A stretch of 61,219 bases of DNA from Verrucomicrobiia bacterium (GTDB lineage: Bacteria; Verrucomicrobiota; Verrucomicrobiia; Limisphaerales; DSYF01). Shown here piece after piece: positions 1 to 61,219 of this stretch. A model generated the notes under the pieces. It was not told the origin of the DNA and searched no databases. It saw only the letters and a list, made by a program, of their open reading frames with translations. The position numbers were made by a program, and so were the translations under genes. The stretch covers positions 1 to 61,219 of the forward strand of contig DASTWL010000082.1 of the NCBI GenBank assembly GCA_035765895.1, in the 5' to 3' direction. How positions within the stretch are numbered: the stretch's first letter is position 1; every line of letters starts with the position of its first letter.

Positions 1-1
1 C

Positions 2-502
2 ACCGGCAACGTCACCCGCGGCACGACGATTTTGCAGGCCGTTCGCCAGTCCGTGGCGCCCGGCGTCACGGTCGATTATTCCCCGGATGGCGCGAATCTC
101 AGCGGAGCCGACGCGGTGGTGGTGGTGATTGGCGAGCAACCTTACGCGGAAATGAAAGGGGATCGCAGTGACCTGCACCTGCCCGCAGCGGATGTGGAAT
201 TGGTGCAGACCGCCAAACGGACGGGAGTGCCGGTTGTGACCGTGTTGCTCTCGGGCCGGCCGTTGGTGCTTGGAGATGCCCTGACCACCAGCGACGCCTT
301 CGTTGCAGCCTGGCTGCCCGGCACGGAGGGCTCGGGTGTGGCGGACGTTTTGTTGGGCCGTTACGCGCCCACCGGCAAGCTCCCCCGGGCCTGGCCGCGC
401 GACAACGCGCAGACCTCGGTGCTGGCGATGACGGAGCAGCCACCGCTCTTTCCCATCGGTTTTGGCCTGAGCTACGGGCATTTGGAAGCCGCCAGCCATT
501 AG
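2..502 (+). CDS. Glycoside hydrolase family 3 beta-glucosidase, C-terminal part (cut by window start)
   Basis: The reading frame is open from the first bases, so only the last 166 residues are present. They match the GH3 C-terminal alpha/beta sandwich. The segment GEQPYAEMKGD resembles the loop that carries the acid/base glutamate in plant and bacterial exo-beta-glucosidases. The late motifs LLSGRPLV, AAWLPGTEGSGVADVL and PIGFGLSYG are typical of this family. GH3 enzymes release beta-linked glucose or xylose from oligosaccharides, usually in the periplasm. The signal peptide and the nucleophile domain lie outside the window, so substrate and localisation cannot be judged. A strong terminator follows about 150 bp downstream. 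Confidence 0.9.
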   Translation, partial: TGNVTRGTTILQAVRQSVAPGVTVDYSPDGANLSGADAVVVVIGEQPYAEMKGDRSDLHLPAADVELVQTAKRTGVPVVTVLLSGRPLVLGDALTTSDAFVAAWLPGTEGSGVADVLLGRYAPTGKLPRAWPRDNAQTSVLAMTEQPPLFPIGFGLSYGHLEAASH

Positions 503-788
503 CGCAAAATTACCCCTTTGGGTAGGTAGGCTGTAGGCGGGGAGTTGGGTAGGTTCATGCGTTGTCTGCCCCACGGTGCGCTGGTTCGGTTGTCTGGCGG
601 ACGCGCCATTTTGTCAGGCAGAAGCCACTTTGGTTGGTTGGTTGGTTGATGGTAAGGCGGGAGTCATCTGGGGAGGTGACTCCCGCCGCTTTTTTTGACC
701 TGAACCTTGGCCGCCCGCGACAATCTCCGCTGTCGTCCGCCGCTGGAAGCTGCTAAAAACCCCGCGGCATGATGCGCTCTCAAATCCT
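503..788. other. Intergenic region with terminator
   Basis: No convincing gene is visible. The stretch holds a G/T-rich segment with the repeated tetramer ggtt and the terminator at 656-697. The remaining ~90 bp before the GTG start of the MlaE-type gene should contain its promoter, but no clear -35/-10 pair could be recognised. Confidence 0.5.
656..697 (+). terminator. Rho-independent terminator
   Basis: An 11-bp perfect stem (ggcgggagtca paired with tgactcccgcc) around a 10-nt loop is followed at once by gc and a run of seven T. It points rightward and would end transcription from the GH3 gene, isolating the lipid-transport operon. Confidence 0.85.
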
Positions 789-1652
789 GTGAACGACGCC
801 CCATCCACCCATCCTTCCGCCGCGGCCACGAGCCTGGCCTTACGGATGTCTTCGTCGAGGGCCGCCGCGCCTCGCATCGGGCGGGCATTTTTTCGATTCC
901 TCTTTACCGTGCGGGGCATTGGCGCATTCGCGCTGATTACACTGGGCGTCATGCTCAGCCAATTTGGCCGCGCCGCGCAGGTCATCCGGCCCTTGATCCG
1001 ACGGGAGGTGCTGCGTTCGGGCGTCCGGCTGCTGCCAATGTTCCTGTTTTTGGCGGCGGCCTTGGGCTTGTTGGTGATTGGTCAGGCGGTGTCCTGGCTG
1101 ACGCGCGTGGGGGCCGTCAATTATCTCGGTGTCGTGATGGTGGTGGTGGTCGTGCGCGAATTGGGACCGCTCATTACGGCGTTGCTGGTGCTGGCCCGGG
1201 TGGGCACCGCCAACGTGGTCGAACTGGGCACGGCGCGCGCCACCGGAGAAGTGGAGGCGCTGGAGGCCCTGGGCATTGATCCCGTGCATTACTTGGTCGT
1301 GCCACGTGTGGTCGGCATGGCGCTGGGCACGTTTGCACTGACGGTTTACCTCATCATCGGGGCGCTGCTCAGCGGTTACGTGTGGGCGTTTTTGCAGGAT
1401 GTGCCGTTGCGACCGGACCAGTATTTCGCGCAGCTCGCGTCGTCCCTGAGCTGGATTGATTTCGTTCTGCTGGCGCTCAAGACCGTTGCGTTTGGCAGCT
1501 TGATCGCCATGGTCACGTGTTACCATGGCCTGGCGCAGCCGTTGCGGCTGGAGGAAATCTCCCGGGCCACCGTGCGGGCCGTCGCCCAGACGGTGGTGGC
1601 CTGCGTGTTGATTGATGCCGTGTTCATCATCATCTATCTCGCCACGGCATGA
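789..1652 (+). CDS. MlaE-family ABC transporter permease
   Basis: Integral membrane permease of the MlaE/TTG2B family (287 residues), which with an ATPase and an MCE-domain protein moves phospholipids between inner and outer membranes. At least five hydrophobic segments are seen from about residue 36 onward. The family hallmarks are present: VVRELGPLITALLVLARVG, then ATGEVEALEALGIDP, the coupling-helix region that contacts the ATPase. The start is a GTG. The stop overlaps the next gene by 4 bp (ATGA), so the two are translationally coupled. The first ~30 residues are polar and probably cytoplasmic. Confidence 0.9.
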   Translation: MNDAPSTHPSAAATSLALRMSSSRAAAPRIGRAFFRFLFTVRGIGAFALITLGVMLSQFGRAAQVIRPLIRREVLRSGVRLLPMFLFLAAALGLLVIGQAVSWLTRVGAVNYLGVVMVVVVVRELGPLITALLVLARVGTANVVELGTARATGEVEALEALGIDPVHYLVVPRVVGMALGTFALTVYLIIGALLSGYVWAFLQDVPLRPDQYFAQLASSLSWIDFVLLALKTVAFGSLIAMVTCYHGLAQPLRLEEISRATVRAVAQTVVACVLIDAVFIIIYLATA

Positions 1653-2464
1653 CCCCGGTTCAATCCACCTCCACTCCGCCCGAGGCCTGTGCGCCGCGGA
1701 ATCCGGTCATCGACATGCAGGACGTTGCCTTTGCCTCGTTGCGCGATCCGCAAACGGTGGTGGCCGAACAGGTCAACTGGCGGGTGGAAGCCGGCGATTT
1801 CTGGTGCGTGGCCGGGCTGCACGGCGCGGGGAAGAGCGACCTGCTCATGTTGGCCGGCGGCGTGATGGCCCCCCAGCGCGGCGCCTACGAGTTTCTGGGC
1901 CAGACCATGCCGCTCTTTGCCGAGGAACAACTGACGCACCGTTTGAAAATCGGACTCGTCTTCGAGGGCGGACGGTTGTTCAGCCAGTTGACCGTGGCCG
2001 AAAACATCGCGTTGCCCTTGCAATATCACCGGAATTGGGCGGCGGCGGAAGCGGCGGCGGCCGTGGCCGCCCTGCTGGAACTCATGGAGCTTGGGCATTG
2101 CGCCCACCGTTTGCCCGGCGTCATCGGGCGCAACTGGGCGCGGCGGGCGGCTTTGGCCCGGGCGCTGGTGCTTCAGCCGGAAGTGTTGTTGCTGGATGCC
2201 CCGCTGGCGGGGCTGGATTTGCGTCAGCAGAACTGGTGGTTCCAGTTCTTGAATCAGCTTTCGCATGGCCATCCCGGCTTGGGCGGCCGGCCGGTGACCT
2301 TGGTGGTGACGACGGCCAATCTGCACGACTGGCAGGGCCACGCACGCCAGTTCGCGCTGCTTGAGCATCGCCGTTTTTATCCCCTCGGCGATTGGGCGGC
2401 GGTGGAGCGTTCGGAGCATCCGCTCGTGCGGGAACTGCGCACGCCGCCCGTGACGAACATTTGA
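1649..2464 (+). CDS. MlaF-like ABC ATPase with degenerate catalytic motifs
   Basis: By position this should be the ATPase subunit that powers the MlaE-type permease (271 residues). The Walker A motif is intact (GLHGAGKSD). The other catalytic elements have decayed: the Q-loop reads LVFEGGRLF (Q to E), the LSGGQ signature is replaced by VIGRNWARR, Walker B is followed by alanine instead of the catalytic glutamate (LLLDAPLAG), and the H-loop lacks its usual histidine (VVTTANLHDW). The frame is open and overlaps mlaE by 4 bp, so it is not an ordinary pseudogene. It may bind ATP without hydrolysing it, or a second ATPase may pair with the complex. Family membership is clear; activity is doubtful. 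Confidence 0.8.
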   Translation: MTPVQSTSTPPEACAPRNPVIDMQDVAFASLRDPQTVVAEQVNWRVEAGDFWCVAGLHGAGKSDLLMLAGGVMAPQRGAYEFLGQTMPLFAEEQLTHRLKIGLVFEGGRLFSQLTVAENIALPLQYHRNWAAAEAAAAVAALLELMELGHCAHRLPGVIGRNWARRAALARALVLQPEVLLLDAPLAGLDLRQQNWWFQFLNQLSHGHPGLGGRPVTLVVTTANLHDWQGHARQFALLEHRRFYPLGDWAAVERSEHPLVRELRTPPVTNI

Positions 2465-2526
2465 CCCCGGCCCGCGGATTTGAAACCGTTCCCTCCAACA
2501 ACGCCCCGCCAACGGGCAAACCCATA

Positions 2527-3702
2527 ATGGCCCTGCAAGATCTGACACCGCAGTTGCGCACCCGCCTGAGCCGGATGGAACGGGCGGTCGGCTGGTTTGT
2601 GTTGCTGGCCGCGGCGCTGCTGGTTTTCGGCTTTGGCTACTACATCTACCAGACGGCCGCGCGCAAAGGGTGGTTCATCCAGAAGATCAATTACCAGACC
2701 TCCCTGGCCAACGCCACGGGATTGAAACAGGGCGACCCGGTCATGTTGATGGGGTTCAACGTCGGCGAAATCACGCGCATCGAGGCCAACGGACCCTGGG
2801 ATTATTATGGCGTGACGATCTACTTTCGCGTGAAGGCGCCTTACTTCGGTTACATTTGGAGCGATTCGAAAGTGAAAGTCGCGGGCGCGGACTTCCTGGG
2901 CAATCGCATGCTCGAAGTGACCAAGGGCCGGCAAGGACTTCCCACCGTGGCGGAAAACACCAACAAGGTGGCCGTGGGCGTGCTCAAGGAAAAATACCTG
3001 CGTCAACAGCTCAAGGATTTGCAGGACCAGCAAACGTCGTTGGAAACCGCCCTCGCGCAACTGAACCACGCGGCCGCCACCAACCAGGCCGATTTCTATG
3101 GCGGCCTGGCCGAGGCCAAACCCTACTGGCTCGAGCCCGCTGAATCGCCCGCCGTCACCGAACGCCTGGAGACCGTGATCAATCAGGTTGAAACCGCGCT
3201 GCCCAACGTGCTGCGACTTACCAACCAGCTGGCGCAGGTGCTCGAGAATTCCGCCCACGCGACCTCGAACCTCAACCTCGTCGCCGTCAGCGCGCGGCCG
3301 GCCGCGGAGAATCTGGCCAGCTTGTCGGCGCAGTTGCGGGGCCCGGGGGCGTTGGGCGAATGGGCATTGCCGCCGGGCGGTGCCGCGCAGCTCGGCGCCG
3401 CCTTGACCAACGCCAACGTGCTGCTCGCCAACACCGACACCAATCTCGCGCAACTGGCTGCGGAACTCAGCCGGTCGCTCGACAGCCTGGCCAACATCAC
3501 CAGCAACCTGAATGCGCAGGTCCAGGGCAACAGCAATCTCGTGCAGGAAGTTTCCGACGTCATCCTGCATAGCGACGAATTCGTGCAGGGACTCAAACAT
3601 CATTGGTTGCTGCGTTCGGCCTTCAAGACGCCCAAGACCAACGAACCGCCCGCCAGTCCGCAGGGCGTATTGCACGCGCCCAACGATCCGTTCCAAAAGT
3701 GA
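2527..3702 (+). CDS. MCE-domain (MlaD-like) lipid-binding protein
   Basis: A single-pass membrane protein of 391 residues with an N-terminal anchor (about residues 19-41, ending FGFGYYIYQ), then an MCE domain (residues ~55-150, with ATGLKQGDPVMLMGFNVGEI). A long helical tail rich in Asn, Ala and Gln follows. MCE proteins form periplasmic rings or tubes that carry lipids. ATG 2527 is preferred because the anchor begins soon after it; the frame stays open upstream but that part is low-complexity and overlaps the ATPase gene. The tail is long for MlaD (about 180 residues) and closer to the elongated forms that bridge the periplasm. Third gene of the lipid-transport operon. Confidence 0.85.
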   Translation: MALQDLTPQLRTRLSRMERAVGWFVLLAAALLVFGFGYYIYQTAARKGWFIQKINYQTSLANATGLKQGDPVMLMGFNVGEITRIEANGPWDYYGVTIYFRVKAPYFGYIWSDSKVKVAGADFLGNRMLEVTKGRQGLPTVAENTNKVAVGVLKEKYLRQQLKDLQDQQTSLETALAQLNHAAATNQADFYGGLAEAKPYWLEPAESPAVTERLETVINQVETALPNVLRLTNQLAQVLENSAHATSNLNLVAVSARPAAENLASLSAQLRGPGALGEWALPPGGAAQLGAALTNANVLLANTDTNLAQLAAELSRSLDSLANITSNLNAQVQGNSNLVQEVSDVILHSDEFVQGLKHHWLLRSAFKTPKTNEPPASPQGVLHAPNDPFQK

Positions 3703-3771
3703 ACGTGCCGGGCGCGCGGCCGCGGCGGGAAATGCCATTGCCAGCGGCGGTTCGAGTGGCAAGATTACGGT

Positions 3772-4395
3772 ATGAACTCCCCGCAGTTCTCGGATGGTCG
3801 GCGCGTTGTTTCGGCTGACGGCTTCTCGCTCATTGAGATGCTCATTACGCTGACGCTCATCCTCATCATGTCCGTGATGCTTTACGGCTTCGGCTCGCGC
3901 AGTCATCAGCAGACCCAGAAGCGCGCCTGCGAAAAAAATCTCCAGAACATCTACCTCGCCCTCGACATCTATGGGAAGGAACACGACGGCGCGTTGCCCG
4001 AGGCGGCGGATGCGGCCACCAGCGAGGTGCCGCTGGCGCAACTGGTGCCGCATTACACTGTGGCTTCGGAAGATTTCATCTGTCCGGGCAGCAAGGACAA
4101 GGCGCTGCCGAACGGCGAATCATTCGCGGACCGCCGGATCAGTTACGCCTATTTCAAGGGCCGCAAAACCTCCGATGCCAATGCTCTGTTGATGAGCGAC
4201 CGACAGATCAACACGCTCCCCAAGCCAGCCGGCGCGCCGGTGTTTTCCACCGATGGCAAACCACCAGGCAATAATCACCACAAATACGGGGGCAATTTTC
4301 TGTTCACGGACGGTCATACGGAATCTTCCGGCCCCAAGGCGCCGTTCGTGATCGCGTGGCCGACCAACGTGACGCTGTTGAATCCCAAATCCTGA
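3772..4395 (+). CDS. Pseudopilin-like protein (type IV/II prepilin cleavage domain, H-x9-DG)
   Basis: The N-terminus carries a prepilin peptidase site and hydrophobic helix (GFSLIEMLITLTLILIMSVM, residues ~19-38). A globular domain with DIYGKEHDGALPEA follows, and a C-terminal HHKYGGNFLFTDGH motif. This arrangement is characteristic of the very numerous pseudopilins of Planctomycetes and Verrucomicrobia, whose role is mostly unknown. The protein would be inserted in the inner membrane, processed before F-S-L-I-E and methylated. It has 207 residues. The next gene begins 5 bp after its stop, so they are probably co-transcribed. Confidence 0.85.
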   Translation: MNSPQFSDGRRVVSADGFSLIEMLITLTLILIMSVMLYGFGSRSHQQTQKRACEKNLQNIYLALDIYGKEHDGALPEAADAATSEVPLAQLVPHYTVASEDFICPGSKDKALPNGESFADRRISYAYFKGRKTSDANALLMSDRQINTLPKPAGAPVFSTDGKPPGNNHHKYGGNFLFTDGHTESSGPKAPFVIAWPTNVTLLNPKS

Positions 4396-4400
4396 AACGC

Positions 4401-6854
4401 ATGAAGATCCAGTGCAGTTGCGGGACCAAGGTCGCGTTCGACGTCACGCCGGGCATGGCGACGAATCCGGTGCAGTTCATCTGCCCGAACTGCGGACTCG
4501 ACAGTTCAGCCATGGTAAACCAGCTCATCCGGCAGGAATTGGGAGTGTCTGGCGCCGCGCCTGCGCCCGTTCCCCGACCGGCCGCGGCGCCGCCACCCGT
4601 GCCGCCGCCGATGCCGGGCAAACCGGCAATGCGCGTTGCACTGGCTTCGTCGGCGCCGGCCAGCGCCACGCCCGCGCTGGACGCGTCTCCGGGCAAGGAA
4701 TTTTGCCTCAAGCACCCCGGCAAGCTCGTCGCGCACAAGTGCCTGGTGTGCGGCAAGGCAATGTGTCCGGATTGCATGGCGTTGTTTGGCTACGTGTGTT
4801 CACCGCTGTGCCGCAGCAAGGCCGAGGCACGCAAGCTGGACATTCCGGTTTACGCGCAGCAGAAGAGCGCGGTCGAGGCCCGGCGTTGGCGGAAGACGGG
4901 CTTGGTGGCCGGCAGCGTAGGCGGCGTGGTGGCGCTCCTGGCTGGCTTCTGGTTTTGGTATGCGTGGTTTGGGTCGGTGCCCAACGTGGCATTTGCAATG
5001 AGCTTTCCCAACAAGGTCAGCGCCGGCGAAGTCCGGCTCGCAGGCACGGATCAACTCGTGTTTCTCCACGGTGCGGACCTGGGTCGCATCGACCTGAAAT
5101 CGAAGCGCCAGCTCTGGTCCCTGCCGCTGGTGGATCGCAAGACGTTTGTTCCGGAAGCCGAACAAACCATCAAGCAGCTCGAAAAGGCCCGGGATCGTTA
5201 CAACGCGACGGCCGAAGATCCGGAGGATTTCAAAATCCCGCCGCTCGACAAAATCGTGGATGAGCTGGTGGAGAGCGCCATTGAGGGATTGAAGCTGGTG
5301 GTGGCCGGCCAGAACGTCTGGGTGCTCTCGGGCGACTCGCTGACGCGTTACGAATGGGACACCGGCAAACCCGCGCAAACCATCAAGCTCGCGGGCGCAG
5401 GTCTTGGAATGCGGCGCGAAGGGAACGAACTGCTCCTCACCGAGCCCAGCGAGGATCTGACCAGCGAAACCACGCTGCACATCAATCTGGTGACCGGTGA
5501 AAGCTCCAAAACTACGATCGAAAAACCGCTGCCGCCAAAGCTGGTTGAACTGCTGACGGCGGCGACCAATCGATCCACGCGGGCCGGCACCAAAGTCAGT
5601 CGGGCGTCATCCGCCCGGGTGTCGGCCACGACCGCAAAAGTGGTGGCCGCCAATGCTGCGGCCCGTCCCAGCACGCCGCTGGATCCGCAACGGATCGCCG
5701 CCCAGACGGAAAACATGTCCTTCGCCGCGAAGGTTGCCCTGCCGGCGTTGCTGGCCAACGCGCGCCACCAGCAGGAACTGGCGGCCGAAATGGCGGGCAC
5801 CTCGGGCGCCAAGCCGACGCCACCAACGGAATTGGACCAAGCCATTGCCGAATGGGACGACACCCAGATGATTCCCACTCCTGAAGGGCCGGTGCAGTTC
5901 ACCCGCACGCTGCTGGAGCGCAAAATGGTCACGCGTGAGGCCATGAAAGCACCACCCAAAAAATCGGCGCTCAACGGTAACGTGTCCGCCGCCGATTCCA
6001 TGGCCGTGGCCAATGAAATGCTCAACGAGATGCAGCGCGACCGCGGGTCCACCGTGACTGAGGACCAGAGTCGCTACCGCGTGACGCTGAAACGCGCGGG
6101 CAAGGATGTCCCGGTTTGGACCGGGGAAGTCGCGGGGCCGCCGGCATTTTATCCCCTGCAGACGGTGGACATCCTTACGGCCGGAGCCACGGCCATCGCG
6201 TTGGACCACGCCAACAAAAAACTCTGGCAGGCGCCGCTCAATTTCCCGGTGCACGGCAACTGGGAGGAGTGGGACGCCGCCGAAGAACCCGGCGCGCAAA
6301 GTTCCGGGCTCGGCCCTTGTGTTGAGCGTAGCGACACGATTTACATCTTTGATCAAGGCTCGCTGGCGGCATTTGACCGCACGACGGGCGCGGCCCGCTG
6401 GCGCCTGCCGTCCGTGGGCATCAGCGGCCTGTGGTTCGATGACAGGGGAATGCTTTACGTGAACACCACCACGGCGAGCCCGGACAGTATCCGCTATTCA
6501 AGGCAGATTGATATCAGCAACCAGGCGTTGTCGGAGATTCTCAAGGTCGATCCCAAGACGGGTAAAACGCTCTGGAGCTGCACCGGGGCGAAGCATATTT
6601 GCTACTTGTGGAAGCAATACCTGTTCACCACCGACTCCAATCCCGGTCCGGATCCGGAGGGGGACGGACTGGGAATGACGACGGGATTGGAAACGCCCGC
6701 ATTCCTGCGCATCCGGCGTATCGACGCGGGCTCCGGCCGGATTCTTTGGGAGCACGTGCAGAAGCGGTGTCCGCTCGACATCCAGTTTCACGAGAACACG
6801 ATTCAGCTGCTCTTCAAAAACGAAGTGCAGGAGCTGAAGTTCGTCGTGCTGTAA
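4401..6854 (+). CDS. Membrane protein with two zinc-binding modules and a PQQ-like beta-propeller
   Basis: A modular protein of 817 residues. Residues ~3-33 form a zinc ribbon (CSCG...CPNCG). A Pro/Ala linker leads to a B-box-like cysteine/histidine cluster at ~95-135 (CLKHPGKLVAHKCLVCGKAMCPDC). A transmembrane helix follows (about 165-190), then an outer region with blades such as FDQGSLAAFDRTTGAARWRL and VDPKTGKTLWSC, typical of PQQ-like propellers. The topology implies cytosolic zinc modules and a periplasmic propeller. No PQQ dehydrogenase catalytic residues were recognised, so it is more likely a scaffold than an enzyme. ATG 4401 sits just downstream of the previous stop; an upstream in-frame start would overlap that gene. 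Confidence 0.75.
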   Translation: MKIQCSCGTKVAFDVTPGMATNPVQFICPNCGLDSSAMVNQLIRQELGVSGAAPAPVPRPAAAPPPVPPPMPGKPAMRVALASSAPASATPALDASPGKEFCLKHPGKLVAHKCLVCGKAMCPDCMALFGYVCSPLCRSKAEARKLDIPVYAQQKSAVEARRWRKTGLVAGSVGGVVALLAGFWFWYAWFGSVPNVAFAMSFPNKVSAGEVRLAGTDQLVFLHGADLGRIDLKSKRQLWSLPLVDRKTFVPEAEQTIKQLEKARDRYNATAEDPEDFKIPPLDKIVDELVESAIEGLKLVVAGQNVWVLSGDSLTRYEWDTGKPAQTIKLAGAGLGMRREGNELLLTEPSEDLTSETTLHINLVTGESSKTTIEKPLPPKLVELLTAATNRSTRAGTKVSRASSARVSATTAKVVAANAAARPSTPLDPQRIAAQTENMSFAAKVALPALLANARHQQELAAEMAGTSGAKPTPPTELDQAIAEWDDTQMIPTPEGPVQFTRTLLERKMVTREAMKAPPKKSALNGNVSAADSMAVANEMLNEMQRDRGSTVTEDQSRYRVTLKRAGKDVPVWTGEVAGPPAFYPLQTVDILTAGATAIALDHANKKLWQAPLNFPVHGNWEEWDAAEEPGAQSSGLGPCVERSDTIYIFDQGSLAAFDRTTGAARWRLPSVGISGLWFDDRGMLYVNTTTASPDSIRYSRQIDISNQALSEILKVDPKTGKTLWSCTGAKHICYLWKQYLFTTDSNPGPDPEGDGLGMTTGLETPAFLRIRRIDAGSGRILWEHVQKRCPLDIQFHENTIQLLFKNEVQELKFVVL

Positions 6855-6884
6855 GCCCCGCGCGGCCGCCCGCACCGTCCCACT

Positions 6885-7466
6885 TCACGCCGCCACCTTG
6901 CCGGCCAGAATGTCCCGCACGTCAATCGCCTCCATGCCCGCGGCGCGGATGGCCTGCATGCCCAGGTCGGTGTCCTCGTAAGCGCGGCACAGTTTGGGCG
7001 CAACGCTGATGCGTCGGGCGGCTTCGAGAAAAATGTCCGGTGCCGGTTTTTGGTTCACCACATCTTCACTGGTGACCACGGCTTTGAACAATCGGCGCAG
7101 GCCAAGGTGTTCCATGACCTGCTCGATGACGCGATGGGTGCCACCGGTGGCCACGGCCATGGGCAGTTTTTCGTGGTGGCGATGCGCGATGTCCACTACT
7201 TCGGGAATGATTTCCACCTCCGGCAGGCGCGCGAGAAAGGCAAGTTCCTTTTCCTTCGCAATGGCGAGGTGATCCACCGCACGACCCTGCTCGGACGCGA
7301 GCATTTTGATGATGTCGCGCGAGGGCACGCCGCCCAACGAGTAGAGGCGTTCGCGGGTCAGGTTGAAGCCGTGACGCTGCGCAATGATTTCCCATGCCTG
7401 CCAGTGCAGGGGCATGGTGTCAGCGAGCGTGCCGTCGAAGTCGAAGATTAATCCTTGCGGATGCAT
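6885..7466 (-). CDS. HAD-superfamily phosphatase (beta-phosphoglucomutase-like)
   Basis: A 193-residue HAD hydrolase. Motif I is FDFDGTLADT (nucleophile and general acid aspartates). A cap domain follows (LHWQAWEIIAQRHG), then motif II (AVATGGTHR), the motif III lysine (NQKPAPDIF) and motif IV (YEDTDLGMQA). This set is typical of the beta-phosphoglucomutase/phosphoglycolate phosphatase subfamily, which acts on sugar phosphates in the cytosol. The exact substrate cannot be read from the sequence. The start at 7466 places the motif I strand just after the initiator. It lies 49 bp downstream of the polyphosphate kinase gene on the same strand. Confidence 0.88.
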   Translation of the reverse strand: MHPQGLIFDFDGTLADTMPLHWQAWEIIAQRHGFNLTRERLYSLGGVPSRDIIKMLASEQGRAVDHLAIAKEKELAFLARLPEVEIIPEVVDIAHRHHEKLPMAVATGGTHRVIEQVMEHLGLRRLFKAVVTSEDVVNQKPAPDIFLEAARRISVAPKLCRAYEDTDLGMQAIRAAGMEAIDVRDILAGKVAA

Positions 7467-7515
7467 GTCGTCGTGAATCGTCGCGAAAGAATCAAGCCCG
7501 CGCAAGTCGCCGAAT

Positions 7516-9669
7516 TCAGCGCGGGCGTGGGGTTGGCGGGCTGCGGCGCACCTGGACACGCGGATGCCGGCCGGCGGGGATTTTGCCGTTGATGCGGCTG
7601 CCGCCCTGGGCTAGCGCGATGAAATCAAACTGACTCCGGCGCGTCGGCGTGTTCCTTGGTTTGGGCGGAATCACGTAGGCACCGTCGGCTTGCAGATGGC
7701 GCGCCTTGACGTTGTCCGCAAGGGCCACCGCGAGAATCTCATCCATGATGCGGCTGCGCAGGACGCCGTCCTCCACCGGGAAGGCCACTTCGATGCGCCG
7801 GAAGAAATTCCGCGGCATCCAGTCGGCACTGCTGAGAAACACCTCGGGGCGCGCGGCGTTTTCGAAGTAATAAATGCGGTGATGTTCCAGAAAACGGTCC
7901 ACGATGCTGCGCACGGTGACGTTTTCCGACACGCCGGGCAGACCGGGGCGCAGACAGCAGACGCCGCGCACGATCAAGTCGATGGTCACGCCCGCCCGGG
8001 ACGCGTCGTAGAGGGCCGCGATGATGCGTTCATCCACCAGTGAATTGACCTTGGCAATGATGCGCGCAGGCAAACCTTGGCGGGCATGGGCGGCCTCGCG
8101 GGCGATGAGCTGCAACATTCGCTCGTGCAGGTCGAACGGCGCGACGAGGAATTTCTGCGAGCCTTGATACTGGCAAATACCCGTGAGCAGATTGAACAAG
8201 CTGGTGGCGTCTTCGCCCATGCCGGGCTTGCACGTGAGCAGGCCCAGGTCGGTGTAAAGCCGGGCCGTCGAAGCATTGTAATTGCCCGTGGCCAGGTGCA
8301 CGTAGCGCCGGATGCCGTCGGGATCGCGCCGCACGATGAGCGAAACCTTCGCGTGAATTTTGTAACCCACGAGTCCGTAAACCACGTGGACACCGGCTTC
8401 TTCAAGCTGTCGCGCCCACTGAATGTTGTTGGCCTCGTCGAACCGCGCGCGCAATTCCACCACCGCCGTGACCTGCTTGCCGTTGCGCACGGCGCTCATC
8501 AGTGCGCCCACGATGCGCGTGTCACCGCCGGTGCGATAAAGCGTCTGCTTGATTGCGAGCACCATCGGATCCTGCGCCGCCTTATCGAGAAACTCCACGA
8601 CCGTGCTGAACGTTTCGTAGGGGTGATGCAGCAGGATGTCGCGCTCACGAATGGCGGCGAACACGTCGGCTTTGCCGCGCAAGGCGGGCGCAACCGGCGC
8701 CACAAAGGGAGGGTCGCGCAGCTCCGGCGAATGATCGCCCTGGCAGATTTGCATGAGGCCCGTCGGATTCACCGGGCCGTTGACAACATACAGGTCGTCG
8801 TCCGTGAGGCGCAAACGGCGGAGCAGGGCGGACGTCAACTCGCCCGGGCAGCCCTGCTCAATCTCGAGCCGCACGGCGTCGCCTTTGCGCCGGTTGTGGA
8901 GTTCGTTTTCCACGGCCTTGAGCAGGTTCGCGATTTCCTCCTCGTCGATGTAAAGCTCGCTGTTGCGCGTGACGCGGAACATCCAGCTCCCCAAAATTCG
9001 TGTGCCCGGAAACAGCTCCGGCAGGTGGTGTTTGATGATCTGACCGAGGAAGACATAGTCCTGGCGGCCATCTTCGCGCGGCAGTTTGATCAGGCGCGGC
9101 AACAGCCTTGGCAGCTGCACCACCGCCAGCCGTTTCTCGGCTCTGTCCACCCGCCGGGTCTCGAGTTCGAGCACGATGTTGAGGGACTTGTTCAACAACT
9201 GGGGGAACGGATGCGCCGGATCAAGGCCCAGTGGCGTCAACACCGGCAACACTTCGGTGCGGTAAAAGCGGCCCACCCAATCGAGGTCTTCAGCTCGCAG
9301 CTCGGGCATCTTCAGAAAGCGGATGCCGTTGCGCAGGAGCGCCGGCGCCAGCTCTTCATTCCAGCATTCGTATTGTTGCGCCACCATGGCCAGCGCCCGG
9401 CGGGCCACGGCCCGGAAGGTTTCGCTGGCCGTGCGGCCGTCCACCGTGCGCTCCACGACGTCGCTTTCGATCTGTTGTTTGAGACCGGCCACGCGGACTT
9501 CAAAGAACTCATCGAGGTTGGAACTGGTGATGCAGAAAAATTTAACGCGTTCCAGCAGAGGCGTGGCGGGATTCAATGCCTCGTCCAGCACGCGCTGGTT
9601 GAATTCCAACCAGCTCAACTCGCGGTTGAGAAAGTGCTCCGGCGGAACGTTGGTTTCCTGCTTCGACAT
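7516..9669 (-). CDS. ppk1: Polyphosphate kinase 1
   Basis: Reversibly makes inorganic polyphosphate from ATP. The 717-residue product has the full PPK1 layout. The N-domain starts NRELSWLEFNQRVL. Then come the head domain and two phospholipase-D-like halves. The autophosphorylated histidine is seen in GYKIHAKVSLI (His ~439), and the second conserved histidine in FLEHHRIYYF, followed by SSADWMPRNFFRR. HPYETFSTVVEFL is another family signature. ATG 9669 is chosen because the protein then begins about 10 residues before the conserved N-terminus; an earlier in-frame start would add unrelated sequence. It is followed by the HAD phosphatase gene, possibly in one transcript. Confidence 0.96.
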   Translation of the reverse strand: MSKQETNVPPEHFLNRELSWLEFNQRVLDEALNPATPLLERVKFFCITSSNLDEFFEVRVAGLKQQIESDVVERTVDGRTASETFRAVARRALAMVAQQYECWNEELAPALLRNGIRFLKMPELRAEDLDWVGRFYRTEVLPVLTPLGLDPAHPFPQLLNKSLNIVLELETRRVDRAEKRLAVVQLPRLLPRLIKLPREDGRQDYVFLGQIIKHHLPELFPGTRILGSWMFRVTRNSELYIDEEEIANLLKAVENELHNRRKGDAVRLEIEQGCPGELTSALLRRLRLTDDDLYVVNGPVNPTGLMQICQGDHSPELRDPPFVAPVAPALRGKADVFAAIRERDILLHHPYETFSTVVEFLDKAAQDPMVLAIKQTLYRTGGDTRIVGALMSAVRNGKQVTAVVELRARFDEANNIQWARQLEEAGVHVVYGLVGYKIHAKVSLIVRRDPDGIRRYVHLATGNYNASTARLYTDLGLLTCKPGMGEDATSLFNLLTGICQYQGSQKFLVAPFDLHERMLQLIAREAAHARQGLPARIIAKVNSLVDERIIAALYDASRAGVTIDLIVRGVCCLRPGLPGVSENVTVRSIVDRFLEHHRIYYFENAARPEVFLSSADWMPRNFFRRIEVAFPVEDGVLRSRIMDEILAVALADNVKARHLQADGAYVIPPKPRNTPTRRSQFDFIALAQGGSRINGKIPAGRHPRVQVRRSPPTPRPR

Positions 9670-9762
9670 AAGGCAGGCGGGGAAGGTAGCGTCGGGCTGG
9701 TGAAATGCGAGTGACAATTCGGCAACGAGGCGCCAAGGCTGTTCCCCGGTCGGAAGCTGAAG

Positions 9763-10998
<1,236 letters not shown>

Positions 10999-12936
10999 AT
11001 GTTCGTTTATCCAAAACAATACGACGTCATCGTAGTGGGCGCGGGGCACGCGGGTGTTGAGGCCGCTTTGGCCGCGGCCAGAATTGGGTGCCAGACACTA
11101 TTGCTAACGATCAATCTCGACACCATCGGGCAAATGTCATGCAACCCTGCTATCGGTGGCCTGGCCAAAGGTCATTTGGCGCGGGAAATTGACGCCCTTG
11201 GTGGAGAAATGGGTAAAGCCATCGATACGAATGGCTTACAGTTTAGAATGTTGAATACAAAAAAAGGCCCGGCAGTGTGGGCGCCGCGTGCCCAAGCCGA
11301 CAAAAAAGCCTACCAGTTCTACCTGAAGTGGGTTTGCGAGAGACAAACGAATTTGGATATCAAGCAGGCACAGACGGCAAACATTTTGCGGAAGGCGGAT
11401 CGGGTTCAAGGCGTTCAAACTACTTTAGGCGTTCAATATCTCGCTAAAGCAGTCGTCGTAACGACTGGCACATTCCTGCGCGGTTTGATGCACATTGGAT
11501 TCAATCAACAATCTGGCGGACGTGCCGGCGAGTCAGCGGCTTTGAACCTATCCGATTCGCTCAAAGAAGTGGGCTTACAACTTGGACGACTCAAAACGGG
11601 AACTCCGCCTAGAATACTTAAGTCCACAATCGACTTCGGCAAAATCGAAGAGCAAAAGGGTGATGATCCCGTGCCATACTTTAGCTTTTGGAAGGATGAT
11701 TTGTTCCACGTGGAACAACCGGCACCATCTAATGGGAATGACTGCGGATCCAAAGTAAAATATCCTCCACATTCAATTCTTGAGCGGAATGGTGGCCAGG
11801 TTTCGTGTTACGTGACATTTACTAGCGAACGAACGGCGGCTTGCATTCGGGCTAATTTAGATAAATCGCCCCTGTATTCGGGGGTAATTGAGGGTGTTGG
11901 CCCAAGATATTGCCCTTCCATTGAGGATAAGATTGTAAAATTTCCGGAAAAGGACCGGCATCAGATCTTTTTGGAACCCGAGGGGATTTCGACGGACGAA
12001 TACTATGTCAATGGGTTTTCAACTTCTCTGCCATACGAAGTTCAAATTGAGATGGTGCGCACGATTCTAGGTTGCGAGCGAGCCGAAATAATGCGGCCAG
12101 CCTATGCTGTGGAGTATGATTTTGCTTTTCCAACTCAATTGTTACCCTCGCTTGAGACCAAATGTTGCCAAGGCCTTTTCTTGGCTGGGCAAATCAATGG
12201 AACATCCGGTTACGAGGAAGCAGGCGCGCAAGGGTTGATGGCGGGAATCAATGCCGCCCGCTTGTGTCAATCGAAGCTACCCATCGTCCTGCGACGCGAT
12301 CAAGCTTACATTGGTGTCCTAATTGACGATCTGATTACCAAAGGCACCACTGAGCCTTATCGAATGTTTACGTCCCGAGCCGAATATCGGCTGTTGCTCC
12401 GACAAGACAACGCAGACGCGAGGCTGTCGCAAATCGGCTACGAGGTTGGGCTCCTCTCTCATCGCAACTTCGTCCAGTTTCAAACGAAGCAGGCGGCTAT
12501 TATGGGAGAATTGAAACGCCTCACCGAAACGCGGGTGGGGCGTGATACGTTGGAGCAAATGCTAAAGCGGCCGGAGATTTCTTACTCGGATTTACCGCAT
12601 CAAAACGCCGCGCTTTCCGACGAGGCCATTCTGCAGGTGGAAATTGCCGTGAAATATGCCGGCTACATTGATCGCCAGGAGGCGGAGGTCCAGAAGTTTA
12701 AATCATTGGAAGAAAAGGAAATACCGAATTCATTTCAGTATGAATCCGTGCCGGGGTTACGAACGGAGGCACGCCAAAAACTGGCGGCAATCCGCCCTCA
12801 AACTATTGGTCAAGCTACGCGGATCTCGGGAGTTTCCCCGGCCGATCTCAGTTTGGTGATGGTCTGGATGCGACGTGGGAGCATGTCGCCCCAAGCTGTT
12901 TCTGATTGCGGTATTTCGGCCAACGATTTGGATTAG
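10999..12936 (+). CDS. mnmG: tRNA U34 5-carboxymethylaminomethyl modification enzyme MnmG (GidA)
   Basis: FAD-dependent partner of MnmE that installs the cmnm5 group on wobble uridine. The 645-residue product starts YDVIVVGAGHAGVEAALAAA (FAD-binding dinucleotide fold). It continues with SCNPAIGGLAKGHL and a conserved RLKTGTPPRI. GLFLAGQINGTSGYEEAAGQ-like sequence appears as AGQINGTSGYEEAGAQG, with the C-terminal SRAEYRLLLRQDNAD. ATG 10999 is the family start. Base composition is clearly lower in GC than the genes on both sides and codon use is relaxed, a trait shared with the next gene. It lies alone in the + direction, without rsmG or parAB behind it. Confidence 0.96.
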   Translation: MFVYPKQYDVIVVGAGHAGVEAALAAARIGCQTLLLTINLDTIGQMSCNPAIGGLAKGHLAREIDALGGEMGKAIDTNGLQFRMLNTKKGPAVWAPRAQADKKAYQFYLKWVCERQTNLDIKQAQTANILRKADRVQGVQTTLGVQYLAKAVVVTTGTFLRGLMHIGFNQQSGGRAGESAALNLSDSLKEVGLQLGRLKTGTPPRILKSTIDFGKIEEQKGDDPVPYFSFWKDDLFHVEQPAPSNGNDCGSKVKYPPHSILERNGGQVSCYVTFTSERTAACIRANLDKSPLYSGVIEGVGPRYCPSIEDKIVKFPEKDRHQIFLEPEGISTDEYYVNGFSTSLPYEVQIEMVRTILGCERAEIMRPAYAVEYDFAFPTQLLPSLETKCCQGLFLAGQINGTSGYEEAGAQGLMAGINAARLCQSKLPIVLRRDQAYIGVLIDDLITKGTTEPYRMFTSRAEYRLLLRQDNADARLSQIGYEVGLLSHRNFVQFQTKQAAIMGELKRLTETRVGRDTLEQMLKRPEISYSDLPHQNAALSDEAILQVEIAVKYAGYIDRQEAEVQKFKSLEEKEIPNSFQYESVPGLRTEARQKLAAIRPQTIGQATRISGVSPADLSLVMVWMRRGSMSPQAVSDCGISANDLD

Positions 12937-12972
12937 GCGGGCGTTCCGTAACATCACCACCTGCGCTTCGTT

Positions 12973-13470
12973 TTAAAAGCCAAGCTTGGCCAGTTCGTTT
13001 TGTAGTCCGATTTGAAATTGTTCGACGTCAATGGCTGAAGGCCGATATCCCTTCTGCTGCGGAGCAAGGCCGAGGCGGCCGGTTTGGTCCAATGTCCACT
13101 CGGCTTGCTGACCGTCGCTGAAAGTGACCTTTCCACTCACAAGCGCTCCAGGACGTGCGATTTGATCAACGGTCACGGCAACCTGGGCGGAATAGTTGGG
13201 AGACTGTTTGCTAATTGTCTTATCATTAGCGTCTTGTGAATTGTTTGCAGGATTGTTTGGCGGAGGAGTTGGTGGCTGCGGTTTGATCTCCTCTTTGGGG
13301 GGGGCGGGATCTGCCGGCGTCAGCTTTAGGTCATCTACCAGCAACCGCACTTCCATGTAAGTCAATCTTAGCCCAAGTTCATTTCCCAATCGGGACTGAA
13401 TTTCCGAAAGTTTGAGGCCCTGCTTAATCCACTGCTCCACTTGGCGTTTCTGTGCGTCGTCCAATTTCAT
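12973..13470 (-). CDS. Hypothetical protein with helical N-terminus and proline-rich linker
   Basis: Not recognised. The 165-residue product begins with a charged helical region resembling a small DNA-binding or helix-turn-helix segment (VEQWIKQGLKLSEIQSRLG). A linker rich in Pro, Gln and Asn follows (residues ~70-95), then a C-terminal part with DQIARPGALVSGKVTFSDG and EWTLDQTGRLGL, which looks like small beta structure. ATG 13470 is preferred since upstream residues are basic and irregular. It converges on mnmG (36 bp between stops) and shares its lower GC content. The arrangement of a helix-turn-helix-like head and a beta tail could suit a scaffold or regulator, but no function is claimed. 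Confidence 0.6.
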   Translation of the reverse strand: MKLDDAQKRQVEQWIKQGLKLSEIQSRLGNELGLRLTYMEVRLLVDDLKLTPADPAPPKEEIKPQPPTPPPNNPANNSQDANDKTISKQSPNYSAQVAVTVDQIARPGALVSGKVTFSDGQQAEWTLDQTGRLGLAPQQKGYRPSAIDVEQFQIGLQNELAKLGF

Positions 13471-13955
13471 GCGGGGATTCTTTCCGAGTGCGGCGTGACG
13501 GTGAAGGAAAATCGCTTTGCGGTTGTGCCTTGCGTTCATGGATTCAACTGGCGGCCTCGAAAACCGGTTTTGAACAGGCTGGCCAAAATGCGGCACAAGT
13601 CCTTTCGCATCAGCCGGGCCTTATCGAATTTCCCCATGGGCAACTGCATGAAGTGAGGGCTTGACTGCCAATTTATCGGTCCGGTCCGGTGAATCTACGA
13701 GTGGGCTCGACGGCATTGCAGTAAGGGGGGAGCGGAATAAGTGAATTATTTTCACGCTGCCTGTAAAAAATATTCACTCGCAATACCCTCTCTCCAAGTT
13801 GCTTTGGTATCCGGTCCGCTTCGGCTGCCGACGATTGCACGACCCGATGACGGGACAGACGAGTGACCCAACTGATTCCCGGTCGCTGGCGCGTAGTCGC
13901 TTCGGGCGTATTGCGCCCAAAGCTGTCGGCAGAACGAACCATAAATCCCAACAAA
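13471..13955. promoter_or_regulatory. Intergenic region upstream of the porin and urea operon, with inverted repeats
   Basis: About 485 bp between divergently read genes. It holds gtgaa-N5-ttcac at 13741-13755, and an agtgaat copy at 13740-13746 that is inverted as attcact at 13772-13778. Three related half-sites within 40 bp, in a local A/T-rich patch, look like an operator for a dimeric regulator of the urea locus. No convincing sigma-54 element or sigma-70 promoter could be read with confidence. Confidence 0.4.
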
Positions 13956-15194
13956 ATGAAGAGAAAACGGACCAACTACCAAAAGCTGACCCATGTCGGC
14001 GCCTGTCTGGGTGTCGTCATGGGCGGCGCACTGGCTCACGGTGCAACGCTCGATCAATTGAGCCAGGAGAATCAGGAACTCAAAACACGTTTGGACGCGC
14101 TGGAGACTTTGGCCCAGAAGGAAGGGCTGCTGCCCAGTGGCACTCCGGCGCCGCGGCTGGTCTCGGCCATGTCCGACATCACCATCAGCGGTTTTGTCCA
14201 AGCTTCCTATTTCTACAACACGCAGCATCCGGCTGACGGTTATTCGGATGCTTACTTGTGGAACACAAAAGACAACTCGTTTTCGCTCAACAAGATCAAG
14301 CTGACCATTGCCAGCAAGCCGGTCGAGCGCAGTGGTGACGAATGGGGGGCGGGGTTTCGCACGTCCCTCATGTGGGGTGAGGATACTCCGAACCTCAACA
14401 CCGGCAGCCCGAACGCCGGATTCGAGGCCGTGCGTGAAGCGTATGTCGAAGTGAACGCCCCGGTCGGCACGGGGTTGAACATTAAAGCCGGTCAATTGAT
14501 TTCATTGTTGAACTGGGAATCTGGCGACGGCGGCGCCGCCAATCCCAACTTTTCGCAGGGCAATCAATGGTGGTTCACCGGCAACGGTCCCTCGGCCGGC
14601 GTGCAGTTGGGCTATACGTTTTCCGACAAAGTGGATCTCAAGGTGCGCGTGCAGAACGGATTGTTCGCGGGTCCGGTGGACAGCAACCAAGGCAAGGCCT
14701 TCCTTGGCAGCTTGGGGCTTAAACCGAACAGCAAAACGTGGGTGAACCTGATTGGCTGGTTTGACGACCAAGGCGGTGGCACCGATTGTGCCGGCTTCTC
14801 GACCATTGGCGGTTATAAGGTATCCGACAAACTCGGCACGGGCTGGGAGTTTGATTACTTCAACTTCAGTGCACCCGGCAACAGTTCGGACTTGTGGTCC
14901 ATCGGCGGCTGGGCTTGGTATGACTTCACCTCGAAAGTCGGCCTCGCCTTCCGCGCCGATTTCATCGACAGCCCGGATGGTGTGCTGGGACCGGCCGTGC
15001 GGCCCGGAGCCGGTATTACGACACCGGATGCCGACGGTAATCTCGCCAGCTTCACGCTTACGTTGAACCTCAAGCCGGCGCCGAACATCAAGATCCAGCC
15101 CGAAGTCCGTTACGACACGACGTCCTACACGGGCGGCCTCGATGGCGACAAAGGGCGCTTCATTCTCGGCGCGGGTGTCAGCTACTTGTTCTGA
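13956..15194 (+). CDS. Outer-membrane beta-barrel porin (BBP2/OmpL-like)
   Basis: The 412-residue product has a signal peptide (residues 1-29, ending GGALAHGA). A short coiled coil follows (LDQLSQENQELKTRLDALE), as in trimeric porins. Alternating amphipathic strands then run to a C-terminal phenylalanine (GVSYLF), the usual barrel-insertion signal. Motifs such as ISGFVQASYFYN and FDYFNFSAPGN fit the putative beta-barrel porin-2 family. ATG 13956 directly precedes the signal peptide. It stands 41 bp upstream of urtA in the same direction, so it is the probable outer-membrane entry route for urea or short amides. Substrate is inferred from context only. Confidence 0.82.
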   Translation: MKRKRTNYQKLTHVGACLGVVMGGALAHGATLDQLSQENQELKTRLDALETLAQKEGLLPSGTPAPRLVSAMSDITISGFVQASYFYNTQHPADGYSDAYLWNTKDNSFSLNKIKLTIASKPVERSGDEWGAGFRTSLMWGEDTPNLNTGSPNAGFEAVREAYVEVNAPVGTGLNIKAGQLISLLNWESGDGGAANPNFSQGNQWWFTGNGPSAGVQLGYTFSDKVDLKVRVQNGLFAGPVDSNQGKAFLGSLGLKPNSKTWVNLIGWFDDQGGGTDCAGFSTIGGYKVSDKLGTGWEFDYFNFSAPGNSSDLWSIGGWAWYDFTSKVGLAFRADFIDSPDGVLGPAVRPGAGITTPDADGNLASFTLTLNLKPAPNIKIQPEVRYDTTSYTGGLDGDKGRFILGAGVSYLF

Positions 15195-15235
15195 TCTCGA
15201 AAACTCAAACCAACTAGGAAAGAAATCTTGTTACC

Positions 15236-16531
15236 ATGAAAAATTCATTCCTGCAGAAATGGCTCGGATGCGCGGCGGTCCTGTTGACCGCAGCCAGCGT
15301 CTTCGCGGCGGACACCGTGAAGGTTGGAGTGCTCCACTCCCTGTCCGGCACGATGGCCATCAGCGAAACGTCCTTGCGCGACATGCTGCTGTTTGCCTTC
15401 GATGAGATCAATCAGGCCGGCGGCATCAAAGTCGATGGCAAAAACTACCAGATTGAACCCGTCGTGGTGGACGGTGCATCCAACTGGCCGCTCTTCGCCG
15501 AGAAAGCGAAGCAACTCCTGGAGCAGGACAAGGTTGCAGTCGTGTTCGGCTGCTGGACATCGGTCAGCCGCAAGTCCGTGTTGCCAGTGTTTGAAAAAGA
15601 CAACGGCCTGCTGTTTTATCCGGTGCAGTATGAGGGCGAAGAACTGTCGAAGAACATATTCTACACGGCGGAAGCGGTGAACCAGCAGGCCACGCCCGCG
15701 GTGGATTACCTGCTAAAGCTGGGAAAAAAGAAGTTCTACCTCATCGGAACGGATTACGTTTATCCGCAGACCACCAATCTGATCCTCTACAAGTATCTCC
15801 AACTGCACGGCATCGCGTTGGAAAACATCGGCGGCGGTCTGCGCAAAGACGCGGACGGCAAGGTGATTTCCGCAGGTAAATACGTTCCGTTCGGGCACAC
15901 GGACTTCCAGCAGATCGTGGCGGAGATCAAGCAGTTTTCCGCCAGCGGCGACGCGTGCGTGTTGAACACGATCAATGGTGATTCAAACGTTCCGTTCTTC
16001 AAGGAAATTGCCGCCGCCGGCTTGTCCGCGGCGGATTGCCCGGTCGTTTCCTTCAGCCTTGCCGAAGACGAACTGCGCGCCCTGCCGACCAAGGACTTGG
16101 TGGGTGAGCTCGGGTGCTGGACTTATTTCATGTCCATCAACACGCCCGAAAACAAGAGCTTCCTCAAACGCTGGTATGCCTGGTTGGAGACGCAAAGCCA
16201 TCCTGGCGTGGTGAAGGAAAAACGCGTCGTGGACAGCCCGATGGTCCTTTCCTACGACGGCGTTTACCTCTGGAAAAACGCCGTGGAAAAGGCCGGCACA
16301 TTTGATGTCGCCAAGGTGCGTGACACGCTGGAGTCCGGCGCCATCAGCTTCGACGGCCCCGGTGGCAAGACCACCATGCAGAAGAATCACCACACCATCA
16401 AAAACGTTTACATTGGCGAAACCAAGGCCAACGGGCAGTTCAAGATCCTCGAGGAATTCAAGGGTGTGGCGGGCGAGCCTTTCATTCTCAAAGGCCTCGA
16501 CGAGAAACTCACGGCCTCGGCGAACAAGTGA
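15236..16531 (+). CDS. urtA: Urea ABC transporter, substrate-binding protein
   Basis: Periplasmic urea-binding protein of a high-affinity Urt transporter (431 residues). A signal peptide ends about residue 24 ([19 protein letters not shown]). The family marks [45 protein letters not shown] and [12 protein letters not shown] are all present and separate UrtA from branched-chain amino-acid binding proteins. It is followed by a terminator-like hairpin and urtB, a layout that would give more binding protein than membrane subunit. The adjacent urease genes confirm urea as the substrate. Confidence 0.95.
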
Positions 16532-16590
16532 CGCCTGAAGGATGAGTCATCGGCGCCGGAAACGATGATTCATTCAACGCGAACCTCAAC

Positions 16591-16625
16591 AGGGGCGGAG
16601 CCCGGCACTCCGCCCCTCTCTTTAT
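16591..16625 (+). terminator. Terminator/attenuator between urtA and urtB
   Basis: A perfect 10-bp stem (aggggcggag paired with ctccgcccct) around a 7-nt loop is followed by ctctttatt. It lies 60 bp after the urtA stop. If it works as a partial terminator it would keep urtA transcript above that of urtB-E. It also argues for the urtB start at ATG 16631, since an earlier start would place the hairpin inside the gene. Confidence 0.6.
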
Positions 16626-16630
16626 TCCGC

Positions 16631-18379
16631 ATGCCTTCCAAGTGCGCCACCATCCTGGCCTGGTGTTTGACCGCGTGGATCACCGCCGCAACGGCGGCCA
16701 CACCCACGCCGGGCAACGACACGGCAATTCGTCAGAAGCTGGTGAAAGCCATTCTAAGCGATGGCACTGCTCAGCAAACATTGCTGCGCGAATTGGGCGA
16801 CTCTGGCGCGAAGATTGTGCAGGACGTGTTGACCGCCTGGCCGCGCGACCAAATCATGCTTTACGAATGCGACGGCGCCAAAATTCCGGCGTTGCTGGGC
16901 GACGAGGAAGACGCCGACGGCAAGGTGGCGGCCGCGCGCATCGACACCGGCGAGCCGCTCAAGGATGGCAACGGTGTCCTGCTCCGCTTCAACGCGGCGG
17001 AGGTGACAACCGTCGAAACGGATGCCGTGTTGCGTCGCGCCATTCAACAGGTGCTGGACTCGCTGGCCTTGGCTGATCCCAATCCGGATGTGCGCCGCGC
17101 CGCGGTGTTGAAACTCGGCAATTCTCAGAAACCCCAATACCTCGACGTGCTGCAACAGCGGTTGCCGAAGGAGCCCGATGCAAATGTGCGCAAGAGCATC
17201 AATGAAGGCATCGCCCTGCTGCAGTTGGGCGACTCCAATGCGGTCGTGCAAATCGCCGCCGTGGAAGCCCTCGGCCGCATGAAGTCCATCGGCTGTTTGG
17301 ACAATCTGAAACGCTTTGCCGCCGGCCCCGGGCTTACGCCGGCCGCGCGCCGGGCAGCGAACCACGCCATCAAGACGATTGAAGACCACATCGCGGCGGT
17401 GAATTTTTTTGGGACGGTTTTCCGCGGCCTCAGTCTGGGCTCCATTCTGCTGATCGTGGCGCTGGGGCTGGCCATTACTTTCGGCCTGATGGGAGTCATC
17501 AACATGGCCCACGGCGAGATGATTGCAGTGGGCGCCTACACCACTTATGTGATCCAAAATCTGTTTGGCGCCGGGTTTGGTTTTTCCATCACCCTGCCCT
17601 TCAATTTCGGGGGCAAACCCATCGCTTTCGGCCTGCACCTGCCCGGTCTGAATGCCACTGGTGCGTGGTATGAAAGTTACTTCCTGTTTGCGATTCCGTT
17701 CAGCTTCATCGTGGCAGCGCTGGCTGGATTGGTGATTGAACGCGTGGTTATACGCTTTCTCTACCGGCGTCCGCTTGAATCCCTGCTCGCCACGTGGGGC
17801 GTGTCGCTCGTCATGCAACAATTGTTCCGCATGGTGTTCGGTGCAAACAATGTGCAGGTCAGTTCACCGAACTGGCTGCTGGGCCACTTCGATTGGAACG
17901 ATGTCATTTTCGGTTACAACCGCATCTTCGTCGTGCTCTTCGCCGGCCTCATCGTGGCGGGCACCTGGCTGCTGCTCGGACGCACGTCGCTTGGCCTGTT
18001 GATCCGGTCTGTGATGCAAAACCGCGACATGGCAGCCTGCGTTGGCGTGCGGACCACGCGCGTGAACATGCTGACCTTCGCCTTTGGTTCGGGACTGGCA
18101 GGACTGGCTGGCGCGTTCCTCTCGCAAATCGGCAACGTCGGTCCGAGCATGGGCCAGGACCACATCGTCAACGCGTTTATGACCGTGGTGGTTGGCGGTG
18201 TCGGCAGCATTGTGGGAACGGTTTTTTCCGCCGTGGGCATCGGGACGGCGGATCAAGTGCTGCAGCAGACCACGGGTTCACCGGTCACCGGCAAAATCGT
18301 CGTGCTGGTGGCGATCATCCTGTTTTTGCAGTGGAAGCCAGGCGGGTTGTTCTCCCTGCGCAGCCGCAGTCTCGACTGA
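16631..18379 (+). CDS. urtB: Urea ABC transporter, permease UrtB
   Basis: First membrane subunit of the urea importer (582 residues). A signal peptide (residues ~1-22) precedes a periplasmic domain of helical HEAT-like repeats (for instance [18 protein letters not shown] and [17 protein letters not shown], residues ~130-230). The LivH-like permease core follows from about residue 255, with [20 protein letters not shown] and [20 protein letters not shown]. The N-terminal domain is usual in UrtB and absent from LivH. ATG 16631 begins the signal peptide and clears the hairpin at 16591. The stop lies 4 bp before urtC. Confidence 0.94.
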
Positions 18380-18383
18380 CTTC

Positions 18384-19556
18384 ATGCAACGACGATTCTT
18401 CAACCACTGGGGCATGAGTCTGGCGGCGGTGCTGGCCCTCGTTTTCATTGTGGTCTTGCCGTGCTTAAATGCGTTCATGCCGGCCGGCAGCGTTTTGCAC
18501 GTCAGTGATTTCACCATCAATCTCTACGGCAAATATCTGTGCTACGCGATTCTCGCGATCAGCGTGGACCTGCTATGGGGTTACACCGGCCTGTTGAGTC
18601 TGGGGCAGGCGCTGTTCTTCAGCCTCGGCGGCTACATGATGGGGATGCATCTCATGCGCATGATTGGCGATCTCGGACAATATCACCAGCCCATCCCCGA
18701 CTTCCTCGTCTTTCTCGGGTGGAACAAGCTGCCGCCGTTCTGGAAGCCGTTCGCCAGCTTTCCGTTTGCCTTGTTGATGGTGTTCATGGTGCCGGGCGTG
18801 CTCTCGGCGGTCTTCGGTTACCTGGCCTTTCGGTCGCGGATTCGTGGCGTCTATTTTTCGATTCTCACGCAGGCCTTAACTTACGCGGCAGCGTTGCTCT
18901 TTTTCCGCAACAGCCTGCTCATGGGTGGCAACAACGGATTCACGGATTTCAAATTCATCCTCGGCCATGACCTGCGCGACCCGGCCGCGCAGCGCGGCCT
19001 TTACGTCGTCACGGGCATCACCCTCCTGGCGATTTTCCTGGGGTGCCGCTGGCTGAGCCGCACCAAGTTCGGTCTGGTGCAACAGGCCATTCGTGACCGG
19101 GAAAACCGCGTGCTGTTCAGCGGCTACGCAGCGGCGCATTACAAACTGTTTGTCTTCGTGCTGGCCGCCCTCATCGCGAGCATCGGCGGCATGCTCTATG
19201 TGCCCCAGGTTGGCATCATCAACCCCAGCGAAATGTGGCCGGACAAATCACTCGAAGCCGTCGTGTGGGTGGCCGTTGGCGGGCGCGGCACGTTGATCGG
19301 TCCGGTGCTGGGCGCGTTCGGTGTCAACGCGCTGAAGAGCTGGGCCACACGGGCATATCCGGATCTGTGGCTGATGTTTTTGGGCGGCTTGTTTGTGCTC
19401 GTCACCTTGTTCATGCCGAAAGGCATCGTGGGTCTGCCCGGACAACTGCTCGCTCTGAAACGACGTTATGGGGGCGCGCGGCGGGCGTCAGCCGAGGCTC
19501 CGCGCGCCGCTGCCAAAACCGCCCCGCACGCGGAAGAGGCGGTCGAAACCAAATGA
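18384..19556 (+). CDS. urtC: Urea ABC transporter, permease UrtC
   Basis: Second membrane subunit, LivM-type, of 390 residues. The sequence [26 protein letters not shown] is split here as [15 protein letters not shown], the hallmark of this family, with GGNNGFTDF and the late [18 protein letters not shown]. The C-terminal 30 residues are a basic, Ala-rich cytosolic tail. ATG 18384 is 4 bp after the urtB stop; the frame is open further upstream but overlaps urtB. The 3' end overlaps urtD by 4 bp (ATGA), so the two are translationally coupled. Confidence 0.94.
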
Positions 19557-20317
19557 GCGCCGGGCTGAAAAAATTCATCCTCACCATTGAAGGTGTCAGC
19601 AAGACGTTTGACGGCTTCAAGGCCATCAACAACCTGAATCTTTACATGGACGATGGCGAGCTGCGCACGATCATCGGACCCAACGGTGCGGGCAAGAGCA
19701 CGATGCTGGATTTGATCACGGGCCGCACGCGCCCGGACAAGGGCACCATCGAATTCGGCCGTGACACGGACCTCACGCGCTTGAACGAATACCAGATCAA
19801 TCGCCTGGGCATCGGCCGCAAATTCCAGACGCCGTCGGTATATGTGGATCACACCGTGTTCGAGAACCTCTGGCTTTCGCTGGAGGGCGCGCGCGGCGTT
19901 TGGAGTTCACTGTTTGCACGGGTGAAGCCGGCGCAGCGTGACCGCATTCACGATGTGCTCAAAACCGTTGGCCTGGCGGACAAGGCGGATCGCAAAGCCG
20001 GCCTGCTCAGCCACGGGCAGAAGCAATGGCTCGAGATCGGCATGCTCCTCGCGCAGAATCCGAAGCTGCTGCTGGTGGATGAACCCGCCGCCGGCATGAC
20101 CGACGAGGAGACGCACAAGACCGGCGAGCTGTTGCTGGGCCTCGCCGGCAAACACAGCATTGTGGTGATCGAACATGACATGGTTTTCGTCCGCCAGATC
20201 GCCAGCAAGGTCACCGTGTTGCATCAGGGCAACGTCCTGTGCGAAGGCACCGTGGATCAGGTGCAGAACGACGAACGCGTCATGGAGGTCTATCTCGGGC
20301 GCAAGAAGAAGGCGTGA
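19553..20317 (+). CDS. urtD: Urea ABC transporter, ATPase UrtD
   Basis: LivG-type ATPase of the urea importer, 254 residues. Walker A is GPNGAGKST. The signature region reads [14 protein letters not shown], the SHGQ variant typical of UrtD and LivG. Walker B is [15 protein letters not shown], and the H-loop is VVIEHDM. The UrtD-specific [15 protein letters not shown] follows the Q-loop region. It overlaps urtC by 4 bp and should act with UrtE as the ATP-hydrolysing heterodimer at the inner face of the membrane. Confidence 0.95.
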
Positions 20318-20472
20318 GTCCGCGTGATTGGTTAAATGAGCCACATGGTTGCATCATTAAATAAGTCCCGTCCGCGCGTCCTGGCCCTTCCGGCATCCGC
20401 CCGGGCCGTTTGCGCGAACGCGGCGCTTCACCCCGATAACTCATTTAATGCTCCCTTCTTTTCCACGTCGCC

Positions 20473-21237
20473 ATGCTGACTCTCGTCAACATCTCTGTTT
20501 CCTACGATGGTTCGCGCATTTTGCGCGACGTCAGCCTGGATGTTCAGCCGGGGGAGGTGGTTTGTCTCATGGGTCGCAATGGCGTGGGCAAAACCACCAC
20601 GCTGAAGGCCATCACTGGACTGGTGCGACCGGATCAGGGCGCGGTGAAGCTGGGTGGTGCGGATCTCACGGCGCTCAAACCCGATGCCCGCGCGCGTTCC
20701 GGCTTGGGCTACGTGCCGCAGGGGCGCGACATTTTTCCGAATCTCACCGTGTTGGAAAATTTGCGCATTGGCGCAGTAGCACAGGGGCGCAAGTTGAACG
20801 GGGAACTGGACCGCGTGTTCCAGTTGTTTCCTGTGTTGAAAGAAATGACCGGGCGCAAGGGCGGTGTGTTGAGCGGCGGCCAGCAGCAACAGCTGGCCAT
20901 TGGCCGCGCGCTCCTGACCGACCCCAAAATTCTCCTGCTCGACGAACCGACCGAGGGCATTCAGCCAAACATCATCGATCAGATTGGCGAGACCATCAAA
21001 CGCCTGCGCAGTGAAGGACTCAAGGGCGACGGCCACAATTACGTCGAGGAGGTGGAGGGTGCCATCAAGCAATTGCGCCGGGAGGGCCGGCTCGGCATCC
21101 TGCTCGTCGAACAATACCTGGATTTCTGCCTCGACGTGGGCGACCGTTTTTACGTCATGGACCGGGGCAGCATCGTGGCGAAAGGCAACATTGCCGAGCT
21201 GAATGAAGACATCGTCAAGCAACACCTCACTGTTTAG
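20473..21237 (+). CDS. urtE: Urea ABC transporter, ATPase UrtE, with a helix duplication
   Basis: LivF-type ATPase of 254 residues, with Walker A GRNGVGKTT, signature LSGGQQQQLAIGRALL, Walker B ILLLDEPTEGIQP and the UrtE-like LLVEQYLDFC. It is about 20-25 residues longer than usual. The extra part lies after Walker B, where IGETIKRLRSEG is followed by a similar VEGAIKQLRREG; it looks like a local duplication of a helix with a short linker. It is separated from urtD by 155 bp, unlike the tight urtB-D joints; that gap holds taaatgag and its inverse ctcattta. The downstream ureD starts 12 bp after its stop. Confidence 0.93.
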   Translation: MLTLVNISVSYDGSRILRDVSLDVQPGEVVCLMGRNGVGKTTTLKAITGLVRPDQGAVKLGGADLTALKPDARARSGLGYVPQGRDIFPNLTVLENLRIGAVAQGRKLNGELDRVFQLFPVLKEMTGRKGGVLSGGQQQQLAIGRALLTDPKILLLDEPTEGIQPNIIDQIGETIKRLRSEGLKGDGHNYVEEVEGAIKQLRREGRLGILLVEQYLDFCLDVGDRFYVMDRGSIVAKGNIAELNEDIVKQHLTV

Positions 21238-21249
21238 CCCTCGCCTCTC

Positions 21250-22092
21250 ATGGTAGCGCCCGTCACCCTTCCGCCGGGAAAAGCCGGCCGCGCGGCGCTC
21301 GAGGTGCAACTGGTCTTTCGCAAAAGCACCGTGATTTCCGCTTTCGCCACGAGTCCCATGAAACTGCTGACGCCGCGTTCGCGCGGTGACAGCGTGTGGG
21401 CCTGCACGAGCAGTTTTGGCGGCGGCCTCGTCGCGGGCGACCAGACGAGTCTGGAACTCCAGCTCGGCCCGGAAACGTGCTGCTTCCTCGGCACGCAGGC
21501 TTCCACCAAGGTGTATCGCAATCCCGCCGCGTTGCCTTGCGGCCATGAAACCCGTGCCATCGTCGATAACGGCGCCGCTTTGGTCTTCGCGCCAGACCCC
21601 GTGCAGGCCTTCGCCGGGGCCAGCTACGCACAGCGACAGGAATTCAACCTCGCTTCCGATGCGAACCTTGTGTTGCTCGACTGGTTCACCTCCGGTCGCG
21701 CGGCGCGCGGCGAACGCTGGGCTTTCGCCCGCTTCAGCAGCCGCAACCAGGTGAACGTCGGCGGCAAAACGGTCTTCCTCGATTCGCTTGCGCTCGATTC
21801 CGCTGATGGCGACCTTGCCGCACCGCATCGCACCGGGCGTTTCAACTGCCTCGCCGTGTTGCTGCTCGTCGGGCCGAAGCTCCACGACGCCGCGCAGAAG
21901 TTGCTGGCTAAAGTCAGTGCCGCACCCGTGCCGCGCCAGGCCGCTCTGGTTTTTAGCGCCAGCCCGATTGCCGATGGCGCGGTGCTCCGCATCGCCGGCG
22001 AGCACGTCGAAGCGGTCGGGCGCGAACTGCACAAATACCTTGCCCCGCTGAACGCGTTCCTCGGCGACGACCCGTGGGCGCGCAAGTGGTGA
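21250..22092 (+). CDS. ureD: Urease accessory protein UreD (UreH)
   Basis: Nickel-insertion chaperone that docks on the urease apoprotein and recruits UreF and UreG. The 280-residue product matches the UreD fold, with SPMKLLTPRSRGDSVWAC, SSFGGGLVAGDQ (GGLVxGD is the family motif), QASTKVYRNP and FSSRNQVNV-like strands in the C-terminal half (FARFSSRNQ). It starts 12 bp after urtE, so transport and urease genes are probably one transcript. No ureE is present nearby. Confidence 0.92.
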   Translation: MVAPVTLPPGKAGRAALEVQLVFRKSTVISAFATSPMKLLTPRSRGDSVWACTSSFGGGLVAGDQTSLELQLGPETCCFLGTQASTKVYRNPAALPCGHETRAIVDNGAALVFAPDPVQAFAGASYAQRQEFNLASDANLVLLDWFTSGRAARGERWAFARFSSRNQVNVGGKTVFLDSLALDSADGDLAAPHRTGRFNCLAVLLLVGPKLHDAAQKLLAKVSAAPVPRQAALVFSASPIADGAVLRIAGEHVEAVGRELHKYLAPLNAFLGDDPWARKW

Positions 22093-22315
22093 GACAGGGA
22101 ACCGCAAATGAATACGAATGGACGCGACTGGGATGGGGCGAAGAACTTCCGCCAGATCTTGGAGTGCGGCGCTCTTCTGCCGCTTTGGCATCACAGGCTC
22201 GCGGTAGGAAGTCGCCAGAGGGCTGACGCATTCCAAGCCGTTACCGCGCCATTCACGCTCCAATTGCATTTGAATTCGTTTCCCTCCGTGTTCATCTGTG
22301 ATTGAAAGTCCGGAT
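22093..22315. repeat. Composite inverted repeat between ureD and ureAB
   Basis: Short arms occur in inverse order: gaatacgaatggacgcg near 22112 against cattcacgctccaattgc near 22250, and ttggagtgcggcgctcttctg near 22160 against gccagagggctgacgcattccaa at 22211. The layout resembles the nested palindromic elements found elsewhere in the window. No gene is seen. It could act on mRNA stability between the two urease genes. Confidence 0.5.
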
Positions 22316-23068
22316 ATGCACTTATCCCCTCGCGAACTCGACAAACTGACGCTGCACCAGGCGGGCTTCCTCGCGCAAAAGCGATTGGCCCGCGGCGTAA
22401 AACTGAATCATCCCGAAGCCGTCGCGCTCATTGCCACCGTGCTGCTGGAATCCATCCGCGACGGCAGGAGCGTCGCCGAGCTGATGAACCTTGGCCGTCA
22501 GTTGCTGGGGCGCAATCAAGTCATGTCCGGCGTGCCCGAGATGATTTACGACGTGCAAGTCGAGGGCACATTTCCCGACGGCTCAAAGCTCGTCACCGTG
22601 CATCATCCCATCGCCAGCGAGAATGGTGATTTGAAACTCGCGCTATACGGCAGCTTTCTGCCTGTGCCGGAACTTTCGCTTTTCGCACCCGCCGCTACCG
22701 AACCCATTCCCGGTTCGACGGAAATCAAAGATGGCGAGATCGAACTCAACGCCCGTCGTGTTACAGCAGAGTTGGCTGTCACGAATCTTGGCGACCGCCC
22801 GATTCAAGTTGGTAGCCACTATCATTTCATCGAGACGAACGGTGCATTGAGGTTCGATCGCGCGGCTGCCTACGGCAAACGCCTCGACATTCCGGCGGGC
22901 ACAGCCGTTCGCTTTGAACCCGGCGAAACCAAAACTGTGAAGTTGGTTGAAATTGCTGGCAAGAAAGTCATTCGTGGCGGCAACAACCTCGCGAGCGGCA
23001 AAGTTTCCGCCGCTGGGAAGAAGGCCGCCTTGAAAAGGGTGAAGGCCAAAGGATTTGCAACCACATAA
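22316..23068 (+). CDS. ureAB: Urease gamma-beta fusion subunit
   Basis: Structural urease subunit in which gamma (UreA, residues ~1-100) and beta (UreB, ~105-230) are one chain of 250 residues. Gamma marks are [26 protein letters not shown] and [17 protein letters not shown]. Beta marks are [27 protein letters not shown], here given in parts as [17 protein letters not shown], and [20 protein letters not shown]. Helicobacter carries a similar fused subunit, while most bacteria keep the genes apart. ATG 22316 is the family start. A Lys/Ala-rich tail of about 25 residues closes the chain ([18 protein letters not shown]). Confidence 0.95.
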
Positions 23069-23072
23069 ATTG

Positions 23073-23139
23073 GCCACAGAGGCACAGAGCACACAGAGCA
23101 AATTCATTTGGATCTCTGTGCCCTCTGTGCCTCTGCGGC
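23073..23139. repeat. Palindromic intergenic repeat (cacagaggcacagag type)
   Basis: Two ~26-bp arms match each other in inverse (gccacagaggcacagagc against gcctctgtgccctctgtg-type, about 23 of 26 positions) with a 15-bp centre. It fills nearly the whole gap between ureAB and ureC and would form a strong hairpin in the mRNA. Elements with this core are widely scattered in Verrucomicrobia genomes; that is from general knowledge, not from a search here. Confidence 0.8.
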
Positions 23140-23153
23140 AAAAATAATTTGCT

Positions 23154-24869
23154 ATGTCCCACAAAATGAAACGCTCCCATTACGCCGACATGTTCGGCCC
23201 GACCACCGGCGACAAGGTCCGGCTCGGCGACACTTCGCTCATCGCGGAAGTCGAGAAAGATTTCACGGTTTACGGCGACGAATGCAAATTCGGCGGCGGC
23301 AAAGTCATCCGCGAAGGCATGGGCCAGGCCGCGGGCGTCGGCGCGAAGGACGCGCTGGATTGCGTCATCACCAATGCGCTCGTGCTTGATTACACCGGCA
23401 TCTACAAGGCCGACATCGGCATCAAGAACGGTCTCATCTCCGGCATCGGCAAGGCGGGCAATCCTGATGTGATGGCGGGCGTGACCAAGGGCATGATTGT
23501 CGGCGTCACCACGGAAGTCATCGCGGGCGAAGGCCTCATTCTCACCGCGGGCGGGCTCGACACGCACATCCATTTCATTTGCCCACAGCAGGCGCACGAA
23601 GCGATTGCCGCCGGTCTCACCACGATGGTTGGCGGCGGCACTGGTCCGGCGGTCGGCACGTGCGCCACGACCTGCACGCCCGCGCCGAATTACATCCGCG
23701 AAATGCTCCGCGCGGTGGATGCGTTGCCGTTGAACTTCGGCTTTACCGGCAAAGGCAACACCGCGATGCCCGCCGGTCTCGCGGATCAAATCAAAGCCGG
23801 CGTCATCGGCCTCAAGCTTCACGAGGACTGGGGCACGACGCCCGCCGCGATTGATTGCTGCCTCGGCATCGCCGACCAGCACGACATTCAGGTGACGATT
23901 CACACCGACACATTAAATGAATCCGCGTTCGTTGAAGGCACAATTGCCGCGTTCAAAGGCCGCACGATTCACACGTATCACAGCGAAGGCGCGGGCGGCG
24001 GTCACGCGCCGGACATCATCCGCATCTGCGGCGAGCCGAACGTGCTGCCGAGTTCCACCAACCCGACGCGACCTTACACGGTCAACACGATTGACGAGCA
24101 CCTCGACATGCTCATGGTCTGCCATCACCTCGATCCGAACCTGCCCGAGGACGTGGCGTTCGCCGAAAGCCGCATTCGCGGCGAGACCATCGCGGCGGAG
24201 GACATCCTGCACGACCTGGGCGCAATTAGCATGATGAGTTCGGATTCGCAGGCCATGGGCCGCATCGGCGAAGTCATCACGCGGTCTTGGCAGACGGCGG
24301 ACAAGATGAAGCAGCAACGCGGTCGTTTGCCCGAGGAAGCCGGCGACAACGACAACGTCCGCATCAAGCGTTACCTCTCCAAATACACCATCAACCCGGC
24401 ACTGGCGCATGGCATGGCGCACGTCATCGGTTCGATTGAAGTCGGCAAACTTGCGGATTTGGTGCTGTGGAAGCCTTCCATGTTCGGCGCGAAGCCCGAG
24501 ATGGTGATCAAAGGTGGATTCATCGCGTGGGCGCAGATGGGCGATCCGAACGCGAGCATTCCGACGCCGCAACCGGTTTACATGCGACCGATGTTCGGTG
24601 CGTTTGGCCGCGCGACCGGCGCGACGAGCATCGCGTTCGTGAGCCAGCTCGCGAAGAAAGCGAACGTCGGCAAAGCCTACGGCCTGACGAAACAAGTCGT
24701 CGCCGTGAAAGGCTGCCGAAAAGTTGGGAAGAAGGATCTCAAGTGGAACAACGCGATGCCGAAGATCACCGTTGATCCGGAAACCTACGAAGTCCGTGCC
24801 GACGGCGAATTGCTGACGTGCGAGCCGGCGAAGGTGTTGCCGCTGGCGCAACGGTATAATTTATTTTAG
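23154..24869 (+). CDS. ureC: Urease alpha subunit
   Basis: Catalytic dinickel subunit that hydrolyses urea to ammonia and carbamate. The 571-residue chain contains DTHIHFICP (two nickel histidines), the carbamylated lysine in GLKLHEDWG, the nickel histidines in [10 protein letters not shown] and [13 protein letters not shown], the catalytic-flap histidine in VCHHLD, and the nickel aspartate in [11 protein letters not shown]. All expected active-site residues are present. The start [20 protein letters not shown] agrees with the family. It is preceded by the palindromic repeat at 23073 with no clear Shine-Dalgarno site. Confidence 0.97.
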
Positions 24870-24872
24870 CTC

Positions 24873-24949
24873 GTAGCAGCCGATGTGAGTCGGCTTAAAC
24901 TCATGTCCCGCGCCAGAAAAAAAGTGAGGCGACTCACGTCGGCTGCTGC
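24873..24949. repeat. Palindromic repeat just after ureC (gcagccgatgtgagtcg type)
   Basis: Arms 24873-24892 and 24930-24949 are inverse copies (18 of 20 positions). They would form a long hairpin directly after the ureC stop, where a processing or attenuation site would be expected. A GTG and an ATG in frame with ureF lie inside this element. Confidence 0.8.
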
Positions 24950-24963
24950 AAAAAGCAACGCTC

Positions 24964-25158
24964 GCCCTCACCCTGCCCCTCTCCCCCGGGGAGAGGAGGA
25001 AACGCCCACGGTGTCGCGTGATGGCGGAACTTTTCGGTTGAATCAGCCTTTTGCTGGGAAAGGCCCCAAAGCTGGATTTGCTAACGAAGCCGGTCAACCG
25101 CCGGCAAGCGCTTCAAAGCCGCTCCCTCTCCTGGGGGAGAGGATTGGGGTGAGGGCGG
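24964..25158. repeat. Inverted-repeat element (cgccctcaccc...gggtgagggcg type)
   Basis: Outer arms at about 24964-24997 and 25124-25158 are near inverse copies (cgccctcaccc...ctctcccc against gggggagagg...gggtgagggcg, about 28 of 34 positions), with ~125 bp between them. The same family recurs at 58905-59048 before bioF. The right arm reads into ureF and supplies a ggggagagg stretch just before GTG 25149. Confidence 0.75.
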
Positions 25159-25907
25159 ACGTAAACACGAACTCTCCGACTGCTCCTAGCGACTTGCTCC
25201 TCTGGCAAGTCGCGGACTCCGCGTTCCCAACGGGCGGCTTCGCGCATTCGGTCGGACTGGAAGCGGCGTGGCAGCATGGGGAAGTGCGCAACCGCGCCGA
25301 GTTGCTCGCCTTTCTCGAAACCAATCTGCACCAGCTTGGCCGCGCGGCGGTGCCCTTCGTGAACACGGCTTACGACAATCCGGAACGACTCGCGGAACTG
25401 GACGCACTTTGCGATGCGTTCCTCTCGAATCACGTCGCCAACCGCGCGAGCCGATTGCAAGGACGGGCATTTCTCACGGCGATGGAGCGCATTTTCCTGG
25501 AACGCGGCGGCCCGCAGCCGCAGCATTCCCGTAACGAAGGTGGACTGAGAAGTTCGGGCGTGCCCTTATCTGGCGGAGCCGCTGTGGCTGGGGACAGCCG
25601 CGCTCCCTTTGCGCATTTCGCGCCCGTGTTCGGCGCATGCCTGCGCGAACTTGCCATTCCGCGCGCCACCACCATCCGCCTGTTCCTCTTCAATCACCTG
25701 CGCAGCGGGTTCGCCGCCGCCGTGCGTTTGAACATCGTCGGTCCGATGGAAGCGCAGAGGCTGCAACACCGTCTCGCGCCGCTGGCGGAGGAAGTGGCCG
25801 CGCGTTCAGCGACATTCACGCTAGACGACCTCGCTCAAACCGCGCCGCTGCTGGATCTCTGGCAGGGCGCGCAGGACCGCTTGTATTCCCGTTTATTCCA
25901 AAGCTGA
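25149..25907 (+). CDS. ureF: Urease accessory protein UreF
   Basis: Bridges UreD and UreG during nickel insertion. The conserved part begins [20 protein letters not shown] and continues with [17 protein letters not shown] and [13 protein letters not shown], as in UreF. The frame is open back to GTG 24885, but those residues are translated repeat sequence ([15 protein letters not shown]). The GTG at 25149, preceded by gggggagagg, gives 252 residues and is chosen; ATG 24903 is an alternative with an odd N-terminal extension. A second foreign-looking stretch (residues ~118-155, with [15 protein letters not shown]) sits where UreF normally passes straight to HFAPVFGAC. UreG follows 2 bp after the stop. 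Confidence 0.85.
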
Positions 25908-25909
25908 AC

Positions 25910-26650
25910 ATGAACTCACGATTGCTCCTTCATCTTCATTCCCACGGCGGCAACGGCCACACGCACGAACCGCTCGATCATCCCGGGCATTTTCACGAGC
26001 GCGAACGGACGCTGGACCGTGACTTTGCGCGGCGCGCGTTCACGGTCGGCATCGGCGGCCCGGTCGGCAGCGGCAAGACGGCGCTGACGCTTCAGCTCTG
26101 TCTGAAACTGCGCGAGCGGATGAACATTGCGGTCGTGACGAACGACATCTTCACGCGCGAAGACGGCGAATTCCTGACCAAGCACGGCGCGCTGCCGGCC
26201 GAACGCATCCGCGCGGTGGAAACCGGTGGCTGTCCGCATGCGGCGATTCGCGAGGACATTTCCGCCAACCTGCTCGCGCTGGAGGAATTGCACCGAAACT
26301 TCAATCCGGACCTGCTGTTCATCGAATCCGGCGGCGATAATCTGGCGGCGTGCTTCAGCCGTGAACTGGCGGATTTCACCATCCAGGTGATCGACGTCGC
26401 GGGCGGTGACAAAATTCCGCGCAAAGGCGGTCCCGGCATCACGCAGAGTGATCTGCTCGTCATTAACAAGACGGACCTCGCCCAAGCCGTCGGTGCCGAC
26501 TTGGGAATAATGGATCACGACACCCGGCGCATACGCGGCGCCGGGCCGTTCGTGTTCGCCCAGGTCAAAAATGGCGTCGGCCTCGACGACATCATCGCGC
26601 ACGTCATTCATGCGTGGCAGCACGCGTGCGGCGTCAGCCATTCGCATTAG
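25910..26650 (+). CDS. ureG: Urease accessory GTPase UreG with His-rich N-terminus
   Basis: GTPase that delivers nickel to urease (246 residues). The P-loop is [15 protein letters not shown]. The metal-binding CPH motif is in [13 protein letters not shown], the switch region ESGGDNLAA, and the guanine-specificity motif [10 protein letters not shown]. The first 30 residues hold eight histidines ([20 protein letters not shown]), an extension seen in UreG proteins that store or bind extra nickel. Since ureE, the usual nickel chaperone, is missing from this locus, the extension may stand in for it. ATG 25910 lies 2 bp after ureF. It closes the urease cluster. Confidence 0.95.
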
Positions 26651-26690
26651 CGCGCTTTCACCCCGTCACATCCGCATTGCGCTCCCCCCG

Positions 26691-26713
26691 GGACCGGCGC
26701 GGTCCGCTTTTTG
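26691..26713 (+). terminator. Possible terminator after ureG
   Basis: A short stem ggacc-N5-ggtcc is followed by gctttttg, 40 bp after the ureG stop. The stem is only five base pairs, so it is a weak candidate for the end of the urea transcript. Confidence 0.4.
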
Positions 26714-26801
26714 CCTTCCTCCTCGCGCAACGGGTTGCCGGCGGAGCAAACTGCCGGCGAAAGCCGTCTAAGAAACCGCCGCCTGGCGTGTCGTCTTCCT
26801 T

Positions 26802-27422
26802 GTGAGCAGCGACGTTTCGATGCTGGCCATCAGGCTGCCACGGCGGTGGATGCGGGAAAATCAGCAAGGCATGGCTGCGGGCCAACCAGATAAAACGAGC
26901 GTGCAATCGCCCGAAACGATTGAAGCGCTGTTTGCTGCCCTCGAATCCCCGCTGTTGAGCTACGCCCTGCGCCTGACGGGCGAACGAAACGTCGCGGAAG
27001 ACCTGGTTCAAGAAGCGTTCATGAAGCTGCACGCCCAGTTTGACGAAGTGCGCGAACCGCGCCGCTGGCTTTACCGCACGGTGCACAACCGCGCGCTGAA
27101 TCATCGCCGCAACACGGCCAAACTCACGCCGCTCCAGCCGGAGCGCGGCCCGGCCGAAACGCCGGCGCCCGATCCGGCCGATCCGCAGCCGTTGCCGGAT
27201 GAACAGATTGCGCGCCTCGAAGGCATTGGTCTGGTGCGTTTGAGCCTGGCCGCGCTGGACGAACGCAGTCGTGAAATTGTCCGGCTCAAGTTCAACGAGG
27301 ACCTTTCCTACGCGGAAATCGGCCAGCGTACCGGGTTGAAGGTCGGCCACGTGGGTTACCTGCTGCATCACGCGCTGAAACGCATGGCCGCCGAGCTGGC
27401 CAAAACGGGAGTGATGCCATGA
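26802..27422 (+). CDS. ECF-type RNA polymerase sigma factor
   Basis: A sigma-70 family member with regions 2 and 4 only (up to 206 residues). Region 2 holds LLSYALRLTGERNVAEDLVQ and REPRRWLYRTVHNRALNHRR (core and -10 recognition). A Pro-rich linker follows, then region 4 with LDERSREIVRLKFNEDLSYA and EIGQRTGLKVGHVGYLLHHA (-35 recognition). The start is uncertain: GTG 26802, or ATGs at 26820, 26850 and 26871 are possible, the last leaving a usual-length N-terminus. The stop overlaps the next gene by 4 bp, the classic arrangement of an ECF factor with its cognate anti-sigma protein. Confidence 0.88.
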   Translation: MSSDVSMLAIRLPRRWMRENQQGMAAGQPDKTSVQSPETIEALFAALESPLLSYALRLTGERNVAEDLVQEAFMKLHAQFDEVREPRRWLYRTVHNRALNHRRNTAKLTPLQPERGPAETPAPDPADPQPLPDEQIARLEGIGLVRLSLAALDERSREIVRLKFNEDLSYAEIGQRTGLKVGHVGYLLHHALKRMAAELAKTGVMP

Positions 27423-30400
27423 ACCCGGAGCCGCCCATGAATCCCCGCGAAGAACTGGAACTGCGCGTCACGGCGCTGTTGCTGGGTGAATTGTCCGAGG
27501 CGGAAGCGGCGGCTGTGCGCGCAGTGCTGGCCCGCGACGCGGAACTGCAAAAGCTCCACGACGATCTCAAGCAAACCATCCAGTTGGTGCGCGAAGCCGG
27601 CGTGGCGGATGCGGAATCGATGGCGGAACCGGCCGGGCCGCTGAAGCTCGCGGATGAGCGTCGCAAATCGCTGCGGGCCGCCTTCGTCATCCCGCCGTTG
27701 AAACCCGGGACCGTCAAGGGAGAGACCGGATTATCCTACCGTTTACTCGCTGTCCTGGCTGTTCTGGCGATTGTCGGCCTGCTCGCATCGATGCTCATGC
27801 CGGCCTTGAGCAAGTCCAAGAGCAGGGCCCAGTCCGTGGCCGTGCTGAACAATCTCCGGCAGTTGGAGCAGGCCAAACAGATGTGGGCCGAGGACAACCA
27901 GAAGGCCACCGGTGCGGCCCCGACCCTGGAGGATTTGAAGCCCTACCTCGGCGGGCGAACCGGCCTGCCGACGGTTGGTGGCGAGAAATACATTGCCGGG
28001 AAAGTGGGTGAACCCGTGGCGGTGGAACTGGATGCCAAACAGGCGCAGCGTAATTTCGCCCGGCTCGCTTCCAAGCCGCCGGCTGCGGATCAGAACGGCC
28101 GGGTGGTGCAACTCAGGCCGGACGGACGGCTGGCTTACGCCGCCAGAAACCCGCAGTCGCCGCCGACTGGCACCGCTCAAGAGACGCCTTGGAATGCGTC
28201 GGTCGCATTGCGTGGCTTTTATGATGACAACGCTGCATCCGCGAATTCGGTGGAGGCCAAACCGCCCACGACCGTCACCGCCTTGAACCCCGAACCCAAG
28301 CTGGCGCCGCCGCCGACGGAAATCGTCCTGCCACATCCGGATTCGACGCCCGTGTGGGATGGCTTCGCATCGACGAACAGCCTTTTGGCCGGCGCTGATT
28401 TTGCCGCGACAGGCGAAGGTTTGAGCGGCGGGAACCGTGACGGCGATTTGGGCGTGAAGCGCAAGGACGCGGCGACGGCGACCACGGGCGATTCGACCCT
28501 GGCGAAGTCTTACGATCGCTCCATCACCAGTGCAGGGAGTCTCGCTGACGCTGAACGGGCGCGCCGGCCCCGGGCTTTTTCTTGGGAATTCGGAGCGCAG
28601 CCGGGGTATGCTGGCTTGCCCGCTTCGACGACCTCCCCAAATGAAAGTGACTCGCTTGCCGCCGCCGTGCCGGCGCTGGGTGATGTGCCGGCGGTGGGCG
28701 GGCTCTACCGGAACGGCCCGCCGTCCGCTTCGCCTGCAGCTGGGCAGGCGGTTTCGTCGCCGAATAAATCCGAAACAGGAACCGCAACGGGCGGCGGCAA
28801 TGTTTACGCAGGCCCCGCTGTGGTTGGTTACGTTGACGCGAGCAAACCCGCGTCAACATCCGGTTTTGCAATGGCCCTTCAACCCCCGGCCTCGCAAACG
28901 CGCCGAGCAGGAGTGGTTACAGCTGTCGCGGATGAAGCCACCCGCTCTCTCGTGCAAGACGGGAAGGCTTTGTATGACGCAATGAAGCATGATGAAATCG
29001 ATGCCCAATTGAAGAAGGCCACCGTGGTCGAGCCCGGCATCCAGACTGCCAGCGATTATTCAAGTCTGCGGGAGGAACAGCGTGATGCCAGCGCACAGAG
29101 CAAAGTCGAACAATTGACCAGACCACACGCCGATCAATCCCGTTTGGAACAGCAGCACCAACTGGATCAGTTGGTGTCGCAACAAAAAATCCATGAGGCC
29201 CGACTGGCGGCCGAAAAAGTGGACGTCGCTCTGCCAAAATCCGGGATGGTGGAGATTATGAATCGGGCGGTTCCTCCTTCGACATCGGAGAAGGGATTTT
29301 TGGGACGAATCAGCGATGCTTTCCACGGCGGCTATCAAGCGACGGCCACTGTTACGGCGGAGCGAACAGCGCCAGACATTACCGCGTTCTCCGGTTCCCG
29401 GTCCGGCGGGGTATATGATCCCTATTTCGTGCAAACCGAATTCGAGGCCATCAAATCCGAAGCCGTTTTGACGAACGCCGTCCATCAGCTCGGCTTGGCG
29501 AACAAATGGGGCGTCGATCCAACCGAAGCGCTCGCGCGGTTGCGTCGCCGGATCGAACTGAAAGCCAAACCCAATTCAACGTTCATTGACATCTCCGTCA
29601 AAGACGGGGATCCGAAAGAGGCGGCGGCAATTGCGAACGCCGTGGCGGAGGGATACCTGGAGTGGCGCCTGACCCAGACTCGTGAAGCGTCTGAAACAGG
29701 CATCAAGGCCCTTGCACAACGTTTCGCAGAAAATCAAAAAAAGATTGAGGCGGCGCAACGCGAGTTGGCGGCGCTCAAGGGAAGCGGTCAGCCAACGAAC
29801 GCGTCCCAGCGCATTGACGCACCGCTGCCGCGCCCGCCCGCCACAAACGCGCCGATTCCGCAGCCGGAGGTTCAGACGGGCGACAATCCGTTTTCCACCT
29901 TCTCGCTGAACGTCAGCGATGTCTCGTTCAAGCTGGCGGCGGCGAGCCTGGAGCGCGGGCAATTGCCCGATCCCGCGTCGGTGCGCAGCGAGGAGTTCAT
30001 CAATGCCTTCGATTACCGCGATCCGGAGCCAGCGGCGGGCGCGCCGATTGCCTTCGCCTGGGAGCGGGCGCAGGATCCATTCGCCCACAACCGCGATCTG
30101 CTGCGCTTCTCGCTTAAGACCGCGGCGGCGGGCCGGCCGGCCGGGCGCCCGTTGAACTTGGTGCTGTTGCTCGACAATTCCGGTTCGATGGAGCGCGCCG
30201 ACCGCGTGCAGATCATCCGCGAGGCGTTGCGTGTGCTGGCCACTCAGTTGCAGCCGCAGGACAAACTGAGCGTGGTCACCTTCGCCCGCACGCCGCGGCT
30301 GTTTGCGGACGGCGTGGCCGGCGACCAGGCGGGCGGCGTGTTCGAGCAGGTCGGCGGACTCACGCCACAGGGCGGGACGAATCTCGAAGAGGCGATGAAC

Positions 30401-31192
30401 CTCGCCTACCAGACCGCCCTGCGCCATTACCTCGCGGGCGGCATCAATCGCGTGGTGCTCCTCACCGACGGCGCCGCCAATCTCGGTGAGGTGAATCCCG
30501 CGACGTTGCAGCAAAAGGTTGAAGGTTATCGCAAACAAGGCGTCGCGCTCGATTGTTTCGGCATCGGCTGGGAGGATTACAACGATGACCTGCTCGAAGT
30601 GCTTTCCCGCAACGGCGACGGGCGTTACGGCTTTCTCAATTCACCCGCAGAGGCGGCCTCCGAGTTCGCCGGGCAACTGGCCGGCGCGTTGCAGGTGGCG
30701 GCATCGGACGTGAAGGTGCAGGTGGAGTTCAATCCGCGCCGTGTGACGGCGTATCGGCAGATTGGTTACGCCAGGCATCAGCTCACCAAGGAGCAATTCC
30801 GCGACAACACGGTGGATGCCGCCGAAATCGCCGCGCAGGAAGCGGGCAATGCGCTTTACACGGTGGCCGTGAATCCCGCGGGCGAAGGTCCGCTCGGCAC
30901 GGTGCGTGTGCGTTACAAGGTTCCCGGCACTACGGATTATCGCGAGCAGGCGTGGGACGTGCCCTATACCGGCAGCGCCCTGTCGCTCGACCAGGCCAGC
31001 CCGGCCATGCGGCTTGCCGCGACGGCCGCCGCATTTTCCGAGTGGCTGGTGGCCAGTCCCTTTGCCGGCGACGTCTCACCGGCGGCGTTGCTGCGGTATT
31101 TGAACGGCGTGCCGGAAGTATTTGGCGCCGATTCCCGTCCAAAGAAGCTGGAGTGGATGATTCGTCAGGCGAAAGCGGTTTCCGGGCAATAA
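27419..31192 (+). CDS. Anti-sigma-like / Wzz-like / von Willebrand factor A fusion protein (YfbK-related)
   Basis: A 1257-residue protein built from unlike parts. Residues 1-75 resemble the N-terminus of FecR-type anti-sigma proteins (LLLGELSEAEAAAVRAVLAR). One transmembrane helix lies at ~107-128 (LAVLAIVGLLASMLMPAL) and leads into SKSRAQSVAVLNNLRQLEQA, pseudopilin-like. A Gly/Ser/Ala-rich region (~240-660) follows. Residues ~666-790 look like the Wzz/GumC chain-length domain (FEAIKSEAVLTNAVHQLGL, then coiled coil). The C-terminal ~430 residues match YfbK: NPFSTFSLNVSDVSF, a VWA domain with metal site D919-x-S-x-S (LLLDNSGSMERAD), and the DUF3520-like tail. It overlaps the sigma gene by 4 bp, so a role in holding that factor at the membrane is likely. 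Confidence 0.8.
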   Translation: MNPEPPMNPREELELRVTALLLGELSEAEAAAVRAVLARDAELQKLHDDLKQTIQLVREAGVADAESMAEPAGPLKLADERRKSLRAAFVIPPLKPGTVKGETGLSYRLLAVLAVLAIVGLLASMLMPALSKSKSRAQSVAVLNNLRQLEQAKQMWAEDNQKATGAAPTLEDLKPYLGGRTGLPTVGGEKYIAGKVGEPVAVELDAKQAQRNFARLASKPPAADQNGRVVQLRPDGRLAYAARNPQSPPTGTAQETPWNASVALRGFYDDNAASANSVEAKPPTTVTALNPEPKLAPPPTEIVLPHPDSTPVWDGFASTNSLLAGADFAATGEGLSGGNRDGDLGVKRKDAATATTGDSTLAKSYDRSITSAGSLADAERARRPRAFSWEFGAQPGYAGLPASTTSPNESDSLAAAVPALGDVPAVGGLYRNGPPSASPAAGQAVSSPNKSETGTATGGGNVYAGPAVVGYVDASKPASTSGFAMALQPPASQTRRAGVVTAVADEATRSLVQDGKALYDAMKHDEIDAQLKKATVVEPGIQTASDYSSLREEQRDASAQSKVEQLTRPHADQSRLEQQHQLDQLVSQQKIHEARLAAEKVDVALPKSGMVEIMNRAVPPSTSEKGFLGRISDAFHGGYQATATVTAERTAPDITAFSGSRSGGVYDPYFVQTEFEAIKSEAVLTNAVHQLGLANKWGVDPTEALARLRRRIELKAKPNSTFIDISVKDGDPKEAAAIANAVAEGYLEWRLTQTREASETGIKALAQRFAENQKKIEAAQRELAALKGSGQPTNASQRIDAPLPRPPATNAPIPQPEVQTGDNPFSTFSLNVSDVSFKLAAASLERGQLPDPASVRSEEFINAFDYRDPEPAAGAPIAFAWERAQDPFAHNRDLLRFSLKTAAAGRPAGRPLNLVLLLDNSGSMERADRVQIIREALRVLATQLQPQDKLSVVTFARTPRLFADGVAGDQAGGVFEQVGGLTPQGGTNLEEAMNLAYQTALRHYLAGGINRVVLLTDGAANLGEVNPATLQQKVEGYRKQGVALDCFGIGWEDYNDDLLEVLSRNGDGRYGFLNSPAEAASEFAGQLAGALQVAASDVKVQVEFNPRRVTAYRQIGYARHQLTKEQFRDNTVDAAEIAAQEAGNALYTVAVNPAGEGPLGTVRVRYKVPGTTDYREQAWDVPYTGSALSLDQASPAMRLAATAAAFSEWLVASPFAGDVSPAALLRYLNGVPEVFGADSRPKKLEWMIRQAKAVSGQ

Positions 31193-31216
31193 ATCCAACG
31201 CAAAGCGGGGTTCCTT

Positions 31217-34200
31217 ATGAAAACAAAACTCGGCGTCGTGACGCTGGCCTTCACGCTGTTTCTCCCCATGGTGGTGAGCGCCCAAATCAAACTGACCGGG
31301 TTGAAAATATTCGGCGTCCGGGCCGATGGCACCCGCGACAGTTCGGCGTGGGACACCTTGGAAGGCGGCCAGTATTGGGGAGCTTACCTGTTCAGCGGGA
31401 CGGCCCAATCGCCGAAGTTTTTGAACGGCGGCGCCACGGACGATTCGTTGAATCCCAAGGTCGAACTGAAACCGGGCACCTACACCTTTGGCTTTGCCGG
31501 CGACAGCGTTCCCGATCCGGGCGCGACCCTGGAATTGTGTTTCAACGATAACCCGGCGAGCCGGATCAGCGTTACGGCGCAGAAAGAAAGGCCGGGCCTG
31601 TTTTCCGGAACGACCACTTTCAGCACGGGCGAAACAATGGTCACGGTCACCGCGATGCAACTCCTCTCGCCGCCGGTGGACCTCGTCGGTCCGAATGAAA
31701 CCAAACCCAACGGTTCGCTCGACACGGCCGGGACGTTCACGCTGGTCGTGAGCTCAAAACATCCGTCGCCCGCCGCGCCCGTCGCGTTGACCGATTTCAA
31801 CCTCGTCGGCGATCTGGGTTCCAATCGGGCGGAATTCACACTGACGGCCACCGCTTCCGTGGACAATCCGAAAGGCGGTTCGCTCGAGCTGCTTTCCGGT
31901 GCCGTTGCGCTCACGGAAATGGGCGCGCATCCGCAGTGGGATTTGCAGGTCGATCAGGGCCGCTACGTCGCGGTGTTCAAACGCGCCGGCAAATTCGCGC
32001 TGCAGTTCAAGTTCGTGGCGGCGGTGAGTCAGGGCGGCAATTGGAACCGGGTGAACTTCCGCGTTGCCCCCGGCGCCGTGCAGCCGGTGGTGTTGCAAGG
32101 CCTGGGTGCCGACACGCAATTCGCGTTCGTTGGCGCCGCCCGACCGGAACGCCGGACCAACGATTTCGTCAGCTTCCTGCCCGCCGATGGCACGGTAAAT
32201 CTGGCGTGGCAGGAGGCGCGCAAGGCGGAAGAAGGCCGGCTGTTTTACGCAGCCGAGATGTGGTCGCAGGTCACCTTCAGTCCCGGCCTGATGCGGCAGA
32301 CGGGGTTGCTCGACTTCAAAGTCATGCAGGGCGAACTCAGCCAGGTGGCGCTGCTGCTCACCGGGGCCGGCGAGGTCACCCGTGTGCAGGGGAGCGAAGT
32401 GCTGGGCTGGACGGTTGAACCCGCTCCGTCCGGGGCCGGTGTGTCAGGCGACGCCACGCTGCCACGGCGGCTCGTGGTGCGCTTGAACCAGCCGCAAAAG
32501 GACGCGTTCCGCTTGCAGGTGCAGACGCAGACCCCTTTGGGGGCCTTTCCACAAACGGCCACGGTGATGCAGATTCAGCCCGAAGGAGCGACACGGTTCG
32601 CGGGTTACGTGCGCATCGTGAACGAGGGGGCCGTGCGGCTGGAAATCGCGCAGGCGAGCGGCCTGTCACAGATTTCCCCGGAACAATTTCCCGAGAACGA
32701 CGCGACGAAGGCGGCGTTTCAGCCAACGGGACACCAACGGTTCGCCTACCGCTTCTCCAGTCCCGGCTACGCCGTGCGGGTGCAGGCGGACCAGATTCAG
32801 CCTGAGCTGACGGTTTCCGAAGTGCTGGCGTATCATCATGGTGAGAACGAGCTCGCGATCGACGCCGAACTCGAACTTGAAGTCCGTGAAGCGCCGTTGC
32901 GCGAATTGCGGTTGCGGATTCCGGCGGGATTCGCCGTTGCGCGGCTCAATGCGTCAGGTCTGAGTGATTACTTCGTCAGCGCGCCGGGGGCGTCCGGTGA
33001 AGAACCAGCCGATCCCGCTTCCGCCACGCTGCGCCTCGTTTATGGCCAGCCCGTCACCGGCCGGCAGGTCGTGCAGCTCCGGCTCGAACGCAACCAGCCG
33101 CTGGGCGAAACGAACTGGGTGCTGCCGCGCATCGAGGTGAGCAATGCCCGGTCCGTGCGCGGGAACGTCGGCGTCGCGACGGCGGCGGGCTTCCGTTTGT
33201 CGGCCGAACGCACGCAGGGTTTGACGGAAATCGCCCCGGCCTTTTTTCCCGGCAAGGTGCCGAACCTGCAGGCGGCGTTTCGCCTGAGCGATCCAGACTG
33301 GCGCGCCACAATGCACATTGAGCGGCTGCCCCAGACGGTGCAGGCGGACGGCCTGCACCTGTTCTCCATCGGCGAGGGCGTTGCCTACGGCAGCAGCGTG
33401 ATGAATTATTCCATTTCCGGCGCGCCGCTTGCCGCGTTGCGCGTGGAACTGGCGGATGAGTATTTCAACGTCGAGTTCACGGGAAAGGACATCCGCAACT
33501 GGCAGAAAACCACGAACGGCTACCTCGTGCAGTTGCAATCGCCGGTCGCGGGCGCCTACACGCTGCTGGCCACCTACGAACGGCCGTTCAAGGCGCAGGG
33601 CGAAACGCTCGCCTTCACCGGCGCCCGGCCGCTCGACGCGCAGTCCGAGCAGGGCTACACGCTCGTGGTCAGCGCCTACCAATTTCAGGTGAAGCCCGCC
33701 GCGCTCTCTTCCGCGCTGCTGCCGCTGGAGCCGGGCGAGGTGCCGGCCGAATACCGCCTGTTCTTCGACGCCCCGATCCTGGCAGCGTATCACTACAACG
33801 CCCGACCGTTTGATTTGAAGCTCGCGCTCAGTCCGCTGGTGCAGGGGGATTCCATCAGTCTCGTGGTGGACCGCGCGGCTCTCGTCACGCGCATTTCCAA
33901 GGAAGGCCAGGTGTTGACGGACGCGAGTTATTTTTTGAAGAACCGGGGCAATCCCAATCTGCGCCTGACGCTGCCGGCCGGGCTGGCGTTGTGGACGGCC
34001 CGCGTGAATGACGCCGCGGTAGTGCCGGTCCAGGACGGCGACGCCAGTCTCATCCCGCTGCCGCAGCGCGCGGACCCCAACGCAATCGTCAAATTGAATC
34101 TCAAGCTCGCGGCCAAATCTGCCACGGCGCAACACGTGACTGTGACGGCGCCCAGCCTCAACGCGCCGGTCATGCTGGCCGAATGGAAGCTCGAGCCCGA

Positions 34201-37200
34201 TGCCGGACAACGACTGTTGTTTGAGCGCGGCTCGCTCACGCCGGTCGGCGGCGTCCCGGACGTCTCCGGCTTCGCGCAGGCCGCGCGGATGGCGCATCCG
34301 GACCACGGCGGACGGCTGATCACGGCGCTCGTGAGCGTGGGGGTGCTTCTCCTCGCCGGCTTATTGGTCTGGCGTTGGGCGGCCGGCGAAGGCGTCAGCC
34401 GCTTCAGTCTGCGGCACCTCGGCGGAGCATTGATTGGCCTTGTGGCGTTCGTGGCGGCGGGCGTCATGTTGAGCGGAATCTTCCAAGCCGCGGCGGACTT
34501 TCGGGCGGTGGTGCCATCCGACGTTGCGTTTCTGGCGCCGGTGCAGCAGGCCGGCAGCGCGCTCAGTGTGACGGTGACAAATCTGAATGCGGCGACCGCC
34601 GGGGCTGGCTGGGGGGCCACCCTCTTGCTCGCGGTGGCTGGAGCTGCGTTGTGGATCGGCGCATGGTGGTCGGTTTCCCCAGCCAAAAAAATCATGCTGG
34701 GCGCCCTTGGTTGGACGTTGCTGGCCTGGGCGGCGCTGCGGCTGCCGAATGGGCTGCCGTGGTTTCTGGCGATGCTGATTCTCTTCGCGCTGACCCGGGT
34801 GCTTTGGCCCGGACTGCGGCGGCTCTGGGCCGTGCCTGCCAAAGCAACGCTGCCGGCCGGCACGAGCGCCCCCGCGGTTGCAGCATTGCTGGTCGCCAGC
34901 TTGTTGTGGCTTGGCACGGGTTGCGCCATGACCGCGCGGGATGCGTCCGCGCCGTCGTCCCTCGAATCAGTGAGCCAGCAGATCCAAATTGAGGACGGCT
35001 TTGCGTTGGTCACTGCAAAGCTGCACTGGCAGACAGGCGCGGGCCGCGTGTTGCCGCTGTTGTCCGAACCGGGTGTGCTAACCCAGGTAACTTACCCGCA
35101 GCCGGCGCTGGCGTTGGTGGAAACGGTGACGGATGGCCGGCGCGTCCAGCAACTCGAAGCCCGGCGGGCGGGCACCTACGACATCACCCTGCACTATCAG
35201 TTGCATGTGTCCGAGAGTTCCGGGCAAAGCACGATTGCGCTGCCCACGCCTGCCGGACTCATCAACCGGCTCGCGGTCACCGTGACCGGTCTCGACGTGG
35301 ATGTGTTTTCGCCGCAGGCCGTGTCGCTTCAGCGCGAACTGGCGGGCAGCAACACCGTTGCCGCGCTCGTGCTGGCGCCGGCGGCCCAGGTGTCGATTGG
35401 CTGGAAACCCCGCAGTCGCGATGTGAAGCGCGAGAAAGCCGTGTTCTACGCTGAGACGTCGCAACTTTACGTGCCCGCGGCGGGCGTGATCGAAGGCGTG
35501 CACCGGGTCACGCTCCGTCCCGCGCAGGGCGAACTGAACGAGCTGATCTTCGACGTTCCGAAAGGGGCGACCGTGACCGATGTGACGGACGGCAGCACGC
35601 CGAAGAACGCGTCGTCGCTCGTCGCGCTCTGGCGCTTCGATCCGGACACGCGCAAGCTGCGCATCACCTTGAGCCAGCCGCAGTCGCGCCCGTTCACGGT
35701 GCTCGTGCGGTCACAAATTCCGGCGGGCACGCTGCCGTTTCAGCAGTCGGCCGGTTTGCTGGCGGTGGAACAGGCGGCGAACCAGATTGGCGTGCTGGGC
35801 ATCGCCACCGGCAACGAGGTTCAACTCGACAACGTCACGGCGGAAGGACTCGCGCCCATCAATCTCGAGGATTTCCCGGGCGACGTGACCGGCCCGCTCG
35901 CGACGCAGGTCGCCGGGTTGACAGTGCGGCGGGCCTTCCGTTACTCGGATCCGGGGGCCACCGTTTCGCTGCAGGCCTCGCCGGTGGAACCCGACGTGCG
36001 CGTGGAAACGCAGGACACGCTTTCGCTGGGCGAAGACCGCACGGTGCTCGCGGCCGATGCCAAGGTGGACATTTCGCGTGCGGGCATCTTTAAACTGAGC
36101 TTTGTGCTGCCGGCTGGTTTTGACGTGGAGGCCATCAGCGGCGATGCGTTGAGCCACTGGAGCGAATCCAAAACCGACGCGGGCCGGATCATCACGCTGA
36201 ACCTGCGCGGCAAGACACTCGGGCCACAACAGTTCGCCATCAGCCTGGCGGGTCCGGGGGTCAAGGCCACCCGCCTCGCCGGAGCGTGGCCCGTGCCGCA
36301 ATTCAGCCTGCGCGCAGCCAGCAAGCAGCAGGGCACGTTGCTCATCGTGCCGGAACAGGGGATGCAACTGCAGGCCGCCGCACTGGACGGACTCTCCCTG
36401 CTCGACCCGCAGCGCGCCGGCATCCGGCAGAAAGGCGTGCTGGCGTTTCGCATCTTGCAGGCGCCGTGGAAACTGGCGCTCGACATTGAACAGGTCGAGC
36501 CGTGGGTGCAGGTGACCAGCCTGCAGCATGCGAGCGTCAGCGAAGCGCTCGTGAAGGTCGCGGCCAATTTGCAGTATGAAATTGAGAACGCCGGCTTGAA
36601 ATCGTTGCGCGTTTCCCTGCCCACCAACGCCGGGAGCGTGCGCTTCGCCGGCGATCTGGTGACGGATTTCCTGCGCGTGCCCGGCCCGGTGGAAAACGGT
36701 CTGCAAGCCTGGGAGGTGAAACTCGAGCGGCGCATCATCGGGGAGCATCTGCTGCGGGTCACGTATCAGACGGCCATCCCGGAACACGCCACGGAAACCG
36801 TGCTTCGCGGCGTCCGGGCCGACGCCGTAAATTTGCAGCGCGGCTTCGTCACCGTGCAGGCCGGCGGCCGTGTGCAGGTCGGCGCCGAACCGGCGGGAAC
36901 GGCGTTGCAGCCGACCGAGTGGCAGAGCATTCCACGCACCCTGCAACAGGGGCTGGTGGCGGCGGCGGCCAATTACACATTCCGCCTGGCCGATCCGGCG
37001 TTTGCACTGACGCTGAAACTGGACCGCCACGAAGCCGTCAAGCTGCTGCCCGCGCGCGTGAATCGCATCACGTTCAATTCGGTGATTTCCGACGCCGGCG
37101 TGATGCTGACCCAGGCGCGATTGGAAATGTCGCCCGGCGACAAACGGCTGTTGTCCGTCAAGCTGCCCGCGGGAGCGCACTACTGGTTTGCGTTCGTCAA

Positions 37201-38119
37201 TCAGAACGGGGTGTGGCCGTGGCGCGATCAAGATGCCCTGTTGATCCCGCTCGAAAAGCCGTCAGCCGATCACCAGCCCGTGCCGGTGGAAATTTATTTC
37301 AGCAGCCAGGTTGGCCAGCCCGGCGCGGGCCGTTTGGATCTTTCCCTGCTCGCGCCGAAGTTCGATTTGCCGCTCGAAAACATCACCTGGCGGGTCAGTC
37401 TCAGTGAAAAGTGGCGGCTGCAGGACTGGACGGGCACGTTGCAGCTTCAGGACCAGCAGGTCGCCCCGGTGGCGGCCACGCTGGATCTGACGCATTACCT
37501 CGCGGAAGAGGCGGCGCAGCAGGCGCAAAAAACACAGCAGGCCGAGCAGATGCTTTCGCTGGGCAACACTGCGCTGGCCCAGGGCGACCCCCAGCAGGCG
37601 CGGCGGGCCTTTCAAGCGGCGTTTGGTTTGAGCGCGCATGACGACGCGTTCAATGAAGATGCGCGCGTGCAGTTGCATAACCTGAAGCTCCAGCAGGCGT
37701 TGCTTGGGCTGAGCGTGCGACAGGCGGCCGCGGCGGGCGACGCCGGCCCGCTGCTTGGCCGGTTCCGCAGCCCACGCGGCGGTCCGGAATTGAACTACAC
37801 CCAGCAGGACGCCCGGCAGATCATCGAGGCCAACTCCGCCGAGGACAACAGCGCCTACCTGCGGCTCGCGGAAAAACTCGTGCAACAACAGGACGCCGCC
37901 GTGAACAGCGCGAGCGCCATCCGCGCCAACATCCCGGCGGAAGGCCGGGTGCTGACGTTTCAACGCGCCGTGGCCGTGGATCGCGAGGCGGATTTGCACC
38001 TCGGGCTGGAGGTGCAAGCGGTGACCGCCGCCTCGTGGAGCGTAAGAGCCTTGATTCTAGGAGCAACTCTGCTGGTCCTGGGGATGGTTGGCTGGGGTGC
38101 CCGTTCGCTGCGGAGGTGA
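31217..38119 (+). CDS. Giant membrane repeat protein (2300 residues), function unknown
   Basis: Not recognised as a known family. A signal peptide (residues 1-22, LFLPMVVSAQ) leads to a beta-rich ectodomain. About five transmembrane helices cluster at ~1031-1235 and end in LLVASLLWLGTGC (Cys 1236), which looks like a lipoprotein signal within the chain. A second ectodomain (~1237-2270) follows, with a TPR-like helical part (~2095-2160, QAEQMLSLGNTALAQGDPQQ), then a C-terminal helix and basic tail. A repeat is seen about four times (near 475, 658, 1535 and 1885), with cores GLSQISPEQFP, GLTEIAPAFFP and GLAPINLEDFP leading to FRYSDP-like sequence. It begins 24 bp after the VWA gene and is surely co-transcribed. 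Confidence 0.75.
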   Translation: MKTKLGVVTLAFTLFLPMVVSAQIKLTGLKIFGVRADGTRDSSAWDTLEGGQYWGAYLFSGTAQSPKFLNGGATDDSLNPKVELKPGTYTFGFAGDSVPDPGATLELCFNDNPASRISVTAQKERPGLFSGTTTFSTGETMVTVTAMQLLSPPVDLVGPNETKPNGSLDTAGTFTLVVSSKHPSPAAPVALTDFNLVGDLGSNRAEFTLTATASVDNPKGGSLELLSGAVALTEMGAHPQWDLQVDQGRYVAVFKRAGKFALQFKFVAAVSQGGNWNRVNFRVAPGAVQPVVLQGLGADTQFAFVGAARPERRTNDFVSFLPADGTVNLAWQEARKAEEGRLFYAAEMWSQVTFSPGLMRQTGLLDFKVMQGELSQVALLLTGAGEVTRVQGSEVLGWTVEPAPSGAGVSGDATLPRRLVVRLNQPQKDAFRLQVQTQTPLGAFPQTATVMQIQPEGATRFAGYVRIVNEGAVRLEIAQASGLSQISPEQFPENDATKAAFQPTGHQRFAYRFSSPGYAVRVQADQIQPELTVSEVLAYHHGENELAIDAELELEVREAPLRELRLRIPAGFAVARLNASGLSDYFVSAPGASGEEPADPASATLRLVYGQPVTGRQVVQLRLERNQPLGETNWVLPRIEVSNARSVRGNVGVATAAGFRLSAERTQGLTEIAPAFFPGKVPNLQAAFRLSDPDWRATMHIERLPQTVQADGLHLFSIGEGVAYGSSVMNYSISGAPLAALRVELADEYFNVEFTGKDIRNWQKTTNGYLVQLQSPVAGAYTLLATYERPFKAQGETLAFTGARPLDAQSEQGYTLVVSAYQFQVKPAALSSALLPLEPGEVPAEYRLFFDAPILAAYHYNARPFDLKLALSPLVQGDSISLVVDRAALVTRISKEGQVLTDASYFLKNRGNPNLRLTLPAGLALWTARVNDAAVVPVQDGDASLIPLPQRADPNAIVKLNLKLAAKSATAQHVTVTAPSLNAPVMLAEWKLEPDAGQRLLFERGSLTPVGGVPDVSGFAQAARMAHPDHGGRLITALVSVGVLLLAGLLVWRWAAGEGVSRFSLRHLGGALIGLVAFVAAGVMLSGIFQAAADFRAVVPSDVAFLAPVQQAGSALSVTVTNLNAATAGAGWGATLLLAVAGAALWIGAWWSVSPAKKIMLGALGWTLLAWAALRLPNGLPWFLAMLILFALTRVLWPGLRRLWAVPAKATLPAGTSAPAVAALLVASLLWLGTGCAMTARDASAPSSLESVSQQIQIEDGFALVTAKLHWQTGAGRVLPLLSEPGVLTQVTYPQPALALVETVTDGRRVQQLEARRAGTYDITLHYQLHVSESSGQSTIALPTPAGLINRLAVTVTGLDVDVFSPQAVSLQRELAGSNTVAALVLAPAAQVSIGWKPRSRDVKREKAVFYAETSQLYVPAAGVIEGVHRVTLRPAQGELNELIFDVPKGATVTDVTDGSTPKNASSLVALWRFDPDTRKLRITLSQPQSRPFTVLVRSQIPAGTLPFQQSAGLLAVEQAANQIGVLGIATGNEVQLDNVTAEGLAPINLEDFPGDVTGPLATQVAGLTVRRAFRYSDPGATVSLQASPVEPDVRVETQDTLSLGEDRTVLAADAKVDISRAGIFKLSFVLPAGFDVEAISGDALSHWSESKTDAGRIITLNLRGKTLGPQQFAISLAGPGVKATRLAGAWPVPQFSLRAASKQQGTLLIVPEQGMQLQAAALDGLSLLDPQRAGIRQKGVLAFRILQAPWKLALDIEQVEPWVQVTSLQHASVSEALVKVAANLQYEIENAGLKSLRVSLPTNAGSVRFAGDLVTDFLRVPGPVENGLQAWEVKLERRIIGEHLLRVTYQTAIPEHATETVLRGVRADAVNLQRGFVTVQAGGRVQVGAEPAGTALQPTEWQSIPRTLQQGLVAAAANYTFRLADPAFALTLKLDRHEAVKLLPARVNRITFNSVISDAGVMLTQARLEMSPGDKRLLSVKLPAGAHYWFAFVNQNGVWPWRDQDALLIPLEKPSADHQPVPVEIYFSSQVGQPGAGRLDLSLLAPKFDLPLENITWRVSLSEKWRLQDWTGTLQLQDQQVAPVAATLDLTHYLAEEAAQQAQKTQQAEQMLSLGNTALAQGDPQQARRAFQAAFGLSAHDDAFNEDARVQLHNLKLQQALLGLSVRQAAAAGDAGPLLGRFRSPRGGPELNYTQQDARQIIEANSAEDNSAYLRLAEKLVQQQDAAVNSASAIRANIPAEGRVLTFQRAVAVDREADLHLGLEVQAVTAASWSVRALILGATLLVLGMVGWGARSLRR

Positions 38120-38159
38120 GGGGCCTGCCATTCTTCGCCCGGGAGTTCCGGGCGCAGGA

Positions 38160-38510
38160 TGGTGGAGGCGGCGGGAATTGAACCCGCGTCCCTGGCAAAT
38201 TTACCAGCCGCGACTACATGCTTAGCCGGAAGAAAGTCTCGACCGCCGGATAACCTTCCGACACGAATCCAACGGTCCAGTCCGCAGTAATCTCTCGGGC
38301 GAACGCCTGCCTGACTCCACGTTCAACCCATGCCTGCTGTTGCGTTCAGCCGGCGTAGCAGGTGTCCACCGGTGAACGTCGGGGCCTTAGGCCGCGAGAG
38401 CTAATTCTTCGTTAGCAACTAATGTTTGATGCGATGATTTACGAGGCCAACGCATCGTCCTCGGCATGCCGCCTCTGGCGCCTCTCCCAGGTCGAAACCG
38501 GTGCGCCCCC
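38160..38510 (-). ncRNA. ssrA: Transfer-messenger RNA (tmRNA)
   Basis: Rescues stalled ribosomes. The 5' end GGGGGCG pairs with CGCCTCC at the 3' end (6 Watson-Crick pairs and one G-U), followed by A and an encoded CCA. The 5' part has GGTTTCGACC, the usual tmRNA start. The T-arm is GCGGG-TTCAATT-CCCGC. After cgtaaatcatcg and ttagtt, the resume codon GCT opens a frame coding ANEELALAA then TAA, a good degradation tag ending in LAA-like LALAA. Length is 351 nt. It faces away from the giant gene, with the ends ~40 bp apart. Confidence 0.96.
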
Positions 38511-38670
38511 ATTAATATGCGACCGCCATATAATCAGGGCAATCGGGTGAATGGTCAAGCGAGGCATCTCCGGGCGTGGTCTCCTGATTTGAATGGTGCG
38601 CGCCGGTGTCGGAAGCCGGCCGCACCGCGCTCAACCTGCTGTGGCTGGCGCTTCACGCACGGCCGCGCCC

Positions 38671-38706
38671 AAAAAGGAAAAACGCGGCTGGTTGCCCAGC
38701 CGCGTT
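38671..38706 (-). terminator. Rho-independent terminator of groESL
   Basis: On the minus strand a perfect 11-bp stem (aacgcggctgg with ccagccgcgtt) with a 4-nt loop is followed by tttccttttt. It lies about 40 bp after the groEL stop. Confidence 0.88.
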
Positions 38707-38744
38707 GGTGATTTTCGGTTCCTCCGAATGATCTGACCGTCCGA

Positions 38745-40382
<1,638 letters not shown>

Positions 40383-40422
40383 ATTCTAGTTCTTGGTATT
40401 TTGTTAAGAGTTGAGAGACGAA

Positions 40423-40716
40423 TCAGCCCACGATGGCGAGGATGTCGTCGGAGGAGAGGAGCTTGTATTCCTTGCCTTCGATCTTGATCTCGGTGCCGCC
40501 GTATTTGGAGACGAGCACGCGGTCGCCGACCTTGACTTCGAAGGCGATCTTCTTGCCTTCGTCATCAGTCTTGCCGGTGCCGAGCACGCGGACGATGCCT
40601 TCCTGGGGTTTTTCCTTGGCGGTATCGGGGATGATGATGCCGCCCTTCTTGACTTCCTTCTCTTCGGCCGGCTCAACGAGGATCCGGTCACCGAGAGGTT
40701 TGATGTTCAGTGCCAT
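40423..40716 (-). CDS. groES: Co-chaperonin GroES
   Basis: 10-kDa lid of the GroEL chamber (97 residues). Typical sequence: [21 protein letters not shown], here within [19 protein letters not shown]. The mobile loop is [18 protein letters not shown], and the core has [18 protein letters not shown]. It precedes groEL. The 68-bp gap upstream is A/T-rich with gtttgttgttttatttgtttt, which probably holds the promoter; no HrcA site was visible. Confidence 0.97.
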
Positions 40717-40784
40717 GGTTTGTTGTTTTATTTGTTTTGGTTTCGTGTCGAATTAACTCCCGCCGCACGAGCAAGCGGGAAAAG

Positions 40785-41387
40785 TCAGTTTGTCTTTCCG
40801 CCATTCCTTGCTAGGGCAACAGCAGGAAATTCGTAAAAAATCTTCAATAGCATCTCGCAAAATGAGACGAGGTGTTCTGCGTCTTCACGATTCATCATCT
40901 TCACCACGTGATTCGCCTCGTTGCCGGCATCTTTGATTTGTTCGACCCAACCCTTACATGCAGGTGGGACGTGATGATTATCTGCCAAATACTCGACGTA
41001 TCGTTTGAACGTATCTCCCTCTTTAGCGCCTTTTGCGACTGCTAGGTGCATGAGAAGTTTTCTACAGCACAAAACCGCCGCTGTGTAACAACCTGCACTT
41101 GTTGCAGTGCGAGCTTCTTCATAAATCGCGTTCAGGTCTTTGTCCGAAATGTTTTTCACCGGCTCACCGAAGGAAAAACCTGGCGTCTGTTTCCCGTCAC
41201 TGCTGTCGATAAATGTTGGCCGCGAACAATGGTGGCAAACATAGATTCTTCCGAAACTGTGTCTGCTTCCGCCTTTTACGAAACTAGCAGACCAGCCGAG
41301 TGCGGAAGCCAATGGGTTGCCGCAATAGCCACACACGTAGCTAAAGCTTGGCAACCCTTGGGCTGACTGCCACTCGATGGTCGGCAT
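40785..41387 (-). CDS. DUF4145-domain protein
   Basis: A 200-residue protein with two pairs of CxxC in the first 60 residues (VCGYCGNP and VCHHCSRPTF), a likely zinc ribbon. A helical DUF4145-like region follows (SDKDLNAIYEEARTATSAGC, AAVLCCRKLLMHLAVAKGA, AGNEANHVV). DUF4145 is often found in accessory and defence-linked genes, with no settled biochemical role. GC content is visibly lower than that of groES and dnaK, between which it lies, suggesting a later insertion. It starts 16 bp after the dnaK stop in the same direction, so it may be transcribed with dnaK. Confidence 0.75.
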   Translation of the reverse strand: MPTIEWQSAQGLPSFSYVCGYCGNPLASALGWSASFVKGGSRHSFGRIYVCHHCSRPTFIDSSDGKQTPGFSFGEPVKNISDKDLNAIYEEARTATSAGCYTAAVLCCRKLLMHLAVAKGAKEGDTFKRYVEYLADNHHVPPACKGWVEQIKDAGNEANHVVKMMNREDAEHLVSFCEMLLKIFYEFPAVALARNGGKTN

Positions 41388-41403
41388 AAGTATTCGTCAG
41401 AAC

Positions 41404-43347
41404 TTACTTCTTATTCTCGTCCACGACCTCGGCGTCGATGATCGGGCCTTCGTCCTTGCCGCCCTTCTTTTCATCTTCGGGCTTGGGCGCTTCACCGCCA
41501 GGCGCGCCTTGCGCCTTACTGGCCTTGGCTTGTTCTGCCGCGGCTTTGTAAAGCTCCGCGCTCGCAGCCTGCCACGCTTCGTTCAGCTTCTCGCTGGCGC
41601 TCTTGATCGCCGCCGCATCGCTGCCCTTTAGTGCTTCCTTCACTTCGGCCACGGCCTTCTCGATCTTTTCCTTGTCGCTGCCGGAGAGTTTGTCCGCGTT
41701 GTCCTTCAGCATCTTCTCGGAGCGATAGACGGCGTTGTCGGCCTCGTTGCGCGTCTCGACCTCTTCCTTGCGCTGCTTGTCGTCCTCGGCGTGAGCCTCG
41801 GCGTCCTTGCGCATCTTCTCGATTTCGTCCTTCGAGAGGCCGCTGCTGGCGGTGATGGTGATCTTCTGCTCCTTGCCGGTGCCGAGGTCCTTCGCGTTCA
41901 CGTGCAGGATGCCGTTCGCATCAATGTCGAAGGTGACTTCGATCTGCGGCACGCCACGCGGTGCGGGCGGGATGTCGGTGAGCTGGAACTTGCCAATCGT
42001 CTTGTTGTCGCGCGCGAACTGGCGTTCGCCCTGCAACACGTGGATTTCCACGCCGGGCTGGTTGTCGCTCGCGGTGGAGAAGATTTCCGATTTGCGCGTC
42101 GGGATGGTGGTGTTGCGCTCGATGAGGCGCGTGAACACGCCGCCGAGCGTCTCGATGCCGAGCGACAGCGGGGTCACGTCGAGTAGGAGGACGTCCTTCA
42201 CTTCGCCCTTGAGCACGCCGCCCTGGATGCCGGCGCCGATGGCGACGACTTCGTCGGGGTTCACGCCCTGATGCGGCGGCTTGTTGACGAGCGTGTGCGC
42301 GGTCTCAACGACCTTCGGCATGCGGGTCATGCCGCCGACGAGCACGAGTTCGTCAATCTTGTCGGCGCTGACACCCGCGTCTGACAAGCAGGCTTTCACC
42401 GGTTTGATGGTGCGCTCGAACAGGTCGTCGCAGAGCTGCTCCATCTTGGCGCGCGTGAGCTTCGTCGCGATGTGCTTCGGCCCACTGGCGTCGGCGGTGA
42501 TAAACGGCAAATTGATTTCGTATTGCTGCGCGGAGCTGAGGGCGATCTTGGCCTTCTCGGCCTCTTCCTTGATGCGCTGGAGGGCGTCGGGCTGCTTGCG
42601 CAGATCCATGCCGTGCTCCTTCTTGAATTCATCGAGAATCCAGTCCATCAGGCGATTGTCCCAGTCGTCGCCGCCGAGGTGCGTGTCACCGTTGGTGGCC
42701 TTCACTTCAAAAACGCCGTCGCCGATTTCCAAAACGGAAATGTCGAACGTGCCGCCACCCAGGTCATACACGGCGATTTTCTCGTCTTTCTTCTTGTCGA
42801 GACCGTAAGCGAGTGAGGCGGCCGTGGGCTCGTTGATGATGCGGAGCACTTCGAGGCCCGCGATGCGGCCGGCGTCCTTTGTGGCCTGGCGCTGCGAGTC
42901 GTTGAAGTAGGCGGGCACCGTGATGACGGCTTGTGTAATCTTCTCGCCCAGGCGCGTCTCGGCGTCGGCCTTGAGCTTCTGAAGGATCATCGCGGAAATT
43001 TCGGGCGGGGTGTATTGCTTGGTCTTGCCTTCGATCTCGACCTCGACGGCGCAATCGCCATTCGACGCCTTCACGACCTTATAGGGCATCCGTTTGATCT
43101 CCTCCTGCACTTCATCAAACTTGCGGCCCATGAAACGCTTGATGGAATAGACAGTGTTACGCGAGTTGGTGACGGCCTGGCGCTTGGCCGCCTCACCGAC
43201 GAGCCGCTCGCCGCTCTTGGTGAACGCGACGACGGACGGGGTGGTGCGTTTGCCTTCCGAGTTTTCCAGAACCAACGGATCCCCGCCTTCCATCACCGCC
43301 ATGCAGGAGTTCGTTGTTCCCAAGTCAATGCCGAGCACTTTTGCCAT
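41404..43347 (-). CDS. dnaK: Chaperone DnaK (Hsp70)
   Basis: Hsp70 of 647 residues. It starts [20 protein letters not shown] and has [32 protein letters not shown]-like [20 protein letters not shown], and the substrate-binding [17 protein letters not shown]. The C-terminal tail is Gly/Glu/Lys-rich, ending [12 protein letters not shown], close to the EVVDxxK form of bacterial DnaKs. No grpE or dnaJ gene is adjacent. No CIRCE or clear heat-shock promoter was recognised in the 249 bp upstream. Confidence 0.98.
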
Positions 43348-43596
43348 AAAATCGTTTAGTTAAAAAGTTCCGGAGTCTACCCAGCAATGGCAGTGCCGGA
43401 TTGGAAAAAACGTTCGTAAGCATTGGACAACAATGCGTTGCAAATGATTCTGAGACCTTCTTGGGGAAGTCTTTGTGAGACAAGCAGGGCCACTGTGGCG
43501 CAGTTTGCTTGGGTTTTGACACAGTTGGTGGCACAGAGGCGCGAAGGCTCATTCGCGAGGTGAAGGTTCGCGGGCGAACCGCCGGGGGCAGTCGTC

Positions 43597-44709
43597 TTAC
43601 GCCAGTCGGGTGCGGAACCGCGTGGCGGCGAGCGTGAAGACAACCAGACCCATGCCCGCCAGGATTGCGTAGTAGTGCCAGTAGTCCGCGACGGTAGCGC
43701 CGCGCAGCATGGTGGCGCGCATGAGTTCGATGAAGTAGGTCGCCGGGATGAGCGTGCTGATCCAGTAGAAGAACTCCGGCATGGTTTCGCGCGGGAAAAT
43801 GAATCCGGAGAAGAACACCGAGGGCAGGATCAGCGCCATTGTCATTTGCATCGCCTGCATCTGGTTGGCGGCCTTGGTTGAAATCAGCAGGCCGAGGCTC
43901 AGCAACGTGAAGACAAACAACAGCGTGGCCAGAAACAGCGCCGGCACATCGCCGCGGATGGGAATTTGAAAGATCCAGCGCGCCACCACAAAAATGCACG
44001 TGGCCATCGTCATTGCGACGACCAGGTAAGGCGTCAGCTTGCCGAGCATGAGACCGGAACGGGACAGCGGCGCGACGAGCAGGTTTTCGAGCGTGCCCTT
44101 TTCGCGTTCCCGCACCATGGCCAGCGCGGTGGCAAACACGGTGGCGATTTGCAGCGCCAGACCCATGACTCCCGGCACGAAGAAATTCGCGCTCTTCATC
44201 GTCGGGTTGTAGAGCATCTGCGGGCGGACTTCGATGGGCTGCTCACGCCGGCCGGTTTCACCCAGCAGCGTGACCAGCGAATCTCGCATGGCAATGCCCA
44301 TTGACGTTTGCAGGGCCTGCAGGGCCACGGTGGAGCTGGAGCCGTCAATCAGCACCTGCACCTGGGCGCCGCGACCGGCGCGCAATCGCCGCGTGAAGTC
44401 CGGCGGAATCTCCAGACCGACATATGCGCGGCCCTGCCGGATGGCGGCTTCGAGTTCCGTCACGTCCCGCACCTCGCCGACGATGCGGAATGTGCTCGTG
44501 TTCTTGAAGTCCTCGACCAGCTGGCGGCTTTCAACCGATCGGTCCTGGTCGAGCAGCACGGTGGCCATGTGCTTCACGTCGTTGTCCAGCGCGTAGCCGA
44601 ACGCGATGATTTGCAGCAACGGCGGGAAGAACATGAAGAACAGCGTCGTTGGATCACGAAACATGGTCGTGAATTCCTTGAGCATGATGGCCGTGTAACC
44701 GCGAAACAT
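43597..44709 (-). CDS. ABC-2 type efflux permease (YbhS/YhhJ-like)
   Basis: Membrane subunit of 370 residues, in the family of drug or polymer exporters that pair with a HlyD-type adaptor. One helix lies near the N-terminus (TLFFMFFPPLLQIIAFGYAL). A large periplasmic loop follows (about residues 45-170), then five helices with the ABC-2 marks EREKGTLENLLVAPLSRSG and FFSGFIFPRETMPEFF. ATG 44709 lies 2 bp after the ATPase stop. It is the last gene of a four-gene operon. Substrate is unknown. Confidence 0.9.
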   Translation of the reverse strand: MFRGYTAIMLKEFTTMFRDPTTLFFMFFPPLLQIIAFGYALDNDVKHMATVLLDQDRSVESRQLVEDFKNTSTFRIVGEVRDVTELEAAIRQGRAYVGLEIPPDFTRRLRAGRGAQVQVLIDGSSSTVALQALQTSMGIAMRDSLVTLLGETGRREQPIEVRPQMLYNPTMKSANFFVPGVMGLALQIATVFATALAMVREREKGTLENLLVAPLSRSGLMLGKLTPYLVVAMTMATCIFVVARWIFQIPIRGDVPALFLATLLFVFTLLSLGLLISTKAANQMQAMQMTMALILPSVFFSGFIFPRETMPEFFYWISTLIPATYFIELMRATMLRGATVADYWHYYAILAGMGLVVFTLAATRFRTRLA

Positions 44710-44711
44710 AA

Positions 44712-45650
44712 TCAGCTCCGGCTCTCCGCCTCCCGGGCGGTCAGGGTCACGAACACATCCTCGAGCGACGGCGCGATGGGACGGATGTCCGCGCCATGAA
44801 TGCCGGCCCCGGCCAGGCGTTGGGTGATCGCGGCGTCGCTGACGTCCGCGTCGAGCAGCAGATGCATCGACTGCCCGAACACCGTGGCGCTGCGCACGCC
44901 GGGCTGCCGTCGCACGGCCTGCAAGCCGACCGTGACGTGGTCGCACGTGACATCCAGCCGGCGTGTGCCGGACGGATTCACCTCCGGCAGCTGCTTCAAA
45001 TCATCGGGCTCGCCGCACACGATGAGTTTCGAGAGATAAATGTAGCCGACGTGCGAACAACGCTCGGCCTCGTCCATGTAATGCGTCGTCACGAAGAGCG
45101 TGATGCCCTGCCCGGAAAATTCGAACAACAAATCCCACAACTCGCGGCGGGCCACCGGGTCAATGCCGGCCGTGGGTTCGTCGAGAAACAACACCGAGGG
45201 CTGATGCATCAGGCAGCACGCCATGGCCAGGCGTTGCCGCCAGCCGCCCGAAAGCAGCGCCGCGCGCCGGTCAAGGTAAGGGTCGAGGTGCGTCAACGCG
45301 ATGAGTTCATCCATGCGCTGTCGGAGCACGGCCCCCTTCATGCCGTAGAGCCGGCCATAAAACCGCAGGTTTTCCTTCACTGTCAGCTCATCATAGAGCG
45401 AAAACTTCTGCGACATGTAGCCAATGGTGCCCTTCAACTGTTCGGTTTCACGGGCCACGTCGTGTCCGGCGATGCGCGCCTGGCCGCCGCTCGGCGCCAG
45501 GATGCCGCAGAGCATGCGAATGACCGTGGACTTGCCCGAGCCGTTCGGCCCGAGGAACCCGAAGATCGCGCCCTTGCCGACCGAAAAACTCACGTCGTCC
45601 ACCGCCGTGAAGTGGCCGAAGCGTTTCGTGAGGTTTTGGACGGAGATCAT
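44712..45650 (-). CDS. ABC transporter ATPase (efflux)
   Basis: A 312-residue ATPase with Walker A GPNGSGKST, Q-loop YMSQKFSLYDELTV, signature LLSGGWRQRLAMA, Walker B VLFLDEPTAGIDP and H-loop VTTHYMDEAERC. The sequence GYMSQKFSLYDELTVKENL is typical of YbhF/DrrA-type exporters. The C-terminal extension holds the ~90-residue domain common in this group (TFVTLTAREAESRS-like end). It overlaps the small membrane gene upstream by 4 bp and pairs with the permease downstream. Confidence 0.93.
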   Translation of the reverse strand: MISVQNLTKRFGHFTAVDDVSFSVGKGAIFGFLGPNGSGKSTVIRMLCGILAPSGGQARIAGHDVARETEQLKGTIGYMSQKFSLYDELTVKENLRFYGRLYGMKGAVLRQRMDELIALTHLDPYLDRRAALLSGGWRQRLAMACCLMHQPSVLFLDEPTAGIDPVARRELWDLLFEFSGQGITLFVTTHYMDEAERCSHVGYIYLSKLIVCGEPDDLKQLPEVNPSGTRRLDVTCDHVTVGLQAVRRQPGVRSATVFGQSMHLLLDADVSDAAITQRLAGAGIHGADIRPIAPSLEDVFVTLTAREAESRS

Positions 45651-46072
45651 GGGGTTCGTCCAGTTACGGAGTTCGTTTTTAGGAGAGCACGAACTGTATC
45701 GACATTAATGGACTGGCGGTTCGCTCCGGGCGCATAGATTATCACAGGACGTGAGATGTCGCCGGAATCCGCTGTCCAGCCGATGAATCGGCCGCTTGAA
45801 TCAAAAGCATACGCGGCGGGGCCAGATGCCAACCAGCGGCCAGGCGGACCGGACAGTTGATAATAAACTTCGTTGCTGACCGTGATTTTCCACGCCCTTT
45901 TCGGATCCGGCTTCCAGGCAAGGAATGAGTGCAAATCCACCACCGTTACGGGTGGCTTTGCGCGGGGCATGTAATAAAGGAGATCAGGAAGAAACGAAGC
46001 CGCAAGGAGTAAAGTCATCACAACAATTGTGATGATTGCCATCTTAATCAGCCTCCAAAGCTTTTTCATCAT
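45647..46072 (-). CDS. Small membrane-anchored hypothetical protein
   Basis: Not recognised. The 141-residue product has one N-terminal hydrophobic segment (residues ~8-30, IITIVVMTLLLAASFLPDLL), then a periplasmic-looking domain with YYQLSGPPGRWLASGPAAYA and DSSGRFIGWTADSGD. It is inserted between the HlyD-type adaptor (4 bp downstream of its stop) and the ATPase (4-bp overlap), so it belongs to the efflux operon. ATG 46072 or 46069 is preferred to a start that would overlap the adaptor gene. GC is slightly lower than its neighbours. It may be an accessory factor of the exporter. Confidence 0.65.
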   Translation of the reverse strand: MMKKLWRLIKMAIITIVVMTLLLAASFLPDLLYYMPRAKPPVTVVDLHSFLAWKPDPKRAWKITVSNEVYYQLSGPPGRWLASGPAAYAFDSSGRFIGWTADSGDISRPVIIYAPGANRQSINVDTVRALLKTNSVTGRTP

Positions 46073-46076
46073 GCGT

Positions 46077-47006
46077 TTAGCGCCTGTTTTCAAACGTCAC
46101 ATCCGCCGCCATGCCGGCGCGGAGGTCGCCGTTCGCATTGTCGAGACGCACTTTGACACCGAAGACCTGTTTCACGCGCTCCTCGGTGGTTTGCACATTG
46201 CGCGGGGTGAACTCGGCGGCACGGGCGATCTGTTCCACCGTGCCATGGAAGTCGCGGCCGGGGAAGGCGTCCACCCGCACGGTGGCGGATTCACCCAGCT
46301 TGATGCGGCCCAGCCAGGGCTCGGGCACGAACACGCGCACCCAGAGATGATCCGTGAGCAACAGCGTCGCAACTTCGCGGTTCGGGGGAAGCACGTCTCC
46401 CACTTTGACACCGAGCGTTTCCAGGACGCAATTCGTTGGCGCCGTAACCGTCAATTCCGCCAGGAGCGCATCGGTTTGGGCCAGTTCCGCCCGGGCTGCC
46501 GCAAGGCGTTCGGGCCGGGTTCCGGCGAGCAGCAGGTCGTAACGCGCCTTCGCGGCCGCGACGGATCTCTCGAGCGTTTGCACGGCCGACTGTGCACGGT
46601 CGTGTTCCGTGGACGAAATGGCCTTTTGCGCGAACAATTCGTCGGCCCGTCTGGCTTCGAGGCGCGCCAGATCGAGCTGCGCGGTTTGGGCCTCCCATTC
46701 CGCCTTGCCCGCGGCGATTTCCTCCGGGCGGGGGCCGGCTTCGAGTTCCGCGAGCTGGGCGGCCTGGCGTTCGCGTTGGGCGCGCAGTTCCGGGGCCGCC
46801 AGTTCGGCCACGGTCTGGCCGGAGGTCAGCGCGTCGCCTTCTTGAGCGAGCAACCTGACCACGCGGCCGCCGGTGCGCGGTGCAATGTGGACCTCATCCA
46901 CTTCGATGGTGCCGGAGATGCTCGCGGGGTTGCCGTTGGGCTGGCAGGAGGTGGCAACGCCGGCCAGTGCCAGCGCGACCAGCAACGAGAGATGCTTGGC
47001 CTTCAC
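46077..47006 (-). CDS. HlyD-family periplasmic adaptor lipoprotein
   Basis: Membrane-fusion protein of 309 residues for the ABC-2 exporter. A lipoprotein signal is seen (LALAGVATSC, Cys 21). A barrel-sandwich/lipoyl part follows (EVDEVHIAPRTGGRVVRLLA), a helical hairpin of ~120 residues rich in Ala, Glu and Arg, and a beta-barrel (GVKVGDVLPPNREVATLLL, FPGRDFHGTVEQIARAAEF). First gene of the efflux operon on the minus strand. No TolC-type gene is nearby, so the outer-membrane channel would be encoded elsewhere. Confidence 0.9.
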   Translation of the reverse strand: MKAKHLSLLVALALAGVATSCQPNGNPASISGTIEVDEVHIAPRTGGRVVRLLAQEGDALTSGQTVAELAAPELRAQRERQAAQLAELEAGPRPEEIAAGKAEWEAQTAQLDLARLEARRADELFAQKAISSTEHDRAQSAVQTLERSVAAAKARYDLLLAGTRPERLAAARAELAQTDALLAELTVTAPTNCVLETLGVKVGDVLPPNREVATLLLTDHLWVRVFVPEPWLGRIKLGESATVRVDAFPGRDFHGTVEQIARAAEFTPRNVQTTEERVKQVFGVKVRLDNANGDLRAGMAADVTFENRR

Positions 47007-47070
47007 GTTGCGCGCAAGCTAGCAGCGCCGCGCTGCGGATTCAATGCGAAGCCGGGTGGACGGATGGACG

Positions 47071-47105
47071 CCAAACAAAAACACCGCGCTCCAGAAGAAG
47101 CGCGG
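47071..47105 (-). terminator. Terminator of the cytochrome oxidase operon
   Basis: On the minus strand a 7-bp stem (ccgcgct with agcgcgg, 8-nt loop) is followed by tgtttttgtttgg, 20 bp after the coxB stop. Confidence 0.7.
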
Positions 47106-47124
47106 CGCAGGGAAGACGGCCGGT

Positions 47125-47892
47125 TTATTCGAAGCTCGTGGTGGCGCCGGATTTTGAGGCGAGCCACTTGTTGAAGTCGTCCTGGCTTTGGACGACCAGG
47201 CGGCCGCCCGCCATGCTGGCGTGGCCGTTGCCGCAGAGCTGGGCGCAGTAGATTTGGTAGGTGCCAATCTTGGTGGGCTTGAACCACGTGGGAATGCGCA
47301 TGCCGGGAATGGCGTCCTGCGTGACGCGCATGGCCACGACGCGGAACGAATGAATTACGTCCTTCGAACTGACGTAGCAGATGACCGGCTTGTTGACGGG
47401 CACGTGGATTTCATTGAGCACCTGCACATCGTCCTTGCCCTTGGGGTCGGCGGGATCGACGCCGAACACGTTGTCACTGCTGACGAACTTCATATCCTGC
47501 GCGCCGAACTGGCCGTCCATGCCGGCGTAACGGGCGTTCCAGGCGAATTGCTGGGCGACGATCTGGATGACGGTGGATTCGCTTTCCTTGGGGAACTTGC
47601 CCACGACGTCGCCCCAGAGTGGCACGGCAAAGAACAGCAACAGGGAGGCTTCCACCGCCACCACCGCCACTTCGATGTAGGTCGAGAAATGGTTGCGGAC
47701 ACCGAAATAGTTGGCTTTCGGCGACCGGTTCTTGTGGAAGCGGTAGAGCGTGAAGGCAAAGTAAACGAGCCAGCCAAAGAACAACGCCACCATCAGGAAG
47801 TGGATGTAAACGATGAAATTGTCCACCAGGTGGCCGCGGTCGGAGGCCACGGGCGGGAGCCCGAGAATTTTGTAAAAGATATCCATGGTCAA
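47125..47892 (-). CDS. coxB: Cytochrome c oxidase subunit II
   Basis: Carries the CuA centre that receives electrons from the donor and passes them to heme a (255 residues). Two N-terminal helices (about 26-46 and 77-97) are followed by a periplasmic cupredoxin domain. CuA ligands are seen in VIHSFRVV and CAQLCGNGHASMAGG (two Cys, His, Met). Where most families have CSELC, this protein has a glutamine (CAQLC). No heme c domain is fused to the C-terminus. It is the last gene of the operon, which is unusual since subunit II normally comes first. Confidence 0.94.
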   Translation of the reverse strand: MTMDIFYKILGLPPVASDRGHLVDNFIVYIHFLMVALFFGWLVYFAFTLYRFHKNRSPKANYFGVRNHFSTYIEVAVVAVEASLLLFFAVPLWGDVVGKFPKESESTVIQIVAQQFAWNARYAGMDGQFGAQDMKFVSSDNVFGVDPADPKGKDDVQVLNEIHVPVNKPVICYVSSKDVIHSFRVVAMRVTQDAIPGMRIPTWFKPTKIGTYQIYCAQLCGNGHASMAGGRLVVQSQDDFNKWLASKSGATTSFE

Positions 47893-47895
47893 AAC

Positions 47896-48150
47896 TTAGT
47901 CGCGGGAGGGAGTCTTCGGTTCCGGCTGGCTGGGTGGATGCGCCGCGCGGCGGCCGATGAAGACGAAAAATGAGGCGACGCCGCCCAGCACCACGCCCAC
48001 CACCCCCAGCAGCGTCATGATGCCCCAGTTCATGCCCTGGGCCATCGAGGAATCGGACCGGCCGTAGCAGGCGGCGCAGGCAAAGGCCGAAGGCGCGCTG
48101 ACCACCAGGGCCAGCAGCCAGACCGTCAAAATGGGAAGCCGTGTTTTCAT
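47896..48150 (-). CDS. Small secreted/membrane protein with CAACYG motif in the oxidase operon
   Basis: 84 residues: a signal peptide (residues 1-18, ending SAFA), then CAACYGRSDS at the presumed mature N-terminus and one helix (GIMTLLGVVGVVLGGVASFF), ending in a Pro-rich tail. Not assigned to a named family. Its position between coxB and another small membrane gene, with overlaps of a few bp, suggests a part in assembling the oxidase; the C-x2-C pair facing the periplasm could bind copper. Start at 48150 gives the signal peptide. Confidence 0.65.
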   Translation of the reverse strand: MKTRLPILTVWLLALVVSAPSAFACAACYGRSDSSMAQGMNWGIMTLLGVVGVVLGGVASFFVFIGRRAAHPPSQPEPKTPSRD

Positions 48151-48356
48151 AGGTAACTGACTCCTTTCATCTTTTTCAGAAAACTGCGTCCGTAGATCAG
48201 CAGCGCAACGCCGATGAACACGCCGCCGAGACCAAACCACAACTGCCAGGCCCGGGCGTCCGGCGAGAAATACGACTTCAGCGCCCAGCCGCCCATGCTC
48301 AGCGTCATGAGGCTGGCCAGGCCGATGAAGAAAATATGGAAGGCTTTCAGAGACAT
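48147..48356 (-). CDS. Small two-helix membrane protein in the oxidase operon
   Basis: 69 residues with two hydrophobic helices (FHIFFIGLASLMTLSMGGWA and WFGLGGVFIGVALLIYG) and a basic end. No family recognised. It overlaps the gene behind by 4 bp and follows coxD by 2 bp, so it is translationally linked to the oxidase genes and may be a small subunit or assembly factor. Confidence 0.65.
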   Translation of the reverse strand: MSLKAFHIFFIGLASLMTLSMGGWALKSYFSPDARAWQLWFGLGGVFIGVALLIYGRSFLKKMKGVSYL

Positions 48357-48358
48357 GA

Positions 48359-48703
48359 TCAGTGACTCGTTTGGGCGGCTTCCGGCAGCACGTTATGGTT
48401 GCGGCTCGGCACCTCGTGGACGGACCAGATAATGAGGAACATCAAAAACACGAGAAAGAATCCGGTGAAGCCAAGCACACCGTAAATGGTGTTCCGCTCG
48501 GACAGCAGGTGCATCATGAAGCCCAGGACCAGAAACGCCTGGCAGGCGATGACGACCAGCGCGAGGGCGATGTTCCAGTGATGGTTGCCCAGCGGGGCCT
48601 GCGAGACGCCCACAACGAGCAATGCTCCGACGGCGATGCTGAGTGACACCAGCAAATACCGGCGCACGTTGAGGTCCACGGAGGCGGAGTTTTGTTCGCT
48701 CAT
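48359..48703 (-). CDS. coxD: Cytochrome c oxidase subunit IV (CoxD/CyoD-like)
   Basis: 114 residues, three hydrophobic helices (about 18-36, 45-65 and 77-97), with HHWNIALALVVIACQAFLVL and the short charged loop FMMHLLSERNTIYG, as in the prokaryotic COX4 family. It lies between coxC and the small two-helix gene. In other systems this subunit helps assemble or stabilise subunits I and III. Confidence 0.8.
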   Translation of the reverse strand: MSEQNSASVDLNVRRYLLVSLSIAVGALLVVGVSQAPLGNHHWNIALALVVIACQAFLVLGFMMHLLSERNTIYGVLGFTGFFLVFLMFLIIWSVHEVPSRNHNVLPEAAQTSH

Positions 48704-48706
48704 AGT

Positions 48707-49492
48707 TTAGAAAAGATATAGCACCGGGAACACGAAGACCCAAACCAGATCCACAAAGTGCCAGTAAAGACCGGCGATCTCGACGCGATTGGTAAAACGG
48801 TCCGGATCGGTCTTCCACATCTTGCTGCCCGGACCCCAGAGGTAGGCAAACACCAGAATGCCGCCGATCAAGTGCAGTGCGTGCAGGCCCGTGATCGTCC
48901 AGTAAAGTCCGAGGTAGGTGTTCAGCCGGGGCGCGTAATTGCTGATGCGCTTGATGTCGGCGGTTTCCACCTTGATTTCGCCCTCGCTGGCCAGCAACTG
49001 CTTGTAGGCCGCGCTGGTGCGATCGTAAAGCACGGCGGCGTCATCCGTCTTCACCCCGTGCACCACGACTTCCTTGTCGTTCTTCTCCACCAGATGGCCG
49101 TCGATGACCTGCCCTTCCTTGGTTTCAATCCAGTAGTGGTGGAGCTTGTCCTGGTATTCAAACGACTTGATGCCGAGGAACAGAACGGCGAGCAGGATGG
49201 TGATGCCGTGGAACATTTTGAACCGGCTGAACTGGCCCATCTTGCAGGCAGCCCAGGCCATCGTAGCGCTGATGCTCGACGCGATCAGGATCAGCGTATT
49301 GCAGGTGCCGATGGGAATGTTGAGCCAGTCGCGGGGCCACAGTCCGTCCGGCGCACCCACGCGCAGCAGGATGTAGGCGGAGAACATGCCGCCAAACAGC
49401 ATGACTTCCGACGCGAGAAACAGCCAGAGGCCGATCTTGGCGTTGTAAAGGCCCGTGTCCGGGCGCGGCTTCGTCGTGTAAGGGATCTGCAT
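48707..49492 (-). CDS. coxC: Cytochrome c oxidase subunit III with a hydrophilic insertion
   Basis: Membrane subunit of 261 residues. Family marks include KIGLWLFLASEVMLFGGMFS, FEYQDKLHHYW and LHALHLIGGILVFAYLW, ending AGLYWHFVDLVWVFVFPVLY. Between the second half of the fourth helix and the next helix there is an extra polar region of about 70 residues (TKEGQVIDGHLVEKNDKEVV through DIKRISNYAPRL), where relatives have a short loop. That part looks like a small beta barrel facing the periplasm or cytosol. Subunit III protects the proton-pumping core and is not itself catalytic. Confidence 0.9.
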   Translation of the reverse strand: MQIPYTTKPRPDTGLYNAKIGLWLFLASEVMLFGGMFSAYILLRVGAPDGLWPRDWLNIPIGTCNTLILIASSISATMAWAACKMGQFSRFKMFHGITILLAVLFLGIKSFEYQDKLHHYWIETKEGQVIDGHLVEKNDKEVVVHGVKTDDAAVLYDRTSAAYKQLLASEGEIKVETADIKRISNYAPRLNTYLGLYWTITGLHALHLIGGILVFAYLWGPGSKMWKTDPDRFTNRVEIAGLYWHFVDLVWVFVFPVLYLF

Positions 49493-49498
49493 GTGAAA

Positions 49499-51367
49499 TC
49501 AGGCTTTGGGCGGCTCGTTCTGCGGCGTGAAATCCGTGTCATGCCCCGGCACGCTGTATTCGTAAGGACCGCGGAAAACCTCGATCGGCTTGTTGAAGTT
49601 GCCGTGGCCCGGAGGCGTCGGCGTCTGCCACTCGAGCGTGGTCGCCTCCCACGGATTGTCGGAGGTCACCTTTTGGCCGTTCTTGATGCTGTGGAAGAAA
49701 TTGATGATGAACGGAATTTGGGACAGGCCCAGCCCCACCGCCGCCCAGAGGATGACGTGATTCAAATAGCGCAATTCCGGCCGGAGCAGGTAATTGGCGC
49801 CGCCATCCGACATGCGGCGCAGCATGCCGCCCATGCCCTGCGAAAACATCGGCATGAAGATCAGGTTCATGAAAATCAGCGAACCCCAGAAATGCACACG
49901 GCCCCAGAATTCATTCATGGACCGGCCCGTCACCTTCGGGAACCAGAAATAAATGCCGGCAAACAGGGCGAAAATGGTTCCGGGTGCCACAACATAATGA
50001 AAGTGGCCGATGACGTAGTAAGTATCGTGCAGGTGAATGTCGCTGAAATTGAAGCCCAGCGGCAAACCGCTCAGACCGCCGATGGCGAACATCGGTAGAA
50101 ACGCCGTCGCAAACAGCATCGGCGTGTTGAAACGGATGGAGCCGCCCCACAGCGAAAGCAGCAGGCACGTCAGGATGATCACCGACGGAATCGAAATGAT
50201 CATCGTCGTGGTCTGGAAGAACGTGGCGATCTTCGTGCCCATGCCGGTGAGATACATGTGATGCGCCCAGACGATGAACGAGATGAACCCGAGCATCAGG
50301 ACCGCATACACCAGCGTCTTGTAGCCCCACAACGGCTTGCGGGTGTTGTTGGCGATGATTTCCGCCACGATGCCCAGCGCCGGCAGGATGAGCACGTAAA
50401 CCTCCGGATGCGCGAGGAACCAGAACAGGTGCTGCCACAACAGCGGACTGCCGCCGCCGCTGATGTTGGCGAGATGACCGCCCACGGCCAGGCCGGTGGG
50501 CAGGAAGAAGCTCGTTCCGGCCACCTTGTCCATGAGCTGCATCACGCCCGCGGCTTCAAGCGGCGGGAACGCCAGCAGCAGAAGGAAGTTGGCCACGAAC
50601 TGCGCCCAGACGAAGAACGGCAGCCGCATCCACGTCATGCCCGGCGCGCGCAATTGAATGATGGTGGCGATGAGGTTCACGGAGCCGAGCAGTGACGAGC
50701 TGATCAGGAACACCATGCCAATCAGCCAGTAGGTCTGACCGTTGGTGGGCACCGCCGCCGCCAGGGGCGGATAAGACGTCCAGCCGGCCTGCGCCGCGCC
50801 GCCTGGCACGAAGAAGCTGGTGAACATCACGATGCCGCCAATGAAGTAGAACTGGTAGCTGACCATGTTCAATTTCGGATAAGCCATGTCGATGGCGCCG
50901 ATTTGCAGCGGCACGAGATAGTTGCCGAAGGCGCCAACCGCCAGCGGCACGATGGCCAGGAAGACCATGATCGTCCCGTGCATCGCACCGAAGGAATTGT
51001 AAAGGTCCGGCGAAATCGCATAGCCCGTCAGATTGCCGGCCGAATCTTTCACCGCCGTGGCCACGTCGCCGAGCAAGGAGTGCAGCAACGGACCAAAAAC
51101 CGGCAGGCCCTCCCCCGGATGCGCAATCTGCCAGCGCATCATCAGCATCAGGCAGAAGCCGAACAGCATGAACAGCAGCGCCGTGACGCCGTATTGAATG
51201 CCCACGACCTTGTGGTCCGTGGAAAAAATGTAGGTGCTCCAGAAACCGCCGTGCGCGTGTTCGTCGTCGTGCGCCAGCGCGTGCGTGTGAGGTGCTGCGT
51301 GGGATGGTGCCTGCATGGCTAAATGGTTTGTGGTTGCTTCGGTCTCTTCAGCGCGTGGCCCGCTCAT
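49499..51367 (-). CDS. coxA: Cytochrome c oxidase subunit I
   Basis: Catalytic heme-copper subunit (622 residues). Heme and CuB ligands are present: GAMHGTIMVF, AHPEVYVLILPALG (His-Tyr pair and the proton-gate Glu), WAHHMYLTG and HDTYYVIGHFHYV. The D-channel start is in GAIDMAYPKLN. The K-channel lysine expected in IPTGIKVF is absent: the equivalent reads IPSVIILTC. A His-rich N-terminal segment (HAAPHTHALAHDDEHAHGG) precedes the first helix. ATG 51367 is preceded by aaggtg and overlaps the ctaB stop by 4 bp; ATG 51316 is an alternative. Reduces oxygen to water and pumps protons. Confidence 0.94.
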   Translation of the reverse strand: MSGPRAEETEATTNHLAMQAPSHAAPHTHALAHDDEHAHGGFWSTYIFSTDHKVVGIQYGVTALLFMLFGFCLMLMMRWQIAHPGEGLPVFGPLLHSLLGDVATAVKDSAGNLTGYAISPDLYNSFGAMHGTIMVFLAIVPLAVGAFGNYLVPLQIGAIDMAYPKLNMVSYQFYFIGGIVMFTSFFVPGGAAQAGWTSYPPLAAAVPTNGQTYWLIGMVFLISSSLLGSVNLIATIIQLRAPGMTWMRLPFFVWAQFVANFLLLLAFPPLEAAGVMQLMDKVAGTSFFLPTGLAVGGHLANISGGGSPLLWQHLFWFLAHPEVYVLILPALGIVAEIIANNTRKPLWGYKTLVYAVLMLGFISFIVWAHHMYLTGMGTKIATFFQTTTMIISIPSVIILTCLLLSLWGGSIRFNTPMLFATAFLPMFAIGGLSGLPLGFNFSDIHLHDTYYVIGHFHYVVAPGTIFALFAGIYFWFPKVTGRSMNEFWGRVHFWGSLIFMNLIFMPMFSQGMGGMLRRMSDGGANYLLRPELRYLNHVILWAAVGLGLSQIPFIINFFHSIKNGQKVTSDNPWEATTLEWQTPTPPGHGNFNKPIEVFRGPYEYSVPGHDTDFTPQNEPPKA

Positions 51368-52263
51368 TTCACCTTGTCCAACACCAGCAACGTGAGCAGG
51401 AGTGGCAGGTAAATGATGGAGCTTAAAAATAATTGCCTGGCGCTGCGCAGCGTCAGGCGGCGCGAAAAATGAAAGGCAAAGGCACAATAGGCGCCCCCCA
51501 GCACCAACGCACCCGCCAGATAAAACGGCCCGGCCAGTTTGAACAGAAACGGCAGCAGACTCATGGGCAGCAGCGCCAGCGTGTGGCTCACGGCTTGCGC
51601 GCCCGTCCGGGAACCGTCGGCGTCCACCGCCGGGAGCATCACAAAGCCGGCCTTGGCATATTCGTCACGATACATCCAGGCGATCGCAAAAAAGTGGGGA
51701 ATCTGCCAGAACGCCAGAATGCCGAACAACGCCCAGCCGCCGCTCAGTTCACCTCGGGCCGCGGTCCAGCCCATCAACGGCGGGAGCGCGCCGGGAATGG
51801 CGCCGATGGCGGTGTTCAACCACGTAACGCGTTTGAGCGGGGTGTAAAGGAACAAATAGGTCAACAGGGTGACTGCGCCGAGGACGCTGGTGAGCGGATT
51901 AACAGCAAGCGCGAGGTAAATGACCCCGGCCACGGAACAAACCCCGCCAAAGAGCAGCACCGATTCGGGTGTCATCCGGCCCGAGGGCAGCGGACGGGAC
52001 TGGGTCCGGCGCATCCGCGCGTCAAAGTCGCGTTCGAGCAGTTGATTCAGCGCCGCGGCACCGCTCGCAAGCAGCGCCGTGCCCAGGACCGCGTGCAGCA
52101 TTAACAGGTAATCCGTTTCGCCCTGCGTCCCAACGTAGAAACCCACCAGCGTCGTCAGCAAAACCAACAGCGTCAGCCGCGCTTTGGTGAGGTCACACAG
52201 GACCGCCACCCAGCTCTTTTCGGCTGCTTTGGCTTCGGCAATGGACGAATACGTCGCCTTCAT
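51364..52263 (-). CDS. ctaB: Protoheme IX farnesyltransferase (heme O synthase)
   Basis: UbiA-type prenyltransferase that makes heme O from heme B and farnesyl diphosphate (299 residues, about nine helices). It shows NQLLERDFDARMRRTQSRPL, the Asp-rich prenyl-binding motif, and PGALPPLMGWTAARGELSGG, specific to CtaB/CyoE, then FFAIAWMYRDEYAKAGFVML. Overlaps coxA by 4 bp and follows ctaA by about 4 bp. It supplies the precursor for heme A of the same oxidase. Confidence 0.95.
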   Translation of the reverse strand: MKATYSSIAEAKAAEKSWVAVLCDLTKARLTLLVLLTTLVGFYVGTQGETDYLLMLHAVLGTALLASGAAALNQLLERDFDARMRRTQSRPLPSGRMTPESVLLFGGVCSVAGVIYLALAVNPLTSVLGAVTLLTYLFLYTPLKRVTWLNTAIGAIPGALPPLMGWTAARGELSGGWALFGILAFWQIPHFFAIAWMYRDEYAKAGFVMLPAVDADGSRTGAQAVSHTLALLPMSLLPFLFKLAGPFYLAGALVLGGAYCAFAFHFSRRLTLRSARQLFLSSIIYLPLLLTLLVLDKVK

Positions 52264-52267
52264 TTAA

Positions 52268-53518
52268 TCAATGGACCAGTTGCGCTTGGGCTGCGGCGGA
52301 CGGTCTGGCGGGTTCGCCGCAGACCGCCTCAGATGCCAAAAAAGCACGCTTACCGCAACAACGGAAATGAATGATGGAGATTAGCGCCCCACTCACCAGC
52401 GTCACGGCGCCCACCACCACGTGCAGCGTGGCCACGTCCGCCGCCTTGTTGGACCAGATGGTCCACGCGCCCAGACCGGCCTGCGTCAACACCAGCAGCA
52501 GCCAGCCCCACGCGAGCCGGCGCAAAACATGGCCGCGCGGAACCGCTTGGTTGATTTTCACCAGACAGGCCGTCACCGCGAACAGGATGGCCAGTGCCAT
52601 CAGCCGGTGCGCCATCTGCAAATTGATCTGAAATGCCGTAATGGGGTTTTGAGCCAGCACTTCGACACGTTCAGCATTGTAACGCGCCACGGCTTCCGGG
52701 CTGGTGTCCGGCCACCAATGACCGTGGGCCGTCGGAAAATCGGCAATCGAAAGGCCGGCGTGTTGATGGCGCATCGTCGCGCCCATGATGAGCTGGCAAA
52801 AGACCAGGCCCGTGGTGATCACCAACATCCAGCCCATGGCCGGGCTCGCGTCGCGGAGCCGCGAACGTTCGGTGGCAGACCACCAACGGCTCGTCAGCAG
52901 CGCGATGACACCGAGCAAAACCAGGAAAATTTGCCCCAGACATCCGTGGAAAACCCCGAACCAAACCCCCAGTTTGGTGCCCGCAAACACGTGGGCATCC
53001 AGCACGACGCGTAGTCCGCCCAACAAACCCTGCAATTGGACCAGCCAGAAAGCCAGCCAGCCCAGCCGCGGCAGCGGCCGGGGCGCCGGTTCGTGGCGCA
53101 CCCAAACGATTGCTGCGAGCAAAACAACCCCGCCAATGCCGGAAAGAAAGTGGCCGGCGCCCTGCCATTCGGACCCGAGCCAGAACAATCCTTGACCGGC
53201 AGCGATTTCCAATCCGCCGACAATGGCCAGCGGCAGCCGGGCGCGCCGTCCGCCCAGCCAGCGCGTCAGCGCCACCACCAACACGCCCACCGCCGATGCC
53301 CACAACCGGTGCGTGTGCTCTTGAAACACGCCGCCGGTCAACCAGGTGGAAACCGGCAGCGCAAACATGTTGTAACCGTAGCTGGTGGGCCAGTCCGGCA
53401 CGGACATTCCGACGCCATGGCTCGTCACGAGACCGCCCATGGCGATCAAGCCCAAGGCACACAGCCAGACCAACAGCGCAAAGCGATGCAACGCCAGGTT
53501 GGATTTGGTTTCGGGCAT
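52268..53518 (-). CDS. ctaA: Heme A synthase (CtaA/COX15)
   Basis: Converts heme O to heme A (416 residues, eight predicted helices). Conserved regions are GGLVTSHGVGMSVPDWPTSY, FQEHTHRLWASAVG, GLLGGLRVVLDAHVF and GATMRHQHAGLSIADFP, which hold the heme-ligand histidines. ATG 53518 (residue M) is preferred because an upstream start at 53557 lies inside the hairpin at 53546-53573. The product is used by coxA in the same operon. Confidence 0.93.
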   Translation of the reverse strand: MPETKSNLALHRFALLVWLCALGLIAMGGLVTSHGVGMSVPDWPTSYGYNMFALPVSTWLTGGVFQEHTHRLWASAVGVLVVALTRWLGGRRARLPLAIVGGLEIAAGQGLFWLGSEWQGAGHFLSGIGGVVLLAAIVWVRHEPAPRPLPRLGWLAFWLVQLQGLLGGLRVVLDAHVFAGTKLGVWFGVFHGCLGQIFLVLLGVIALLTSRWWSATERSRLRDASPAMGWMLVITTGLVFCQLIMGATMRHQHAGLSIADFPTAHGHWWPDTSPEAVARYNAERVEVLAQNPITAFQINLQMAHRLMALAILFAVTACLVKINQAVPRGHVLRRLAWGWLLLVLTQAGLGAWTIWSNKAADVATLHVVVGAVTLVSGALISIIHFRCCGKRAFLASEAVCGEPARPSAAAQAQLVH

Positions 53519-53545
53519 TTCGTGGGCTTGGCCGGAAAACGGAAA

Positions 53546-53573
53546 CCGCTGCGGCATACACCAGCCGCAGCGG
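53546..53573 (-). terminator. Hairpin between the cupredoxin gene and ctaA
   Basis: A perfect 10-bp inverted repeat (ccgctgcggc and gccgcagcgg) with an 8-nt loop. Read on the minus strand it is followed by tttccgttttcc, a weak T-rich tract. It may be a partial terminator that lowers oxidase transcript relative to the cupredoxin. It covers the upstream candidate start of ctaA. Confidence 0.55.
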
Positions 53574-53593
53574 CTCCCTTAGAAAAGGACAAC

Positions 53594-54292
53594 TTACTTG
53601 GCTTCCAACGTGAAGTCGGCTTTACCGCCCGCATCAGTGACCTCGACTTCTTGAGTCGCGTCGCCGGCTTTGCGGTGCCAGACATGGATCTTGTATTTGC
53701 CCGGTGGCACATTCGCGATCTTGAACGCACCGTTTGCGTCGGTGACCGCGAAATACGGATGATCCACCACCGTCACGTAAGCGAACATCCACGGATGCAC
53801 GTCGCACTTGAAGCGCAGGAAGTTCTCCGCCTTGGGGAACGAAAAGGTCAAATCGGCCGAGTTCGGCATCTGGGCCTGATTCAACTCCTGATTACCTTCC
53901 GTGGTCGGCGTGGTATGAACGTTGTGCAGCACCGGGTCGGAGTTTTTCACCACAATCTTTTGTCCCGTTTGAACGGCCAGGATCTGCGGGTGGTAGTTGC
54001 ACGCTTTTTGGTCCAATTCGACGGACGGCGCACTTGCCCCGCTTGATTTGCCGCCGGGAACGCCTTCGATAATGACAACACAATTGGCGAGTTCGCCTTT
54101 TGCTCCCACGATGTAGTGAGCCGTCTTGGGCGTTTCGGTCACCAGCTTGCCACAGTTTGGGTCGTCCTTCAGCGGGGTGATTTCCTTTTCCGCCGGCGGG
54201 GTGCCTTTGAGGGTAACGGTTCCAGTGACATCAGCGGCGTTCAGGGCGCACGCCATGCTGACAACAGTCAATGCAGCCAACAGGTTCTTCAT
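53594..54292 (-). CDS. Secreted cupredoxin-like protein with C-terminal carboxypeptidase-regulatory-like domain
   Basis: 232 residues with a signal peptide (residues 1-19, MACALNAADV). A cupredoxin domain has NSDPVLHNVHTTPT and FKCDVHPWMFAYV, which give the Cys-x2-His-x2-Met and His set of a type 1 copper site. A C-terminal beta domain follows (GAFKIANVPPGKYKIHVWHR) resembling CarboxypepD_reg. It is the first gene before ctaA, ctaB and the oxidase genes, so it may donate electrons to CoxB or deliver copper; the sequence does not tell these apart. Confidence 0.78.
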   Translation of the reverse strand: MKNLLAALTVVSMACALNAADVTGTVTLKGTPPAEKEITPLKDDPNCGKLVTETPKTAHYIVGAKGELANCVVIIEGVPGGKSSGASAPSVELDQKACNYHPQILAVQTGQKIVVKNSDPVLHNVHTTPTTEGNQELNQAQMPNSADLTFSFPKAENFLRFKCDVHPWMFAYVTVVDHPYFAVTDANGAFKIANVPPGKYKIHVWHRKAGDATQEVEVTDAGGKADFTLEAK

Positions 54293-54589
54293 AGGTGGTT
54301 GAATATGCTACTTAACAAGTAACATTGCGCAGCCTAACAGTTCGCGCGCAACCCGGCAAGCCAGCCGCACGGTCACCCAACAAGTTTCGCAACGGCTAAT
54401 CTTTTACATTACCGCACAATTGACGCGGTCGAGTTCCCAGCCAATGCGCGATCGCCCGAATCAGAGGGTGCCCCGCTGCGCTGCTAGGGCGAATCATTTT
54501 CAGCCGCCCTCCGGCTGCGTAACCGGCTGTTCGCATTGGCGAGCCGGCCACAAATCGGTAAGCTGCCACCTGCAACCGCGTTCATCATG
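54293..54589. other. Divergent intergenic region before bioA
   Basis: About 300 bp between the cupredoxin gene and bioA. A possible -35 (ttgacg at about 54420) lacks a convincing -10. An imperfect palindrome (ctacttaacaagtaac) lies near 54308. No BirA-like operator or gene was recognised. Confidence 0.4.
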
Positions 54590-56068
54590 ATGTCAGAACC
54601 GCAGCCCCTGCCCCACCTGTCCACCGCCGTCGACGCGGCGGATGTGCGGCATTCGTGGCATCCGTTCACGCAGATGCGCGAGTATCTGGACCACCCGCGC
54701 CTCCACATCGCCCGCGCCAAGAGTTGCTGGCTGTTCGATACGGACGGCAATCGCTACTTCGACGGCACCGCCTCGCTCTGGACGAACGTTCACGGCCACG
54801 GCGATCCCGACCTCGACGCGGCGCTCCGTGCGCAGTTGGATCAAGTCGCGCACACGACGCTGCTCGGCATCAATCATCCGCAGGCCGCCGCGTTGGCAGA
54901 GGAACTCGCCACGCTTACGAACGGCAAACTCAGCCGCTGCTTCTTCAGCGACAACGGCTCCAACGCCGTCGAGATCGCGCTCAAACTTTCCTTTCAATAC
55001 TGGCAGCTCACCGGCAAACCCGAGAAGCGCGGCGTCATCGGCCTGACGGGCGGCTATCACGGCGACACCTTCGGCACGATGGCTGTCGGCGACAGCGGCG
55101 GTTTTCACGAACGTTTTGCTCCGTGGTTATTTCCGGCAAAGCACATTCCGGCGCCGATTCATGTGGAATGCGCGGGCAAAGTCGTTCGCTCCGACGCCTC
55201 GCAATCTCTCGCCGCCCTAGATGCCTTGCTCGCCGCCGAAGCCGACCGCACCGCGTGCCTCATCCTGGAGCCGCGCGTGCAAGGCGCCGCCGGCATGGTG
55301 CAACAACCGCCCGGCTTCGTCGCCGCCGTCGCCGAGCGCTGCCGGCGTGCGGGTGTGCATCTGATCCTCGACGAAGTCTTCACCGGCTTCGGTCGCCTGG
55401 GCGCGCTGACTGCGTGTAGTGGGACAGGCGTCCCGCCTGTCCAGTTTGACTCACACCCTTCGGAGGCTGCACGAAAAGCGAACGCCTCGCCGGACAGGCA
55501 GGATGCCTGTCCCACTACCCCCGATTTCCTTTGCCTCGCGAAAGGTCTGAGCGCCGGTTACGTCCCGCTCGCCGCCACGCTCACCCGCGACACCATCCAC
55601 GACGCATTCCTCGGTTCGTTCAGCCAGCAACGCGCCTTTTATCACGGCCACACGTTTTCCGGGAATCCGCTTGCCTGTGCCGTCGCCCGCGCCAGCCTGG
55701 CCAAGCTGCGTCCGCTGCTCGCCTCGGGTCGCGTAGCCGAAACCATCGCCACCCTCGGCGCAGAATTGGAATCCCATTTCGCCGGCCACCCGAACGTCGC
55801 CGAAGTCCGCCAGCTTGGCCTGACGGGTGCCATTGACCTTGTGCCGCGCGACCGCAACCGCCGCTGGCCCGCCGATTTGCGCGCTGGCTTCCAGGTGACG
55901 CTCGCGGCCCGGAAGCATGGGCTCGTCATCCGGCCGCTCGCCGACAGTGTGTTAATCGTGCCGCCAGTTGTTGCCACGCCGGACGAGGTGCGGCATCTTG
56001 CCCGCGCGTTGCACGCCGCGCTGGATGATGTTTTGCCCAGTCTCGAATCCGCCGCCGTTCCGCGCTGA
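54590..56068 (+). CDS. bioA: Adenosylmethionine-8-amino-7-oxononanoate aminotransferase, with in-frame palindromic insertion
   Basis: PLP enzyme of biotin synthesis that aminates KAPA to DAPA using S-adenosylmethionine. Seen: VRHSWHPFTQMREYLDHP, FFSDNGSNAVEIALKLSF, GGYHGDTFGTMAVGDSGGF, DEVFTGFGRLGALTA and the lysine in CLAKGLSAGYVPLAATL. Length is 492, about 30-60 more than usual. The surplus is at ~276-310, between TGFGR and the PLP lysine, where a perfect nested palindrome (55416-55518) is translated as GTGVPPVQF...RQDACPT. No stop codon interrupts it. ATG 54590 or 54587 gives the family start. Confidence 0.93.
   Translation: MSEPQPLPHLSTAVDAADVRHSWHPFTQMREYLDHPRLHIARAKSCWLFDTDGNRYFDGTASLWTNVHGHGDPDLDAALRAQLDQVAHTTLLGINHPQAAALAEELATLTNGKLSRCFFSDNGSNAVEIALKLSFQYWQLTGKPEKRGVIGLTGGYHGDTFGTMAVGDSGGFHERFAPWLFPAKHIPAPIHVECAGKVVRSDASQSLAALDALLAAEADRTACLILEPRVQGAAGMVQQPPGFVAAVAERCRRAGVHLILDEVFTGFGRLGALTACSGTGVPPVQFDSHPSEAARKANASPDRQDACPTTPDFLCLAKGLSAGYVPLAATLTRDTIHDAFLGSFSQQRAFYHGHTFSGNPLACAVARASLAKLRPLLASGRVAETIATLGAELESHFAGHPNVAEVRQLGLTGAIDLVPRDRNRRWPADLRAGFQVTLAARKHGLVIRPLADSVLIVPPVVATPDEVRHLARALHAALDDVLPSLESAAVPR
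55416..55518. repeat. Palindromic element inside bioA
   Basis: Outer arms gtagtgggacaggc (55416-55429) and its exact inverse gcctgtcccactac (55505-55518), with further inner inverted segments (11 of 13). The ~103-bp element lies in the coding region and keeps the frame open. Its translation GTGVPPVQ and RQDACPTT is unlike any BioA sequence. Confidence 0.85.
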
Positions 56069-56072
56069 ACCA

Positions 56073-56198
56073 AACCACGGATGAACACCGATGAACACGG
56101 ATACAAACGGAGCGCGGACTTCAGTCCGCTTCACCTCCGCCATGTCCTGAATGTTCGCCTGTTGAAGCGGACTAAAGTCCGCGCTCCCATCCGTGGTT
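56073..56198. repeat. Nested inverted repeat between bioA and bioB (ccacggatgaacacc type)
   Basis: Outer arms aaccacgg and ccgtggtt flank inner arms gagcgcggacttcagtccgc and its near inverse gcggactaaagtccgcgctc. It fills the 150-bp gap between bioA and bioB and would form a large stem in the mRNA. Confidence 0.8.
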
Positions 56199-56215
56199 AA
56201 ATACTTTTGAATCTC

Positions 56216-57259
56216 ATGTCCGCCTACACCCTCGACCAAGTCCGCGAAATCTATTCGCTGCCGCTGACCACGCTCATCTTCCGCGCGCAGCAGGCGCATC
56301 ATCGGCACCAGGACCCTGCTGGCATCCAGCTTTGCACGCTCAAGTCCATCAAGACCGGCGCGTGCCCCGAGGATTGCGCGTATTGCCCGCAGTCTGCGCA
56401 TTACAACACCGGCCTCGAAGCCGAGCAGTTGATGGAGACCGACACCATCCTGACCGACGCGCAAAAGGCCAAAGCCGGCGGCGCGACGCGCTTCTGCATG
56501 GGCGCCGCGTGGAGCCGCGTCCGCGACGGGCAACAATTCGACAGCGTGTTGAAGACCGTCTCGGGTGTCAAGGACCTCGGCCTCGAAGTCTGCTGCACGC
56601 TCGGCATGTTGACCGAACCGCAGGCGCAAAAGCTCAAAGCCGCCGGCTGCGACGTTTACAATCACAACCTCGACAGCTCGCGCGAATTCTACTCCAAGAT
56701 CATCACCACGCGCACCTACGACGAACGTCTCGAGACCCTCGCGAACGTCCGCAAGGCCGGCCTCGAAGTCTGCTCCGGCGGCATCCTTGGCATGGGCGAA
56801 TCCGTGGACGATCGCCTCAAGATGCTCGTCGAACTCGCGAGCATGGACCCGCAGCCCGACTCCGTGCCCATCAACGCGCTCATCGCCGTCGAAGGCACAC
56901 CGTTGCAGAACCAGAAGTTCGTGGACGCGTTTGAATTCGTCCGCACCATCGCCACCGCGCGCATCCTGATGCCAAAGGCGATGGTCCGCCTCTCCGCCGG
57001 CCGCACCGGGATGAGCGATGAGATGCAGGCGCTCTGCTACCTCGCCGGCGCGAACTCGATTTTCCTCGGCGACAAACTCCTCACCACGCCGAACCCCGAC
57101 AAGAACGACGACTTCGCGTTGCTCGAACGCCTCGGCCTGCACGACCTGCATCCCGACGACGCCCGCAAAATCCATCGCGGCGAGGTGGAGTTGGAATCGG
57201 TGGAAGACACCGAAGCCGCCAGTGACACCTGGGGCCGTGCGTGCCGGGAGCAGCACTGA
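56216..57259 (+). CDS. bioB: Biotin synthase
   Basis: Radical-SAM enzyme that inserts sulfur into dethiobiotin (347 residues). The [4Fe-4S] motif is CPEDCAYCPQSAHYNTG, with the [2Fe-2S] cysteines in CMGAAW and CCTLGMLT regions and conserved GGILGMGES and VPINALIAVEGTPL. The ending is VRLSAGRTGMSDEMQALCYL and the LTTPNP segment. The start is ATG 56216, nine bases after a TTG that could be read as an alternative. Confidence 0.97.
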   Translation: MSAYTLDQVREIYSLPLTTLIFRAQQAHHRHQDPAGIQLCTLKSIKTGACPEDCAYCPQSAHYNTGLEAEQLMETDTILTDAQKAKAGGATRFCMGAAWSRVRDGQQFDSVLKTVSGVKDLGLEVCCTLGMLTEPQAQKLKAAGCDVYNHNLDSSREFYSKIITTRTYDERLETLANVRKAGLEVCSGGILGMGESVDDRLKMLVELASMDPQPDSVPINALIAVEGTPLQNQKFVDAFEFVRTIATARILMPKAMVRLSAGRTGMSDEMQALCYLAGANSIFLGDKLLTTPNPDKNDDFALLERLGLHDLHPDDARKIHRGEVELESVEDTEAASDTWGRACREQH

Positions 57260-57284
57260 TCAACCGCGGATGCGGGAGAATCAG

Positions 57285-57671
57285 ATGAACTCCAATTCTT
57301 CATTCCCCTGTCCGGTGTGCGGCTACTTGGTATTCAACGAACCTCCGGGAAGTTATGCTATCTGCCCCATCTGCTTTTGGGAGGATGATGAAGTCCATCT
57401 TGGTTTCCCGCTGATGAGTGGCGGAGCAAATAGCGTCAGTCTTCATGAAGCTCAGCAGCATTTTGTGCGAGTTGGCGCTTGCGAGCAGCGGTTCACGAGT
57501 CATGTTCGGCAACCTACGGCGTCTGACCAACGCGATCCAAAGTGGAGGCCATTCGACCCAACACTCGACCCACACCTGAAGTGGAACTCAGAAGCTGATA
57601 GCAAAAGGCGGCTCGAAGCCGGTCAAGGTGTGTGCCTATACTACTGGCTGTTACCAAAGAAGGCGGGCTGA
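57285..57671 (+). CDS. CPCC-type cysteine-rich protein
   Basis: 128 residues, with CPVCGY and CPICFWEDD near the N-terminus (Cys pairs as in the CPCC/zinc-ribbon family) and a Trp-rich end (YYWLLPKK). ATG 57285 has cgggagaa just upstream. Function unknown; members of this group are small, probably zinc-binding. It lies 25 bp after bioB but has no link to biotin chemistry. Confidence 0.65.
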   Translation: MNSNSSFPCPVCGYLVFNEPPGSYAICPICFWEDDEVHLGFPLMSGGANSVSLHEAQQHFVRVGACEQRFTSHVRQPTASDQRDPKWRPFDPTLDPHLKWNSEADSKRRLEAGQGVCLYYWLLPKKAG

Positions 57672-57689
57672 GGTTTTTTGCATGGCTCA

Positions 57690-57728
57690 TGCACTCCATC
57701 CTCATCACCGGCACGGACACGGGCATCA
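57690..57728 (+). pseudogene. Fragment duplicating the start of bioD
   Basis: 39 bp starting ATG match the first 39 bp of bioD (58250-58288) with two mismatches, coding MHSILITGTDTGI, then diverge. The copy stops just before the bioD Walker A lysine. It is a remnant of a bioD 5' end on the left flank of the toxin-antitoxin pair. Confidence 0.85.
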
Positions 57729-57788
57729 GTCTCATCATGCGTTCTCTGCCTGCTTTTCAAACTCCGCAGGCTGGGTTAAGGTCATTCC

Positions 57789-57974
57789 ATGAGCACGGTT
57801 CAAGAGATTGAAAAGGCGGTGCAGAAGCTGCCGGTCGAGCAGGCCCTTGAATTGCAGGACTGGCTGGCGGATTACCTCGAAGACGCGGCGGAGTTAAATC
57901 CCGAGTTCGTCGCCAGCATCGAGCGCGGCAAGGCCGACCTTCAGGAAAAGCGCACCCGCGTCCGCCAACCCTGA
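57789..57974 (+). CDS. Putative antitoxin of a RelE/ParE-type pair
   Basis: 61 residues, acidic, helical (IEKAVQKLPVEQALELQDWL). This form is common in small antitoxins encoded just before RelE/ParE toxins in PVC bacteria. Stop is 6 bp before the toxin. No DNA-binding motif is plain, so autoregulation is inferred from context only. Confidence 0.7.
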   Translation: MSTVQEIEKAVQKLPVEQALELQDWLADYLEDAAELNPEFVASIERGKADLQEKRTRVRQP

Positions 57975-57980
57975 CGCGCC

Positions 57981-58241
57981 ATGCGCCAGGCCACCGAGGT
58001 TTATTCACGCGAGTTTGACGCGATCTTCTTCAAACTCCCGCCGTGCATCCGGGGGTTAATCGAGTCCAAGATTCGGGAACTGGGGCAGCGCTTGGAAACC
58101 CATCCTCACCATCGCCTTCAGGGACGTTCCGAGTTCCGCTTGCGCGCAGGCGACTACCGCATCATCTACGAGTTCGACGTTCAGAAGAACGAATTGCAAC
58201 TCATCACGCTCGGCCATCGGCGCGAAGTTTACCGGCATTGA
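57981..58241 (+). CDS. RelE/ParE-family toxin
   Basis: 86 residues. The C-terminal strand pattern FRLRAGDYRIIYEFDVQ then ITLGHRREVYRH is diagnostic of RelE/ParE folds; the middle has helices (LIESKIRELGQRLE). It would act by mRNA cleavage at the ribosome or on gyrase; the two cannot be told apart here. bioD starts 8 bp after its stop, so the toxin pair is embedded in the biotin transcript. Confidence 0.8.
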   Translation: MRQATEVYSREFDAIFFKLPPCIRGLIESKIRELGQRLETHPHHRLQGRSEFRLRAGDYRIIYEFDVQKNELQLITLGHRREVYRH

Positions 58242-58249
58242 TCCCGCCC

Positions 58250-58891
58250 ATGCGCTCCATCCTCATCACCGGCACTGACACGGGCATCGGCAAAACCCAC
58301 GTTGCCAGCATCATTGCCCGACTGCTCGCAAAGCTGAGCCGCGTGCAGGTGGTGAAGCCGGTGGAGTCCGGTTGCGGCGAAGGTCGTCCCGCCGACGCTC
58401 CGCAAGCCGCGGGAACGTGGGCTGAGTCTTTCACCTCATTCACGCTGCCCAAACCGATGGCTCCGCTCGCCGCCGCTGCGGACGCGGGCATCGAGATTTC
58501 CCTGACGAAACTCGTCGCCGCCGTGCGCGCGTTGCCCGAGTGCGACTGGCGCGTGCTTGAAACCGCCGGCGGCATCGCCGTGCCGATTGATCCCTGCGGC
58601 TCCGACTGGGCCGACTTCGCCCGGGCGCTCAAGGTGGATTACGTCCTTTGCGTCGTGGACGACCGGCTCGGCGCCATCAATCAGGCGCGGATGGTCGCGA
58701 GTTACTGCCACGCCAAAGGCATCCTCAACGCCGGGCTTTGGCTCAACGCGGCCCACGCGCATCCTGAACCCGCCATCGCCGCTTCGAACCGCGCCGGCCT
58801 CGCGAACTGCGGTCTGCCGCTCTGGGGCGAAAGCGCCTTTGGCGACGCGAATGCGTTTCGCATCCACGCCGGTCCGTTTCTTGAAACTTGA
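58250..58891 (+). CDS. bioD: Dethiobiotin synthetase
   Basis: ATP-dependent ring closure of DAPA to dethiobiotin (213 residues). Walker A GTDTGIGKTHVAS, KPVESGC, and ETAGGIAVPIDP (usually EGAGG; here ET) are present, with the late GLWLNAAH. ATG 58250 gives the standard N-terminus MRSILITGTDTGIGKT. The first 39 bp are also found at 57690. Slightly shorter than E. coli BioD (225). Confidence 0.93.
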   Translation: MRSILITGTDTGIGKTHVASIIARLLAKLSRVQVVKPVESGCGEGRPADAPQAAGTWAESFTSFTLPKPMAPLAAAADAGIEISLTKLVAAVRALPECDWRVLETAGGIAVPIDPCGSDWADFARALKVDYVLCVVDDRLGAINQARMVASYCHAKGILNAGLWLNAAHAHPEPAIAASNRAGLANCGLPLWGESAFGDANAFRIHAGPFLET

Positions 58892-58904
58892 GAGCGGCGG
58901 AACG

Positions 58905-59048
58905 CCCGCCCTCACCCCCGGGAGAGGGAAGAGCGATGCCGCGTGCTCCTCTTTCCGAAAGGCACCCGGCAATTCCAGCCGCCGGAATTCGAGTGAAGCG
59001 GTCGAGCGTGTCCCCCTCTCCTTGGGGAGAGGGTCGGGGTGAGGGAGG
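58905..59048. repeat. Inverted-repeat element between bioD and bioF
   Basis: Left arm cgccctcacccccgggagagg and right arm ccctctccttggggagagg...ggggtgagggagg are near inverse copies with about 80 bp between. It is the same family as 24964-25158. It lies in the 256-bp gap before the preferred bioF start. Confidence 0.75.
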
Positions 59049-59147
59049 ATGTTAACCCATTTCAGTCAGAACAATTCGACCGCCCCTGTCCAAGTCCGCA
59101 AAGCTTCCGATGGAGCCGCTTCGCGTCGACTGATACAGTTGCCGGAC

Positions 59148-60305
59148 ATGAGTTCACCCGAGCGCATCTCTGAGCGCGTCGCCGAAGCGCTGAACGAGCG
59201 CAAGGCCGACGGTCTGCTGCGTCAGCTCGAAGCGCGTCCGGCCCATCCGCGCTGGCTCAACCTTGCGGACAACGATTACCTCGGCCTCGCACACGATCCC
59301 ACCGTGATTTCTGCCGCTGCGGCGGCCGCCGTGAAATGGGGTGCGTCCGCCAGCGCGTCACCGCTCATCACCGGTTACACCGAACTTCACGCCGCACTCG
59401 AACGTGCGCTTGCCAGTTGGCACGGTTATCAGCATGGACTCGTTTGGAATTCCGGTTTCGCGGCGAATTCCGCCGTGCTCGGCATGTTGCCCAAACGCGG
59501 TGACGTCGTGCTTGCGGACCGGTTGATCCACGCCAGCATGGTCGCCGGGATCATGCGTTCCGGCGCGCGGCTGCGGCGCTTTCCGCACAATGACCTCCAC
59601 GCGTTGCAAGCAATGCTCGCCGAAGAAGCCGGTCGCGACGGCGCGGTGTTTGTCGTCACCGAAAGCATTTACTCGATGGACGGCGACTGTCCCGATCTCG
59701 CGGCATTGGCGAAATTGCGCGGGGAGCATGGATTCTTCTGGGTGCTGGACGAAGCTCACGCCACCGGCTGGTTCGGCGAAACCGGCGCCGGCGCGCTCGA
59801 AGCTCACGGCTGCCTCGGCGAACCCGACGTGCTCGTCAGCACGCTCGGCAAAGCGCTCGGCTCACAAGGCGCCTGCACGTTCTTCCGCGACGTCGCGCTC
59901 CGCGAGTGCCTGCTGAACGAGGCTTCGGAATTCGTTTACTCGACCTGCCTGGCTCCGCCCGCCGCTGGGGCCGCGCTTGCCGCACTCCAGCGTGTGCGTG
60001 AACTTGCCCCTGAACGTGAAGTGTTGCACACACTCTCCCGGTCTTGGCGGGCAGCGATGCAGGACGTTGGCGCCAAAGTTCCTGACGGTGATTCGCCCAT
60101 CGTGCCGGTGCTGCTCGGCTCGGCCGAACGCGCGGTGAAAGTTCAACGCGCGTTGCTTGAACGCGGCTTTCGCGTCTCGTGCATCCGCCCGCCGACGGTG
60201 CCCGACGGCACTGCGCGCCTGCGTGTCTCGTTGCGTCGTGGCCTTACGGATGGGCAGCGCGTTGCGTTCGCTGCCGCGTTGAAGGATGCTCTGGCATGCG
60301 CGTGA
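59148..60305 (+). CDS. bioF: 8-amino-7-oxononanoate synthase
   Basis: PLP enzyme condensing pimeloyl-ACP (or CoA) with alanine (385 residues). Seen: LADNDYLGLAHDPTV, GASASASPLITGYTELHAAL, WNSGFAANSAVL, ESIYSMDGDCPDL, VLDEAHATGWFG and the PLP lysine in VSTLGKALGSQGACTF. ATG 59148 gives a length matching family members; the open frame extends to 59049 within repeat-derived sequence, so that earlier start is less likely. Overlaps the next gene by 10 bp. Confidence 0.95.
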   Translation: MSSPERISERVAEALNERKADGLLRQLEARPAHPRWLNLADNDYLGLAHDPTVISAAAAAAVKWGASASASPLITGYTELHAALERALASWHGYQHGLVWNSGFAANSAVLGMLPKRGDVVLADRLIHASMVAGIMRSGARLRRFPHNDLHALQAMLAEEAGRDGAVFVVTESIYSMDGDCPDLAALAKLRGEHGFFWVLDEAHATGWFGETGAGALEAHGCLGEPDVLVSTLGKALGSQGACTFFRDVALRECLLNEASEFVYSTCLAPPAAGAALAALQRVRELAPEREVLHTLSRSWRAAMQDVGAKVPDGDSPIVPVLLGSAERAVKVQRALLERGFRVSCIRPPTVPDGTARLRVSLRRGLTDGQRVAFAAALKDALACA

Positions 60306-60988
60306 TATGGATTAGCGGCTGGGGCGTGGCGCCCGAATCGCTGCGGCCGCTGGCGGAGAAATATTTCACCGGCTCACAGCACACGTTCGTTGCGCCAACC
60401 GCCGAGTCGGTCCGCCAGGTCTTGAAGTGCGGCGGCCCTTCGCCGCTCTCCGAATCGCCGGTGGCAATCCCAGAGCGCCAGAGGGGTGGCGCTGTTCAGG
60501 ACGCTGGCGTGGATTTGACCATCGCCTGGTCGCTTGGTGCTTGGCGTGTGCTGGAGGCGGCCTCACGTGGAATTGAGGTTCCCGGTATGGTGTTGCTACT
60601 CGCGCCTTTCGCGGCATTTCCATCTGAATCGAAATTCGGAGGCAAATGTAGCGCCACGCAGGTGAAGTTCCTTCGCCGCTGGTTGCAACGCGAACCGCTC
60701 GCCGCGCTCGCCGATTTTTATCAACGCACCGGCCTTGGCACACCGCCCACGGAATTGCCTTATGCTGAAGCCGATCTCATCGAAGGCCTTGACCGACTTG
60801 CTGAAGATGCGTCGCCGGCAATGCGCGAATTTGCCGCGCGCGGTCTACCGCGAAACTGGCAGGCATTCGTAGGCGACAATGATCCGCTGCTCGACGCTGA
60901 AGCCGTCCACCGTTCACTGCCCGGCTGCATCCGCGTGCGCGGCGTTGGACACGCGATTGCAGATTTGCTCCGGGCCAGCCAAACTTGA
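60296..60988 (+). CDS. bioH: Alpha/beta hydrolase, probable pimeloyl-ACP methyl ester esterase (BioH-like)
   Basis: 230 residues, alpha/beta hydrolase. Oxyanion region WISGWGVAPES, nucleophile elbow IAWSLGAWRVLE (Ser), acid GDNDPLLD, and His in VRGVGHAIADL form the expected triad. Its place between bioF and bioC points to BioH-like demethylation of pimeloyl-ACP methyl ester; sequence similarity alone would not settle BioH versus BioG-like. An internal segment (residues ~44-70, GGPSPLSESPVAIPERQRGG) looks like translated repeat sequence. Confidence 0.75.
   Translation: MRVIWISGWGVAPESLRPLAEKYFTGSQHTFVAPTAESVRQVLKCGGPSPLSESPVAIPERQRGGAVQDAGVDLTIAWSLGAWRVLEAASRGIEVPGMVLLLAPFAAFPSESKFGGKCSATQVKFLRRWLQREPLAALADFYQRTGLGTPPTELPYAEADLIEGLDRLAEDASPAMREFAARGLPRNWQAFVGDNDPLLDAEAVHRSLPGCIRVRGVGHAIADLLRASQT
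60429..60493. repeat. Repeat-like hairpins inside the bioH-like gene
   Basis: Two hairpins, gcggcg/cgccgc (60429-60446) and agcgcca/tggcgct (60474-60493), lie side by side in a segment whose translation does not resemble alpha/beta hydrolases. The second matches the agcgccagaggggtggcgct type repeat. Confidence 0.6.
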
Positions 60989-60991
60989 CGG

Positions 60992-61219
60992 ATGCGCTTC
61001 GATGTCTGCGCCCACACCTACGACGAGCACGCGGGACCGCAACGGTTCTTCGCGGAACGCGTCGCGCAATTCATCGATGCCAAGCCGAAGGAATCCATCC
61101 TCGAACTCGGCGCGGGCACGGGTGCGCTGACGAAGTGGCTGGCTGAAACTCAAAGCGATTCGACTCAACCCACCCCTAACCCCTCCCAGGAGTGGAACGC
61201 GCCGAATGGTGCGGGTCAC
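60992..61219 (+). CDS. bioC: Malonyl-ACP O-methyltransferase BioC, N-terminal part (cut by window end)
   Basis: Open frame to the window end (76 residues). It begins MRFDVCAHTYDEHAGPQRFF, as BioC does, and the SAM site ILELGAGTGALTKWL follows. After TQSDSTQ the sequence reads PTPNPSQEWNAPNGAG, the translation of a known PVC-type repeat (cccacccctaacccctccc), so an intragenic insertion probably starts here. It follows the bioH-like gene by 3 bp. BioC blocks the free carboxyl of malonyl-ACP at the start of biotin synthesis. Confidence 0.8.
   Translation, partial: MRFDVCAHTYDEHAGPQRFFAERVAQFIDAKPKESILELGAGTGALTKWLAETQSDSTQPTPNPSQEWNAPNGAGH

Follow-up and report, generated by a model that had tools for sequence, protein, structure and literature searches.

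A putative autoregulated ECF sigma factor and membrane anti-sigma circuit, probably dedicated to a giant envelope protein, in Verrucomicrobiota

The closest described relatives of the locus considered here are the pairs formed by an ECF sigma factor and a class I anti-sigma protein: AlgU-MucA, SigE-ChrR, SigW-RsiW, and SigL-RslA. As in this locus, their genes are adjacent and overlapping, and the anti-sigma protein begins with a helical anti-sigma fold; where it is membrane-bound, it has a single transmembrane (TM) helix and a periplasmic or extracellular part. The operon is likewise preceded by a promoter with typical -35/-10 spacing. A second relative, known from other surroundings, is E. 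coli YfbK, which shares the domain series vWF_A + VWA + YfbK_C with the anti-sigma protein described here (the family was matched in the E. coli control genome); unlike it, the inspected copy from an enteric plasmid is a solitary gene without a sigma gene in its vicinity.

The three-gene locus and its distribution

The window (the whole stretch of DNA analysed, 61,219 nt) is an entire 61-kb contig of a 4.64-Mb assembly. It carries a series of three genes, of which the first two overlap by 4 bp, while the third starts 24 bp past the end of the second. The same ORFs were recovered, with the same coordinates and sizes, as in an earlier note on this DNA:

26765..26792, plus strand: candidate autoregulatory ECF-type bipartite promoter, CGTCTAAGAAA-N12-GTGTC (conserved dyad)
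26802..27422, plus strand: ECF sigma factor (Pfam Sigma70_r2/r4, TIGR02937)
27419..31192, plus strand: anti-sigma/TM/VWA fusion, 1257 aa (ORF reading, Pfam, NCBIfam)
31217..38119, plus strand: giant envelope protein, 2300 aa, without Pfam/NCBIfam family
38160-38510, minus strand: tmRNA (ssrA), 40 bp past the giant gene

There is no conserved fourth gene: neighbours vary by locus, and the Pfam matches of flanking ORFs are unrelated.

Of 288 Verrucomicrobiota genomes sampled, 60 carry the giant, and a search of 84,980 species genomes yielded 416 confirmed stretches related to it. The best 77 of these 416 loci are nearly all labelled Verrucomicrobiota, the exceptions being one Rudaea MAG and two entries labelled plain “bacterium”; one carrier, Chthoniobacter flavus Ellin428, is in culture. 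No plasmid-borne giants were found. The distribution of the trio is patchy, and a genome of the same genus as the window has no YfbK match.

Gene neighbourhoods were read by script at 137 loci, and gene order was assessed at 88 where the giant exceeds 1900 aa and the upstream sequence available is 5.5 kb or more. The sigma factor and VWA fusion lie upstream of the giant on the same strand at 80 of these 88, or at 74 of 82 once six evident duplicates (each the same contig in two collections) are dropped. The earlier note had read the three genes as one operon and proposed that their order be followed across Verrucomicrobiota; the one-operon reading is supported, and the order is kept. Eight loci depart from this pattern: five from distant relatives, with two giant-like ORFs in tandem, and three with full-length orphan giants. 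The overlap between sigma and fusion genes is exactly 4 bp at 42 loci (38 without duplicates), which suggests translational coupling. Pairwise distances among the sigma, VWA, and giant proteins are correlated (r 0.86-0.93; Mantel 0 of 500, uncorrected for species phylogeny), which fits joint inheritance, although shared ancestry alone would do likewise.

The sigma factor, the fusion, and the giant protein

The sigma factor has the composition of the ECF (group 4) class: Sigma70 regions 2 and 4 only, in about 180-200 aa, with its own operon preceded by a predicted bipartite promoter of ECF-type spacing. Both PF04542 and PF08281 are above cut-off (Sigma70_r2, 8e-13), as is TIGR02937 (4e-24; 85 bits, against a cut-off of 42.9). 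The GTG at 26802 is probably too early as its start, and the ATG at 26850 or 26871 is more likely, because a -10-like box of the predicted promoter lies at 26788-26792, most homologues have about 181-190 aa, and the sigma gene of a relative begins about 60 nt past the same promoter.

Four segments can be distinguished in the fusion protein:

27419..27703, plus strand: predicted cytoplasmic, zinc-less class I anti-sigma domain, fusion residues 1-95 (AF2, Foldseek/VIA)
27731..28063, plus strand: pseudopilin-like segment with the single TM helix, residues 105-215 (GspG, E 4e-5)
29327..29833, plus strand: Wzz/EpsF-like periplasmic segment, a variable accessory insert, residues 637-805 (TIGR03017, E 2e-8)
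29870..31096, plus strand: YfbK-type vWF_A + VWA + YfbK_C, residues 818-1226 (Pfam)

The head was modelled with AF2 from 37 sequences (pLDDT 86-98 over residues 1-60). Its helices, at 9-21, 27-39, 41-68, and 79-89, form the N-terminal three-helix bundle plus fourth helix of the ASDI fold, in a protein whose gene adjoins that of a sigma factor. In a Foldseek search the top 14 PDB matches to the model are all class I anti-sigma domains (E 0.16-1.6), and structural matches include MucA, ChrR, RslA, RsiW, and RskA (VIA Z 4.8-6.7). The individual E-values are weak because the domain is small; the weight for its predicted identity is carried by the coherence of the match list rather than by any single value. 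Residues 1-95 contain no zinc-binding H-C-C motif, which excludes the ZAS subgroup but not the ASDI class. The description of this head as “FecR-like” in the earlier note accordingly stands in part: the fold matches of the model support an anti-sigma domain, while the FecR label is loose, with a DUF4880 match in only 1 of 37 head homologues and a weak zf-HC2 match in 6 of 37. The head would be the part of the fusion that binds the sigma factor.

The sole TM helix of the fusion is at about residue 118, and the topology predicted from it places the VWA domain in the periplasm, as had been supposed. The long linker before the VWA domain is variable among relatives. The pseudopilin-like and Wzz/EpsF-like segments are additions to the earlier description of the fusion. 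The former has 51 other matching places in its own genome, with identities of up to 50%, and its C-terminal part is found in 5 of 91 fusions; no prepilin peptidase site (GFTLIE-like) is present, and the N_methyl profile, which does match a true pilin-like protein of a relative, has no match to the fusion. Of 91 fusions, 14 have the Wzz-like segment. The one in the window shares 49% identity with part of a 729-aa frame at another place in the genome, which suggests acquisition by domain capture; being PCP-like but without flanking TM helices, it does not make the fusion a Wzz/polysaccharide co-polymerase.

The C-terminal region has the YfbK-type domain order, with all three matches above cut-off (YfbK_C 2.7e-28, vWF_A 4e-15, VWA 1e-13). 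Its MIDAS (DxSxS, T, D) is intact: D919, S921, S923, T987, and D1017 are invariant in 37 homologues.

The giant protein matched no Pfam or NCBIfam family and, as judged from its sequence, is a new protein family, without a name. The following parts can be assigned:

31217..31282, plus strand: signal peptide, residues 1-22, MKTKLGVVTLAFTLFLPMVVSA (sequence reading)
31664..34321, plus strand: N-half, putative periplasmic beta-domain array, about residues 150-1035 (homology to C-half)
34322..34924, plus strand: six-TM cluster, with centres at 1043, 1081, 1142, 1165, 1191, and 1226 (averaged hydropathy)
34949..38026, plus strand: C-half, putative periplasmic beta-domain array, residues 1245-2270 (AF2)
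37487..37900, plus strand: TPR-like helical insert in the last beta domain (DSSP of the model, consensus-TPR matches)
37652-37672, plus strand: invariant NEDARVQ motif, residues 2146-2152, inside the TPR-like insert
38036..38116, plus strand: C-terminal TM helix and short basic tail (hydropathy, AF2)

The two halves are homologous to each other (hhalign E 1.9e-78 over 799 columns), with internal repeat offsets of about 155-190 residues, so that the earlier name of “giant repeat protein” is apt. The TM calls are based on hydropathy averaged over an alignment of 34 giants, and the loops on the predicted cytoplasmic side of the six-TM cluster read as positively charged. Together with the signal peptide, these would place both halves, of about 1000 residues each, in the periplasm.

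The AF2 model of the C-half (52 sequences) has a pLDDT of 84 but a pTM of 0.43, so the domain folds are reliable and their mutual arrangement is not. Its last beta domain resembles the N-domain of M1 aminopeptidases (Z 12.5-13.9, rmsd 3.0-4.2 over 150-168 residues; the best match has Z 13.9 and rmsd 3.3 over 150 residues); together with its neighbour, it also resembles Ost1/ribophorin I (Z 16.6, rmsd 19.8). These are resemblances of fold only, and membership in either family was rejected: the Ribophorin I profile (PF04597) has no match in the giant (the best in the genome, E 0.44, is elsewhere and below cut-off), and Peptidase_M1_N (PF17900) has none in the genome. Foldseek matches to integrin and alpha-2-macroglobulin were set aside as generic beta-sandwich chains (TM-score about 0.05-0.16), as was a lipobox (LGTGC in the window) where the C-half begins, which relatives do not share. 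NEDARVQ, invariant in 52 sequences, is the most conserved motif of the giant. The topology pictured by these data has two periplasmic arms, with some ten beta-sandwich domains between them, around a membrane core of six helices. We infer a role in the periplasm, whether structural or as a tether or carrier.

Promoter, targets, and possible functions

A search for any 4+4 dyad covered the regions upstream of 75 sigma genes, duplicates removed. CTAA-N17-TGTC is found in 41 of them, against 7-12 for the top dyad in each of 8 shuffles; the extended consensus is TTTcGTCTAAGAAA-N12-GTGTC. At least 10 further loci have a CTAA-N-CGTC variant or a one-base shift in spacing. The exact motif is absent from 34 of the 75, mostly in more distant families, and the relaxed one from about 21; the C. 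flavus operon has a variant promoter. Where present, there is one high-scoring site per locus, and none near the giant start.

This site has few counterparts elsewhere. No other site in its own genome matches with fewer than two mismatches, and under relaxed matching the motif gives 18 sites, no more than the reversed-pattern control (23), so the consensus search gave no broad regulon. A set of 20 genomes has nine zero-mismatch sites, every one at the sigma-fusion-giant operon; one of them is in a same-family genome, on a contig that stops within the fusion. A scan of 196 genomes from the order found 28 perfect TCGTCTAAKRAA-N12-GTGTC sites, against none for the reversed control. This sigma gene directly follows 22 of the 28. 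A giant follows one of the remaining six, two reach a contig end, and the ORFs downstream of the last three are unrelated or unclear. The sigma factor may have a few extra targets, and weakly matching ones could escape a consensus search of this kind.

The trio can also come apart. In one genome (G478) the giant is on one contig (C91) and the sigma-fusion pair on another (C178), with a perfect copy of the promoter at each; on C91 this is just upstream of the signal-peptide start of the giant. No sigma or VWA gene lies in the 606 bases before this giant, and no giant within 8.9 kb after the sigma-fusion pair. No sequence evidence speaks more strongly for the giant as a target of the sigma factor than this promoter at both separated parts. 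The case is a single one, from a fragmented assembly (87% complete, 660 contigs). Four genomes, 94-98% complete, encode full-length giants with no YfbK-VWA anywhere; giants without any VWA fusion imply that the giant can work without the sigma system. Conversely, sigma-VWA pairs without a giant occur at three Verrucomicrobiota loci (L099-L101) and on Rhizobium plasmids. The earlier note had tied the sigma gene to both of its partners, which holds for the fusion (no sigma gene without any fusion partner was seen among the loci examined) and fails for the giant. Since giant and sigma-VWA pair each persist apart, the pair would be a regulator, and the giant an effector able to persist without it.

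The explanation we consider probable is an autoregulated ECF sigma/membrane anti-sigma circuit dedicated to the giant envelope protein. At rest, the sigma factor would be held at the inner membrane by the N-terminal anti-sigma domain of the fusion. The periplasmic part of the latter, with its variable linker, in some cases a Wzz-like insert, and a metal-binding YfbK-type VWA domain, would read some periplasmic state, and a conformational or proteolytic step would release the sigma factor. Once free, this would bind TCGTCTAAKRAA-N12-GTGTC and direct transcription of the sigma, fusion, and giant genes, the giant being the working output. Because the inhibitor is co-made, and there is almost no other target, such a circuit would serve to set the level of the giant, through homeostasis or switching, and not to run a stress regulon of wide scope. 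The sequences themselves show the operon, the domains, the conserved and specific promoter, and the split-operon case; binding of the sigma factor by the head, the topology, the VWA ligand, the release step, and the activity of the giant are parts of the circuit that we infer.

The earlier note had proposed instead that the giant is the sensing or scaffold part. In a reading of this kind it would bind a ligand and signal to the VWA fusion, with the sigma factor controlling other genes. The genes do adjoin in one co-inherited operon, the distances among the three proteins correlate, and a VWA domain with intact MIDAS is a plausible protein-binding partner. The persistence of giants without VWA fusions and of sigma-VWA pairs without giants, the target-like promoter of the relocated giant, and the lack of any wider set of promoter sites in the window's genome fit a regulated product better, and make a sensor or scaffold unlikely. 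A conventional ECF system for envelope stress, in which the giant is incidentally one member of a broad regulon, would account for the class I anti-sigma head and periplasmic domain, which are standard stress-sensor design; with perfect sites at about one per carrying genome, nearly always at the operon, we regard this as quite unlikely. As for the tmRNA gene so close to the giant, it recalls a mobile island or defence cassette at ssrA, as does the patchy distribution of the trio. Since the ssrA 3′ end is not repeated in the window, no tmRNA lies beside 88 other loci, and PADLOC has no match, both an integration island and a defence system were rejected, and this origin seems very improbable.

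One further possibility overlaps with the dedicated circuit and concerns what the VWA domain might read. A free VWA domain could detect unoccupied or missing giant, with the sigma factor freed until there is enough. Single-target autoregulation suits homeostasis, the predicted location is periplasmic for VWA and giant alike, and the giant-VWA distance correlation is the highest of the three pairs (0.93); on the other hand, a VWA-giant interaction is a proposal only, and the Rhizobium pairs have no giant to count. This seems to us conceivable but doubtful. The same tentative standing applies to the fullest version of the idea, in which an undescribed class of giants with M1/ribophorin-like arms has a private sigma factor, and the metal-dependent VWA domain measures the giant or its load, making a closed homeostat with one target.

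Comparison with known systems

No description of the trio combination, the promoter, or the giant family was found in the open-access literature covered; the sigma group may have an entry in the main ECF reclassification or the Planctomycetes ECF survey. To our knowledge, the promoter consensus TCTAAGAA / GTGTC is not recognisable from described ECF groups. Each regulatory part, taken singly, is of a known kind.

Compared with the described ECF/class I pairs, the fusion in the window lacks zinc ligands, its periplasmic part is a YfbK-type VWA domain with variable pilin and Wzz inserts, and the main predicted target is a giant protein. The last beta domain of this giant has a fold like the N-domain of M1 aminopeptidases and the lumenal domains of ribophorin I/Ost1, but the giant has neither a sequence-profile match to these nor a catalytic domain, and its array differs in scale. 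For Verrucomicrobiota, which are common in soil and water, a conserved envelope protein of about 2300 residues can now be tied to a predicted promoter, regulator, and inhibitor; with the consensus, the regulon can be predicted and tested directly, and a cultured carrier of the operon exists.

The nearest counterpart of the regulatory half is a pair on R. lentis plasmid p3 (WP_207245983/WP_207245984), annotated only as a sigma factor and a VWA protein. As here, the sigma gene overlaps the YfbK-VWA gene by 4 bp, and a TM-like stretch, by sequence reading, precedes the VWA region, which is 32% identical to that in the window; unlike here, there is no adjoining giant, and the short head has no recognisable similarity to the anti-sigma head. 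The widespread and unexplained YfbK-type VWA proteins may accordingly include the sensing ends of membrane anti-sigma factors, likely so in this lineage and perhaps in rhizobia.

Variant regulator and giant loci

At one related locus (L089, G325:C325), sigma/anti-sigma-head gene pairs occur twice in tandem (1-2558 and 2778-7234). The second partner (669 aa) is truncated where the contig stops; its sequenced portion does not match VWA, and the anti-sigma head may therefore join periplasmic domains other than VWA. Another locus (L075, G159:C127) has two VWA-fusion genes in tandem, with sigma on one side and the giant envelope protein gene on the other.

At L102, L104, L107, L108, and L109, distant giant relatives are tandem ORF pairs (about 1170-1240 plus 2250-2500 aa), accompanied by neither sigma nor VWA genes; these are a second, unregulated branch of the giant family.

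Perfect copies (zero mismatches) of the bipartite ECF-type promoter found upstream of sigma also precede ORFs that are neither sigma nor giant at L234, L255, and L259, the last encoding 162 aa with an apparent signal peptide; these ORFs are possible additional targets.

A tmRNA gene and a possible antisense RNA in the window

38160-38510, minus strand: tmRNA gene, encoded tag ANEELALAA
23307-23600, minus strand: 5_ureB_sRNA match (Rfam, 105 bits)

The tmRNA gene lies 40 bp beyond the giant's end; it was tested as an integration site, and this reading was rejected. The Rfam match is antisense, inside the urease alpha-subunit gene, and could be a genuine antisense RNA or merely matched conserved coding sequence.

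A sigma/TM-YfbK pair in Rhizobium

Rhizobium lentis plasmid p3 (NZ_CP071457.1), 214998-217657: sigma gene and TM-YfbK gene, 4-bp overlap

YfbK-like matches are found on 113 Rhizobium plasmid records, so such sigma/TM-YfbK pairs may be common on these plasmids.

Follow-up and report, generated by a model that had tools for sequence, protein, structure and literature searches.

The window, by which we mean the whole stretch of DNA analysed here (61,219 nucleotides from a Verrucomicrobiia bacterium), carries on its plus strand a bioA gene (54587–56068; ATG at 54587, stop codon at 56066–56068) for an adenosylmethionine--8-amino-7-oxononanoate transaminase of 493 residues. The product scored 455 bits against the NCBIfam profile TIGR00508 (cut-off 405), was also matched by PF00202 of Pfam, and retains all the invariant columns of a 41-row BioA alignment; these include D262 and K319, which we take from knowledge of the family to be the PLP aspartate and the PLP lysine, respectively. 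The bioA gene is essential under some conditions only. Directly downstream lies an ORF (56207–57259) that we named bioB by eye from its sequence.

A preliminary description had placed a 103-bp palindromic element in frame within bioA at 55416–55518, and its arms, its hairpins and the open reading frame confirmed this. The element has the form of a REPIN, a GTAG-tagged REP and its inverse arranged head to head. The left REP (55416–55442, plus strand) is an exact match to the family pattern and consists of GTAG, TG and a 9-bp hairpin with a 3-nt loop; a spacer of 49 nt (55443–55491), open in the bioA frame, separates it from the right REP (55492–55518), which has the inverse orientation, matches exactly on the minus strand and ends in CTAC. 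The outer arms are inverse, as had been described, but the 14 bp given for them was an understatement, as they extend over 27 nt with 25/27 positions paired (93% complementary). Within the left arm 55422–55430 pairs with 55434–55442, and within the right arm 55492–55500 pairs with 55504–55512, in both cases 9/9 across a 3-nt loop, and the order from outside to inside at either end is GTAG (55416–55419, its inverse at 55515–55518), TG and hairpin. Such a stem and loop fall within the short-hairpin range of GTAG REPs (stem of ~6–13 bp). Folded as single-stranded DNA the element reached −33 kcal/mol, compared to −18.1 ± 2.8 kcal/mol for shuffled sequences (z −5.4, with 0/200 shuffles equal to it).

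The bioA ORF stays open across the entire 103 bp, and the codons carrying the element (55415–55519, plus strand) encode the peptide C-SGTGVPPVQFDSHPSEAARKANASPDRQDACPT-T, BioA residues 277–311. Two of the three frames of a REP end are readable, as VVGQAS.. or as SGTG.., while the third runs into the TAG of GTAG. The element ends (flanks ..ACTGCGT and CCCCGAT..) showed no direct repeat, i.e., no target-site duplication, and an Rfam search gave no family match for the element. A second REPIN-like inverted repeat is found between bioA and bioB (56109–56187), with 25-nt arms that are 96% complementary and 29 nt apart and with the core GCGGACTNNAGTCCGC present twice; its sequence is unrelated to that of the bioA element.

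Copies of the element in the genome and the order

The genome to which the window belongs (G000, 4.64 Mb, a draft assembly of 96 contigs) has 13 occurrences of the hairpin core GGACAGGCNNNNNGCCTGTCC and none of its reversed control. We examined 18 distinct elements drawn from 43 loci (places with 3 mismatches not included), 11 being doublets, among which the spacer length differs, and 7 being single units. Seven of the 11 doublets stand in frame within ORFs of families recognised by Pfam or NCBIfam, encoding a protein kinase, a 4-alpha-glucanotransferase (MalQ), an isoleucyl-tRNA synthetase (IleRS), a CysJ-like flavoprotein, MutS, an alpha-2-macroglobulin and BioA; the palindrome, which the preliminary description had proposed to seek in other genes, is therefore in frame in six recognised genes besides bioA. 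No recognised gene was assigned to the other 4/11 doublets or to the single units; the doublet at L002 does lie within an ORF, though one with no family. Against solved structures, the IleRS copy is a 33-residue insert flanked by residues 415 and 417 of the solved chain, and in MutS 35 residues compare with 6; the insert of the CysJ-like protein lies within the stretch between its flavodoxin and FAD domains, and no solved relative of MalQ was found at the threshold used. A target loss of common length does not describe these copies, as the residues gained by IleRS roughly equal in number those encoded by the element, while BioA lost ~19 bp and MutS is ambiguous. The frame of entry is VVGQ, AVGQ or VVGK in six of the seven host genes and SGTG in bioA. 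If frame were irrelevant, the chance of finding 7/7 copies in frame would be about (1/3)^7 = 0.0005, a figure that takes no account of the restriction of the scan to spanning ORFs.

Across 146 genomes of the order, themselves a draw from a larger order, the stricter pattern GTAGTGGGACAGGCNTCNNGCCTGTCC was present in five genomes of five families (42 places in G005, nine in G000, eight in G087, seven in G093 and two in G084), with controls at 0. The pair closing the hairpin loop covaries among 41 distinct hairpins, being A-T in 18, G-C in 14, T-A in 8 and G-T in one (Watson-Crick in 40/41), and since the pairing holds although the search left these positions free, the hairpin is maintained as a structure. 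GTAGTG was present in 32 of the 41, a count to be read with the fact that many of the loci were retrieved with a pattern fixing GTAGTG. In-frame copies were also seen in genes of the other genomes, namely those for LysRS (L204), a xanthine-dehydrogenase-like protein (L201) and a class I tRNA synthetase (L229).

Empty site and structure model of BioA

The nearest relatives of the window BioA come from Opitutales-like genomes (about 60–70% identity, with segment identities of up to 72%). The alignment of 41 rows, including the window protein, was made from 55 sequences of which 14 were left out. In it, the segment from GFGR to PDF is 13 residues long in 40/40 relatives and 41 residues long in the window BioA, and the element-encoded peptide is missing from all 40 relatives, which agrees with the earlier statement that this peptide is foreign to the family; no segment without palindromic DNA was found to be shared at this position. 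A motif reading of L110–L200 likewise gave 13 residues at 68/91 loci, the motif being unreadable at the other 23. The empty site of the element is seen here at the protein level. A profile comparison with B. subtilis BioA breaks at residues 279–310, where the chain has five native residues, so that 33 foreign residues stand in place of ~5 native ones; a segment was indeed inserted, as had been proposed, but by replacement rather than by simple addition. The 103 bp of the element cannot be divided evenly into codons; with a net gain of 84 bp, ~19 bp of the target is gone. This loss presumably accompanied the insertion itself; it may also predate it, given that there is no near-identical empty site and the nearest relatives are only ~60–70% identical.

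The insert is located between Asp262 and Lys319, and the modelling of the loop proposed in the preliminary description gave a result in line with tolerance of the insert. AlphaFold2 returned a mean pLDDT of 87.4 for the window BioA, with values below 50 only at residues 1–10 and 280–306, and in a Foldseek comparison the model matched 3du4, the B. subtilis BioA, at a TM score of 0.93 by target length. The BioA fold is thus predicted to be intact with a disordered insert, and the low model confidence together with the position of the insert suggests that it lies on the surface.

While the window BioA is of the Opitutales type, the same-family genomes G002 and G003 carry another subtype, and a close bioA is absent from the same-genus genome G001; gene exchange or differential loss may account for this pattern. 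In the other subtype, as found in the order of the window (L079–L109), a variable loop directly after TGFGR, a few residues upstream of the element site, is 18–51 residues long in 29/31 loci (two were unread), and some of these loops resemble translated repeats.

It could be argued that bioA is decaying, having been killed by the insertion, with its frame open by chance, and the loss of five native residues would fit this. We regard it as quite unlikely, because the ORF is full-length, the product scores well over the curated TIGR00508 cut-off and keeps the invariant columns, the fold outside the insert is predicted with confidence, bioB follows directly downstream, and the ileS and mutS copies are likewise in frame. 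The insert peptide is presumably translated and retained in an enzyme that is probably functional.

Removal or skipping of the element before the mature BioA is formed, as an RNA intron, as a hairpin bypassed by the ribosome or by protein splicing, strikes us as about equally unlikely. A hairpin of this strength could in principle be bypassed, and inserts in housekeeping enzymes recall inteins; however, a piece that is excised or bypassed requires neither a kept frame nor freedom from stops, yet 7/7 copies in recognised genes have an open reading in frame (again with the proviso that scanning spanning ORFs favours this outcome), no intein or protein-splicing family is among the Pfam and NCBIfam hits listed for BioA, and Rfam gave no match.

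RAYT genes within host reading frames

REPINs are tied to RAYT transposases, and we sought genes of this kind that adjoin the REP. The genome of the window contains five Y1_Tnp genes, none with the REP hairpin in its locus (up to 1.5 kb per side), so that the mover may be absent, lost or hidden in a gap. One of these loci holds a lone GGACAGGC, and two strong ones (L044 and L045) were rejected as the cognate RAYT, being flanked by other short repeats. In three related genomes (G093, G005 and G084) a RAYT-like gene with the adjoining REP was found, and in all three it is in frame inside dnaE. The dnaE of G084 (L257) is complete and lies mid-contig, encoding 1561 residues with all domains in one frame: PHP, polymerase, finger, Y1_Tnp/REP_Tyr_transpos (1062–1163), HHH and OB. 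The RAYT in the dnaE of G093 lies between intact REPIN copies, one upstream (L223, at a contig end) and one downstream (L263), each sharing its left arm with the window copy; REPs of the family adjoin the RAYT downstream in G005 and on both sides in G084. The dnaE genes of G093 and G005 are interrupted by contig ends within the RAYT. A further dnaE-like gene of lower score is present in G084, and no PF07733 match was obtained for G005, so that only in G093 is the RAYT-bearing gene the only dnaE found. At the dnaE site following EDPRRLPTY, G093 has the RAYT and G084 (L257) another in-frame repeat-like peptide (PLAPTLSPGERE...), and these different inserts make the loop seem a hot spot.

These REPs bear on whether the bioA element might be a MITE, or might resemble an RPE and belong to some other transposase, and not be a REPIN. 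Its terminal inverted repeats would fit a MITE, and its size and in-frame habit match those of the rickettsial RPEs in the accessible text of Di Nocera, De Gregorio and Rocco (2013, PMC3733652), according to which such RPEs (Ogata et al., cited there) are in-frame palindromes in proteins that are probably functional. The preliminary description had drawn this same likeness, which stands for the palindrome inserted in frame in a protein gene; the tag tells otherwise, being GTAG as in RAYT-associated REPs, whereas the intragenic RPE-4 and RPE-6 of R. conorii are given in that text as CGTC repeats without a known transposase, and CGTC is not present as the tag of the bioA element. The lack of a target-site duplication, the GTAG tag followed by an unpaired TG, the short hairpin with its covarying loop pair, the head-to-head doublets and the RAYT genes in relatives flanked by the very REP of the bioA element all argue against an element of this other kind, to which we assign little probability.

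Using the dnaE-type RAYT as query against the 146 genomes, we obtained matches in 67 of them at E-values of 1e-12 or better. The 45 loci that we studied were 38 matches in open frames of at least 550 residues plus seven earlier regions, and thus represent best matches, not a random sample. Their hosts were AlaRS (14), DinG/YoaA (7), DnaE (3), PriA (3), fucokinase/nucleotidyltransferase-like (3), HsdR-type (3), IIG-methylase-like (2), ClpB (1), ThrRS-like (1) and tRNA_SAD (1) proteins, with two hosts without assignment (L304 and L305, counted among the 41 embedded rows) and five C-terminal or stand-alone cases; at L307–L310 and L314 the open frame has the RAYT at its C-terminal end, and these loci were excluded from the embedded count. 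Profiles placed host domains on either side of the RAYT in one frame for DnaE (L257), DinG (L259 and L260), PriA (L299 and L300), ClpB (L311), L312, L315, L331 and 11 AlaRS, while the remaining host assignments are based on one flank or on flank similarity. No splicing domain was among the Pfam and NCBIfam hits for the scanned hosts.

The AlaRS inserts (14 genomes; L258, L317–L323 and L325–L330) occupy two sites, near residues 303–308 and 420–545 in the numbering of the AlaRS of the window's genome, and in two genomes both sites are filled. A check of 12 genomes with TIGR00344 found the AlaRS parts in one open frame (1114–1540 residues) in 11, for none of which a second AlaRS gene was listed; one of these 11 genomes, G099, consists of a single contig. 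In the twelfth, G005, the N-terminal part is in a different frame from the RAYT-bearing part. The AlaRS of the window's genome (L332) was rejected as a RAYT host, its second site (~420–545) holding another insert of ~125 residues; it also has a low-complexity insert beyond that one.

The RAYT rows were selected by the HUH motif, and a Tyr-x-NP region was present in 64/64 (63 by pattern and one by eye); L315 and L307, where the motif was unmatched, are not in the tree. Pfam Y1_Tnp scored 25–41 bits in 7/7 hosts scanned, above its cut-off of 23, and NF047646 (REP_Tyr_transpos) 58–68 bits in five scanned hosts, under its cut-off of 80, which indicates that the embedded RAYTs are divergent. The 41 embedded copies come from 28 genomes of 24 families and fall mostly into two clades of the 64-row tree: one of 19 rows (support 100/100) found nearly always in AlaRS/ThrRS, and one of 25 rows (support 98/99) in DnaE, DinG, PriA and others, with three stand-alone members. 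The tree requires five switches between embedded and alone; over 2000 shuffles this number averaged 19 and never fell below 12. A sister REP, GTAGGACAGGC, accompanies the DinG RAYTs.

Origin of the bioA element and its wider setting

Based on these results, we consider it very probable that the bioA segment is a REPIN, a non-autonomous element with single-stranded DNA mobility of the RAYT type (TnpA-REP), that was inserted into a BioA loop with the frame kept, and that its REP comes from the RAYT lineage embedded in dnaE. That a BioA loop of naturally variable length has merely expanded, for which the 18–51-residue loops slightly upstream in the other subtype of the order could be cited, can practically be set aside, as the subtype of the window BioA has 13 residues in 40/40 relatives and the insert DNA is a multi-copy palindrome.

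Under the REPIN reading, the element would have been moved as single-stranded DNA by a RAYT transposase, presumably one resembling the dnaE clade, and would have entered the loop between the strand of the PLP aspartate and that of the PLP lysine, 103 bp coming in and ~19 bp being replaced, for a net gain of 84 bp that retains the frame. A net length change divisible by three, with the TAG frame avoided, would yield a stop-free linker that is read through. Copies breaking needed genes would be removed by selection, leaving survivors in loops, linkers and domain borders. The REP of bioA would belong to the RAYT lineage that lives in frame in the dnaE of related genomes, and that this lineage has the same REP ends suggests that readable ends belong to its way of life.

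In several respects the bioA element resembles systems already described. The occurrence of GTAG REPs and their dimers within ORFs was reported in 2013 (PMC3733652), so the kind of element seen in bioA has been known since then; the accessible text of that paper describes in-frame insertion into proteins unrelated to each other, among them tRNA synthetases and repair proteins, and names the verrucomicrobium Opitutus terrae as having the most intragenic GTAG repeats. The likeness to its 24 families concerns the described features, namely GTAG tag, short hairpin, head-to-head dimer and in-frame position, and the present case comes from a different lineage with different host genes (bioA, ileS and mutS). 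The REPINs of Pseudomonas fluorescens are given in the available part of Bertels and Rainey (2011, PMC3116915) as inverted REP doublets tied to RAYTs, and like them the bioA element is a doublet with a spacer that can form one long hairpin in single-stranded DNA; those were studied in extragenic space, whereas here 7/11 doublets are in frame in recognised genes. RAYTs, as stated in the accessible text of PMC8266576, work on single-stranded GTAG hairpins.

The embedded RAYTs are the part for which we found no description in the main texts of the openly accessible literature. Inteins with homing endonucleases are a familiar case of a mobile nuclease that is read within an essential gene, in frame and at recurrent sites, and the embedded RAYTs of the relatives are like them in all three respects; unlike inteins, they lack a splicing-domain hit in their scanned hosts and show no sign of removal. 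We therefore speculate, at roughly even confidence, that at least two RAYT lineages of the order inhabit the interiors of other genes, with a whole transposase and translatable REP hairpins in frame in DnaE, AlaRS, ThrRS, PriA, DinG, ClpB and others, and that they are retained because anything but a clean in-frame deletion breaks an essential gene; the bioA REPIN would then be a non-autonomous offshoot with ends shaped for ribosomal read-through, and the whole an intein-like niche without splicing. In PMC3733652, as far as its text is accessible, RAYTs are flanked by REPs or TIRs and RAYTs within host ORFs are unmentioned, and the available text of a survey (PMC6006769) has unexpectedly long Y1-transposase proteins discarded as fusions or annotation errors, some of which may be real.

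The bioA case provides a clean empty-site example, together with a structure model, for REP insertions that keep the frame; more important is the finding that the associated transposase, too, lives in frame in core genes, in two clades and 24 families. If confirmed, this would be a mobile element expressed from and protected by its host gene with no need for splicing, and it would furnish enzymes, AlaRS and DnaE among them, with new loops and domains.
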